The notes below the pieces were generated by a model. The model was not told the origin of the DNA and ran no database searches. It saw nothing but the letters and a program-made list of their open reading frames with translations. A DNA stretch of 43,370 nucleotides from a virus, in the IMG/VR virus record IMGVR_UViG_3300031878_000002, positions 1 to 43,370 of that record. One strand, written 5' to 3'. The first letter of the stretch is position 1; every line of letters starts with the position of its first letter. The position numbers and the translations under genes were made by a program. Of this stretch, positions 1 to 43,370 are shown one piece after another.

Positions 1-164
1 TTATCCACAAACGACACAATCAGATAGTCGAATGGAAATTCCAGCTCAGTCTCGATTGGGCTTGGTGGACACTTCTCTCCGCGATAGTAACCGCAAAAGT
101 AGGAAGTCCCGATAGCGCTGAAAAAGCGACCGTTGGGCAGTAGCACGAAAGTTCGCTTGTTCAT
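1..164 (-). CDS. N-terminal part of a leftward unknown protein that continues at 43370 (paralog of 175-726)
   Basis: This is the first 54 codons of a leftward gene. ATG is at 164, preceded by GAGG and an 8-nt spacer. It starts 10 nt after the stop of the 175-726 gene. The translation begins MNKRTFVLLPNGRFFS and ends VSFVD at the window edge. It matches the N-terminus of the 175-726 protein (LLPNG, SYFCG, LEFPFDYL, VSF all shared). The remaining half is at 42999-43370, so the gene spans the junction of a circular map. Direct joining gives 536 nt, one short of 179 codons, and shifts frame. Inserting one base (A on the plus strand) restores alignment with the paralog. I do not recognise the function. 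Confidence 0.8.
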   Translation of the reverse strand, partial: MNKRTFVLLPNGRFFSAIGTSYFCGYYRGEKCPPSPIETELEFPFDYLIVSFVD

Positions 165-174
165 GGCGTTCGCC

Positions 175-726
175 TCACGCATTCTCTATCCCTAAGCGGT
201 AGCCAACTCGAATATAGAAAGTCTGCCAATTTTTATTAAAAGACAAGAAAAAACAGGGTTTGTACCAAGCGTAGACGAAGTCTACTTTGGTGTAACCCAA
301 TGTGAGGAACTTATTTGCTCTCTCGATATCTACTGAGCCAAGTTCAAAATGGGCGAGCGGGAAATCACGCAACGGCTTCTCATCAATGCCGTTGGCGCTC
401 AGCACGCCATTCTCTACTCTGAGGTACTCTAGGCTTTCAAACTTTCCCACGTCCTTGTGGGACTCGCCGCCCAAGTAAAGCGGCAATGCAGGCGTTGATA
501 GGTTGCTGTAGCGGTAAGCGTAGGGGTCGTGGTTTACCCTTAAAATATTGTCGTGGAAAGATACAAACAAATAGTCGAATGGGAATTCCAATTCGACCTC
601 GACCGCGCGCGTCGGGCAATCGCCTTTATAACGCCCGCAAAAATATGATGATCCCCAGTTGCTGAAGAAGAATCCGTTCGGAAGCAAAGTAAATACTCGC
701 TTCGAATTCAGGTTCAGGTTGTTCAT
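175..726 (-). CDS. Unknown 183-aa protein, complete paralog of the junction-spanning gene
   Basis: Leftward gene; ATG at 726 with GAGGT six bases upstream. I do not recognise the family. The protein is mixed, slightly hydrophobic and aromatic-rich, with no signal peptide or membrane helix. It is clearly homologous over its full length to the gene split between 1-164 and 42999-43370: shared blocks include the LLPNG motif near residue 15, SYFCG, LEFPFDYL, LRDFPxAxFEL, VDIxRANxFxxxG, VYxWY and FYIRV/YYIRV. It is the second-last copy of a tandem pair, so one gene probably arose by duplication. A promoter lies about 95 bp upstream (796-824). In this phage-specific leftward operon a host-interaction role is possible but unsupported. 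Confidence 0.8.
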   Translation of the reverse strand: MNNLNLNSKRVFTLLPNGFFFSNWGSSYFCGRYKGDCPTRAVEVELEFPFDYLFVSFHDNILRVNHDPYAYRYSNLSTPALPLYLGGESHKDVGKFESLEYLRVENGVLSANGIDEKPLRDFPLAHFELGSVDIERANKFLTLGYTKVDFVYAWYKPCFFLSFNKNWQTFYIRVGYRLGIENA

Positions 727-795
727 GATTTTACCTCGTTTTTCTTGTTGATGGGCTTGCCTAGCTAGGCTAGGCTCGCCACTTGATTGCCATAG

Positions 796-824
796 ACAAT
801 AGCAAGCCTTTGAAGACTTGTCAA
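796..824 (-). promoter_or_regulatory. Sigma70-like promoter for the 175-726 gene
   Basis: On the minus strand TTGACA (824-819) is followed by a 17-nt spacer and TATTGT (801-796), a near-consensus arrangement. Transcription would start near 789, giving a leader of about 60 nt before the ATG at 726. One arm of a 15-bp inverted repeat lies in the spacer. Confidence 0.7.
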
Positions 825-861
825 GAGCTTTTCAGAAACTCCCTAAAAGTCTTCAAAGGCT
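805..861. repeat. 15-bp perfect inverted repeat overlapping a promoter (candidate operator)
   Basis: AGCCTTTGAAGACTT at 805-819 is the exact reverse complement of the sequence at 847-861, with a 27-nt gap. The left arm fills the spacer of the promoter at 796-824 and the right arm lies just upstream of its -35. A third partial copy, TTCAAAGGC, is at 872-880. An operator is more likely than a terminator because the loop is long and no T-run follows on the minus strand. Confidence 0.55.
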
Positions 862-872
862 CACCTAACTGT

Positions 873-1319
873 TCAAAGGCGCGCCTGCTTGCCTAGCCAA
901 TCGCGGTAACCTGAGAGATAGGCGTCCGGAGTCGCTAAGCCTTTGATGAGCTTCTCAAACGCCGATCGCAGATAGGATTTTTGGTAGCGTGAAATCGCAG
1001 CCTGAACTGAGAATTGACGGCAATGCAAAAGACCGTCTTCATAGAAAGGTTCGAACGGCGCAATCAAATCGTCTCGGTAGACAAGGTATTCCTGAACATC
1101 GCTTGTCACGATGAAGAAAAATCCCGACGCCTCTTCAGGCACGTCAATCGGATCGGCAGGGCGTGAAAAGACAAGATAGGGCGCGGCTTCAAAGACAGGC
1201 TGCGCATAACGCGGCGAGCCTACCGAAACGCCTAAAGGCGGAAATTCGAGCCTGAATTCCGCGCCCTGATCGTCCACGCCCTTGAATACCAAAAGCTCTC
1301 GCATTGCGTTCAGTATCAT
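873..1319 (-). CDS. Unknown 148-aa protein
   Basis: Leftward gene. The open frame extends to 1427, into the upstream gene, but the best start is the ATG at 1319, which has AAAGGA eight bases upstream and leaves a 22-nt gap after the 1342-2532 gene. I do not recognise the family. The protein looks globular, rich in aromatic residues and prolines (LEFPPLGV, FFFIVTSDVQEYLVYRDD), with a basic C-terminus (RYQKSYLRSAFEKLI). No membrane helix or cysteine cluster is visible. It is the last gene before the promoter/operator region at 796-861, so it probably closes a transcription unit. Confidence 0.7.
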   Translation of the reverse strand: MILNAMRELLVFKGVDDQGAEFRLEFPPLGVSVGSPRYAQPVFEAAPYLVFSRPADPIDVPEEASGFFFIVTSDVQEYLVYRDDLIAPFEPFYEDGLLHCRQFSVQAAISRYQKSYLRSAFEKLIKGLATPDAYLSGYRDWLGKQARL

Positions 1320-1341
1320 CTCGTCAATCCTTTCGAAGCAC

Positions 1342-2532
1342 TCAGATCGGTAAGTGGAAAGAACCGTTGATTTCCAAGACAGGAATAAAGCCCTGCCTAC
1401 AGCTCGCGATAGCGCAGACGGGTTCATGTCTGCGCATCAGCTTGACACGGCGCAGCGCGTGGTGCAGAACGGAGCGTGTAACAATCAAGCGCTCGACGTC
1501 AAAATGGTAAGAGCTTTTGCCTTTGAAAGTGCCTAGCGAATGCTCTCCACGTGAGCTGTGCGCACAAGCAACGCAGGTATCGCCGACAAATTTAAGCTCA
1601 ATCGCCGTTGCGGTATTACCGGGCAAAGGCAACAGCTTGATTTGCTCCAACAGGCGCTCTGCCTCGCCATTGGCAAAAACAAAGCGTCCCGCCACGTCAA
1701 GCGCGGTCATTAGCCCAACATTAGGCGCTGGGAGCGCAGCGGAGAGCATCTGCTCAATATGGGTCTCTTTTAGCGTTGCGAACGCTTTATCTTGCCACAA
1801 GCACAGGTGTTCACCTAACAAGAAAGCGAACGCTTGCCGATCGTCTCGATCGCCTGCTGCAAAGCGCACTTGACGCGCCGTATCTGGATTGTCTAGCACC
1901 TCTAGCGGCAAGCGCAAGGTATTAATCAAAGCGGCGAAAGGCTGATCCGTCCATGCTCCTAGCCGACACTTATACGGACGACGCATCGCGCCATGTATCG
2001 GAAAATACAGCCACAAACCGCTCTTAGAGCCGATCAGCCGCACTTGCCGAATGTTTGTGAACTGAACGCTCGATTTGTAGGCTCTCAAGCAAGCCACAAG
2101 CGCAATCCAAGCCTGCTCTGTCGGTCTCCCTACGACGCTCAAAGCGCTCAATGGCGGCTCATACGGATCGCGTGGTACTGTCCCATCATACAGCGTTTCG
2201 CCTGTAGCATCGGTTAAGATAAACCGTCGCCTCGCGCCGTCTTGCATCACACGAGCGCTGAACGCGCCTTCGTCGCTCAGTCCGCTGAGCAGTTCATACA
2301 ACTCAGCGCGCTTGAAAGCGACCAGCAATTCGTCAGCGCCCTGAAAAGCGCCGAGCGCCGCGCTAACTCTCCAAACGCCATTTGAAGCGCACAAGTGCAG
2401 CGTGTTCGCGTTGCGCACAAACTGCGCATGTGAGCATCCGCTTGCCCAATTGCTGCGCGTGCCAATAGATAGCACAGCCGCGATCATCTGCCGCGCGCGT
2501 TCGCAATCAAAGCGAGTCTCTTTTGCGTTCAT
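1342..2532 (-). CDS. Candidate DNA sliding clamp (DnaN-like)
   Basis: A 396-aa protein; ATG at 2532 with GGAGAG upstream. The pattern resembles bacterial beta clamps (usually about 370 aa). The N-terminus FDCERARQMIAAVL is followed by a THLxAxxG-like strand pair (LHLCASNGVWRVSAAL), then LLVAFKRAELYELLSGL, a basic strand RRRFILTDATG and a proline turn near residue 130. The C-terminal third has YHFDVERLIVTRSVLHHAL and ends in a strand VLEINGSFHLPI, as domain 3 of DnaN ends with a PM-type strand. A clamp would tether the phage polymerase at 12662-14959. The gene is in the leftward operon, away from the replication block. This is fold-pattern recognition only; it could be another repeat-domain protein. 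Confidence 0.45.
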   Translation of the reverse strand: MNAKETRFDCERARQMIAAVLSIGTRSNWASGCSHAQFVRNANTLHLCASNGVWRVSAALGAFQGADELLVAFKRAELYELLSGLSDEGAFSARVMQDGARRRFILTDATGETLYDGTVPRDPYEPPLSALSVVGRPTEQAWIALVACLRAYKSSVQFTNIRQVRLIGSKSGLWLYFPIHGAMRRPYKCRLGAWTDQPFAALINTLRLPLEVLDNPDTARQVRFAAGDRDDRQAFAFLLGEHLCLWQDKAFATLKETHIEQMLSAALPAPNVGLMTALDVAGRFVFANGEAERLLEQIKLLPLPGNTATAIELKFVGDTCVACAHSSRGEHSLGTFKGKSSYHFDVERLIVTRSVLHHALRRVKLMRRHEPVCAIASCRQGFIPVLEINGSFHLPI

Positions 2533-2604
2533 TTGAAAGCTCTCCTCAATCTATTCCGTAATCATCCCTGTGAACAAGCGTTTGCGTAGCAGCCTGCGTA
2601 AATA

Positions 2605-2628
2605 GAGGCGAGGCATGAGCCTCACCTC
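2605..2628 (-). terminator. Hairpin after the 2638-3438 gene
   Basis: On the minus strand a 10-bp stem (GAGGTGAGGC with GCCTCGCCTC, one U-G pair) closes a TCAT loop and is followed by TATTTA. It lies 10 bp beyond the stop of the 2638-3438 gene. The T-run is weak, so termination may be partial. Confidence 0.5.
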
Positions 2629-2637
2629 TAAACTGCC

Positions 2638-3438
2638 TCAGTCGATCAACGGCGTATACTCGACAGGGAAACCAGCTGTAATGCGCGCCGTCGTTTCGTC
2701 GTCAAGGCGTACGAAGGCTTTCAGCGCATTCTCGACAAGCCAATCCCAGAAGATGCAGCTCGTCAAGACAGGCAAACCATCGCCGTAATTGTCAAAGTAG
2801 AAACCTGCAGACCACTCATCATCCATCAGCTGCTCTGCATACAAGTTCAGGCGGTATAGTGTGCGGCGATTGACGGAGGATGAAAACTCCAAAAGCGCTT
2901 GCCGTTGCGTGTCGCGATAGTGGTACTCAGCCGTCATGCCTTGACATTGAATCGAACGGCTACCGCTGACAATGGCGTCCGTCTTAAACAGATCGCCAAA
3001 ATCGACGGTCGGGATCGGCAAATCCAAAATAAAAGACAGCTCGGACGCCACCAAATCCATAAGCCGCGCCGCTTGAGTTAGAGACGTCGCGCCGCTAAAG
3101 CGGACGATCGCCGCCGGAGGGATACGGTAAACGCGATTTCCAGACGCTAACTTGAGACTCCCATCGCGGTAGACCAGAAAGCGCAGCTCGTAGCAATAGT
3201 CAATCAAGTCCATCGCCTCGACGAAAGAGTCCTGCGCATCGTACAGGTTGCCCGCGATGATGAAAATGAAAGTGCGCCCGCGCTTGTTGAGCAAAGCGCT
3301 GCGTAACGTCGTCCGCGTGATTTCAAAGGTCACCAAACGCTCGCCTGTGAGAAAGGGCAAATGCTCCTCAAGGGTAGCAATCGCGCTATCGGAAGGGACT
3401 TCGTCCAGACCTACGCACAACACATCATAAATAGTCAC
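2638..3438 (-). CDS. Unknown 266-aa protein (GTG start)
   Basis: The frame is open from 3510, but the convincing start is GTG at 3438, which has GGAGG five bases upstream. Starting there also removes an overlap with the neighbouring 3458-4420 gene. The protein begins VTIYDVLCVGLDEVPSD. I see no known motif. It is acidic to neutral, rich in short hydrophobic strands (TFIFIIAGNLYDAQDSF, ELSFILDLPIPTVDF) and ends in EYTPLID. No signal peptide, membrane helix or cysteine pair pattern is visible. It is the fourth leftward gene after the divergent control region, followed by a hairpin terminator. Confidence 0.7.
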   Translation of the reverse strand: MTIYDVLCVGLDEVPSDSAIATLEEHLPFLTGERLVTFEITRTTLRSALLNKRGRTFIFIIAGNLYDAQDSFVEAMDLIDYCYELRFLVYRDGSLKLASGNRVYRIPPAAIVRFSGATSLTQAARLMDLVASELSFILDLPIPTVDFGDLFKTDAIVSGSRSIQCQGMTAEYHYRDTQRQALLEFSSSVNRRTLYRLNLYAEQLMDDEWSAGFYFDNYGDGLPVLTSCIFWDWLVENALKAFVRLDDETTARITAGFPVEYTPLID

Positions 3439-3457
3439 GGCTGCCTCCGAATGTGTG

Positions 3458-4420
3458 TCAGAACTCAGATATCTCAGATAGGGCTTGCCGCGCCTGCCAA
3501 AGCTCGGCAATCGCGGGCAATTGAAAGGCGGCGCTCAATTCGGCGTCCGCCGCTATTCGAGCGTAAATCCGCTGAAATTCCTCAGGGTCTGTTGCGCTCA
3601 ACAGCGGCGATAGCGTACGATGAGCGTTGCAAACGACTTCGATAGCGTCCGGCGCTACAAGCGCCGGGAGATGCGCTAACGGCTCGCTCAACAGTTTCGC
3701 CATGATTGCGGGCGCTTTGCTGAGCCCGAATTCGGCGATTTTGCAAGCGTGCGCGCCGCGCATCGCTAGACAGCGGTATACATCGTGAATGTAGCTATAG
3801 ACCTCCCTGCAATCTAGACGCTTCAACCGAGACTCGTAATCTAGGCGCTTCAACCGATATTCATCGAACCCGCCGTGATCGGCAATGACGATATCGCGAA
3901 CGAGCGGATGTTCAAAGTAGATAGCGACCGCGTAATTGACAACCGCCCGCCTATACCATTCGTAGCGGTAGGTAGGCGCGCGGCGGTTAGCCGCGTCGTG
4001 GATAGCGCGGCTGAGAAGCATGACCGGGACTTTGGGCTTGCTGAAATGAATCAAGGCTTTGATGTAAGCCTGCTCCGTTTCATCGGAGCGCGCCTCAGCA
4101 ATAAGCGCCTGCCAAATGTCACGGACAATCGCGTTGTAGACAACTCGTCCCTGAACAGGGTTCACACGCAACAGGACGAATAGCACGCCCGTATAGCCGT
4201 TGACGTACCATCGCGTCCCGTTGTAGACAACGTCAAAGCGGTTACGCCGCAAATCAGTGACAACAGACCGCAATTGCTCTAGCGCGCCAAAGGGATGAAG
4301 AACGTCCTCGACATTGAAGAGCAGCGCGCCGTCTACCGAGACGACTTTGACGTCGATCCCGCGATCCTCGAAGGCGGTTTTCACAGCGGCGCTGTTGTCA
4401 AACATCTCGCAGCGATTCAT
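3458..4420 (-). CDS. Antirepressor-like protein with possible Bro-N domain
   Basis: A 320-aa protein; ATG at 4420 with AGAGG nine bases upstream. Residues about 10-105 resemble the Bro-N/antirepressor pattern: VKTAFEDRGIDVKVVSVDGALLFNVEDVL, a short linker, then a basic helix and an aromatic strand (RWYVNGYTGVLF). This domain is common at the N-terminus of phage antirepressors and related DNA-binding proteins. The C-terminal two thirds (helical, YEWYRRAVVNYAVAIYFEH, later RIYARIAADAELSAAFQLPAIAELW) is unknown to me. It contains a 9-residue tandem duplication (RLKRLD twice). Location beside the divergent control region suits a regulator. The Bro-N assignment is tentative. Confidence 0.4.
   Translation of the reverse strand: MNRCEMFDNSAAVKTAFEDRGIDVKVVSVDGALLFNVEDVLHPFGALEQLRSVVTDLRRNRFDVVYNGTRWYVNGYTGVLFVLLRVNPVQGRVVYNAIVRDIWQALIAEARSDETEQAYIKALIHFSKPKVPVMLLSRAIHDAANRRAPTYRYEWYRRAVVNYAVAIYFEHPLVRDIVIADHGGFDEYRLKRLDYESRLKRLDCREVYSYIHDVYRCLAMRGAHACKIAEFGLSKAPAIMAKLLSEPLAHLPALVAPDAIEVVCNAHRTLSPLLSATDPEEFQRIYARIAADAELSAAFQLPAIAELWQARQALSEISEF
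3811..3864. repeat. 27-bp tandem duplication inside the 3458-4420 gene
   Basis: Units 3811-3837 and 3838-3864 are adjacent, start with AATCTAG and share 23 of 27 bases. The repeat is in frame (9 codons) and gives RLKRLD twice in the protein, so it looks like a recent slippage duplication. Confidence 0.75.
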
Positions 4421-4445
4421 AGCCGTAACCTCTTAGCTCTACCAA

Positions 4446-4805
4446 TCAATCAAGCGCTTCATACCAGTCAATCGCAGCCGCCAAGCCGATCAGCGGATCG
4501 GTCATGCCTTCAATACAGGTCTCGATATCGCTCAGCTTGACGGGACGGGTTTTGTTAATTTGGTAGAGCCGCCGCGCGATCATGAAATCGGCGACCGCCA
4601 TTGCCAATCGCAGGTCGTCTGGGAGCTTGGCAAGCGTCTCTTCATAGGGTGTGTCAAGCTCAACTCCCGCGATACGCTTCAAGAGGACGTAGTCAAGGAA
4701 GGGCAACGCCGCCGCAATGGCTTTTGAATCAGGTTCGCCAGATTTGACGCTATTGAGCGCCATAATCAAGTATTGGCGGGTTGCGCTTTCAAATGGCGTA
4801 AGCAT
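4446..4805 (-). CDS. Unknown 119-aa helical protein
   Basis: The best start is the ATG at 4805, with GAGG five bases upstream; the frame extends to 4856 but without a better site. The protein is mostly alpha-helical by composition (TRQYLIMALNSV, IAAALPFLDYVLLKRIAG, DLRLAMAVADFMIARRLYQI) and ends with DWYEALD. I do not recognise a family. It is soluble by appearance. It sits between a hairpin terminator at 4881-4908 and the antirepressor-like gene, 25 bp upstream of that gene's start. Confidence 0.65.
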   Translation of the reverse strand: MLTPFESATRQYLIMALNSVKSGEPDSKAIAAALPFLDYVLLKRIAGVELDTPYEETLAKLPDDLRLAMAVADFMIARRLYQINKTRPVKLSDIETCIEGMTDPLIGLAAAIDWYEALD

Positions 4806-4880
4806 TGACACCTCTCTTGAATGCTCTACTGCTCTAACCTCAAGATAGGGCTTCAAACGCTATGAAGACATCCGAAATGA

Positions 4881-4908
4881 ATAGAGCCTGCTCAATTGCA
4901 GGCTCTAT
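4881..4908 (-). terminator. Hairpin between the 4928-5200 and 4446-4805 genes
   Basis: ATAGAGCCTGC at 4881-4891 pairs perfectly with 4898-4908 around a 6-nt loop. On the minus strand it is followed by TCATTT. It lies 20 bp beyond the stop of the 4928-5200 gene and could attenuate leftward transcription. Confidence 0.5.
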
Positions 4909-4927
4909 CACCACATGCCAATCCGAA

Positions 4928-5200
4928 TCAGCCGAGCGCAGGCGGTGCGCCGTTGCGCGATTCATCGCCGTCCTCTTCATCAGGTTCGAGCAGGTCTTGC
5001 AAGAGCTCGGTCAATTTGTGCAAATCGCCAAAAGCCTGTTGCAAAATGGTTAGAACTGCAGGCGGAAGACTCTGAAACGCCATTTCCACAACTCGCTTGT
5101 TAGCCTGCAAAATTGAGTAGATTGAACCAACGCCCATCGTGACAAGCGTGACAACAAGCACCACGATGACGATCACCAAAACATTCGCTACGTCTGCCAT
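4928..5200 (-). CDS. Small single-helix membrane protein (90 aa)
   Basis: ATG at 5200, with AAGG two bases and GAGG eight bases upstream, is preferred over the frame opening at 5245. The protein starts MADVANVLV, has one strong membrane segment of about 25 residues (VLVIVIVVLVVTLVTMGVGSIY, residues about 7-31), an amphipathic middle with KLTELLQDLL, and a very acidic tail (EPDEEDGDES). Its function is unknown; size and topology would fit a holin-like, spanin-like or superinfection protein, but nothing decides between these. It is the first gene of the leftward operon, nearest the divergent control region. Confidence 0.65.
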   Translation of the reverse strand: MADVANVLVIVIVVLVVTLVTMGVGSIYSILQANKRVVEMAFQSLPPAVLTILQQAFGDLHKLTELLQDLLEPDEEDGDESRNGAPPALG

Positions 5201-5630
5201 AGCCTTATCCTCGCTTTCAATACCTAACTTAGCAAAATCCTTCAAAAATCGGCTTCCAAGCGCCTTTTCACACGCTTAGCCTAAACTGAATACGGCTAAC
5301 CGCCATAGGCGGTTGAAATCGCGTTTTTGAGGCATTCCTGACAAAGCTCGATTAAAGCGGCAAGCCACGCTAAACGTGGCGAGCCTTGTTTGGCGTATGG
5401 GAGGCGGTGTCAAACGCGCGCGGATAAGCGGTCGGTAGTCCGTTTTCAATTTCGCTACAAAGTCATCAGATAGTATTTAATGGTGATTTTGTAGTGAATT
5501 TGAAAACGCCTGTATCCATCGTGCTGCTCGCTGTCTTTAGCTTGTCAGCCGCTTTAGCCTCGTTTCAATTTCTGCTCAGCGCGATAAGTTGTAGATATGA
5601 GAAGCGATTATCAAGTTTGAGCGAACGGCT
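5201..5630. other. Divergent intergenic control region 1
   Basis: This 430-bp stretch between divergent operons has no convincing gene. It contains a 7-bp hairpin with ATA loop (5298-5314), a 6-bp hairpin (5364-5380) and the 68-bp near-palindrome (5441-5508). Downstream of the palindrome, GCTTGTCAG at 5540 begins a 20-bp segment also found after the second palindrome at 21536 with a few substitutions. Confidence 0.7.
5441..5508. promoter_or_regulatory. 68-bp near-palindrome, copy 1 (candidate bidirectional promoter/operator)
   Basis: Arms 5441-5468 and 5481-5508 match as inverted repeats at 24 of 28 positions around a 12-nt AT-rich centre (GATAGTATTTAA). Copy 2 at 21425-21492 has the same core but different outer bases that still pair. 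On the minus strand TTCACT is followed by 17 nt and TACTAT; on the plus strand TTCGCT, 17 nt, TATTTA. It lies 123 bp before the first rightward gene (5631) and upstream of the leftward operon. Alternatives are a regulator binding site or a large RNA hairpin. Confidence 0.6.
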
Positions 5631-6002
5631 ATGAACAGATTGCTCAGAACATTGCGGGCGCTTTTCGCCCGTATAACAGTCCGCGATTCCGATGTGAGCG
5701 GGTTCGCGCTTGCCGCGTTAGGCGTCGCTTTGCTAGGGCAGAACCAATCCCAGATCGCCAAAATCTTGAACGATTTCGGCTGCCTCGCAGGCGTTTACGG
5801 CGCGGCGCTTGTGTTGGCAGGCGTTTATGTCGTCCGTCGTTTTGCGGGATGGCGGGTTGTGTACATGGTAAGCCTAATCCCTTACACGGTCGCGATTTTC
5901 ATCTATGCGCTGATCGTCAATCACGAGGCGTCGTTTGTGGTGATTTACAGCATCTTTTACGGCTTGAGCTTATCGAATCGAGGACGGGACGGCGATGGAT
6001 AG
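5631..6002 (+). CDS. Small integral membrane protein (123 aa)
   Basis: This is the first gene of the rightward replication operon. ATG at 5631 has no strong ribosome site (TTGAGCG only). After a basic N-terminus (NRLLRTLRALFARITVR) the protein has three to four hydrophobic segments at about residues 22-37, 50-69, 76-96 and 101-114. The stop overlaps the next gene by 8 bp, suggesting coupling. The topology would suit a holin or an inner-membrane host-takeover protein, but early position argues against lysis. No family recognised. Confidence 0.6.
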   Translation: MNRLLRTLRALFARITVRDSDVSGFALAALGVALLGQNQSQIAKILNDFGCLAGVYGAALVLAGVYVVRRFAGWRVVYMVSLIPYTVAIFIYALIVNHEASFVVIYSIFYGLSLSNRGRDGDG

Positions 6003-6372
6003 CACAGCGTTGATTTTCGCCGTGTTAGGCGTATTTCTTGCCATTGCGCATCTTATCAAGTCCAGCGGCAAGGTCGAGGTCGATCAGCGGGAGCAGTACA
6101 CCAAAATGTTCAAGGATTTGTACGAAGAGTCCCGAGCTTGGCGCGAACGGCAAGATGCGATTCAGAGATTGAATTTCAAGATAGCGCTGCTGAGAGAGCG
6201 CACAATCCTAGCGCACGCCCTGATTGAAGAGCTTCTGGCGTCCTGCGATCAGCTTCAAATTCCTAAGACTATTATCGCTTTTCTATCGGAGGAGCGATGG
6301 CGAGAGATATTGACTGAAGAGTTCAATTACGGAGCGAAAACGCCCGATCCATCGCCAAACGCAACAAATTGA
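5995..6372 (+). CDS. Membrane-anchored helical protein (125 aa)
   Basis: ATG at 5995 overlaps the preceding stop. One N-terminal membrane segment (LIFAVLGVFLAIAHLI, about residues 5-20) is followed by a long charged helical region (EQYTKMFKDLYEESRAWRERQ onward) that looks like a coiled coil, then a polar C-terminus ending TPDPSPNATN. Predicted topology is a short anchor with a cytoplasmic or periplasmic coil. It is translationally coupled to the membrane protein at 5631-6002 and may form a complex with it. Function unknown. Confidence 0.6.
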   Translation: MDSTALIFAVLGVFLAIAHLIKSSGKVEVDQREQYTKMFKDLYEESRAWRERQDAIQRLNFKIALLRERTILAHALIEELLASCDQLQIPKTIIAFLSEERWREILTEEFNYGAKTPDPSPNATN

Positions 6373-6447
6373 ATTGGGGATGTCTCAATCGGATTTAGCC
6401 GCCTATTTTGTTGGTGGAGTTTGAGAATCAGAATTGGAGAGGTAACC

Positions 6448-7290
6448 ATGCAAATCGAACTGTACAAGCCTAACAAAACTATCAAGGTAGTTGATTCCGA
6501 AGGCAACATCATCGAAATCCCAGCTCCGCAGCCGCAAGTCGTTGGGTTGCCCAATCTGCGTGTTAAAGAAAACCACTTGGTTTTGGAGATCGCCTTCCTT
6601 GAATCGGACGGCATTCGCCGCGAGGAGTTCAAGCTCACACGGAAGCATACGCTCAATAGCGGCAAGGTGGTCGAAGAGCCTATTACAGAATTGGTCGTGT
6701 TTCCGCTAGAGGCAGAAGGCTTCGATCGGCGCGTCCTTTTCCGCAAGCCGTATGAGGCAGGGCGCAAGCCCGTTTGCCGCTCTGAAGACGGTGTTTATCC
6801 CTTGCCCGAATACTCAGGCACGCTGAACGCCGCAATGGAATATGTTGGTGAAGGTGGCGTCAACATCGTCTGCGCGTCATGCCCATTTTCGCGCTGGAAG
6901 CGCATTGAAGGGCGCAACGTGCGCGATTGCGATCAGCAAATTCAAGTCGCCGTCGCAGCTGTGATTGATGACAAGGTCGTACCTGTTACCGTCCGCTTCC
7001 GCAGCAGCGCTTATAAGCATGGGAAGCGGCTTGCCGATCATGTCACGTATTTGAAGACGCAAAACATCCCTCCCTACAACGCCGGAGCAGAGTTAGCTGT
7101 TATGTCGGTCAGCCAAATGCTGGATAAGCCAGGCTTGGCGGGTCACGTTTTGATGGTCAGGCGTATTGACAGCAGTCTGTTCTTCAATCTTGACGATCAT
7201 CAGAAAAGCCGCGTGATCGACCTGTACAACAAGTTCCAATCCAAGCAACCCGAAACCGAATCAGACGCCGAGACCAACTCAGACGACTAA
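6448..7290 (+). CDS. Candidate single-stranded DNA-binding protein
   Basis: A 280-aa protein; ATG at 6448 with GAGG five bases upstream, rather than the TTG at 6421. The first half is beta-rich and the middle holds cysteines (CASCPF, then VRDCDQQ about 15 residues later, plus an earlier VCRSEDG) that could bind zinc. The C-terminus is strongly acidic and hydrophilic (ETESDAETNSDD), a hallmark of phage and bacterial single-strand binding proteins that use the tail to recruit partners. It directly precedes the primase-helicase gene and lies in the replication operon. The function is inferred from tail and context; I recognise no exact family. Confidence 0.45.
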   Translation: MQIELYKPNKTIKVVDSEGNIIEIPAPQPQVVGLPNLRVKENHLVLEIAFLESDGIRREEFKLTRKHTLNSGKVVEEPITELVVFPLEAEGFDRRVLFRKPYEAGRKPVCRSEDGVYPLPEYSGTLNAAMEYVGEGGVNIVCASCPFSRWKRIEGRNVRDCDQQIQVAVAAVIDDKVVPVTVRFRSSAYKHGKRLADHVTYLKTQNIPPYNAGAELAVMSVSQMLDKPGLAGHVLMVRRIDSSLFFNLDDHQKSRVIDLYNKFQSKQPETESDAETNSDD

Positions 7291-7303
7291 CTCAAGCACC
7301 TCA

Positions 7304-7335
7304 GATGCAAGGCGTGGGCGATCCCGCCTTGCATC
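7304..7335 (+). promoter_or_regulatory. Perfect 11-bp hairpin upstream of the primase-helicase gene
   Basis: GATGCAAGGCG (7304-7314) pairs perfectly with 7325-7335 around a 10-nt loop. No T-run follows, so it is not a classical terminator. It ends 17 bp before the GGAGG of the next gene and could be an mRNA processing or stability element. Confidence 0.5.
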
Positions 7336-7362
7336 ACCTATCCAATCGAGGAGGAGGTTGCT

Positions 7363-10300
7363 TTGGATAGGCTTTTCAAGGACAAGCCATACCTTGAGGA
7401 GGCGCGGCTTTTCTTACAGACCGTATGGGCGGCATTTCCGTCCGAATCTATTCTCGGGCTTACCTACGATGTTCTTTACACTGCAAAAGGTGATTTACGT
7501 AAAGGCGAGCGTCCCGTATGGATAACGCGGGAAGGCTTAGCTGAATTTTTTGAAGAAGGACTGCACAGCTTACAGGCGCGTAATGACGCGCCCGATGAAT
7601 CGGGCAACATTTACTTCAGACCTGCCGCGCGTAAGCGTGTCATCATCGACTCCGTCAATGCGAACCGTTACCGGACAGGGACTTTAGACGAACTCACTGT
7701 CGTCAATTCAATTTGGTGCGATATTGATTGCGCGGCGCGCGGCATAGACTATGACCGCGCTTTTGGCGTTTTGCGCGATATGCAGGCGTCAATAATTTGG
7801 TTCACAGGCGGCGGCTTACAAGCGATTTGGATAGCCGACAAGCTGATCGACGTCAGCTCGTCCGATTTAGCTCGTGAATTCAAAGCTAGAGCTTTGGCTT
7901 TTCTGTTGCCGCGCTTCAAAGCGGAAGGCATTGAAGTTGACACGAGCGTGCATGACGCGACGCGCATGTTGCGCTTAGTAGGCTTCAAAAACAAGAAACC
8001 GAGCCGTAAGGGAGCGGTCGCTACCATTCTTCATTTCGAACCCGATCGTCGCCTTGCCTATGAAGATTTCATGCGCATTGAATTGCCTAAGCCTGTTGCG
8101 CCGATTGGTGGGACTGGTAGTAGCGAAGATTACGTTACCTTTGTAAACAAATCTGTAAACGACGGTAAACAAGGCGACGAGCTGTATTTTGTGAGCGGCG
8201 AATTCGTGGCTCGCTTGATTAAGCGAGAGCAGCCTGTTGAGCGGCATCCTGCTTTGGTCAAGGTCGCGGCGAGCGCAGCTAAAGCAGGCATCCCTATGGC
8301 GGCGCTCATCCAACATCTGCGTCCGCTTGCTGTAGAATGGTTCAGCAAGACAGGTGAGCAGCGCCGCGCCTTTGGCGAGCTGGACTCGTTGGTCGCTTGG
8401 GCTTACCAAAACGTAGAGCAGGGAGTCGGTAGCGACCGTTATGCCGTCCGCCTGACCGAAAACGGTTTTGAGCTTGTCGACGACGCCGTTAGACGCTATC
8501 GAAAGCCGATTGATATTGACTCGCTGAAACAGGATTCAAGTCACGCTCCTGTGATTGTGGAGAGCGGCGAGCCTGAACAGGCGGAAGATGAGCCGATCCC
8601 GTTGCGGCAAATCCGAGCCGAACTGCCGTCTGTGATCGGCGTATTCCTCGATACGGTTCGGCGGCGCGGCGAAATCGGACGTACGCTGCTCATCAAAGCG
8701 CCGCTTGGAAGCGGTAAGACGCATTCGGTTTGGGTCGAGCTGCACAAGCGCGCGCTTGCCGATGATAAATTCAAAGCCGTCTTCTATGGGCTGTTCACTT
8801 ACTCTAAGGAGCAATGGCGCGCTTATTTGGCTGATTTTGGATTGAAGCCCGACGATGTTTTCTATTTTGAAGCGCGCAATGGGAATAAGGGCAGCGCGGG
8901 ATACTGCGCTTTTCACGAGGAAGCAGAGCAGGTAGCCAATAAAGGCTACCGCGTGTTTGACGCCTTGTGTCTGCGTTGCCCACATTTAGTGGAATGTCAA
9001 CAGAGTTGGTATTTATCTCAGAAGGAAGCCGCTGAAAAGGCGCAGCTCGTCTATGCGCGCCACAATCACGCGCTCATGCTTTTCGAGCTGAGCGAAGGCA
9101 GGAATGCGGTCGTGATTGACGAGTCCATTGTCGACTTGATTGAAGCGCCTATACAGTTGAGTTTTGACGATTTCGCGGACGCTAACAATCACTTTCTGAG
9201 AGTGAACAGTCCGGACGCCTATCAAGCGTGCGATTCGCTATTGCGCGCGCTACGGGCGGTTTTGGCGGCGACTCCGACAAAATCAACAAGATACCTCGAT
9301 TATGAGAAGCACGTCCGCGACGGGCGATGGATTGTTGAGCAGCTTTTGAATTACATCGAAGGCGAGGACGTGGCGGCTAAGCAAGCCTTGTTGGATTTGG
9401 CGCTTGAGCAGTCGGACGATTTCTTTGACGAGCTGCATCCGATCATCAACGCTCAAAACAACACGGCGATCATTGACGTGGAAAACTTGCCGCGCCGTTT
9501 CTTGAGCACTTTTGTGAGATTGCTGCGCATTGAATACGGCTTATGGAAAGCAGGGCATAAGGATTGGAATTCGCGCCTGTTCGCTTTCAACAATCGGTTT
9601 CAGGTCTATCCTCTGCCTAGCATAGGCGTCGAGCGCGCTTCAAAGGCTATCGTTATTGACGGGACGGGTGACCCGTCCGTTTATGACGGTCATATCAAGA
9701 CTAAAGACGGCAAGAAACTAGAGCGCCGCGAAATGCGCGTTTACGCGCCTGTCGCGCCTCAGATCGCCAAAGTCGTACAATTCGCGGACGCCTCGTTTTC
9801 CAAGTCGTCTCTAATGAGCAACTTCGCGAAGGCTGACGAGTTGAGCGACTCCGATAAGGGTTTGGTAGGGCTTATCCCTGAGGCGCTCAAGCAAGGCTTG
9901 AAAGGGCGCGGCGATATCATGACCTCTAAGGTCTTGCTTGTCTGCTATAAACCTTTGAAAGCGCAGGTGAAGAAGCTGATCGCCGGCGACCCGATCCTGA
10001 AAGCGCTCAGCCGAAAAGGAGCGCTCGTGGTAGAGCATTTTGGCAATTTGCGCGGACGAAACGATTTTGCAGATTTCCATTGCGTCCTGATTGTAGGGAC
10101 GCCGCGCATCCCTGAAGCCGAACTCCTCATGCGCGCTAAAGCGCGTTACCATGAAGACCCGAATCCGATCGGCGTTCAGCGCGTCATGCGCGCGCGTCCG
10201 TATAAAGGGACGCGGAAGGTCAGCTTGCAATTTGACTACGCCGATGAACGGCTTGCAGAAATTGCCTACAGACTAGTTGACGACGAGATTAGGCAATGCG

Positions 10301-10812
10301 CGGAGCGCATTAGACCGAACGTCCCCGATCTGCTCAAGAAGCGCGGCAAGCTCATCTTGCTTTTGACCAATTTCCCAACTTCATACCGCGTCGACGAGCT
10401 GCACTTGCTGACCGACGTGCTGTTTGAAGAGAAGATTGAAGAGCAGCTATCGCTACTGCCAAAGCCTTTGCATGAGTACAGCGGCGAAGAGCTAATCAAA
10501 CAGTTGCAAGAGACGGGCTTACGAAATCGCGAGGCGATCCGCAAAGCATTGCAAGAAAGAGGGCTGACGAAACGGCGTCCGCGTTATCAGACACGCAACA
10601 GTCATCACAGGGAACTCGCCAAAACGCTCATCGAATCCGTCATGCGCCGCGAAAGGGAAGAGGCGGCGTCATGCGGTAGACCTTACGAGGAGCGGTCTGT
10701 GTTGGCTTGGATGCACTATTGCGCGCAACACATTGAAGGATTCAGCTTGACATGGCATTCAACATCAGCCATAGTAAAAGAGCTTTTGAATAACTTTGAA
10801 ACAACAGGGTAA
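7363..10812 (+). CDS. Primase-helicase fusion: AEP-like primase plus helicase with four-cysteine insert
   Basis: A 1149-aa protein with TTG start at 7363; GGAGG ends five bases upstream. The N-terminal domain shows an archaeo-eukaryotic primase pattern: CDIDC (D120, D122), GGGLQAIW near 149-156, then HDATRMLRLVGFKNKK (H197, D198, R201, R204). The C-terminal part is a helicase: Walker A APLGSGKT (446-453), Walker B VVIDES (D586, E587), later HFGNLRGRNDF, VGTPRIPEAELL and QRVMRARP as distal motifs. Between the Walker motifs are C515, C536, C539 and C545, placed like the iron-sulfur cluster of XPD/DinG helicases; zinc is an alternative. It would prime and unwind at the phage fork, next to polymerase and single-strand binding protein. 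Confidence 0.75.
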   Translation: MDRLFKDKPYLEEARLFLQTVWAAFPSESILGLTYDVLYTAKGDLRKGERPVWITREGLAEFFEEGLHSLQARNDAPDESGNIYFRPAARKRVIIDSVNANRYRTGTLDELTVVNSIWCDIDCAARGIDYDRAFGVLRDMQASIIWFTGGGLQAIWIADKLIDVSSSDLAREFKARALAFLLPRFKAEGIEVDTSVHDATRMLRLVGFKNKKPSRKGAVATILHFEPDRRLAYEDFMRIELPKPVAPIGGTGSSEDYVTFVNKSVNDGKQGDELYFVSGEFVARLIKREQPVERHPALVKVAASAAKAGIPMAALIQHLRPLAVEWFSKTGEQRRAFGELDSLVAWAYQNVEQGVGSDRYAVRLTENGFELVDDAVRRYRKPIDIDSLKQDSSHAPVIVESGEPEQAEDEPIPLRQIRAELPSVIGVFLDTVRRRGEIGRTLLIKAPLGSGKTHSVWVELHKRALADDKFKAVFYGLFTYSKEQWRAYLADFGLKPDDVFYFEARNGNKGSAGYCAFHEEAEQVANKGYRVFDALCLRCPHLVECQQSWYLSQKEAAEKAQLVYARHNHALMLFELSEGRNAVVIDESIVDLIEAPIQLSFDDFADANNHFLRVNSPDAYQACDSLLRALRAVLAATPTKSTRYLDYEKHVRDGRWIVEQLLNYIEGEDVAAKQALLDLALEQSDDFFDELHPIINAQNNTAIIDVENLPRRFLSTFVRLLRIEYGLWKAGHKDWNSRLFAFNNRFQVYPLPSIGVERASKAIVIDGTGDPSVYDGHIKTKDGKKLERREMRVYAPVAPQIAKVVQFADASFSKSSLMSNFAKADELSDSDKGLVGLIPEALKQGLKGRGDIMTSKVLLVCYKPLKAQVKKLIAGDPILKALSRKGALVVEHFGNLRGRNDFADFHCVLIVGTPRIPEAELLMRAKARYHEDPNPIGVQRVMRARPYKGTRKVSLQFDYADERLAEIAYRLVDDEIRQCAERIRPNVPDLLKKRGKLILLLTNFPTSYRVDELHLLTDVLFEEKIEEQLSLLPKPLHEYSGEELIKQLQETGLRNREAIRKALQERGLTKRRPRYQTRNSHHRELAKTLIESVMRREREEAASCGRPYEERSVLAWMHYCAQHIEGFSLTWHSTSAIVKELLNNFETTG

Positions 10813-10826
10813 CAAAGGGTAACAAC

Positions 10827-12665
10827 ATGCTCAGAAACTATCAAAGTGAAGCAGTTGAGGCGATCCTTGAGGATTGGCGAATTTTTGAGCGTCCGCTGAT
10901 CTTCATCGCCACAGGCGGCGGTAAAACAGTCGTGATTTCTGAGGTGGTAAAGCGCGTCCTTGCCGAACAGGCGGCGGCGCGCTTTTTAGTTGTCGCGCAC
11001 ACTAGGGAAATTATTTTTCAGATATACAACACCGTTAGACGACACGCCGGTTTAGGCATGGGCGAAATCGGCATTGAGATGAGCGAGCTGAAAGCTCATC
11101 CTTACGCCAAAGTCGTCGTGGCGACGCGCCAATCTTTGACGGCGAGGCGGCTTAGTCAGGTCGCTCGCCCTGCCTTCACCCATCTTTTGATTGACGAGGC
11201 GCATCACGCCGCGCCTGACAATCAGTACTGGAAAATATTTTCGGCTTTACGAGATGCGAATCCTGCGCTCAAGGTCGCGGGATTCACGGCGACACCAAAG
11301 CGAACGGATAAGAAGGGTTTCGCTATCTTCACTAAGATAGGATACCGATGGAGCATTTTGGCTGGTATAGAAGAAGGGTACTTAGTTACCCCAGTCCGCT
11401 ATCAAGTTGAGGCGGACAATGTCGTCTTGACCGATTTGCGGATAAGAAAAGGCGACTACGAGATTGAAGGGCTGAACAAATCGCTCAAAGCCGCCCATTG
11501 GGAGGCGGTAGCGCTCGCCGCTTGGAAACGTTATGGCGAAGGGCGTAAGACGCTCGCCTTCTTCAGCTCTGTAGAGCTTTCAAAGGCGTTCGCTACGCTT
11601 GCGCAGCAACAGGGCGTTGCCGCCGCGCATATTGACGGGACGACTCCCGTCGCCGAAAGGGAGGCTATTCTAGGGCGGCTAAAGCGCGGCGACCTGAAAA
11701 TCGTGTCTAATGTCGCGGTATTGACGGAGGGCTTTGACGAGCCGACCGTCTCGTGCATCTTGTGGGCGCGTCCCACCTTGAGCGAGGTAGTCTTGACTCA
11801 AGCGATCGGGCGCGGGTTACGCCTTGCCGAAGGCAAAAGCGAGTGCCTCGTGCTGGACTTGACGCCGGTTGACACCCGTCTTTTGACTACTGGATCGTTG
11901 TTAGGGTTGACAGAGCGTTGCCTGTCATGCGGAGTAACCTTTCTCAAAGGCTTCGCGAAATGCCCAAAATGCGGCGCTCAGATTTATACAGGCGTTGTGC
12001 AGCGCTCCATGCCTACCGCCGATTTGGGGCAAAAGAGCAAAGCCTTGTCGGGCGGCAAGAAAGATGTTGACGGCATTGAGGTTCGGTCGCGCTTGAAAGC
12101 TGTGTTTGAAGATGATGCGGACTCAGGCATTCACGCTTTCTTCAAATATGCCCGTATCGATCAGTATTTCTCAACTCAAATTAAAGGCTACGCGGCTGCT
12201 CTGCAAAGCGAGTGGCTGTTCATTCTCGATCCGATTGAGCAATGGAATCCTACTTTACTAGTAAGCGCTAAGGCGGCGCTCGATTCGCAATTACCGCTAA
12301 CGAGACAGGCGGCGGAGCGGATTGTCAGCCTTAGCGCCGGTCACCGCGCAATTGCCTACCGATATGCGAGAGAGACGGCTGAATTGGTATGGCTTGACAG
12401 CTACCCTTACATCGAACAAGCCTTAGACGCTTACCGCAAAGCCTTGATTTCAGCAGGTCGTGCAGCGCGGCAAGCCCGATGGTGGCAAGACCCTGCCACG
12501 CCTAAGCAGCACGGGTTTTTGCGCGGACTGCAAAAGCAGTACGGCTTAACCTTGAAAGTTCGGCTGCGATACAAGGGAGAGTTTTCGGAAGCCGTAAATC
12601 TCGTCAAAGGCTTCGGCTCTCTGTGCAACACACTTCAAATTCTAGGCAGGAGGCTATCGTCATGA
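10827..12665 (+). CDS. SF2 DEAD/DEAH-type helicase with zinc ribbon
   Basis: A 612-aa protein; ATG at 10827 with AAGGG upstream. Superfamily 2 motifs are complete: Q-like NYQSEAV at the start, Walker A ATGGGKT (28-34), DEAH at 123-126, TATPKR at 154-159, QAIGRGLR at 325-332. A four-cysteine zinc ribbon follows (C365, C368, C379, C382). The C-terminal 200 residues are unassigned. The pattern resembles phage helicases related to Type III restriction R subunits and RadD/YejH-type proteins. A role in replication fork remodelling or origin opening is likely from context. The stop overlaps the polymerase start (ATGA). Confidence 0.85.
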   Translation: MLRNYQSEAVEAILEDWRIFERPLIFIATGGGKTVVISEVVKRVLAEQAAARFLVVAHTREIIFQIYNTVRRHAGLGMGEIGIEMSELKAHPYAKVVVATRQSLTARRLSQVARPAFTHLLIDEAHHAAPDNQYWKIFSALRDANPALKVAGFTATPKRTDKKGFAIFTKIGYRWSILAGIEEGYLVTPVRYQVEADNVVLTDLRIRKGDYEIEGLNKSLKAAHWEAVALAAWKRYGEGRKTLAFFSSVELSKAFATLAQQQGVAAAHIDGTTPVAEREAILGRLKRGDLKIVSNVAVLTEGFDEPTVSCILWARPTLSEVVLTQAIGRGLRLAEGKSECLVLDLTPVDTRLLTTGSLLGLTERCLSCGVTFLKGFAKCPKCGAQIYTGVVQRSMPTADLGQKSKALSGGKKDVDGIEVRSRLKAVFEDDADSGIHAFFKYARIDQYFSTQIKGYAAALQSEWLFILDPIEQWNPTLLVSAKAALDSQLPLTRQAAERIVSLSAGHRAIAYRYARETAELVWLDSYPYIEQALDAYRKALISAGRAARQARWWQDPATPKQHGFLRGLQKQYGLTLKVRLRYKGEFSEAVNLVKGFGSLCNTLQILGRRLSS

Positions 12666-14959
12666 TTTGGGCTGTTGATATCGAGACTACTGGTCTGGGC
12701 GCTGGGGATGAGATTTTGACCGTCGCCTTGCAAAGCGAGGATCGCTATCGTGTGCTGACCGCGCCGTTTAGCGACGGCGATATAGACGCGCTGATCGATC
12801 TCTTCAAATCGGACGCTGTGTTTGTGGCGCACAACGCTGTGTTCGATTTTGGGCGTTTGTCAAAGCTCGGATTGCCGATACCTGAAAAGGTATGGTGTAC
12901 GCTTCAAATGGCGCGGCTATTGCATCCTGAGAAAACGGAAAGCTACTCCCTGTTCGGCGTCGCCGAGTCGCTTGGGCTGACAATTTACGACGAACATCGC
13001 AGGATGAAGGCGCGCAATCGCGCCGAAATCAAACAAGCTCGAGGGCAAGCGTCCTTGTTTGAACACGACCCTTACCTTGAGCGTTATGCGCTGTTCGACG
13101 CAGAACTCTCGCTCAAAATCTACGAGGCGCAGCAGGCGCTTGTCACAGAATCCAACAAAGAGCTGGTTGACTTCGAAATGCGCGCCGTGCGCACCTACGC
13201 GCGGCTCACAGCGCGAGGCGTCTGCATAGATGAAGGTTATGCGGACGAACTGCTCGCGCAGACACGCGCGGAGCTGCAAAGCGTGCTGGCTGATCTTGAG
13301 CGCGACGGTCTGAGAGAGCCGAACAAGCGCTCCGCTGTGATGGAGTACATCGCCAAAAAGGGCGTCAAGCTCCCGGACTATCACCCATCAAGTCCGGTGT
13401 TCACGGCGAAAGCCCATCAGGAATTGAAGCCGCTGTTTGATAGTGGTAAATCAATAACTGTTAGCCTAGAACATCTGTCTTTTGGCGCTGAAGCTATTGA
13501 AGAGCTGACGCGCGAAGTTCCAGAGTTAGCCGCGCTCAAGAGATATAACGAGCTGCGCTTCTATGAAGGGCAACTTGAGAATTTGATTGAGTCGGCTTGT
13601 GAAGGTAGGCTGCATCCGCTTTACAACTTCACTTTGGCGGGACGGCGAGCAACTGAGCATCCGCAATTGCAAAACCTCAATATGGATTACATGCGCGGCG
13701 TGCTGATCGGGTCTCCTAGCGGTGACGCTACCCTGTTAGAGGTCGATCTCAGCAACGCTGAGAATTGGATGGCGGCTATGATGAGCGCCGACTCGCTTTT
13801 CGCGGCGGCGTGCGCAAGCGGCGATTTCCATACTTCTATGGCTAAGGTCTACTTTCCAAGCGAGTTTGACATCGCGGAACAGGCGGGCGATCGAGCGAAA
13901 ATGAAGGAGCTGCGCCAAAAGGGCAAAGCAATCACCTTTGGCATGGCGTACGGCATGGGCGCGCAAACTATGGCTACGCGCCTGAAAATCCCGCTTGAGC
14001 GTGCTAAGAAAATCTTAGAGCAGGTCGCGATGAGCTTTCCTGCGCTGACCGCCGCCAAGCGAGCGGCAAAAGACGCTTACGAGCAACGCGGCTATACCGT
14101 CCTTTGGAGCGGACGTAAAATCGTAGGCGGTTCGGCTAAAGACGCTTGGAATTACATCTGTCAAGGCGGAGTCGCGGAAATCACTAAGCGCGCAGCCGTC
14201 TTGATCGACGAATTCCTCACAGCCAACGGCTATAAGTCTTACCTTGCTTTAGATGTTCATGACGCGCTGATCGTAGCAGTATACCATGACGAGGCGGCTT
14301 CGATTGTTGAGCGCATATCGGAGCTGATAGAAGGCGTCGTCCCACAATGGTGGAATCAGCGCACAATGCCGAACGTGCGCTGGATAGCGCGCCCTGACTT
14401 CGATAAAAACGCCGAAAAATGGGGATATAGGCAGCTTGACCTTCGATTGGCGTTGCAAGGGAAACACAACGCCAAAACGGACTCAGAGTCAGGCAAAGGT
14501 GCGTCTGCGCAGTTCGATGTTGCCCGTTTTCTTGCCACGCCTGTGCAGCGAGAGGTCGTGTTAGGCTATCCGATGTTTAACATCGCAGCGAGACCTATCA
14601 AGACTTTGCAGGATAGCGTCACGCTTTTCAAGGAGCTTGATGCGGCTATTGAAGGCATGGCGGACGAGCTGATCGCCTTGCCGATCCCGAATTCAAACGA
14701 GTGGAGAGATTTCAAGCGCGATCAGGCTCGCGTTTTGGCGGAGACTTGGATAGCCCATTACGCGCATTTCCGCAATCCTGAAATGCCCGTTGAATTCTTC
14801 AAAGCTGTCATCAAAAGGCTAGACGATCAGGAGCGCGTCGCCAAAGTCCGTCGCCAAAAGCGCGCTGAATATGAACAAAAGGCGGCTAAGTATGAGGCAG
14901 AAGTCGCTGAAATTATCAGGCTAAGCGGAGTAGAGCCTCATGACGATCACCTTCAATAA
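12662..14959 (+). CDS. Family A DNA polymerase with 3'-5' exonuclease
   Basis: A 765-aa protein; ATG at 12662 follows AGGAGG and overlaps the helicase stop. The exonuclease is DEDDy type: DIETTG (D6, E8), HNAVFD (D62) and YALFD (Y142, D146). The polymerase shows motif A DLSNAE (D362, E367), motif B from R418 with K422, F426 and Y430 spaced as in E. coli Pol I (R754, K758, F762, Y766), and motif C VHDA (D534). The usual HDE is HDA here. Residues beyond about 600 form a helical, lysine- and arginine-rich C-terminal extension absent from Pol I. This is the phage replicase, probably working with the helicases and clamp. Confidence 0.93.
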   Translation: MIWAVDIETTGLGAGDEILTVALQSEDRYRVLTAPFSDGDIDALIDLFKSDAVFVAHNAVFDFGRLSKLGLPIPEKVWCTLQMARLLHPEKTESYSLFGVAESLGLTIYDEHRRMKARNRAEIKQARGQASLFEHDPYLERYALFDAELSLKIYEAQQALVTESNKELVDFEMRAVRTYARLTARGVCIDEGYADELLAQTRAELQSVLADLERDGLREPNKRSAVMEYIAKKGVKLPDYHPSSPVFTAKAHQELKPLFDSGKSITVSLEHLSFGAEAIEELTREVPELAALKRYNELRFYEGQLENLIESACEGRLHPLYNFTLAGRRATEHPQLQNLNMDYMRGVLIGSPSGDATLLEVDLSNAENWMAAMMSADSLFAAACASGDFHTSMAKVYFPSEFDIAEQAGDRAKMKELRQKGKAITFGMAYGMGAQTMATRLKIPLERAKKILEQVAMSFPALTAAKRAAKDAYEQRGYTVLWSGRKIVGGSAKDAWNYICQGGVAEITKRAAVLIDEFLTANGYKSYLALDVHDALIVAVYHDEAASIVERISELIEGVVPQWWNQRTMPNVRWIARPDFDKNAEKWGYRQLDLRLALQGKHNAKTDSESGKGASAQFDVARFLATPVQREVVLGYPMFNIAARPIKTLQDSVTLFKELDAAIEGMADELIALPIPNSNEWRDFKRDQARVLAETWIAHYAHFRNPEMPVEFFKAVIKRLDDQERVAKVRRQKRAEYEQKAAKYEAEVAEIIRLSGVEPHDDHLQ

Positions 14960-16004
14960 TGAAGACGTGATGGAATTCATGAGGCAAACAGAGGCGGTGT
15001 ATCACGCCGCCTTGTTCGATCCGCCCTATGGCTTGGAGTTGGCGGATTGGGATCGCGATCTCGCTTTTCAGCCCGATTTTTGGCGGACGTTGAAGGGCGT
15101 ATTGCTAGAAGGCGCTATTGTCATCGCTTTTGCTGCGCCACGCCTTTACCATCGCATGGCGACGGCGGCGGAAACAGCAGGCTTTGAGATATTGAGTATG
15201 CTCGCTTGGATAACCGCTCAAGGGCTGAACAAAGGCAAAATGTTTGGCGACTACTCAATTGGTGCGCAAGCATTCCGATCCGCTCTAGAGCCGATCCTCA
15301 TCGCCCGTAAAAAGGCTAAAAACTATAGCAAGACTGCACACCAAACAGGCGCGGGCTTCTTGAATGTCAGAGGAGTCGGCGCGAAAGTGAAACTCGCTAA
15401 GCATTATGGTGCGCGGGAGACCCGAACGGCAGTCTACGACCGCAAGGGCAAATTCAAGCAGTATGTCTTAGACCAAAGGCGCATCACCTCCAACATGGTG
15501 GTGATGCACAGCGAAGGCTGCACAATCGAGCGCTGCGCGCCCGATTGTCCGGACTTAACCTTGCGGCAGCTGTCTGGGAGTCCTTCGGAACGTTATTTTC
15601 AAGCCTTGTTCAGAAAGGCTGAACAGTTAGAGCGCGCCGCCTTGCCTGCGCTATACGTGCCTAAGGCAAGCCGCAAGGAGCGTGAATTAGGCGTCCGTAC
15701 GCCGTCGACTGCACGCCAAAGCCTAGTCCGCGACCGACTGAACAAACATCCTGCCGTTAAGCCTTTGGCGCTTTGCTACTACTTAGGCAAGCTCATATGC
15801 CCGCCTCCGCAATACCACACCACACATAATCCGCGTCTGTTCGTCCCGTTCTCAGGGACGGGATCAGAGGTTATCGGCGCGGCGCTCGCAGGGTGGCAGT
15901 CCATTGACGCTGTTGAAATCGATTCTAGTTATGTCTCTATCGCGAAGGAACGCCTATCTTTCTGGTTAGGTATGCCTGTCCAACTGGAGCTTTTCTACGA
16001 ATGA
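14940..16004 (+). CDS. Beta-class DNA methyltransferase (N6-adenine/N4-cytosine type)
   Basis: A 354-aa protein whose ATG at 14940 overlaps the polymerase end by 20 bp. The catalytic motif IV DPPY is near the N-terminus (residues 27-30) and the S-adenosylmethionine motif I FSGTG is near the C-terminus (about residue 307), preceded by NKHPAVKP; this permuted order is the beta class. A long target-recognition region lies between. DPPY is common in N6-adenine enzymes but does not settle the base. No restriction partner is adjacent, so it is an orphan, likely protecting phage DNA from host restriction or marking DNA for regulation. Specificity cannot be read from sequence. Confidence 0.88.
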   Translation: MTITFNNEDVMEFMRQTEAVYHAALFDPPYGLELADWDRDLAFQPDFWRTLKGVLLEGAIVIAFAAPRLYHRMATAAETAGFEILSMLAWITAQGLNKGKMFGDYSIGAQAFRSALEPILIARKKAKNYSKTAHQTGAGFLNVRGVGAKVKLAKHYGARETRTAVYDRKGKFKQYVLDQRRITSNMVVMHSEGCTIERCAPDCPDLTLRQLSGSPSERYFQALFRKAEQLERAALPALYVPKASRKERELGVRTPSTARQSLVRDRLNKHPAVKPLALCYYLGKLICPPPQYHTTHNPRLFVPFSGTGSEVIGAALAGWQSIDAVEIDSSYVSIAKERLSFWLGMPVQLELFYE

Positions 16005-16873
16005 CCGACAAGCCTAGCACAACGCAGGTCGCTCCGCCTCCGCTTACGCGCTCACAATGGCTCGCTTGTGAGGATAAAGCGCGGAGCGCAGTGATCGCGT
16101 CTATACCTAAGCCTGAAAAGGCGCAATTCGAAGTTGAGCATTTTGCCGCCTATCCGCGCTGGTTAACCATTGCCTTGACAATCGGGTTGCTCGTCGTAGC
16201 AGTCGGCGCGTTGTATGTGAGCGCGGGCAAGCAGCTCGCAGCGGGCGATATCGTGTTGAAATCAGTGATAGCACACACGGATCGCGTGAATGAATTTTGG
16301 GTCTCAACAGGATTGATCGTCCTTGTGGTGATGGGCGAGATAGGCGCGTTGACTTTTGGGCTCAGTGCGGGCTTGTTAGCCCAAACGCGGACGGCAAAGC
16401 GCGTCTTCCGCGCTTTCATGGTGATGAGCGCGGCGATTGCCCTGCTCGCCAACATATCCATGACGGCGTCTTACCCTCAAAACGAGGTGATCGTCTTTCA
16501 ATGGTTCATCACCATCCTAGCGCCTTCGCTTGTGCTAGGAGTCGGTTTTGTTTTCGAGAACTTGCTGCTGCAAGAGCTTGAAAAGCGAGCGGCGCGCATT
16601 AGGGCGTTCAATGACGCCGTGCAATTCTACCATGCCGTGCTGCGCGACCCTAAGACTGCTCTGCCTGAACGCTATCAAAGCGAGCTTGTCTACGCCGTCG
16701 GCGAGGCGTTGCGCGACAATTGCAAGACGGCTGACGGCAAGAGAGGTCACCTTTACAAGCGGTATCTAGCGCAGATTGAAGCCGATCCACGCTTTGAATA
16801 TCAGTGCATAGCAGCGGAATTTGACCGCCATATGGTGTCGTTCAAGGATTTTCTGCAAGCGCGCCCTATGTGA
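16001..16873 (+). CDS. Four-helix integral membrane protein (290 aa)
   Basis: ATG at 16001 overlaps the methyltransferase stop by 4 bp. A soluble N-terminus of about 50 residues is followed by four hydrophobic helices near residues 53-75 (WLTIALTIGLLVVAVGALY), 100-128, 133-153 and 160-184, then a charged cytoplasmic-looking C-terminal domain of about 100 residues (ELEKRAARIRAF onward). The family is not recognised. Placement inside the replication operon, followed by the palindrome-array gene, suggests a membrane anchor for replication or a takeover role, but this is inference. Confidence 0.65.
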   Translation: MTDKPSTTQVAPPPLTRSQWLACEDKARSAVIASIPKPEKAQFEVEHFAAYPRWLTIALTIGLLVVAVGALYVSAGKQLAAGDIVLKSVIAHTDRVNEFWVSTGLIVLVVMGEIGALTFGLSAGLLAQTRTAKRVFRAFMVMSAAIALLANISMTASYPQNEVIVFQWFITILAPSLVLGVGFVFENLLLQELEKRAARIRAFNDAVQFYHAVLRDPKTALPERYQSELVYAVGEALRDNCKTADGKRGHLYKRYLAQIEADPRFEYQCIAAEFDRHMVSFKDFLQARPM

Positions 16874-17331
16874 CGCCGAGCCTGCTTAGCAATAGGCTCG
16901 GCGTGACGGACGGTCAAACGGTAGAGAAATCGGTAGCCAAAGTGATTGAGGATGTCTTACATGACATCAAACAAGCGTTACGCGATGAAATTTCACAAGC
17001 TGCGCATGAAATTTCAAGGACGCAGACTGAAATTTCACAGCGAGGCGATGAAATTTCACGTCATGAAATTGAAATTTCAGCAGGCGGCAAGCGCGGCAAA
17101 GGCGTAGGCTATGGCAGGCGTAAGACGGATCGGCAAGACGGGACTGAAATTTCAAGTGAAATTTCATCTGAAATCGCTGAGCAGCCTAAGCCGCTCAATG
17201 CTAAGGCGATCGCGGCTATCCTGCGCCGCAAGCCTGAGCTGCTCAAAATGCGCGGCAAGGATTTGGCGGCAAGATTTGGCGTCACGCCGGTCGTCATCAC
17301 TAGGGCGAGGAAGTTAGTGGCTCATGGCTAA
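16870..17331 (+). CDS. Putative DNA-binding protein carrying an internal palindrome array (153 aa)
   Basis: GTG start at 16870 overlaps the previous stop by 4 bp. The middle of the protein repeats Glu-Ile-Ser at 7-residue steps starting at residue 40 (EIS five times, twice more later), each encoded by GAA ATT TCA after a codon ending in T, creating TGAAATTTCA palindromes. A basic linker (GGKRGKGVGYGRRKTDR) follows, then a C-terminal helix-turn-helix-like segment (MRGKDLAARFGVTPVVITRARKL). The heptad spacing would allow a coiled coil. It resembles lambda O in concept: a replication or regulatory protein whose gene holds its own binding sites. No homolog recognised. Confidence 0.6.
   Translation: MTPSLLSNRLGVTDGQTVEKSVAKVIEDVLHDIKQALRDEISQAAHEISRTQTEISQRGDEISRHEIEISAGGKRGKGVGYGRRKTDRQDGTEISSEISSEIAEQPKPLNAKAIAAILRRKPELLKMRGKDLAARFGVTPVVITRARKLVAHG
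16986..17178. repeat. Array of TGAAATTTCA palindromes (candidate origin iterons or operator)
   Basis: Perfect copies start at 16986, 17007, 17028, 17049 and 17070 (exact 21-bp steps) and at 17145 and 17157 (12-bp step). A half copy, TGAAAT, follows at 17169, again 12 bp on, and a partial TGAAATT is at 17064. The 10-mer is its own reverse complement. All lie in the coding region of 16870-17331. Confidence 0.85.
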
Positions 17332-18028
17332 GCGCCTGTTCGAAAGCCCGTCCTTGTTCCAAGAATTCATGGACAAGCCCTTCAATAGGGACGAGCAGCC
17401 GCTCGACTTCTATCTAGAGCGGTTCAAGGCGCTTGTCAAAAGCATCGCCAATCAGTACCTCGATTTGGCTGAAAAGGCGGCTTATAGCTTTGAAGATTTG
17501 ACGCAAATCGGTTATGAGACTCTGCAGAGAGCGTATTGGCGGTTCGATCCCGATCGAAAGCGGCGCAATCGAGAGAGCGGTTCGATCGGGCATTTCTTCT
17601 CATATGTCAGGCAGTCGATCATACGCTCAATTGAGCGAGAGGTGTTCGCCGCCGTCGGGTTGCCTAGCAGCTACCGCGCGCAGCGCACGCCCGACATCAA
17701 GCCTGTCTCGCAGCTGAGTCTGGAAAGGCTTGATGACGACGGCGTGATACCTGCACAGCTAGTTGACAATACATCGCTTGAAGAGGAGACAATAAAACTA
17801 GAAACAAACAAAGAACAGCTTTCACTCATCCTTGAGAATCTATACATTCTAGACAACGCTGAGCGATTCGTAGTTGAGAGCATGATGAACGGAATACCGC
17901 TTGAGGAGATCGAAGGCGATTTCCAAAACGGACAATCTGAGAGCGCCAAAGCCGTGTTCAGACGTGCAGTTGCCAAACTTCGAAAAGCAATTCAAAAGAG
18001 GAGTCGAGACAATGTATATCGAAAATGA
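17324..18028 (+). CDS. Sigma70-family-like RNA polymerase sigma factor 1 (234 aa)
   Basis: ATG at 17324 overlaps the preceding gene by 8 bp. The N-terminal half matches sigma region 2: ANQYLDLAEKAAYSFEDLTQIGYETLQRAYWRFDP, then GHFFSYVRQSIIRSIERE, the helix that binds the core enzyme and the -10 element. The C-terminal 70 residues have a region 4-like helix pattern (AERFVVESMMNGIPLEEIEGDF, AVFRRAVAKLRKAI). Length is typical of small alternative sigma factors. It would redirect host RNA polymerase to phage promoters, possibly those in the 68-bp palindromes. A second sigma-like gene follows immediately. Confidence 0.75.
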   Translation: MAKRLFESPSLFQEFMDKPFNRDEQPLDFYLERFKALVKSIANQYLDLAEKAAYSFEDLTQIGYETLQRAYWRFDPDRKRRNRESGSIGHFFSYVRQSIIRSIEREVFAAVGLPSSYRAQRTPDIKPVSQLSLERLDDDGVIPAQLVDNTSLEEETIKLETNKEQLSLILENLYILDNAERFVVESMMNGIPLEEIEGDFQNGQSESAKAVFRRAVAKLRKAIQKRSRDNVYRK

Positions 18029-18791
18029 GCGTTTCAATGCGCCATACAATCCGCGTGATGAGAAGGCTGACCCTATCGCAGCCTTTGAATTCAAGTGTCG
18101 GCAAGCGGCGACGCGAAACGCTTACGGAGACCGCTATCTTTTTGACGACCTGCTACAGACTGCATACGAGACCGTGCTAATCTGCGCTAAGCGATTCGAA
18201 CCGTCTAAAGCAGGCGGCGATACCTATCGCCATTTTTACAGCTACACATCCGCAGCCATTGACCACAACGTCCGCGACGCCGCGATCCGATTCGGCAGCC
18301 AAACAAAGCCGATTCTTGAGCAAGCCTCAGACAAAAGAGTCGGTCGGACGCCTGAACAAGATGCCGGCAAGCCAAAAAAACAACGCGGCAAGCGGCGTGT
18401 TGAGTTCATATCTGATGAGGTCTTAGACCTTCATCCCGATCCCGCTCCTACCCCAGAATCCGCGCTAGAAATCAAAAACCGTGATGAGAAAATCAAGGCG
18501 CTGCTCAAGATCGCGTTAGACGCCTTAGACGAGCGCCTGCGCTTTATAGTCGAAGCTCGATTTGGGCTTGAAACTGGCGAACCTATTGACGGAGCGGCGT
18601 TAGTGGCGCGCTATGAAGCTCGCTTTGGTGAAAAGCCGACTAAGTTGAATACGATGTACAAACGCGCTTTTCGCAAGATGCGCGCTGCATTAGAAAGGGC
18701 GGGCTATGCCGCAAAGTCGGAAGCGATCGCCGAACTCTTCGGAATCAGAACCCGTCGAGATAGTGTTCGAAACAGAACTCGACGTAGCTAA
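18012..18791 (+). CDS. Sigma70-family-like RNA polymerase sigma factor 2 (259 aa)
   Basis: The ATG at 18012 has GAGGAG eight bases upstream and overlaps the first sigma-like gene by 17 bp; the frame is open from 17901 without a better site. Region 2-like: FDDLLQTAYETVLICAKRFEPSKAGGDTYRHFYSYTSAAIDHNVRD. A charged linker (PKKQRGKRRVEF) precedes a region 4-like end: KIALDALDERLRFIVEARFGLE followed by TKLNTMYKRAFRKMRAALERAGY. It is a distant relative of its neighbour with the same layout, so the two may be duplicated and specialised, or act as a pair. Confidence 0.7.
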   Translation: MYIENERFNAPYNPRDEKADPIAAFEFKCRQAATRNAYGDRYLFDDLLQTAYETVLICAKRFEPSKAGGDTYRHFYSYTSAAIDHNVRDAAIRFGSQTKPILEQASDKRVGRTPEQDAGKPKKQRGKRRVEFISDEVLDLHPDPAPTPESALEIKNRDEKIKALLKIALDALDERLRFIVEARFGLETGEPIDGAALVARYEARFGEKPTKLNTMYKRAFRKMRAALERAGYAAKSEAIAELFGIRTRRDSVRNRTRRS

Positions 18792-19230
18792 GAAATTACC
18801 TGCTTACGTGAGCCTTGCCGACCGAGCCGTCGACGACGAGACGGCTCGGCGGCTCGGCGTTTTTCTAGTCAAGGTCACAGAAGGGCTGCCGCTTTCAAAC
18901 GCAGCAAGCGGGAGTGGGCTGCCTGTCAAATTCGTCAAAGGGCTGCTCAAAGAGAGCGCGCAATTCAACCAACTGTATGAGCGCGCCGTGTCCATATTCG
19001 TTGAAAAGACGCTCCATGCGCTCAAGACGGATAACAAGGCATGGCAACGCTTCGCTTGGATTCTAGAGCGCCGATTCCCTGAAGAATTCGGCAATGGCGC
19101 GCTGTTGCGGATATCTGATGAGGATCAGCTGCTGCTCCGTAAGCTGGGCATGACTCCGCAAAGCGCATGGCGCGCGTTGATGAGCGCTTTGGAGCGCAAA
19201 ATGGTAGAGCAGGATGGGCAAAACGGCTAA
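18706..19230 (+). CDS. Terminase small subunit
   Basis: A 174-aa protein; ATG at 18706 has AAAGG upstream and overlaps sigma 2 by 86 bp. It directly precedes and overlaps the large terminase. A helix-turn-helix-like segment (GLPLSNAASGSGLPVKFVKGLLKE) follows a polar N-terminus. The rest is helical (YERAVSIFVEKTLHAL, WQRFAWILERRFPEEFG), as in small terminases that bind pac/cos DNA and feed the packaging ATPase. The call rests mainly on position, size and the HTH. The start overlap is long; no better downstream start with a ribosome site was seen. Confidence 0.7.
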   Translation: MPQSRKRSPNSSESEPVEIVFETELDVAKKLPAYVSLADRAVDDETARRLGVFLVKVTEGLPLSNAASGSGLPVKFVKGLLKESAQFNQLYERAVSIFVEKTLHALKTDNKAWQRFAWILERRFPEEFGNGALLRISDEDQLLLRKLGMTPQSAWRALMSALERKMVEQDGQNG

Positions 19231-20548
19231 TCCTAAGCGAGCGACACGGCGGCAAAAGCAGGCGAAAGCCGACAAAGGGCAAGATTTGCTGAACGCCGCC
19301 CTTGCCGAGCTGACGCCTGTCATTACAAGCCGTGTCACGCCCGTCTCCTTCAAATTCAATATGACGCCGATGCAACGCCTTATCTATGAAAACAAGGCGC
19401 GTTTTAGAGTCGTCGCTTGTGGAAGGCGAGCGGGTAAAACCTATCTAGGGGCGATCATCGCTATCGAGACCGCCTTGAAAGGCAAGGATGTTTGGTGGGT
19501 CGCCCCGACTTATGAGATCGGCTTGATAGGCTTGCACACTATCAAGCGCTTAGCAGCGCCTGTCGGCTTCACTGAGAATCGCACACGCCGCCTGATCCAA
19601 TTCAGCAAAGGGTTCATACAAGTGAAAAGCGCCGACAAGCCTGACAATCTGCGAGGAGCAGGGCTTGATTTGGCGATCTTCGATGAAGCCGCTCTTATGC
19701 CGCCTGAAATTTGGAATGAAATCCTGCGCCCGACTTTGATGGATAGGCAAGGGCAAGCGCTGTTCCTCAGCACGCCTAAAGGCTTGAATTGGTTTCATGA
19801 GATTTTCAGGAAAGGCTTGGAAGGTGAGACTGACTGGGCTTCTTTCAATTTCCCGACATCCGCCAATACATTCTTGCCTAAGATTGAAGCTGAAATCGAA
19901 GCGGCGAAAGCGGCAATGCCCGACGTGCTGTTCAAACAAGAAATTTTAGCTGAGTTCATAGATGATGTCGGCGGCGTGTTCAGCGCCGTGCTGGACAACG
20001 CGACCTTGTCCCCCGAACCGCCCGTCGCCGGTGCGCTCTATAGCGCCGGCATTGACCTCGCTCGCCTTAACGATTACACGGTCGTGTCCATTTTGCGCAC
20101 GGATGTATCGCCTGCGCGTCAAGTCTTCATTGACCGATTCCATCAAATGGCATGGCAAGACCAAATCGTGCGAATCGCTAATACGATTAGCCGTTACAAG
20201 CCACAAACCGTTAGGGTAGACCAAACAGGCGTAGGTGACGCCGTCTTGCAATTCGCCCGTTCGCAATGGGCTGCGCACGGCGCTTCTGTAATCGGCGTGA
20301 CCTTGACTAACGAGGTCAAGACTTCAATCATCCAAAATTTGGCGCTCGCCCTTGAAAAGGGCAACTTGCTACTGCTGAACGATCCTGTTCAGAAGATTGA
20401 ATTGGTTTCGTTTGAGATGGAACGGCTTAGCAGCGGCAGGTTTAGATACGGCGCGCCTTCAAATAAGCATGACGATACCGTGATCGCCCTCGCCCTAGCC
20501 GCCCAATCCATCACGTCGCCAAACGACGTATGGTGCGCAGTGTGGTAA
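19214..20548 (+). CDS. terL: Terminase large subunit
   Basis: A 444-aa protein; ATG at 19214 overlaps the small subunit. The ATPase domain has an atypical Walker A, CGRRAGKT (69-76), Walker B LAIFDEA (D157, E158) and coupling motif STPKG (186-190). The C-terminal nuclease has GIDLARLNDYT (D281), VDQTGVGD (D336, D343) and NKHDDTV near residue 419, giving the acidic metal-binding set. It packages concatemeric DNA into proheads at the portal. A hairpin terminator follows at 20555-20576, so terminase genes close the replication operon instead of opening the structural operon. Confidence 0.95.
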   Translation: MGKTANPKRATRRQKQAKADKGQDLLNAALAELTPVITSRVTPVSFKFNMTPMQRLIYENKARFRVVACGRRAGKTYLGAIIAIETALKGKDVWWVAPTYEIGLIGLHTIKRLAAPVGFTENRTRRLIQFSKGFIQVKSADKPDNLRGAGLDLAIFDEAALMPPEIWNEILRPTLMDRQGQALFLSTPKGLNWFHEIFRKGLEGETDWASFNFPTSANTFLPKIEAEIEAAKAAMPDVLFKQEILAEFIDDVGGVFSAVLDNATLSPEPPVAGALYSAGIDLARLNDYTVVSILRTDVSPARQVFIDRFHQMAWQDQIVRIANTISRYKPQTVRVDQTGVGDAVLQFARSQWAAHGASVIGVTLTNEVKTSIIQNLALALEKGNLLLLNDPVQKIELVSFEMERLSSGRFRYGAPSNKHDDTVIALALAAQSITSPNDVWCAVW

Positions 20549-20554
20549 CACAAA

Positions 20555-20576
20555 CGCGCGGCTTGTTCACCGCGCG
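20555..20576. terminator. Hairpin between convergent terL and the 20609-20932 gene
   Basis: CGCGCGG (20555-20561) pairs with 20570-20576 around an 8-nt loop. On the minus strand the stem is followed by TTTGTG. It lies between convergent genes and may stop transcription from both sides, mainly leftward. Confidence 0.45.
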
Positions 20577-20608
20577 CTTGAGAGCTTTGGCAGGTTTGAC
20601 AGGCGTGA

Positions 20609-20932
20609 TTAGCTTTGGATATCCTCAGGAAGTTCACCCGTCTCCAAAATGCGCTTCAGCACGCCGCCAATGTAGTCTAAGAGCAGTTCAGAGACGTATA
20701 AAAATTCGGCGAGATAAAGACCTAAGATAGCCTCGCTGCCCAGAGCGGCAAGCTCCTCCTTCGATAGCCCGTGTTTGCGGATTGCCAATTCCATAAAGGC
20801 TGTGAACTTTTCATCAACGAGGCTTTCGACCGATTCCTGAAGCTCTAAATCCTCAAGGATTGAAGCGACAGCTATCGACACTAAAAGGCACTGCTCTTCT
20901 GCGCTGAGCCGTTCGAACTTATGTTTACCCAT
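20609..20932 (-). CDS. Unknown 107-aa helical acidic protein, lone leftward gene
   Basis: The ATG at 20932 has GGAGG eight bases upstream and is preferred over the frame opening at 20950. The protein starts MGKHKFERLSAEEQCLL and is strongly helical and acidic (SILEDLELQESVESLVDE, HGLSKEELAALGSEAILGLYLAEFLYVSELLLDYI). No motif recognised; a SKEELAALG helix-turn could be part of a small helical regulator. It is the only leftward gene between the two rightward operons and faces the second palindrome region, like the leftward operon faces the first, so it may be driven from that palindrome. Confidence 0.7.
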   Translation of the reverse strand: MGKHKFERLSAEEQCLLVSIAVASILEDLELQESVESLVDEKFTAFMELAIRKHGLSKEELAALGSEAILGLYLAEFLYVSELLLDYIGGVLKRILETGELPEDIQS

Positions 20933-21424
20933 CTGCACATCCTCCCACACTCAAAAGTAGGTCAACGCCGCCAATCGAGACATTTGCCAAAACGCTATTT
21001 TTGAGGCTTTCTGAAGGTTTTTGAGTTAAAGGTATAATGAATAGGAGAAGCATTGTTCGAAAGTCTTCCTGCCCGATTTTTGAAGCATTTTGATACGCTA
21101 CGCAACTAAACGACGGTCTCGAAAAAAGAGAGACCGTTCCTCAGCCTGCCTTCTTCACTTCAATCGCTGCTTAGCACAATTGAGCGCGGCAATCGGCGCT
21201 AGGCAAGGCTTGCCTGAGCTCAACCGCTCAAAGCGAGACCTATCATGCCCAGCGCCGCTTAGCGACTCCCTGCGACTGAAAGCTGGGTCATGCGGCTTAA
21301 GCAGTGACAGGCAAGGCGGTCTAGGTAAGTAGCGCGCTAAGTGCGGCTGACCGAACTTGAGTGATTATATAACTTAGCAGGTTTTGAAGATACCCTAAGA
21401 ATGCCGACCAGCACTGGGAGCGGC
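20933..21424. other. Non-coding stretch upstream of palindrome copy 2 (possible structured RNA)
   Basis: About 490 bp without a convincing gene. On the plus strand a perfect TATAAT lies at 21034-21039, without a good -35. Downstream are a hairpin with 8-bp stem (21113-21120 with 21130-21137) and short inverted repeats such as AGGCAAG/CTTGCCT near 21200. An 80-codon frame at 21090-21332 has basic, serine- and leucine-rich low-complexity translation and no ribosome site. A short non-coding RNA is possible. Confidence 0.4.
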
Positions 21425-21492
21425 GATTTTCAAATTCACTACAAAGCCACCAGATAATATTTAATGGTGACTTTGTAGTGAAATTGAAAATC
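21425..21492. promoter_or_regulatory. 68-bp near-palindrome, copy 2 (candidate bidirectional promoter/operator)
   Basis: Arms 21425-21452 and 21465-21492 match as inverted repeats at 26 of 28 positions around GATAATATTTAA. Outer bases GA/TC replace CG/CG of copy 1 while keeping complementarity. Minus strand: TTCACT, 17 nt, TATTAT. Plus strand: TTCACT, 17 nt, TATTTA. It lies 127 bp before the first structural-operon gene (21619). From 21536 a GCTTGTCAG-led segment resembling 5540-5559 follows. Between 21493 and 21618 I see no gene. Confidence 0.65.
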
Positions 21493-21618
21493 CGCTATCC
21501 GCTACCTCCCTCGCTATGGCTTCCGCTATGGGATTGCTTGTCAGGCGGCTTAGGCGGCTAAGTTGCGCGCGCCTGCTCTCCGCTGCGCTTGCTAAGTTGC
21601 CTTCAGAGGATATAGCGT

Positions 21619-22461
21619 ATGGTATTGCCAATTTTCCGTTTGGCGCGGCAATTCAACTTTCGTGTGGTGATAAAAGACGGCGCTTACTTGTTAGGCGGCG
21701 CAGGCTTTGCTTTCATCCCTATTGAAGGCGCTTTCAAGACGGCGCGCAAAATCCTGCGCATTCCGCCTGAAGACGGTCGTTTGCGCTTTGAGAGTGGTGT
21801 GGTCATTGTCGAGCGCGATGATGGGCTAAGCCCTGCAGAGGAGACTTTGGCGACCGAGCCTTATAAACACAAGCTGCCGCGCCGCAATCGGGAGCGCATA
21901 TTGCGCGGATTTACGATTCCCAACAACATGCTCCCTGAATGGATAGGCGGATTGAGCCTACCTGTCGCCATAAGCGAGCATCTGAACTGCTTGCCTGCAC
22001 GCCGCGTCAGCTTTTCCGATGGACACGCGACGGTCTTGACTCCGGACTGTCATGTGTCAACGCCTATCAAGCCTGAAATTGATATCGGCAAGGCGTTTGA
22101 TATGGGCTTGATACTCACGGCGCGCGCTTTAGCCTTTTACAGCTGCGCGGTTGTGGAAAGCGGTCTGCGCTATTCCGATAACACACGCGGCGTGTACATA
22201 TTTGCGCAGGCGCTCAATCCGCTCAAGCCTTGCAAATTTGAAGGCGGCGATGTGATTCCAGCTCACACGCTGAACTACCGTGTGGCGGGCAACGACGTGG
22301 TTGTCGACTTGAGCTGTATAGACCACGAGCCAATTCGCGTGGCGCGCAGCCCATTTGTGGCATTGATGCAAGCCGCCAAAACGATCCGCATCAAGGTGGT
22401 TCGGAATTTCGCAATGATTGAAACAGAAAGCGGGATCGGTAGCCTCAGGCTGAGGAGTTAA
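21619..22461 (+). CDS. Unknown 280-aa protein opening the structural operon
   Basis: ATG at 21619 with AGAGGA nine bases upstream. The family is not recognised. The protein is beta-rich with many short hydrophobic strands (VVIKDGAYLLGGAGFAFIPI, NDVVVDLSCIDHEPIRV), a basic middle (KLPRRNRERILRGF) and a C-terminus ending GSLRLRS. No membrane helix. Its position between palindrome 2 and the portal gene, 2 bp upstream of the portal start, makes a head-assembly or late regulatory role plausible. The strand-rich pattern vaguely recalls clamp-like folds, but I would not assign it. Confidence 0.6.
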   Translation: MVLPIFRLARQFNFRVVIKDGAYLLGGAGFAFIPIEGAFKTARKILRIPPEDGRLRFESGVVIVERDDGLSPAEETLATEPYKHKLPRRNRERILRGFTIPNNMLPEWIGGLSLPVAISEHLNCLPARRVSFSDGHATVLTPDCHVSTPIKPEIDIGKAFDMGLILTARALAFYSCAVVESGLRYSDNTRGVYIFAQALNPLKPCKFEGGDVIPAHTLNYRVAGNDVVVDLSCIDHEPIRVARSPFVALMQAAKTIRIKVVRNFAMIETESGIGSLRLRS

Positions 22462-22463
22462 GC

Positions 22464-24938
22464 ATGGCGAAACGAGCGTCTATCCGCCGCAAATTGGCTC
22501 GGCGTTTTCAAGCGAGTCAACAGTTCAGCAAGGCGTGGTATGTGGGCGACGCGACTCGCTCAGATAAGTTGCCGTCCGCTGAGATGAGCGTCGGCAATGT
22601 AGGTCTGTTCAATCGCGATGAGCAGGCGGCGATCTACGCCGCTTCAATCACGGCATGGGCTTGTGTCAAGTTCAGAGCGGACGCCGTCTCTAACATTGAT
22701 TTGGTTGTGCAAAGCGACCTTGATTCGCAGTTAGAGTATTCACCAGCTCGCGATTTTGTTGAGAATTCGCGAGAGCTGCTATGGCTGCTATCGGCGTCCC
22801 TTTTAGTGTTTGGCAGCGCTTTTCTGTACAAGGTTCGCAATGAATACGGCTTGCCTACTGCTGTAACCTTCATATCGCCGATGGACATAACAGTCCAGAG
22901 CGATTTGATGACTGGTGAGCCGTCTCGTTTTCTGCTGACGCATTCTCTTCAGGAAATTCCGCAACGTGACTTGATTTTCTTACGTTTGCCTACACCGCTA
23001 GGATCGCGGTACGGCAACGCTCCTTCCGATATTGTCCGTTATCGTGCGGTAGCGGAGCGCAACTTAGGCGAATGGTCGCGCCAATTCTTCGCTAACTCTG
23101 CTCGCCCAGATGGACTGCTCATCTTTGAAGGCATGATTACGCCTGAACAGCTTGAGCGGCAAAGGGAAGCATGGCAGCAAATGCGAAGCCCTAGCAATGC
23201 GTGGAAAACGTTTGTAGCAGGCTCAACACAAGGCGGCAAATGGACATGGCAACCTATCACGCCTCCGCCGACTGATTTGGCGATGCGAGATTTCTTGGAT
23301 CAAATTCGTTTTGATATCTGCGCCGCCTATCAAGTGCATCCTACCCTGTTAGGCGGTAGCCCGTCCGATCCGCTCGGTGCTTCAAACACTTACAACGATG
23401 TTTGGTTGAATCACATCAGGCACGTCGCCTTGCCGATGTTGTACATGATTTTGGAAGGCGTTAATCGGCAATGGCTGCTCCGCGACTTCTCTGACATTGG
23501 TTATGAGCTGCGCATTGAAGTTGACCTGAACAAGCTAAACCGAATCATTTTGGCAACGCCAGAACGCTTCAGTATGGCAGCGACCGCCTTTGGTAGCGGC
23601 ATCATGACCTTAGACGAGGCGCGCCAATTCGTAGGATTACCACAATCACCAATCGGCTTGCAGACGGACGCCGCTCGCGTCTTGCCGTTCTATCAAGGCG
23701 GCGTCTTGACGCTGAACGAGGCGCGCGCCGCGCTAGGCTTGGATGAGTTGCCGACAGGTGATGTTGTGTTGGTGAGCGGCGTCCCGACTCCTGTCGTCGA
23801 GATCGGCAAGTCTGTTCAGCAGACCTTGCTACCGCCACCTAATCCGACTCAATTGCCCTTGATTGCCGACTTGCCTGCTCAAGATGAATTAGCGCCTGAG
23901 GCGAAAGCGGACACCACGCTAAGCGACGAACAGATAGCCGAGCTGCGCCGTTGGCATTCGACGGTTTTGAGCCATGCGATTCAGCACGGCGACTTCAATG
24001 CTCCGTTCAAGCCTGCCAAATTGCCTCAAAAATTGGCGGATTGGATAGCTGAGCAATTAAAAGGCTATTGGAATCCCGACTTGATTTTTGAGCGAGCTGA
24101 AAGGCTTGAAATTGAAGCGCCTATTGAGGCAGCGGACGGTAGCGCCTTTTGGCGGCAATTGGAAAGCGATGGGAGTGAGCCGTCGCTGAACACGCTTTTC
24201 GCGGACTTGTTTGTGGAATCGCAGCGGCTCAGCGAGGACGATTGGGCTGAACTCGCGGCGCTTGTGAGCAGCACGCCGACAACGGACTTGGAAAGCGCAC
24301 TGTTGGTATGGTTCACCGAATGGCTAGAGCGCCATGCGCCTGATTATGAGCAGCGTTTTGCAAAGCATTTCGCAGGCGCGTTTGTCAGCGGAGTCAAGGC
24401 GGCTGATGAGCAGTTGCGTGGCGCGGTCGCCAAGCGCGATTTGACCTTCACAATTGATTGGAATCTAGTCGCGGACGAGGCGGTCTCTTACGCGCTTACG
24501 CAATCAGCGCGGCTAGTCAAGCAAATCAATCAAACGACGTTGCTGCAATTGCAGCGAGCGATTGCTGACGCGGTTAAGCAAGGCTATTCAATTGCTCGAT
24601 TGCGTGACGCCATTGCGCAGGTGTTCGCCGTGCAAGGTTACCCGCTTTCGCAGCAATTGCTAAATCGTGCGCAGCTGATAGCAGAGACCGAGCTGACCCG
24701 TGTTTACGCAGAAGGCGCTTTTGAGCGTTACAAGACCGCCGGCGTGACGCGCGCAATTTGGCAGACTGCGCAAGATAAGGACGTTTGCCCAATCTGCCGC
24801 TCTCGCCATAATGCGGTAAGCGATTTTCAGCGCGGCTGGCGATCGGCGTTAGACGGCGAATACCTGACTCCACCTGCGCATCCGCGCTGCCGTTGCTTCA
24901 CCTTACCTGTTGTCGAAGGCGTCACCAATGTCGGCTGA
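22464..24938 (+). CDS. Portal protein fused to MuF-like head protein
   Basis: An 824-aa protein; ATG at 22464 just after the previous stop. Residues about 1-430 match HK97-type portals: a lysine/arginine N-terminus, AASITAWACVKFRADAVSNI, AFLYKVRNEYG, DLIFLRLP, PTLLGG and MTLDEARQFVGLPQ. A proline-rich and acidic linker follows. The C-terminus is a MuF-like domain: LIAETELTRVYAEGAF, then W-QTAQDKDVCPICRSRHN (C775, C778) and PPAHPRCRC. Portals form the dodecameric DNA gate; MuF-type proteins are minor head components placed beside it, sometimes carrying effectors. Here the usual two genes are one reading frame. Confidence 0.9.
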   Translation: MAKRASIRRKLARRFQASQQFSKAWYVGDATRSDKLPSAEMSVGNVGLFNRDEQAAIYAASITAWACVKFRADAVSNIDLVVQSDLDSQLEYSPARDFVENSRELLWLLSASLLVFGSAFLYKVRNEYGLPTAVTFISPMDITVQSDLMTGEPSRFLLTHSLQEIPQRDLIFLRLPTPLGSRYGNAPSDIVRYRAVAERNLGEWSRQFFANSARPDGLLIFEGMITPEQLERQREAWQQMRSPSNAWKTFVAGSTQGGKWTWQPITPPPTDLAMRDFLDQIRFDICAAYQVHPTLLGGSPSDPLGASNTYNDVWLNHIRHVALPMLYMILEGVNRQWLLRDFSDIGYELRIEVDLNKLNRIILATPERFSMAATAFGSGIMTLDEARQFVGLPQSPIGLQTDAARVLPFYQGGVLTLNEARAALGLDELPTGDVVLVSGVPTPVVEIGKSVQQTLLPPPNPTQLPLIADLPAQDELAPEAKADTTLSDEQIAELRRWHSTVLSHAIQHGDFNAPFKPAKLPQKLADWIAEQLKGYWNPDLIFERAERLEIEAPIEAADGSAFWRQLESDGSEPSLNTLFADLFVESQRLSEDDWAELAALVSSTPTTDLESALLVWFTEWLERHAPDYEQRFAKHFAGAFVSGVKAADEQLRGAVAKRDLTFTIDWNLVADEAVSYALTQSARLVKQINQTTLLQLQRAIADAVKQGYSIARLRDAIAQVFAVQGYPLSQQLLNRAQLIAETELTRVYAEGAFERYKTAGVTRAIWQTAQDKDVCPICRSRHNAVSDFQRGWRSALDGEYLTPPAHPRCRCFTLPVVEGVTNVG

Positions 24939-25464
24939 GGATTTGGCGCGGTTCACAATCTACCTTTCACGGCGCGTTTCGCAACAGGCGCTCGAAGCCG
25001 CCTTATTGCAGGCGGCGCGCAAAACAGGCGTCGCGATGGAAAGCCTTGTCTTGCCAATTCCGCCTCCGCCTAATCGTCCATTAGCGCCTGTCTACACGCT
25101 CAACGGCAAGCCGAGCAAATTCAAGACTGAGAAGCAACGGCGTTACGTGCTATGGGCAATACGGACAGGCGCGATTCGCGTACCCTATCGCCGCACCAAT
25201 TCGCTGTACAGGAGCTTGACAAGCAAGGTTGAATTGGCAGGCGGTAGCGTCTACATCACAGTAGGGTCGAACAAGTCTTACGCGCCGTATGTGATAGGTT
25301 TCCCTAGACAGGCAGGCTTGGTCTATCCGCGCGGCTCAAATCAGCAGAGTTTTTATCATCGCCAAACAGGGCATAAGAGCTTGCCAGAGCAGATTAGCCG
25401 TCAATTGCCACGCCTGATGCGCGTTTTCATAAACGAGCTGCAGAACAACCTTTCCACGCCTTAA
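24928..25464 (+). CDS. Head-tail or tail-completion protein candidate (178 aa)
   Basis: ATG at 24928 overlaps the portal stop; a TTG at 24910 is a weaker alternative. The protein has KPSKFKTEKQRRYVLWAIRTGAIRVPYRRTNSLYRSL, a pattern I associate with small phage virion morphogenesis or HK97 gp10-like completion proteins, and SYAPYVIGFPRQ afterwards, then a helical C-terminus (QISRQLPRLMRVFINELQNNL). It is basic and soluble. Its location between portal and capsid is slightly unusual for tail completion. The assignment is by pattern and context only. Confidence 0.5.
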   Translation: MSAEDLARFTIYLSRRVSQQALEAALLQAARKTGVAMESLVLPIPPPPNRPLAPVYTLNGKPSKFKTEKQRRYVLWAIRTGAIRVPYRRTNSLYRSLTSKVELAGGSVYITVGSNKSYAPYVIGFPRQAGLVYPRGSNQQSFYHRQTGHKSLPEQISRQLPRLMRVFINELQNNLSTP

Positions 25465-25496
25465 GGCTTCTCTCATCATTCTCTCATCTAAGGTGC

Positions 25497-25524
25497 TTGA
25501 CAATGGCTTGAAGTGTGCTATCCT
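25497..25524 (+). promoter_or_regulatory. Sigma70-like promoter for the moron gene 25594-25986
   Basis: TTGACA (25497-25502), 16-nt spacer, TATCCT (25519-25524). The predicted start near 25531 gives a leader of about 60 nt containing repeated AAGAGC units (CAAGAGCTGCAAGAGCAAC). It stands inside the late operon and precedes a single gene followed by terminators. Confidence 0.7.
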
Positions 25525-25593
25525 TTCCATAGCTAAGCAGCAAGAGCTGCAAGAGCAACAAGAGCAACTAGGGAAATAAGGAAGGGAATAACC

Positions 25594-25986
25594 ATGATCG
25601 ATCTCAACATTCAAGATTACGACTTGCCTGTGTACGCATATGATTTTCGGCAGCGCGCTTTGCTGACTTTTGACGGCGTCGAGGTTACAGGGCTTTCTAA
25701 GCCTATTCGCAAGGTTTGGGCGATCCAGACTGTTTCATCTTTTCTAGCTTCTATCCAGCCGTTGATTTTCTGGTCGCCTAGCCCTTCAGAAGCGGCGGCG
25801 CCGTATGTGTATGCCCGAGTCGGGAAAGTGTTTTACCGCTTCTCAAGGATTGATTACTCCCTATCAAAGCGGAATGGCTTGAAAGGAGTTTTTGGCGCTG
25901 GCAGCTTTACAAGCCCAGAAGACCTCGTGAGCATATCGCCCTGCTGGTTCGCCACGATCATTGAGGCGTACCATTATAACGTATAA
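25594..25986 (+). CDS. Unknown 130-aa protein, moron-like
   Basis: ATG at 25594, after an AGGAAGGG ribosome site. I do not recognise the protein: aromatic-rich, with strands such as LPVYAYDFRQRALLTFDGVEV and PYVYARVGKVFYRFSRIDY, no membrane helix, C-terminus IEAYHYNV. It has its own near-consensus promoter (25497-25524) and two rho-independent terminators (25992-26017, 26027-26050), which is the architecture of a moron: an autonomously expressed gene inserted between head genes. Such genes often protect the host from other phages or alter the lysogen, but nothing here shows that directly. Confidence 0.75.
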   Translation: MIDLNIQDYDLPVYAYDFRQRALLTFDGVEVTGLSKPIRKVWAIQTVSSFLASIQPLIFWSPSPSEAAAPYVYARVGKVFYRFSRIDYSLSKRNGLKGVFGAGSFTSPEDLVSISPCWFATIIEAYHYNV

Positions 25987-25991
25987 TCCTC

Positions 25992-26017
25992 AGCGCCCGA
26001 AAGGGCGCTTTTTATTT
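25992..26017 (+). terminator. Rho-independent terminator 1 after the moron
   Basis: AGCGCCC, GAAA tetraloop, GGGCGCT (25992-26009), then TTTTATTT. It lies 6 bp after the stop of 25594-25986. Confidence 0.9.
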
Positions 26018-26026
26018 CAGTCAACT

Positions 26027-26050
26027 AAGACCGCGCAGGCGGTCTTTTTT
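26027..26050 (+). terminator. Rho-independent terminator 2 after the moron
   Basis: AAGACCGC, GCAG loop, GCGGTCTT (26027-26046), then TTTT. It follows the first terminator by 9 bp, giving a double stop before the capsid gene. Confidence 0.9.
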
Positions 26051-26099
26051 GTTCCTTCTCACAAGTGCTTTGCTAAGTTCGCTATAGAGGAGAGGCGTT

Positions 26100-28247
26100 A
26101 TGAGCTGTGAGTTTGCCTTTGTCCGCGCAACAGACGGTGACCATATTCAAGGCTATTTGGCGTTATGGGGAACGCCCGATCAGCCTGACTGTTTCGGTAC
26201 GTGGTTCGATCGCGACGAGCCGCCTGACTTCGGCTTGATTGACGGAGCGCCGATCCGCCTGCTGTATGAGCATGGGCAAGACCCTGAAGTCGGCAAGACG
26301 GTAATCGGCAAGGTTGTGCGCACATGGCATGACGATATCGGCGTCGCCTTTGAAGCGGTCTTGTTTTCAGATAATCCGCATTATCGGAAGGTGCGCGATG
26401 AAATCAAGCTCGGCTTGTTAGGTGTCAGCAGCGCGTCCGCTGAACATCTCGCCGAGTTTGATGCGAATGGGCGATTCAGGACATGGCTGCTATCTGAGGT
26501 CAGCCTTACGAAACGTCCGTGCGAACCGCGCATGAAGGTATTGCATGTCGAGTTAACGCGCGATGCGATTCCTGTCTACCGCGCTAAGTTGATTGCAGAT
26601 GAGCCTGTGAGGAGAGATGGAATGGCTACTACACGGTCTTTTGAGGAAATGGGCATTCCGCCCGATGTTGACGCGACTCAGCTCCTGTCTTCATTGATTG
26701 AGCGGGACGGTGTTGAGAGCGTCGTCGCGCTTGTGAAGGCGATGCTAGGCGTCGATACCTTACCGAGCAACATGGCAGAGCTTGCCGAATCCGTCGCGCA
26801 ATCGGCGAAGTCGGAAGTTGCCGTTAGCGACGCGGACGACGCGCCTGATGATGAGACGGCTGAAGAAGACGAGGACGCTACGGAAACCGCTAAGCCTAAG
26901 CCCGTCCGTCCGCGCCAAAAGGTCGCAGCCGATCCTAAGGCGGTCGCCCAAGAGATGCTGCGCATGGTTATGCAGCAGCCTAAGGAGCGCAAGCCTGTGA
27001 TTACTGGAGTCTACGATTCGTTTTACGATTCCTTCACGCCCGGTCAATTGGCGTTTGGGTATCAGACAGTGCAGCATCTGGTCAAAGCTGGACGCTTGGA
27101 AAGCACGGCGTTGCGCGGCGACTTCATGGCTAAATTGGCGGCTAAGACTCGTGCTGAGGTTGCTCGCGGCGCATACGCGCGGCTCATGCCGCCCTACCGC
27201 GCCAATGAAGTCGTGCATACGGGGCAAGCGGGATTCGGCGCGGAATGGATGCAGACCTTGCCCGGCACGGAGCTGTGGGAAAAGGTCTATAGCGAAGCTC
27301 GCCTTTTCAACGCGCTTGTCGAGCGCGGGTTGAACTATGGCGAAATCCCGCGCGGTCACAATCAAGAGACCATTTTGGTCGAAGGGCCTAGTCCGATTTT
27401 CTATGTCACGGGCGAAGTCACTGACGTTGCTTCAGGAAGCGCCGACCCAACTCCTACGTTGGCGACTTCAAAGGTGGGTACAGCTCAGCGCACGCTTAGT
27501 ATCAAAAAGCTCGGCGCGGCTGTTGTCTTGTCGCGCGAGATGCAAGAGGACACGATCTTTGATGTTCTCAAGCAAACGTTCACCCAACTGCAGCGTAAGG
27601 CGGTTGAAGAGATTGAGTACATCTTGATTAACGGCGACACGGCGACAGCAGCCAACACGAACATCAATCTGATCAACGGCACGCCGAGCGCAGCCCCGAC
27701 ACGCCCGTCTTACCTGCTCTTCAACGGCATTTTGAAGCTGCCGTTGGTCACGAATACGGCGCTCGCCTATGATGCAGGTAACACGCTGACGCCTGCCGTG
27801 TTCCTTGAGCTGCTCAAGCGCTTGCCTGCCGCTGATCAAATCCCTAACGACCGCCTGTTGTTTGTGATGGACATGGACACGGCAATCAAGACGATGTCGC
27901 TCGCCGAAGTTCATACGCGCGATGTTTTCAGTTTGGCGACTCTTGAGAACGGCATGTTGCCTTTCCTGTACAAGATTGGCGTCTTGCCGAGCGCTTTCAT
28001 GTTCAAGGGACGGGCTTCAGACGGCAAGCGGGAGTCTAACGACGCGAACAACAATCGCGGTCGTATCGCGCTAGTTCGCGCTGACCGCTGGGCTTTCCGT
28101 TACAAGCGCCCAATTGAGATCGAGACGGATCGCAACGTTTACACCGATAGCACGACCGTCGTGTGCTTCCTCCGTTGCGGCTTCACTAACTTTGCTGACA
28201 CGACGGGCGCGACGGCAGCCTACAATGTGAGCGTGTCGATCAACTAA
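26100..28247 (+). CDS. Prohead protease-scaffold-major capsid protein fusion
   Basis: A 715-aa protein; ATG at 26100 with GAGGAGAGG upstream. Residues 1-170 are an HK97 prohead protease (U35): LYEHGQDP (H58), IGKVVRTWHDDIGVAFEAVL, LGVSSASAEHL (S110/S111) and LLSEVSLTKRPCEPR. Residues about 175-300 are acidic and helical (DADDAPDDETAEEDEDATE), as in an HK97 delta/scaffold domain. Residues about 300-715 are an HK97-fold capsid: ARLFNALVERGLNYGEIPRG, IKKLGAAVVLSREMQEDT, EYILINGDT and a C-terminal strand region. Protease and capsid are usually separate genes. An internal ATG at residue 175 with its own ribosome site could make capsid precursor alone. Confidence 0.9.
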   Translation: MSCEFAFVRATDGDHIQGYLALWGTPDQPDCFGTWFDRDEPPDFGLIDGAPIRLLYEHGQDPEVGKTVIGKVVRTWHDDIGVAFEAVLFSDNPHYRKVRDEIKLGLLGVSSASAEHLAEFDANGRFRTWLLSEVSLTKRPCEPRMKVLHVELTRDAIPVYRAKLIADEPVRRDGMATTRSFEEMGIPPDVDATQLLSSLIERDGVESVVALVKAMLGVDTLPSNMAELAESVAQSAKSEVAVSDADDAPDDETAEEDEDATETAKPKPVRPRQKVAADPKAVAQEMLRMVMQQPKERKPVITGVYDSFYDSFTPGQLAFGYQTVQHLVKAGRLESTALRGDFMAKLAAKTRAEVARGAYARLMPPYRANEVVHTGQAGFGAEWMQTLPGTELWEKVYSEARLFNALVERGLNYGEIPRGHNQETILVEGPSPIFYVTGEVTDVASGSADPTPTLATSKVGTAQRTLSIKKLGAAVVLSREMQEDTIFDVLKQTFTQLQRKAVEEIEYILINGDTATAANTNINLINGTPSAAPTRPSYLLFNGILKLPLVTNTALAYDAGNTLTPAVFLELLKRLPAADQIPNDRLLFVMDMDTAIKTMSLAEVHTRDVFSLATLENGMLPFLYKIGVLPSAFMFKGRASDGKRESNDANNNRGRIALVRADRWAFRYKRPIEIETDRNVYTDSTTVVCFLRCGFTNFADTTGATAAYNVSVSIN
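26609..26624 (+). promoter_or_regulatory. Internal ribosome site and in-frame ATG inside the protease-capsid gene
   Basis: GAGGAG at 26609-26614 lies 7 nt before an in-frame ATG at 26622 (residue 175, MATTRSFEEMG). Initiation here would give a 541-aa scaffold-capsid product lacking the protease. Confidence 0.6.
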
Positions 28248-28257
28248 GGGGGTTGCC

Positions 28258-28605
28258 ATGCTGCTGAACATTAAGCAAGGGCAAATCGGGAGTGTGTTGC
28301 GCAGGGTTGTCAGTGCCTCAGGCGCTGACAGCCTGCGCCTCGCGGAAGGCGGCGTTTTGAGATTGACGGGATCGACCGCGTATGACGTGACTTTGGGTCG
28401 TCCTCGTGTCGGCGCGGAGCTGATTGTGGTCAATCGCGGTAGCGCGGCAATCACGGTAACCTTTCCGATCGGTTTTACGTGGGACGGCACTAATCGCCGC
28501 GCTAGTTTTCCTGCTAACGCTGTAATCTATGCAGTCGCGGAATCCGATGCTCGGATGATCGTCATCTCGACTGTCGGTGCGATTACCTACTCGAATCCGT
28601 CATGA
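28258..28605 (+). CDS. Small beta-rich structural protein (115 aa), possible head decoration
   Basis: ATG at 28258 with an AAGGGGG site. It lies 10 bp after the capsid gene, the usual place of a decoration or head-stabilising protein. The sequence is all-beta in character (GGVLRLTGSTAYDVTLG, AELIVVNRGSAAITVTFPIGFTWDG) and ends VGAITYSNPS. No cysteine or membrane segment. It overlaps the next gene by 4 bp (ATGA). The decoration role is inferred from location and composition only. Confidence 0.55.
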   Translation: MLLNIKQGQIGSVLRRVVSASGADSLRLAEGGVLRLTGSTAYDVTLGRPRVGAELIVVNRGSAAITVTFPIGFTWDGTNRRASFPANAVIYAVAESDARMIVISTVGAITYSNPS

Positions 28606-29429
28606 CGACTAAGCCACTGTTGCGAGTCGGCGAATTCAAGACGCTCGCCAATATCACTTCAAACAGCGCCGATTCGCAACTTTTGACGCTAATCGAGGCT
28701 GAGAGCGAATTCGTCACGGCGCGTTGCCAAAGGCGATTCGATCCGCATGTCGTGACGTTACGTTACACCGCCGCGCCGACTTATCGCGGCGGTAACGTAT
28801 CGTCGTCAAATCGCCGCGTTCTATTGCTAGACTACGATGTTCAAAAGCTCATCAGCGTGACAAACGGCGATTCGGCGCAAACGGCTATCGCGCTCGCCGA
28901 TGTTGAGCTTGACAAGACGTTGCGCACATTGCGCCTGTTGAGCGACACGCTCATATGGCAAAGCGATGTTGCGGACGGCAAGTTCATCGAAGTCAAGGCG
29001 GAATGCGGGTATGGCTACCGATTTGAGAATAAGGGTAAGACGCTTAGCGCTGCGCTGAACAATACCGCGACGACCTTTCAAAGCGCAGGCGCTTTTGAGC
29101 GCGGGCAACTCGTCAAAATAGATGATGAGTTTCTGTACATTACCGCTGTGAACGCTCCGACTTACACGGTCGAGCGCGGCGCTAACGGGACGACGGCGGC
29201 TGCACACGCGAATGGCGCGGCGATTTTAGAGTTCGACGCTCACCCGTCTATCAAGGATTATGTGAAGCGCGGCGTTCAGCTCCGCTTATCTCAGACGGGC
29301 GCGGTCGTGATCGGGACTAACGCGGCAGGCGATCCGATCCTTCAAAGCATCGGATCGGCGCGCGCGGCGCTTGTGCAGAGCCTTGCTTTAGAAGGCTTAG
29401 TGGATTTGAAAGGTTTTGGCGGCGTATGA
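28602..29429 (+). CDS. Head-tail connector (gp6-like)
   Basis: A 275-aa protein; the ATG overlaps the previous stop. The N-terminal part VGEFKTLANITSNSADSQLLTLIEAESEFVTARCQRRFDP is typical of phage gp6-like/DNA packaging connectors that stack under the portal. A beta-rich inserted segment (QLVKIDDEFLYITAV, YTVERGANGTTAAAH) follows and a helical C-terminus (HPSIKDYVKRGVQLRL, RAALVQSLALEGLVDL). Its place after the capsid agrees. It would build the ring that joins head and tail. Confidence 0.7.
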   Translation: MTTKPLLRVGEFKTLANITSNSADSQLLTLIEAESEFVTARCQRRFDPHVVTLRYTAAPTYRGGNVSSSNRRVLLLDYDVQKLISVTNGDSAQTAIALADVELDKTLRTLRLLSDTLIWQSDVADGKFIEVKAECGYGYRFENKGKTLSAALNNTATTFQSAGAFERGQLVKIDDEFLYITAVNAPTYTVERGANGTTAAAHANGAAILEFDAHPSIKDYVKRGVQLRLSQTGAVVIGTNAAGDPILQSIGSARAALVQSLALEGLVDLKGFGGV

Positions 29430-29929
29430 CGATAACCGTCGAGTTGTGCGAGCGCATTGCAGAGTGCATAAGGCAAATTCAGGGCGTCAAGCGTTGTTTT
29501 GAGCTGCCGCCGACGGTAGCGCCAAATGACATTGAAGCGCCATTGGCGTATATCGTCCCTCAAGACGTGGTGAACGCTTTACCGTTTGGGCAGGCGGGTT
29601 CGCAAATCGTAACGCGCAATTTTCAGGTTGTTTTTCTGGTCTCGGAGCTTACGTCCTCGCTAGGCATTGACGACGGCGACAAGGGCGTTACGGCGGCGAG
29701 GACGGCGCTCAACATTTGCGATCGCACCATTCGGTATTTCCTAGACAATCCGCGCTTGCAAGTCCGCTCGAATGGCGTGCTGTTGCAGGACGCTTTTGCT
29801 AAGTTGAGTGGTGACGTGAGCATCACGGCGTCTGGGCTGCTCACAACGAATTACGCGGAGCGCGACTTTCTAGGCTTCACAATGAACATGGCAGTCGCGT
29901 ATCGGTTAATCACGGATCAGGTCAATTGA
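29426..29929 (+). CDS. Tail terminator/completion protein candidate (167 aa)
   Basis: ATG at 29426 overlaps the connector stop by 4 bp. The protein starts with a helix (VELCERIAECIRQIQGVKRCF), then strands and helices (YIVPQDVVNALPFG, GVTAARTALNICDRTIRYFLDN), ending in a beta segment (FLGFTMNMAVAYRLITDQVN). The arrangement resembles small tail terminator proteins located just before the major tail protein in siphoviruses. It would cap tail-tube growth. Assignment by gene order and size. Confidence 0.55.
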   Translation: MTITVELCERIAECIRQIQGVKRCFELPPTVAPNDIEAPLAYIVPQDVVNALPFGQAGSQIVTRNFQVVFLVSELTSSLGIDDGDKGVTAARTALNICDRTIRYFLDNPRLQVRSNGVLLQDAFAKLSGDVSITASGLLTTNYAERDFLGFTMNMAVAYRLITDQVN

Positions 29930-29942
29930 CGGAGGGACGGAC

Positions 29943-30791
29943 ATGCCGAAAGGTTACGGCGCTGGACTTCAGACAGCGCTCCTCTATCTGGTGAACGATG
30001 ATGGCTACCCGACGGGTCAAACCGCGACCCTGAACAACGGCAGTTCATCGAATGCTTATTACTTGCCCGATGTTCGCACGGCGCAGATCGCTTTTGCGGA
30101 CGCTACCGTTGTAGACGTTACGGGCGGCGATAAACCGCGTTTGGCGAGCTTCAACTTCGGCGGACGGCAACTGAGCCAATTCGACATGGTATGCCCTTTG
30201 ATTGACCCTGCGCTCGTAGCGCTTTTATCAGGCTCGACCGTCGACTCGACAAACCAAAAGTTTGAGCAGTACAGCACAAATACCAATCGCGACCTGCCTC
30301 GTGTTGGCGGAGTCATTTTGCAACAGCGCTTTCAAGAGAAGGATGGCGGCGCATCAAAGATTCGGTCGCTTGTGATTCCGCGCGCGGAGCTGACGATCAA
30401 GACGGGCGGTTTTGAGTTCCAAGCGCCGGCTGATGTGACTATCACAGTCAATCCGCTGATGGCAACTCGGTCAGCCAACGGTATTCCGTTCAGCAGCTTG
30501 GGCATGGGCTTAGAGGACAACCGAGTCGACCACTACGAGATTATCAGCGGCAAGCGGCTGCATTTGGTGGTGTTGCGCGGCAACGGCGCGGCGACGACCG
30601 TGACAGGCGCGTATCGCCCAACATCAGCGGACACGAGCCATACTAACGGATCGAACTGGCTCGCCATCAACGGTGTCGGCACGGCGTTGAGCAGCGTTAA
30701 CACAACGACCGCCGTTTTCACTTTCAGCACAGCTCCGTCGGCGGGCGCTTACGCGGCGATCCTGTACGAGACAGACTTCGTCACGCCGTAA
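29943..30791 (+). CDS. Major tail tube protein
   Basis: A 282-aa protein; ATG at 29943 after a GGAGGG site. It lies between the terminator-like gene and the frameshifted chaperones, the fixed place of the siphoviral tail tube gene. The sequence is beta-rich and glycine/threonine-rich (DATVVDVTGGDKPRLASFNFGG, LRGNGAATTVTGAYRP), with a C-terminal Ig-like tail region. A strong rho-independent terminator follows at once (30806-30831), as expected for a very abundant product made above the level of downstream genes. Confidence 0.75.
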   Translation: MPKGYGAGLQTALLYLVNDDGYPTGQTATLNNGSSSNAYYLPDVRTAQIAFADATVVDVTGGDKPRLASFNFGGRQLSQFDMVCPLIDPALVALLSGSTVDSTNQKFEQYSTNTNRDLPRVGGVILQQRFQEKDGGASKIRSLVIPRAELTIKTGGFEFQAPADVTITVNPLMATRSANGIPFSSLGMGLEDNRVDHYEIISGKRLHLVVLRGNGAATTVTGAYRPTSADTSHTNGSNWLAINGVGTALSSVNTTTAVFTFSTAPSAGAYAAILYETDFVTP

Positions 30792-30805
30792 TCTGTAGCG
30801 CGTTT

Positions 30806-30831
30806 AAGGGCGACGGTGAGTCGCCCTTTTT
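30806..30831 (+). terminator. Rho-independent terminator after the tail tube gene
   Basis: AAGGGCGAC (30806-30814), GGTGA loop, GTCGCCCTT (30820-30828), then further T residues. It ends next to the ribosome site of the tail chaperone gene, so read-through sets chaperone, tape measure and tail-tip levels. Confidence 0.92.
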
Positions 30832-30847
30832 GGAGGCAGAGGTGGTC

Positions 30848-31330
30848 ATGAGCAGATTTTTTCTCAAGTTAAGAACAATCGAGGCGTTTGACGGACGCCT
30901 GCAAATTACTTTCAAGCCACAAACGCTAGGCTTGCTCGTCGAGGCTGATGAATTCTTGACGGAATTCGAAGCCGCGATTGACGATTACCGTATCAAAACC
31001 GAGACCAGAAAGGCGTTGAGAGATATCGCGTCCGAATACGCAACCTTGCTCGTCGCCACTGAATCTGTTGTGGTCAAAGCCTCAGTTAGCTTGGATGATA
31101 CGGTCATCGCGGCTTTTGTGGCGTGGTTTAACGAGCTTGATTTAGACGATACCGATTTCGCGGATTTGTGGGACGCGCGGCTTGAAATGCCCGACTGGAT
31201 CGTCTCGGAATGGAGTCGTGCGTATTTGGAAGCGCAACGGCTGAACTATGATAAGGCAAGCGCGCCTTCCGAAACGCTTAGCGAGGCTGATCGGGAGTCG
31301 CTCAAAAGCGAAGATAGCCCTTTAGCCTGA
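30848..31330 (+). CDS. Tail assembly chaperone G-like protein
   Basis: A 160-aa protein; ATG at 30848 with GAGGTGG upstream, preferred to the TTG at 30830. It follows the tail tube and precedes the tape measure, like lambda G. The sequence is helical and acidic (ADEFLTEFEAAIDDYRIK, FADLWDARLEMPDWIVSEW). Two codons before the TGA stop is a -1 slippery heptamer (31318-31324) that leads into a frame open to 31620. The short product would coat the tape measure during tail assembly; the frameshifted product supplies the tube-recruiting part. Confidence 0.8.
   Translation: MSRFFLKLRTIEAFDGRLQITFKPQTLGLLVEADEFLTEFEAAIDDYRIKTETRKALRDIASEYATLLVATESVVVKASVSLDDTVIAAFVAWFNELDLDDTDFADLWDARLEMPDWIVSEWSRAYLEAQRLNYDKASAPSETLSEADRESLKSEDSPLA
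31318..31324 (+). promoter_or_regulatory. Programmed -1 frameshift site CCCTTTA
   Basis: In the G frame the codons read CCT TTA with the preceding base C, giving C CCT TTA, a canonical X XXY YYZ heptamer. Slipping back one base reads CCC TTT and enters the frame of 31366-31620, which is open from 31318 because a TAG at 31315-31317 closes it upstream. A 6-bp stem (GCCTGA at 31325-31330 with 31355-31360) could form just downstream. Confidence 0.8.
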
Positions 31331-31620
31331 GGCGTTCAGCATGGCGCTCGCAGTTCAGGCAAGCCATGATTGAACGCGCGCGCAACGCCGTGATTCCAGA
31401 AGCAATCACATGCGAGCCAGATGATTGGGCTTTCCACTACCCGCCAATCATAGTCTTGCTCGGCTTCGATCTATGGCGTATGTCCGATTTTACGCGCTTA
31501 CCGACGCCTGATGAGGTCGCTCAAGTCGACCGGCGATGGATTGAAGATTTAAGCGTGTGCTACGCGCTGTATCAGCACAAAATAGAGTGGTATAGGCGGT
31601 ATGTTCAAAGCAACGCTTGA
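31318..31620 (+). CDS. Frameshift extension (T part) of the tail assembly chaperone
   Basis: This frame supplies the C-terminal 100 residues (PFSLRRSAW onward) of a 257-aa G-T fusion: 157 G codons from 30848 plus this part. The first in-frame ATG, at 31366, has no ribosome site, so production by frameshifting is favoured. The segment carries DWAFHYPPIIVLLGFDLWRM and ends EWYRRYVQSNA; the T part in lambda binds tail tube subunits. Its end overlaps the tape measure start at 31601 by 20 bp. Confidence 0.75.
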   Translation, partial: PFSLRRSAWRSQFRQAMIERARNAVIPEAITCEPDDWAFHYPPIIVLLGFDLWRMSDFTRLPTPDEVAQVDRRWIEDLSVCYALYQHKIEWYRRYVQSNA

Positions 31621-34162
31621 AATTAGCCTCAAGGGAGCTAAGGAAAGCGCGCAGACGGCTGAATCGCTGACCGCCTCGCTCAATCGCGCTAAGAAAAGCG
31701 CTGAAGCCTTGAAAGATACGACTTTGAGCGGGCTTGAGCGGCAAGCGCGTTCGGCGGCGGGCGCGACCGAGTCGTATGCACAGCGGATTAAGCGCGCGCA
31801 GCTTGAAATGCGCGCTTTAGGCGAAGCGTCGCAACAAGCAGCTCGATCCGATTTCCGTCCGTTGCTCAGCCAGTTGGATGAAGTCGAGCAGAAAGCAAAG
31901 CGCGCTTCAAACTCCCTGCCGTCCAAGCTCGCCAATCGTTTTGGCGGAGCAGTCGGCGGTTTAGTTGGCGGGCTTGGCGCAACGCTTGGCGGCGCTTTTG
32001 GTGGGAGCGGAGGCGCGGCGATCGGCGCGGCTTCGAATGCGATCGGCGGCGTCCTTGCGACGGGGATAGGAAAAGCTGGGATCGGGACGTTATCGGCTTC
32101 GCTTGGCGCGATTGGCGTAGCGGCGGGCGCGGCGGGTCTTGCTATTGCCAATTTCACGAAAACGCTTGAGCAGCAAGCAGATCGCTTCAAAGCGATTCAA
32201 CAGACGCTCACAGCCTCAGCGGGATTCACGGCGACCGCGACGCGCAGTCAAATTGAAGCAGAGCTGATCGCCTTGCAAGCGCAACAGAAACAAATTGAAG
32301 GGCAGCGCGCAGCCGTTCAGAGACAGATTGTCCAGATTAATCAAGCGGCTGATGAGGTCGCGCGAAACAATCCGCTAAATCCTGTCATCCGATTGGCGGC
32401 TGAGGCGGCGCGCGGGCAATTCTTAGGCGAGCTGAACAATCAATTGAACAGTCTAGCGACCGCAGCGCAGCAAAACGCGCTTGCGCAAGACCGTCTGCGC
32501 CAAAGCCTTGAAGATGGGACGGTCGCCGCTAACAATGCGGCGCGTCTTGAGCAGGTGTTGCTGGAGACGCGCCTCGCTCAAAACGTGCAGGCGGAGCGCA
32601 CGACCGTGCAGCTGTTTCAAGATTTAGCGCGCGCGCAACGCGAAGGCGGCGCTAAGGCAATCCAAGCGCGGATTGACAGTTTGCGCGATGAGGAGCAGGC
32701 GATCAAGGCGGGTCTTGAGCGCCTGAATCGTATTCCGATAGGGCAATTGAGAGAGGATGAAATCCAATTGATTGCCCAATTCACGTTGCGCCTCGCCGAA
32801 ATCCAGCAGATTATTGCGAATACCGAGCGCGATATCTTGCCCGCTGCGCAGGCTCGCGACCGTGAAATTGAGGCGATGGAAAGGCAACGCCGTGTGCAGG
32901 AGGCGCTAGCTAGGCAACGCGAGCGCGATTTGCAGCAGGCTATCCAAATCGCAGGGCAATTGAAGCAACTCGACGCGGCTTTTCAAGAGAGGCAACGCTT
33001 GAAAGCGGAAGAGGCGGCTATACGGGCGCAACGGGACGCAGAGGCTTCTGAATTTCAGGCGCGGATTGAACGCGCAAGAGAGGCGGAACGGGCGGCGACT
33101 GTGCAAGCGCGCATTGCTGATATCGAGCGCGACACGGCGCGGCGTATCGCCGATTCGCGCACCAAATTTGAGCAGGAGTCGCTCAAAGCCGCGCAACGCT
33201 TTAACGAGCAACGGTCGCAACTTGAGCGCGATTTCATGCGCAGAGAGCTTGACGCGCTCAACAAATTCCGCCTGAGCGAAGCGCGACGGACTGAAGACTA
33301 CTACCGCGCCCGCAATCGCCGTTTAGAGGACTTGCAAGCGCAATTGACGGAATTGGCGGCGGAAGGCGACGTCGCAGGCTTTATTGCCGCACAACGGGCA
33401 GGCGAGCGCGATTTGCGGCGCTCGGCTGAGGACTTCGATGTGACAGGACGCCGCGCTAGTGAAGATTTCTTGCGAGAGCGTGAAGAGGCTCGCCGCGCTT
33501 TTGAAGAGCGGCTTGCCGATTTGCGCAACAATTACGCGCTTGAGCGCGCCGAGCGGCGACGCGCTTTACAGGAGCAGATTGCCGATATCCAGCGCGCTGG
33601 TCAAGAGCGCATTGCGCAGGAGCGAGATTCGCTTGTAAAGCGGATCAAAGAATCGCAGCGGATTGAGCAGGAATTCGCCGCGCGCCGCTTGCAATGGCAA
33701 GCGGAAGATCAGGCGCGCCGGGAGCGGCTTGAGCGAGAAGGCTATCAAAGGCAACGCGCTGCCTTAATTGAGGAGCAAAAGCGGCTAACGCCCGTCGTCA
33801 GGCAAGTCTTCAGACCGATTGAGCAAGGGCTGCTCCAAGTCGCGCAAACTGCGCAGCGAGTCTTTAGCCTGTTGAGCGGCGGTAGACCGACTATTGGTGG
33901 TCGAATCGTAGCGAACGCAGCAGGCGGTATCTACACAAGCCCGACACTAGGCTTGCTTGGGGAGCGGCGCGGATTCGGCGATATCGTGATACCTTTCAAG
34001 CAAAGCGAGGGCATTGAAAACGCCTTGAATCGCTTTTCAGCTAAGGCGAGCAATAAGACGGTCGTGGTCAATATAGGGCAAATTGGCGGCGATCCACAAT
34101 TCGTCAGAGCTGAAATTGATAAGTTGGGATCGAGAATAATAGAGGCGCTGATAAGCGATTGA
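31601..34162 (+). CDS. Tape measure protein
   Basis: An 853-aa protein; ATG at 31601. The N-terminus has KATLEISLKGAKESA, then helices. Residues about 108-185 are a glycine/alanine-rich hydrophobic segment (GGAVGGLVGGLGATLGGAF and onward) that could insert in the membrane. Residues about 200-735 are a long Arg/Glu/Gln/Ala coiled coil. The C-terminus has GGRIVANAAGGIYTSPTLGLLGERR and GFGDIVIPF, common in tape measures. The length sets tail length; about 850 residues corresponds to a tail of very roughly 120-130 nm at 1.5 angstrom per residue. Confidence 0.9.
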   Translation: MFKATLEISLKGAKESAQTAESLTASLNRAKKSAEALKDTTLSGLERQARSAAGATESYAQRIKRAQLEMRALGEASQQAARSDFRPLLSQLDEVEQKAKRASNSLPSKLANRFGGAVGGLVGGLGATLGGAFGGSGGAAIGAASNAIGGVLATGIGKAGIGTLSASLGAIGVAAGAAGLAIANFTKTLEQQADRFKAIQQTLTASAGFTATATRSQIEAELIALQAQQKQIEGQRAAVQRQIVQINQAADEVARNNPLNPVIRLAAEAARGQFLGELNNQLNSLATAAQQNALAQDRLRQSLEDGTVAANNAARLEQVLLETRLAQNVQAERTTVQLFQDLARAQREGGAKAIQARIDSLRDEEQAIKAGLERLNRIPIGQLREDEIQLIAQFTLRLAEIQQIIANTERDILPAAQARDREIEAMERQRRVQEALARQRERDLQQAIQIAGQLKQLDAAFQERQRLKAEEAAIRAQRDAEASEFQARIERAREAERAATVQARIADIERDTARRIADSRTKFEQESLKAAQRFNEQRSQLERDFMRRELDALNKFRLSEARRTEDYYRARNRRLEDLQAQLTELAAEGDVAGFIAAQRAGERDLRRSAEDFDVTGRRASEDFLREREEARRAFEERLADLRNNYALERAERRRALQEQIADIQRAGQERIAQERDSLVKRIKESQRIEQEFAARRLQWQAEDQARRERLEREGYQRQRAALIEEQKRLTPVVRQVFRPIEQGLLQVAQTAQRVFSLLSGGRPTIGGRIVANAAGGIYTSPTLGLLGERRGFGDIVIPFKQSEGIENALNRFSAKASNKTVVVNIGQIGGDPQFVRAEIDKLGSRIIEALISD

Positions 34163-34169
34163 GGGAGTG

Positions 34170-35108
34170 ATGAACGAAGGGTTGCTAGACGCTTTGAAAC
34201 GCCGATCTGAGACAAGCGAGACGTTTCGTGAAATCGCCGCCAGATTCGGAGTCAACCCTAACACACTCCGCCGCCGCGCGCAGCGCCTAAACCTTCACAC
34301 TCCTCGACCACCTGCTAAGACCCGACGCATTGTTGTCTTGAGCGATATTCACGCCCGTCCAAGCTGGGAAATCCTAGAAAAGGCAATCGCGCTTAATCCC
34401 AATATCGTCATTTTGGCAGGCGACCTGTTCGATGGGCAACAGGCGAATCCACATGAAAGCGATTTGAAGTTCAGGGCGCGGACTTTGGCAGAAGAAAGCA
34501 AGGCGTTAGAGCGTTTCATGCGTAAGTTGTTAGCGGAGACGGACGCGGCTATCAAGGTCATCAGAGGCAATCATGATGATTGGTTCAGCCGCCTTTTGGG
34601 CAGACAGGTAGCTCGCGATTTTCATCCGTATGTGATTGACCCTTTAGAGGCGCTTCTAAAACGCATGAACGACGACCGCCTAACGCTTGTCAAGCAACCG
34701 TTTCGCTATAGGCAAGGCGATTGGATTGAGGAGCTCGCCGAATCGCGCTACTGTTGGATTGAAGGAGACGCTTTCATCAGCCATATGAACTTTGGCGGCA
34801 AATGGGCGGGCGACGCCGTCAAGAAACTTTACGAATTCTACTTAAAATGGCAACACACACTAGGCTTGTCTTTACGCCTTTTCATACAAGCGCACGGGCA
34901 TAAACAAGCGCTGCTCTACCATGACGGCGGCAATGTGCTGTTAGCGGAGATCGGGGCGTGCGCAAAACCGAGCGTGGAGTCGTACAAATTGGCGCAGCGG
35001 GCAGGCGGCTCTCCGATGGTACAGGGCGGCTGCACTTTTGAGCAGGCGCTTAGCAACGGCAAATGGCGTACCCTTTTAGGGTCGTTCAGATTTCTAGACT
35101 TGTTATAG
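34170..35108 (+). CDS. Metallophosphoesterase with N-terminal helix-turn-helix
   Basis: A 312-aa protein. ATG at 34170 has GAGG five bases upstream; a GTG directly before it is too close to the site. Residues about 18-40 are a helix-turn-helix (TFREIAARFGVNPNTLRRRAQRL). A calcineurin-like metal site follows: SDIH (D59, H61), GDLFD (D85, D88), GNHDD (N134, H135, D136), then ISHM and AHGHKQ. The last histidine of the usual GHxH is replaced by K-Q, though the set is otherwise complete. Such enzymes hydrolyse phosphoesters of nucleotides or nucleic acids. It sits between tape measure and hub, so it is an accessory gene in the tail operon. Confidence 0.85.
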   Translation: MNEGLLDALKRRSETSETFREIAARFGVNPNTLRRRAQRLNLHTPRPPAKTRRIVVLSDIHARPSWEILEKAIALNPNIVILAGDLFDGQQANPHESDLKFRARTLAEESKALERFMRKLLAETDAAIKVIRGNHDDWFSRLLGRQVARDFHPYVIDPLEALLKRMNDDRLTLVKQPFRYRQGDWIEELAESRYCWIEGDAFISHMNFGGKWAGDAVKKLYEFYLKWQHTLGLSLRLFIQAHGHKQALLYHDGGNVLLAEIGACAKPSVESYKLAQRAGGSPMVQGGCTFEQALSNGKWRTLLGSFRFLDLL

Positions 35109-35122
35109 CGAGGAGTTCGGAT

Positions 35123-35326
35123 ATGAACAAGCTACTGGTGAAGCTAGTTTTAGGGCTGACGGCAGGCGTAGGAGTCTGCTTTTCATTCGTAATGGCGGCA
35201 AGCTATTTGTGTTTCGGCTTAGGGCTTAGCGACGGTTTTAGCAAAGGCGTGTTTTGGCTTGTCGTCACCATCGTTTCAAGCATCGTTTGGCTTTTGACTA
35301 CCGATGAAAGGTACTGGAGAGTTTAG
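35123..35326 (+). CDS. Small two-helix membrane protein (67 aa)
   Basis: ATG at 35123 with AGGAG upstream is preferred over the frame opening at 35063 inside the previous gene. The protein is MNKLLVKLVLG followed by two hydrophobic helices (about residues 8-31 and 41-57) with a short polar turn, and a charged end (DERYWRV). Size and topology fit a class II holin, but no lysin gene is adjacent, so this stays open. It lies between the metallophosphoesterase and ThyX genes. Confidence 0.65.
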   Translation: MNKLLVKLVLGLTAGVGVCFSFVMAASYLCFGLGLSDGFSKGVFWLVVTIVSSIVWLLTTDERYWRV

Positions 35327-35330
35327 CACC

Positions 35331-36113
35331 ATGTTGACTTCAAGCGTTCTGGATAAAGGCTTTGTCGAGCTTCAAAGCGTAACGCCCGCCTTCGATCCCG
35401 TTGTTGAGGGAGAGCGTGCGCATCGCGGTCAGCTAACATCCGCTGATTTGGCGGTCGTGAACGCGGCTAGGGTAAGTCGGTTAGGAACGAGCGTGTCGAC
35501 GGAGTCGGACAAGCGTCTAATTGAATATTTGGCACGTCATAAACACACAACGCCTTTTGAGCATGTTGTGTTCACTTTCCGCGTCAAAGCGCCTGTAATC
35601 GTATGGTGGCAATGGATTCGCCATCGCTGGGCTTCATACAACTTGCAGAGCGGGAGGTATACCGCGTATGAAGAAAACGATTGGCATATCCCGATCGAAT
35701 GGCGTAAGCAAAGCAAAAGCAACAAACAAGCGAGTATGGGCGTATTGCCGCACGACCAGAGCGCTAAGCTCACAGAATCGCTGATCGACCTGTACGACCA
35801 AGCCTATGCCCTTTACAAGAAAGCGATCGATATAGGCGTTGCACGGGAGCAGGCACGCCTTTTCTTGCCTGCCTTTGGCGTGTATTACATGGGCTATGTC
35901 ACAGCCAACTTGTGGTCTCTGCTGAACTTCATCGGGCTGCGCGACTCGGACGAAGCGCAGGCTGAAATACGGCAATACGCAACCGCTATCGGGTCGTTAA
36001 TCAAGCGCGTCGCGCCGGTAAGTTACGCGGCATGGCTTGAAAGCGATCCGTCAATTGAAGGCAACGACGGCATACCTAAACAGATGCAATCGGATTTGGC
36101 GCATGGCGAGTGA
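35331..36113 (+). CDS. thyX: Flavin-dependent thymidylate synthase
   Basis: A 260-aa protein. ATG at 35331 has GGAG about 12 bases upstream; an in-frame ATG at 35304 lacks a site and overlaps the membrane protein gene. The signature RHRX7S is exact: R97, H98, R99, S107, continuing SGRYTAYEE. Conserved flanks TPFEHVVFTFRVKAPVIVWWQWI fit ThyX. It makes dTMP from dUMP using methylenetetrahydrofolate, NADPH and FAD, raising the thymidine pool for phage replication. It is encoded in the tail operon, not with replication genes, so it would be expressed late. Confidence 0.95.
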   Translation: MLTSSVLDKGFVELQSVTPAFDPVVEGERAHRGQLTSADLAVVNAARVSRLGTSVSTESDKRLIEYLARHKHTTPFEHVVFTFRVKAPVIVWWQWIRHRWASYNLQSGRYTAYEENDWHIPIEWRKQSKSNKQASMGVLPHDQSAKLTESLIDLYDQAYALYKKAIDIGVAREQARLFLPAFGVYYMGYVTANLWSLLNFIGLRDSDEAQAEIRQYATAIGSLIKRVAPVSYAAWLESDPSIEGNDGIPKQMQSDLAHGE

Positions 36114-36121
36114 GGTGAGGA

Positions 36122-36562
36122 ATGCCAACTAATCGTAAGACAAATCACAAGATCGCGGCGGGAGTTCTGACCGTCGCGCAAATGGCGTCGCAGCCGCTCA
36201 TCAAAGATTTCCCTAAGCAATCCGATCAAGGAGCTGTTGATTGGATTGTAGATAGCGCTAAATCCGATTTGCCGACACGCGCTCGCCAAACCGCCTTATC
36301 GGGACGGCAATATGAAGGCGGCTTTTGGTCATGCTCGCTTGTGTTCCCATACCTGACCTTCGGCATGTGGACTTACCTGATGAACCAACTGAACTTGACG
36401 AACGCGCTTTTTGCCAGCGCGACTGTTCAGGTTTATGACGAGTCGGATTCGCTTGTCACGATTCAAGGCATTGTCCTCAAGCCTGAATTCGGCGACTTGC
36501 AACCTGTTTTTGGCGGCTTCCGCGATGTTAAATTTAGAATCGTCAACGGGACGAAGCTATGA
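36122..36562 (+). CDS. Unknown 146-aa tail-tip-associated protein
   Basis: ATG at 36122 with GAGGTGAGG upstream; its stop overlaps the hub start by 4 bp, so the two are coupled. A basic N-terminus (PTNRKTNHKIAAG) precedes a beta-rich region (GGFWSCSLVFPYLTFGMW, SATVQVYDESDSLVTIQGIVL) and ends DVKFRIVNGTKL. Position between the accessory cassette and the hub suggests a distal-tail or adaptor role, but I recognise no family. Confidence 0.65.
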   Translation: MPTNRKTNHKIAAGVLTVAQMASQPLIKDFPKQSDQGAVDWIVDSAKSDLPTRARQTALSGRQYEGGFWSCSLVFPYLTFGMWTYLMNQLNLTNALFASATVQVYDESDSLVTIQGIVLKPEFGDLQPVFGGFRDVKFRIVNGTKL

Positions 36563-39500
36563 AGCCGACTAGCGCGCTCACAACAGCGCAACGCGACTCG
36601 CTCAAGACGGCGAGGGCGACCGCTTGGTTTTATGCACGTCCGGACACGGTCGTGGCTACCCTGACTGTGACAAGCGCGCTGAACACGCTAGAAGGGCGTG
36701 TCAATGTGAGCGGATCGCTCTCAAACGTGACAGCCGACATGACGGCTAAGGTCAAGCGCGGATCAAACCTTGTCGGTTACTACCGAATCCGCAAAGTGGG
36801 CGGCTCTGAACTCTACTTAGGCGCGGATGTAAATGACAAGGGCTTGTTTCAATTCGGGCAAGCGCTGCCGCCAATCGCCGCTAACGACACGATTGAAGTC
36901 TTAGACCGCTACGATTTGGCGTCAAAAATCCCGCGCATTGATACGGGCGCGTCCGTCATTTATGAAGACTACGATATCGCCTATAGCGACCAAAACACGA
37001 CGCCTGCACCTTACGGGCGCGTTTGGATTCGCGAGGCGGCAAGCGGCGCTTGGAGTACGCATTACGGAGGTTTCACCAGCGGCTCTACCATAGACCTTGA
37101 CATTCGCGTTGAGGCGTACTCTTTTGTGAGCGGCGCTTACAGCTTCAACTTCACGTTTCCATCATCGTGGGTTGTGCTATCCTCAAACACGACCGCGCTT
37201 GTCGCCGAGCGGCAAGTCCGCGTGCCAATCGGCGCCTTCAGCTTCACTTGCACCATCACACAAAATGCCAAAACGCGCACTTTGACGCGCTACGTCGTCG
37301 TGGACGACCGCGCCAATCCTACGCTTTTCAAGGAGCTGCTAGATTTCAGCGCCGAATTCACAACAGAAGGCGTCCGCTTATCAGGTAGCCTGCGCGCTCA
37401 AGACGCGCAGACCTATCTCAGCGGTATCTCTCAAGGCGCGTTCAGCCTGATCGCACTAGACACTGAACAAAATGCCGCATTTTCTCGTGTTTACGCAGGA
37501 TTCTTTGACGGAGGTAGTTATACCTCACGAGAAGAGGAAAGGGCGGCTCAAATCGCCATTTTTGACGTATCCGAAACGCTCAGGCGAGTCTATTGCGCCT
37601 CTCAACTTTTCGAGCGCAAATCGACAGTGGATACATGGCAGAAATTGCCGCAACCGCTCAGTCATCCTGCTTTTGCCGTCTATTGGCTTTTGGATTGGCG
37701 CGTCGCCAATTACCATCGCCTGTTCAATTTTGAGGTGTACAGCACAGCTTCGGATTACAAGGCGATCGCATTGAAGTCGGATCGCGGATCGCTTTGGCAA
37801 GCGATTCAAGCCATGACAGGTCGCTTGCCGACTGCGATCTTATGCGCGAGCGCGGACGGGCTGCGCATTGATGAACGCCCTGAACTGTTGAGCGCGGCGG
37901 CGCGCAACGCAATCCTCACGCGCTACACACTGACTGAAGATGATGTTGCAAGCCTGAACATATCGGTCGCGCAACGCGCGCGCTATCGGCGTGCTAGGCT
38001 CGCCGCCTTTTTGCCCGTCGCGTCGGATGATGAAAAGCCGATTCCGATTAGATCGGGCGCGACGGCGATCAACGGCGAGCAAGAGCAGGACACAGACGGC
38101 TTGTTAACGCTCAGTCAAGCCGAGCTGAATCGCGTTGCAGGCGACACGCTCGCCGCGCTCAACGCGCCGTATGAGCGGATTCAATATGAGCTGATCGGCG
38201 CGCTCGGCATGGCTTTCATGCCGTATCACCAACAATTCGTAGGCAACAACATCGCTCAAGCCTATCACGAGCTTTTCAGCGCGGCTTTCACGCAACGCTG
38301 CATTCCGGTAAGCCTCAGCTTGACTGTAGAGGCAGGCGGCGTTGTGCGGACGAGCTTGACTGTCAAGCCCGAAACGGACGGCGCGGACGGCGTTACCTTG
38401 CCGATACCTATTGAAGGCGAATACAGCATCGTCGAGCCGTTTGAATTGCCGCCTTATGAACTACCGCCAATCGAGCTAGACTTAGGCGAGCCGTTGACTT
38501 ACGATCCCCCGACGCTCATGCCCATAGGCGAAAACGGCTCAAATGAGCGCGGGCGCTTCTTTCTGCTCACAAAAGACAACCGAGTCATCCGCGTCACTTT
38601 TGACGGGAATGGAAATCCGCAATTTGCAGATATCAGCCCTGATGTGAACATTCGAAACGCGCTTGGGCAAAGCGAGATGTTGCAAGCCTACTGGCAATCG
38701 CCTGAGCGCCTTTACATAATGGGTAGGGATAGTTTTGCCATGACGCCAAATGCGCGGATCGCCGCTCCGTCATGGATCGAGATTAAGAACGCCAATCCCG
38801 CTAACTCAAAACAGGTTGTGGTCACCTTTGGTCCGGGCTCTTACCCTTACACACTTGTACAAAACGCAAACATATTTACCTCTGACGGCAATCCGCCGCC
38901 TTGTGTGGACAACCCCGCCAATCCGATGGTCATTCGAATCGATTTAGGAGCGAGCAGATCGGGAAATTTCACAGTTCAATTGGATTTTTTCAGACCCGAT
39001 TTTCTAAGAAGTTCAACTACGGATTGGATAGCTCGGGATGAATCGTTCACAAATCTGGGGTCTGGTGGATTTTCGTCAACTGCGGCTGTTCCTAATCAAT
39101 GGAATACGACCAATCCCTCCACTTTCACAGGCAACAATGTTCGATACATTGACATCACAGCGACTTTAGGGTCTGGTTTTGGCAGCCCCGTTTTCCGCTT
39201 TGACAACATCAAAATCACCTATCCTGTTTCGCAGACGGGAAAGTTCGACGGCAAGTACGATTTCGCGAGCTTGCCCAGCGCCAATCAATTCTGTTGGCTC
39301 GGCGTCCGCGTCATCAATGGGCAGCCTACCGTCATTTTCTACAAAACGGCGAACGCTTTTCAAGGCTTCTATGCCGTGCCGATCGCCAAAGAAGTCGCTA
39401 ACATGACCTACGGCATTGCTTTCAATCCGCACAATGACAAGGAGATTTACATCACAGCGGGCGACCCAGCGGATGGATCGGGCGCTGTTTACAAGTCCAT

Positions 39501-40062
39501 CAATGGCGGCTTGAGCTTCGTGAAGACGAGCGTGCCGCTTGCAACGCGAGGTGGTGCGATCCATTGGAATTGGTCAACACAGACCGCCAATACGCCAAAC
39601 ACAAGCGAGAGCAATCTGCGCGCGGTTGAAGGTGTTGTCGGTAGCAACATTGTGTTGCGGCGCGGGTTCACCAACACAAGCAACGTGACCAATAACACGG
39701 GCAATTGGCTGCGCACGCGGCAAGGTTTGCAATTTGCGCATATTGACCTCGACTTCGGCTTTTACACGGCTTCAAACGGCAATGTGTTCAGATCGACGGA
39801 CGCGGGCGTGACTTGGAGCGCGGGCGCTACCGTAACGGGCGGATCGGGCTTCTACGTTAACGGCGCGGCGCAATACCTTTTGGCGACGAATTTCCTGCTC
39901 ATCTTTGGTTACCGTTGTCTAGGCTATAGCACGAACGGCTTCACGTCTTATACGAGCCTATGGAACGCCTATGATACATGGCGCGCGGCGAACTTAGGCG
40001 CGGCGGTAGGTGAAGAGATTGTGAGCGCGGTAGTGGATATTGGCTACGCTGTGAAGAGGTGA
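36559..40062 (+). CDS. Large tail hub/tip protein with Asp-box repeat region
   Basis: An 1167-aa protein; ATG at 36559. The N-terminal half is beta-rich with a tail-hub-like section (SVIYEDYDIAYSDQNTTPAPYGRVWIREA; FSLIALDTEQNAAFSRVYAGFF) and a long stretch with repeated strands. The C-terminal third resembles a beta-propeller: KSINGGLSFVK and a clear Asp box RSTDAGVTWSAG at about residue 1078, as in BNR/sialidase-type repeats. Such tips contact host surface glycans. Size and place after the tape measure agree with a Tal/tip protein. Receptor or enzymatic activity is not provable from sequence. Confidence 0.75.
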   Translation: MKPTSALTTAQRDSLKTARATAWFYARPDTVVATLTVTSALNTLEGRVNVSGSLSNVTADMTAKVKRGSNLVGYYRIRKVGGSELYLGADVNDKGLFQFGQALPPIAANDTIEVLDRYDLASKIPRIDTGASVIYEDYDIAYSDQNTTPAPYGRVWIREAASGAWSTHYGGFTSGSTIDLDIRVEAYSFVSGAYSFNFTFPSSWVVLSSNTTALVAERQVRVPIGAFSFTCTITQNAKTRTLTRYVVVDDRANPTLFKELLDFSAEFTTEGVRLSGSLRAQDAQTYLSGISQGAFSLIALDTEQNAAFSRVYAGFFDGGSYTSREEERAAQIAIFDVSETLRRVYCASQLFERKSTVDTWQKLPQPLSHPAFAVYWLLDWRVANYHRLFNFEVYSTASDYKAIALKSDRGSLWQAIQAMTGRLPTAILCASADGLRIDERPELLSAAARNAILTRYTLTEDDVASLNISVAQRARYRRARLAAFLPVASDDEKPIPIRSGATAINGEQEQDTDGLLTLSQAELNRVAGDTLAALNAPYERIQYELIGALGMAFMPYHQQFVGNNIAQAYHELFSAAFTQRCIPVSLSLTVEAGGVVRTSLTVKPETDGADGVTLPIPIEGEYSIVEPFELPPYELPPIELDLGEPLTYDPPTLMPIGENGSNERGRFFLLTKDNRVIRVTFDGNGNPQFADISPDVNIRNALGQSEMLQAYWQSPERLYIMGRDSFAMTPNARIAAPSWIEIKNANPANSKQVVVTFGPGSYPYTLVQNANIFTSDGNPPPCVDNPANPMVIRIDLGASRSGNFTVQLDFFRPDFLRSSTTDWIARDESFTNLGSGGFSSTAAVPNQWNTTNPSTFTGNNVRYIDITATLGSGFGSPVFRFDNIKITYPVSQTGKFDGKYDFASLPSANQFCWLGVRVINGQPTVIFYKTANAFQGFYAVPIAKEVANMTYGIAFNPHNDKEIYITAGDPADGSGAVYKSINGGLSFVKTSVPLATRGGAIHWNWSTQTANTPNTSESNLRAVEGVVGSNIVLRRGFTNTSNVTNNTGNWLRTRQGLQFAHIDLDFGFYTASNGNVFRSTDAGVTWSAGATVTGGSGFYVNGAAQYLLATNFLLIFGYRCLGYSTNGFTSYTSLWNAYDTWRAANLGAAVGEEIVSAVVDIGYAVKR

Positions 40063-40065
40063 GGT

Positions 40066-42066
40066 ATGGATTTCAAGGCGGCTTTGCAGGCTTTCAAACG
40101 GCGCGTCGCTGATACGACCGTCGGCGTCGCTTATCTGGGCAAAATAGAGAATGGCAAGCGCGTTATCAAGGATAAGGCACGCGGAGGCAGGTATGTGTTT
40201 TACACACGCCAATTGGACGAGACGGTCGAGATCGGATCGGCTGTCTTAGCCGACTCAAGCCTGATACCCTATGAAGAGATTGAAGACTTCTTTGGCGTGG
40301 AAATTGAGCTGGGCTATCCGCCTGCCAAAACGGAACTCCATGTTTTGCGCATTACAGCGGCAGGCTACACTTCGCTTGGCGGGCTGAATCCGCTTGAGCA
40401 GGTGTTGCGCAAAGTTAGCGTGATGAACTTAGACCGTATCGGCGTGCTGAGAGTAGAGCCGACTATCCCTAGCACGCTCGCCGTCAAAATCGCAGGCGAA
40501 TACTACTATCAATCGCCTGCTGACGGCGCTTTCAAGCGCTTCGCTGAACAAAATCACGACTTGTCTAGCGAGGTCAGCGCGTTAAGCGCCAATCAACATC
40601 GCCTCGCTTTGCTCAGCCTCGATTTGACGGATAACGCGATCAAAGTCACCTTGAGCGGAGTCAAGACGCATTCCAATCTGCCGAAACGAAACGCATGGCT
40701 GGATAGCGATATCCTAGCGCTTAACACAGGCTCGTGGCGGATACCGATCGGCATTGTTTACCTGTACAATGGGCAAACTGCCATTGAAGAAACTGACATT
40801 TTGCGGCGTTATCAATTGCGCCCGATCTTCACAGCCGCTGCCAAAAACAACCTGAATGCGACGGCAAACCCTAGCGCTTCAAACAACGCCTCTCAAGGCT
40901 ATGCGGTAGGCAGCCTTTGGCGCAATACAACGAATAACAGGATTTGGATTTGCGCGAGCGCCTCACAGACAACCGCGACTTGGAAAGAGATTGCGGGAGG
41001 CAACTTCAATAGCCCTACCACGACGAAGGGCGACTTGATTGTGCATGACGGGACAGGCGATACGCGGCTAGGAGTCGGATCGAACGGTCAAGTTTTGACA
41101 GCCGATAGCGCTGAGCCGACAGGCTTGAAATGGGCGACTCCTTCTAGCTCTAATTTGCCGCTCACCGATGCGGGCGATTTATTGACGCGAGACGGGGCTG
41201 GGCTTGTTCGGCTTCCTGTTGGTTCGCAGGGGCAATATTTGAGAGTCAATACAAGCAATCCAACAAAACTTGAGTGGTCAGGCGCTTTTGCGCCTTCGGG
41301 CGGTAGTACAATTCAAAAGAGAGTTTTGCTGCATGAGTTTGTGGCTGTCGGAGGCGAAACAGGTACGTTTTGGACTATTAACAATCTTAACCAATCCTAC
41401 CGACATTTGCATATAGAAACATCGGGTTTTTTGTCAGCGAGTTCTTCTGGTCCAAGCGCTGTAATCATGTATTACAACAACAATGCCTCGAGTGCGAATT
41501 ATTTTCATCAAACCGCTGCGTTTTCAACGGGCGGCGATATAGCAAGCGGGAACGGGCTGCCGGTTGTTTGGGCTGGCGGGCGGGTTTCAAATGGCGGACG
41601 TGGGGAATTCGTCGGCACGCTGTTCAATTACGCAACGTCTGGAACGACTCATAAGGTATTTATCTCACGCGGTTCGCAAGGCAACAATTTCTCGGTGCCG
41701 GCTGCACGTTACACACGCCTGGACACCAACTGGTGGGCGAATGGCGCGGCAATCACCAGACTTGACTTTCAGGTGTCGGCAAACATCTTCTTAAATGCAG
41801 GTTTCACGATCCGAATCTACGGCGTGCGCGACGAAGCTGAGCCTGCCGACGCCAATGCTGTATTGGCTGCTCCACCTGTCATAGGCTCGACGACGCCAAA
41901 TGAAGGGCGTTTTACCGATATCCAAGCGGGCGCTGCAAACGCTTTCTATTTCGGCGACCCAAACACAAACGGCACATGGCGCATAAGGCGAGACGGCAAT
42001 AACCTTGTCTTTGAGCGCCGTGTGAGCGGCAACTATGTGTTGCAGTTCACCATTCCGGCGATCTAG
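40066..42066 (+). CDS. Tail fibre protein
   Basis: A 666-aa protein; ATG at 40066 with GAGGT upstream. The N-terminal 250 residues (FKAALQAFKRRVADTTVGVAYLGKI onward) probably attach to the hub. The centre carries fibre repeats common in phage proteins: GDLIVHDGTGDTRLGVGSNGQVL and a second GDLLTRDGAGLVRLPVGSQGQYL, each ending near KWA/EWS. The C-terminus is beta-rich (GTWRIRRDGNNLVFERRVSGNY). It is the last gene of the rightward structural operon and the likely receptor-binding fibre. Confidence 0.85.
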   Translation: MDFKAALQAFKRRVADTTVGVAYLGKIENGKRVIKDKARGGRYVFYTRQLDETVEIGSAVLADSSLIPYEEIEDFFGVEIELGYPPAKTELHVLRITAAGYTSLGGLNPLEQVLRKVSVMNLDRIGVLRVEPTIPSTLAVKIAGEYYYQSPADGAFKRFAEQNHDLSSEVSALSANQHRLALLSLDLTDNAIKVTLSGVKTHSNLPKRNAWLDSDILALNTGSWRIPIGIVYLYNGQTAIEETDILRRYQLRPIFTAAAKNNLNATANPSASNNASQGYAVGSLWRNTTNNRIWICASASQTTATWKEIAGGNFNSPTTTKGDLIVHDGTGDTRLGVGSNGQVLTADSAEPTGLKWATPSSSNLPLTDAGDLLTRDGAGLVRLPVGSQGQYLRVNTSNPTKLEWSGAFAPSGGSTIQKRVLLHEFVAVGGETGTFWTINNLNQSYRHLHIETSGFLSASSSGPSAVIMYYNNNASSANYFHQTAAFSTGGDIASGNGLPVVWAGGRVSNGGRGEFVGTLFNYATSGTTHKVFISRGSQGNNFSVPAARYTRLDTNWWANGAAITRLDFQVSANIFLNAGFTIRIYGVRDEAEPADANAVLAAPPVIGSTTPNEGRFTDIQAGAANAFYFGDPNTNGTWRIRRDGNNLVFERRVSGNYVLQFTIPAI

Positions 42067-42070
42067 ACAA

Positions 42071-42104
42071 AAGCGCATCCGCTTTTGGTATAGCGGATGT
42101 GCTT
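42071..42104. terminator. Bidirectional terminator between convergent operons
   Basis: AAGCGCATCCGCT (42071-42083) pairs with 42092-42104 through 13 bp with one G-U pair and an 8-nt loop. On the minus strand it is followed by TTGTC and on the plus strand by TC. It separates the fibre gene from the leftward operon end. Confidence 0.7.
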
Positions 42105-42136
42105 TCAAATTGAGGATCAGATAGCGATCGCGGCGT

Positions 42137-42532
42137 TCACTCCACGACGCCGCAAAAAGTCCCTTCAAAGTTCTCCTTCTCAGGGTCTCGCCCCAGCGCT
42201 ATCAATAATTCTGTCTGCCAGCCGTATGACGGGTCTAGCTCAGCCACATAGGTGTGGCTTAGGTAAGCAACAACCTCCTCATAGTAGTAGAGGCAAAAGA
42301 CAACAGCGAACTCTAGCAGGTAGCGTTTCACCTGCACTCGCTTGTCGAAGGAGTGCAGTGAAACGTGCAAGCGATGGCGAGCGGATTGAACGCTACCAAG
42401 CAACCCGTATGGATCGTTGACGGGTAGCTCCTGCAACAAGACTTGAAAACAGATATCTATGTTATTGAACCCGACTCTGTAGTAGAGTGGGTCGAAGTTA
42501 TATATTGATTCAAAGAGGTCTACCGCTATCAT
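42137..42532 (-). CDS. Unknown 131-aa protein, last gene of the leftward operon
   Basis: ATG at 42532 overlaps the upstream gene's stop (ATGA). Aromatic-rich, with YNFDPLYYRVGFNNIDICFQVLL, VVFCLYYYEEVVAYL and a C-terminus FEGTFCGVVE. No signal or strong membrane helix, although the YYYEEVVAYL stretch is hydrophobic. The family is not recognised. It is the promoter-distal end of the leftward operon, 33 bp from the shared terminator. Confidence 0.65.
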   Translation of the reverse strand: MIAVDLFESIYNFDPLYYRVGFNNIDICFQVLLQELPVNDPYGLLGSVQSARHRLHVSLHSFDKRVQVKRYLLEFAVVFCLYYYEEVVAYLSHTYVAELDPSYGWQTELLIALGRDPEKENFEGTFCGVVE

Positions 42533-42993
42533 CAGTTTACCCTCTTTTCCAAGTTTTCGTTCAAACTGAATACCTCATATCGCAAGCGGCGCAGAGCCTC
42601 GATCGGGTTGAACCAATTAGATGATTTGGCTGTTTTGAACCACGCCCTTAAAACAGGCACAGTTAGCGTGCCGTTCAAGGTGTGGGCTACAATAGCCCAC
42701 GAGAAAATGATTGCCCTTGAAGCCCTCCCCGACCAATCAGCCTGCAAAGAATCTTCGATTACCTCTTGCAAGCCGATCAGCGTCGGCTGAGCATCAAAAG
42801 CCGCGCCGTCCTCGTCAGCGAAAATTGTTCGCGTTTGCGGATCATACACGAAAGTCCTGATGGGCAGTTCTAATTCGCCAATTCTCAGGACAGAGATGTT
42901 CAAAAAACGCATAAACAGCATCCCTTGCTCGCCTGCAAAGCAGGGATATAGGGCGATGGCACTTTCGATTAGGTCTCTCATGGAGGAGTTCAT
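42532..42993 (-). CDS. Unknown 153-aa protein of the leftward operon
   Basis: ATG at 42993 with GAGGTG six bases upstream is preferred over the GTG at 43002, which would overlap the neighbouring gene. Features include AGEQGMLFMRFLNISVLRIGELEL, TIFADEDGAAFDAQP and a helical C-terminus (FNPIEALRRLRYEVFSLNENLEKRVN). Not recognised. It starts 6 bp after the stop of the junction-spanning gene, so it is cotranscribed with it. Confidence 0.65.
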   Translation of the reverse strand: MNSSMRDLIESAIALYPCFAGEQGMLFMRFLNISVLRIGELELPIRTFVYDPQTRTIFADEDGAAFDAQPTLIGLQEVIEDSLQADWSGRASRAIIFSWAIVAHTLNGTLTVPVLRAWFKTAKSSNWFNPIEALRRLRYEVFSLNENLEKRVN

Positions 42994-42998
42994 GGTGT

Positions 42999-43370
42999 TC
43001 ACCTCACAATGCCTCTCTCAGAGTGCGTTTTTACTCTGATATAATACGTCATCCAACTATCCTTTTCAAACGAGACGAAAACAACGGGTCTGTACCATGA
43101 ATAGACCAGACCTACTCTATTAAATCCCCAAGAAATGAACCTGTTCGCACGCGCAATGTCTACGGGACTCAGTTCAAATAGGGCGATTGGGAAATCGCGA
43201 AGAACCCTCTCAAAACCGTTCGCGATTAGCGTTCCACGAACAACTTGGAGGCGTTCGAATGCTATGAACCATCCCAAATCCGTGCTGGATTGGCATCCTA
43301 TATTAGGCATCGGTGGAGCGGATAGGGTGCAGAATCGGTATGGGCGGCAGGCGTGGTTAACTTTCAAAAT
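42999..43370 (-). CDS. C-terminal part of the junction-spanning unknown protein (paralog of 175-726)
   Basis: Continuation of the gene that starts at 164. In its frame the first codons read ILKVNHACRPYRFCTL and it ends EDSWMTYYIRVKTHSERGIVR (stop at 42999). It aligns with residues of the 175-726 protein after VSFHDN: ILRVNHDPYAY, then LRDFPxAxFEL, VDIARANRF, VYSWYRP. Inserting one base at the junction gives a 178-aa protein, close to the 183 aa of the paralog. A TTG at 43367 exists but has no ribosome site, so an independent start is unlikely. Confidence 0.8.
   Translation of the reverse strand: MLKVNHACRPYRFCTLSAPPMPNIGCQSSTDLGWFIAFERLQVVRGTLIANGFERVLRDFPIALFELSPVDIARANRFISWGFNRVGLVYSWYRPVVFVSFEKDSWMTYYIRVKTHSERGIVR

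Follow-up and report, generated by a model that had tools for sequence, protein, structure and literature searches.

Both head-to-head gene boundaries of an uncultivated tailed phage carry one copy of an imperfect 64-bp palindrome, whose two arms are nearly invariant and always occur together at a fixed spacing. The phage was analysed as IMG/VR virus record IMGVR_UViG_3300031878_000002, positions 1-43,370, and this whole stretch of 43,370 nucleotides is referred to as the window. A role of the palindrome in transcription in both directions is likely, because it is placed at both divergent gene boundaries. As to the kind of element, we give about an even chance to a control site in double-stranded DNA, i.e., an operator or upstream activating site, through which a symmetric regulator acts on both divergent operons.

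According to Pfam and PHROGs, the window encodes a helicase, a PolA-type polymerase, a terminase, a portal-MuF fusion, a capsid protein and ThyX. No GenBank phage matched it at the DNA level, and only remote matches to portal and polymerase were obtained. Distant relatives sought via portal and terminase gave terminase matches of only 21-37%, with synteny limited to a portal fragment and with no long palindrome. Two closer relatives were found, 3300002920_000041, which is near-complete like the window, and the partial record 3300031980_000006. The former begins inside the right end of the window and runs on into the left end. Since it reads across the end junction, the map appears to be circularly permuted and the genome nearly complete, and it therefore seems that the genome has no divergent boundaries other than these two. 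Together the two divergent gaps comprise approximately 2.6% of it. The ends of the record, 1-182 and 42999-43370, carry fragments of a paralogue of gene 175-726.

Compared in direct orientation, the window copies share 89% identity (Table 1). The two-arm pattern matched twice in the window and never in 100 shuffles, and the element is the strongest palindrome of the window, far beyond chance. The centres of the arms are 44 bp apart, approximately four helical turns, which places the arms on roughly the same face of the helix. The distance from the palindrome end to the start codon on the plus strand is 124, 128, 123, 116 and 115 nt in the five copies known from the window and its relatives.

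Table 1. Positions in the window of the palindrome copies, their parts, the flanking motifs and the sigma-like genes.
Feature	Position	Strand	Remarks
Palindrome copy 1	5443-5506	.	24/32 dyad positions matched; head-to-head boundary 1, gap 4928-5200(-)/5631-6002(+)
Copy 1 left arm	5443-5462	+	consensus TTTTCAATTTCACTACAAAG, single G at position 12
Copy 1 right arm	5487-5506	-	consensus TTTTCAATTTCACTACAAAG on the minus strand
Copy 1 12-bp A/T-rich centre	5469-5480	.	GATAGTATTTAA; contains the -10 candidates of the preliminary description
Palindrome copy 2	21427-21490	.	27/32 dyad positions matched; head-to-head boundary 2, gap 20609-20932(-)/21619-22461(+)
Copy 2 left arm	21427-21446	+	
Copy 2 right arm	21471-21490	-	
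Copy 2 12-bp A/T-rich centre	21453-21464	.	GATAATATTTAA
GCTAAGTT	5226-5233	-	outward-facing, upstream of gene 4928-5200(-)
GATAAGTT	5583-5590	+	outward-facing, upstream of gene 5631(+)
GCTAAGTT followed by TATAAT	21371-21378	-	outward-facing, left of palindrome copy 2
GCTAAGTT	21591-21598	+	outward-facing, upstream of gene 21619(+)
GCTAAGTT/GATAAGTT motif	26072-26079	+	before the capsid gene
Secondary element TTGTCAGCCGCTTTAG	5542-5557	+	approximately 35 nt downstream of palindrome copy 1
Sigma-70-family protein	17324-18028	+	Pfam Sigma70_r2 exactly at cut-off; PHROG_351; regions 2 and 4 recognisable on inspection by eye
Second, more diverged sigma-like protein	18012-18791	+	weak PHROG_351 and Sigma70_r2 matches

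Conservation was assessed over three related phage genomes, comprising in total five palindrome copies and ten arms; it rests on these five copies because only three related phages are known. The window and 3300002920_000041 have exactly two copies each, one per divergent boundary and at equivalent places, while the partial record has a single copy at the place of copy 2. Each of the five copies measures exactly 64 bp. In the arm consensus, 16 of the 20 positions are invariant across the ten arms. Pairwise comparison of the copies, non-orthologous ones included, gives 88-97% identity in the arms, as against 17-77% in the 64-nt flanks of the palindromes. The inner 24 bp are more variable than the arms (identity 0.46-0.92), and the 12-bp centre differs in sequence between copies (GATARTATTTAA, TTAAATATTTAA, TAAATATATTTA) while its A/T richness is kept, at 10-12 of 12 positions in every copy. 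The inner part of copy 1 (5443-5506) is 0.88 identical to window copy 2 as against 0.46 to its ortholog (L007:5596-5659), and this greater closeness suggests sequence exchange between the palindrome copies of the same phage.

Scoring of the three phages with the arm revealed no lone half-sites, the best other site reaching 5.4 bits compared with at least 33 for the true arms. A dyad operator or activator site of a phage regulator is recognised by sequence-conserved inverted half-sites at a fixed spacing and by placement in the promoter gaps of the regulated operons, as well as by a cognate binding protein; the half-sites, and the placement in the divergent gaps, were found here. Outside the window, a search of 2.9 million viral contigs with the two-arm pattern matched the two relatives only, and the scan of 84,980 species genomes gave a sole match, which lies in a Clostridia MAG and is an unrelated GC-rich hairpin arising by chance. 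Nothing additional was found with a variable-gap version of the pattern, and the 18-base pattern of one arm was uninformative, giving at least 120 unspecific matches. A functionless small mobile or REP-like repeat could also be present twice per genome, with sharp ends between unrelated flanks. We consider such a repeat hardly credible here, since the same two positions are kept in the relatives, other copies were missing from the viral contigs and the species genomes, that unrelated hairpin apart, and no target-site duplication was seen.

The preliminary description had proposed that the arms encode mirror-image promoters for phage sigma factors. The letters were as described: copy 2 has TTCACT-17-TATTTA on the plus strand (21435-21463) and TTCACT-17-TATTAT on the minus strand (21482-21454), and copy 1 has TTCGCT-17-TATTTA (plus, 5451-5479) and TTCACT-17-TACTAT (minus, 5498-5470). 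Their identity as promoters was not borne out, the scores being no better than chance. The hexamers lie within a larger palindrome. The mirror image provides no independent evidence, because in a palindrome every motif is found again on the opposite strand, and the paired hexamers follow automatically from the dyad symmetry. The best sigma-70 scores were 7-9 of 12 over the five copies and, for the two in the window, 8-9 of 12. When palindromes were shuffled within arm and centre, at the same composition, 13-69% of them equalled the scores of the window copies on both strands (13% for copy 2); across all five copies the share was 13-99.9%. At the exact positions claimed, the scores out of 12 were 6/8 for copy 1 and 7/9 for copy 2, and 7/9, 7/7 and 5/5 for the three copies of the relatives, the lowest pair belonging to L007 copy 1, where the 17-nt pairing of the hexamers is lost. 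Another pair in the same DNA, TTCAAA-18-GATAAT, scores equally well. Conservation spans the whole 20-bp arm, with TTTTCAA and CAAA, outside both hexamers, among the most conserved bases, while the -10 region is the most variable. A bidirectional sigma-70-type promoter, defined by 7-25 bp between divergent starts, should have hexamers clearly above chance on both strands as well as -10 positions and spacing conserved in orthologues, and neither was found in these copies. Sigma-70 hexamer pairs were rejected as the main cause of conservation, the -10 being loose and the scores matching those of shuffled palindromes.

The place of the palindrome between divergent genes, the two sigma-like genes of the phage and the 9/12 sigma-70 match of TTCACT-17-TATTAT on the minus strand nonetheless suggest a bidirectional promoter whose -10s would overlap in the centre and whose -35s would lie one in each arm, to be read by a host or phage sigma factor. 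In addition, there are many bidirectional promoters with overlapping -10s whose starts lie approximately 18 bp from each other (PMC10268837, PMC12825309). We regard this reading as improbable, in view of scores not above those of shuffled palindromes, the variability of the proposed -10s together with the pairing lost in L007 copy 1, the spread of conservation across the full arm, the equal score of other hexamer pairs and the lack of single one-directional copies in the three phages. Nor would the geometry be new, because overlapping -10s on opposite strands, with start pairs approximately 20 bp apart, resemble those of bidirectional promoters known from E. coli and Salmonella, which likewise lie in pseudo-symmetric DNA between divergent genes and have start pairs usually 18 bp, but also 10 and 23 bp, apart (PMC10268837, PMC12825309). 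Those promoters need symmetry only in or near the -10 and have no invariant arms of 20 bp, whereas the phage palindrome has constrained arms and a loose -10 region. The presence of two phage sigma-like proteins was largely confirmed for the first, while the second is plausible with weaker matches. The structure model of the first (AlphaFold, mean pLDDT 63) retrieved bacterial sigma factors first in PDB, at weak E-values of at least 4.5e-3; that of the second was of low confidence and too poor for a fold search. A dedicated, obligately symmetric bidirectional promoter of these two proteins, firing all operons of the phage, seems to us very improbable. If it were true, each 20-bp arm would be the upstream element and -35 in one direction and initially transcribed DNA in the other, and all phage operons would be driven from just two elements.

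Very strong hairpins are predicted on either strand (z approximately -6 to -12), and the palindrome could thereby act in cis as a long leader-RNA hairpin of the two plus-strand operons, in antitermination, RNase processing or mRNA protection. The near-constant distance to the plus-strand start codon (115-128 nt) and a conserved TATAAC-like block approximately 55 nt upstream of copy 2 would agree with such a leader. We hold it to be rather unlikely, however, as the arm sequence is kept beyond what pairing alone would need, and as covariation does not exceed that of shuffles (two pairs with two-sided changes against a mean of 1.7, from only five sequences). Furthermore, Rfam gave no match at gathering score, no conserved plus-strand promoter was found upstream of copy 1, both strands of copy 2 fold approximately equally well, and no U-run follows the stem. 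Because of this missing U-run the palindrome is not an intrinsic terminator; its A/T-rich stem terminates in GAAAA, and it was absent from the output of the terminator scans. That the letters are kept at both loci, and not the pairing alone, agrees with a protein recognising double-stranded DNA.

A protein could also grip the arms for other purposes. If the palindrome served in replication, recombination, partition or packaging, its arms would bind an initiator or recombinase and the centre would be melted or cut. This is consistent with a conserved A/T-rich centre between fixed inverted arms, with the location of copy 1 at the minimum of the cumulative GC skew at approximately 5 kb, and with the inner parts of the window copies, which are as alike as if they were exchanging. 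Still, we find it unlikely. No recombinase, integrase, protelomerase or partition protein was recognised among the phage proteins scanned, transcription better fits two copies strictly confined to divergent promoter gaps, with a constant distance to start codons, and a stronger candidate for an origin is situated elsewhere, at 16986-17166. Protelomerase telRL sites of the N15 type are palindromes of a length similar to 64 bp. The phage differs from these in having two internal copies, in regulatory gaps of an apparently circularly permuted genome, and a protelomerase target is not supported, no protelomerase having been recognised among the proteins scanned.

The candidate origin is an array of the 10-bp palindrome TGAAATTTCA, mostly at 21-nt spacing, inside gene 16870-17331(+), whose product ends in an HTH-like segment. 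There are 7 copies in the window, and 14 and 10 in the relatives (L139:2025-2621 and L141:1056-1580, respectively). In the three phages, each of the 31 EIS tripeptides is encoded by exactly T.GAA.ATT.TCA, for which the background codon probability is 0.027 each; as the linkers diverge and the EIS codons are identical, the constraint therefore acts on DNA. The array strongly resembles the iterons of lambda-type origins, which lie inside the initiator gene (PMC7466680), and by this analogy it is a candidate replication origin. The idea that the protein of this array also binds the palindrome arms found no support, since only the 7-mer TGAAATT is shared and it is broken by copy variants.

For the control site, a symmetric sequence-specific protein, most likely encoded by the phage and acting as a dimer or a pair of dimers, would grip both 20-bp arms at once, leaving the A/T-rich centre free for bending or melting. 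The complex would then switch or coordinate leftward and rightward transcription from the head-to-head gaps, of which gap 1 leads to the replication, sigma and terminase genes and gap 2 to the virion genes. Control of the leftward side is less certain, because the start codons there are approximately 240 and 494 nt away from the palindromes. Points against a control site are that 64 bp is long for one dimer, that a very stable RNA hairpin would form as well if the element were transcribed, and that no classical repressor or activator was recognised among the phage proteins by Pfam and PHROGs. Sigma-like and HTH-like proteins are present. The product of 34167-35108 combines a calcineurin-like phosphoesterase with a weak match to a helix-turn-helix at the N-terminus, an unusual pairing, and is possibly a DNA-binding protein.

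Short dyad-symmetric activator sites are found at phage late promoters under P2 Ogr and Mu C. These resemble the palindrome in being dyad-symmetric and upstream of phage operons, but are short, unlike the 64-bp element; no homologue of Ogr or Mor/C was recognised in the phage. A precedent for the way in which the proposed control site would act is protein p4 of phi29. This phage dimer has inverted-repeat sites located between promoters A2c/A2b and A3, and on binding them it brings about the change from early to late transcription, repressing one promoter set and activating another (PMC3100819). Its sites are likewise phage inverted repeats with A/T tracts, in an early/late promoter region. They consist, however, of CTTTTT-15-AAAATG in four sites, each shorter than 35 bp (PMC3100819), whereas here a 64-bp dyad with unrelated arms occurs once per gap in two separate gaps. 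The half-sites of p4 are not those of the palindrome, whose arm consensus is TTTTCAATTTCACTACAAAG, and a p4 homologue was not recognised among the phage proteins.

Transcription probably starts within the palindrome or next to it, possibly at the outward-facing GCTAAGTT/GATAAGTT motifs. These flank both palindromes on both sides, mostly 20-50 nt before start codons, and are conserved in the relatives; they are possibly a phage promoter or leader element. GCTAAGTT occurs 7 times where 1.0 is expected (p approximately 1e-4), though it was chosen post hoc and ranks at about 182 among 8-mers. The secondary element has a related form, TTGTCAGGCGGCTTAG, at 21538 and counterparts in the relatives, and a version of it, TTGTCAGsCGsCTT, follows every palindrome at a distance of approximately 35 nt, or 48 nt in window copy 2. 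Both the outward-facing motifs and this element, found post hoc, are taken as leads to the true start sites. A block common to both gaps, TTTTTGAGGCWTTC, lies on the side of the leftward gene (20998-21014 and 5324-5340) and is conserved in the relatives of copy 2. Elsewhere, the gap 25465-25593 holds TTGACA-16-TATCCT, a good host-type promoter stronger than the palindrome hexamers, which is followed, before the capsid gene, by two hairpins resembling intrinsic terminators at approximately 25990-26050.

The exclusive pairing of the arms, with no half-sites, gives clear predictions which separate the operator, promoter and RNA models, and the 64-bp element offers a compact handle for finding its regulator. 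If the palindrome is the control site of both boundaries, nearly all transcription of this phage group would pass through two copies of it.
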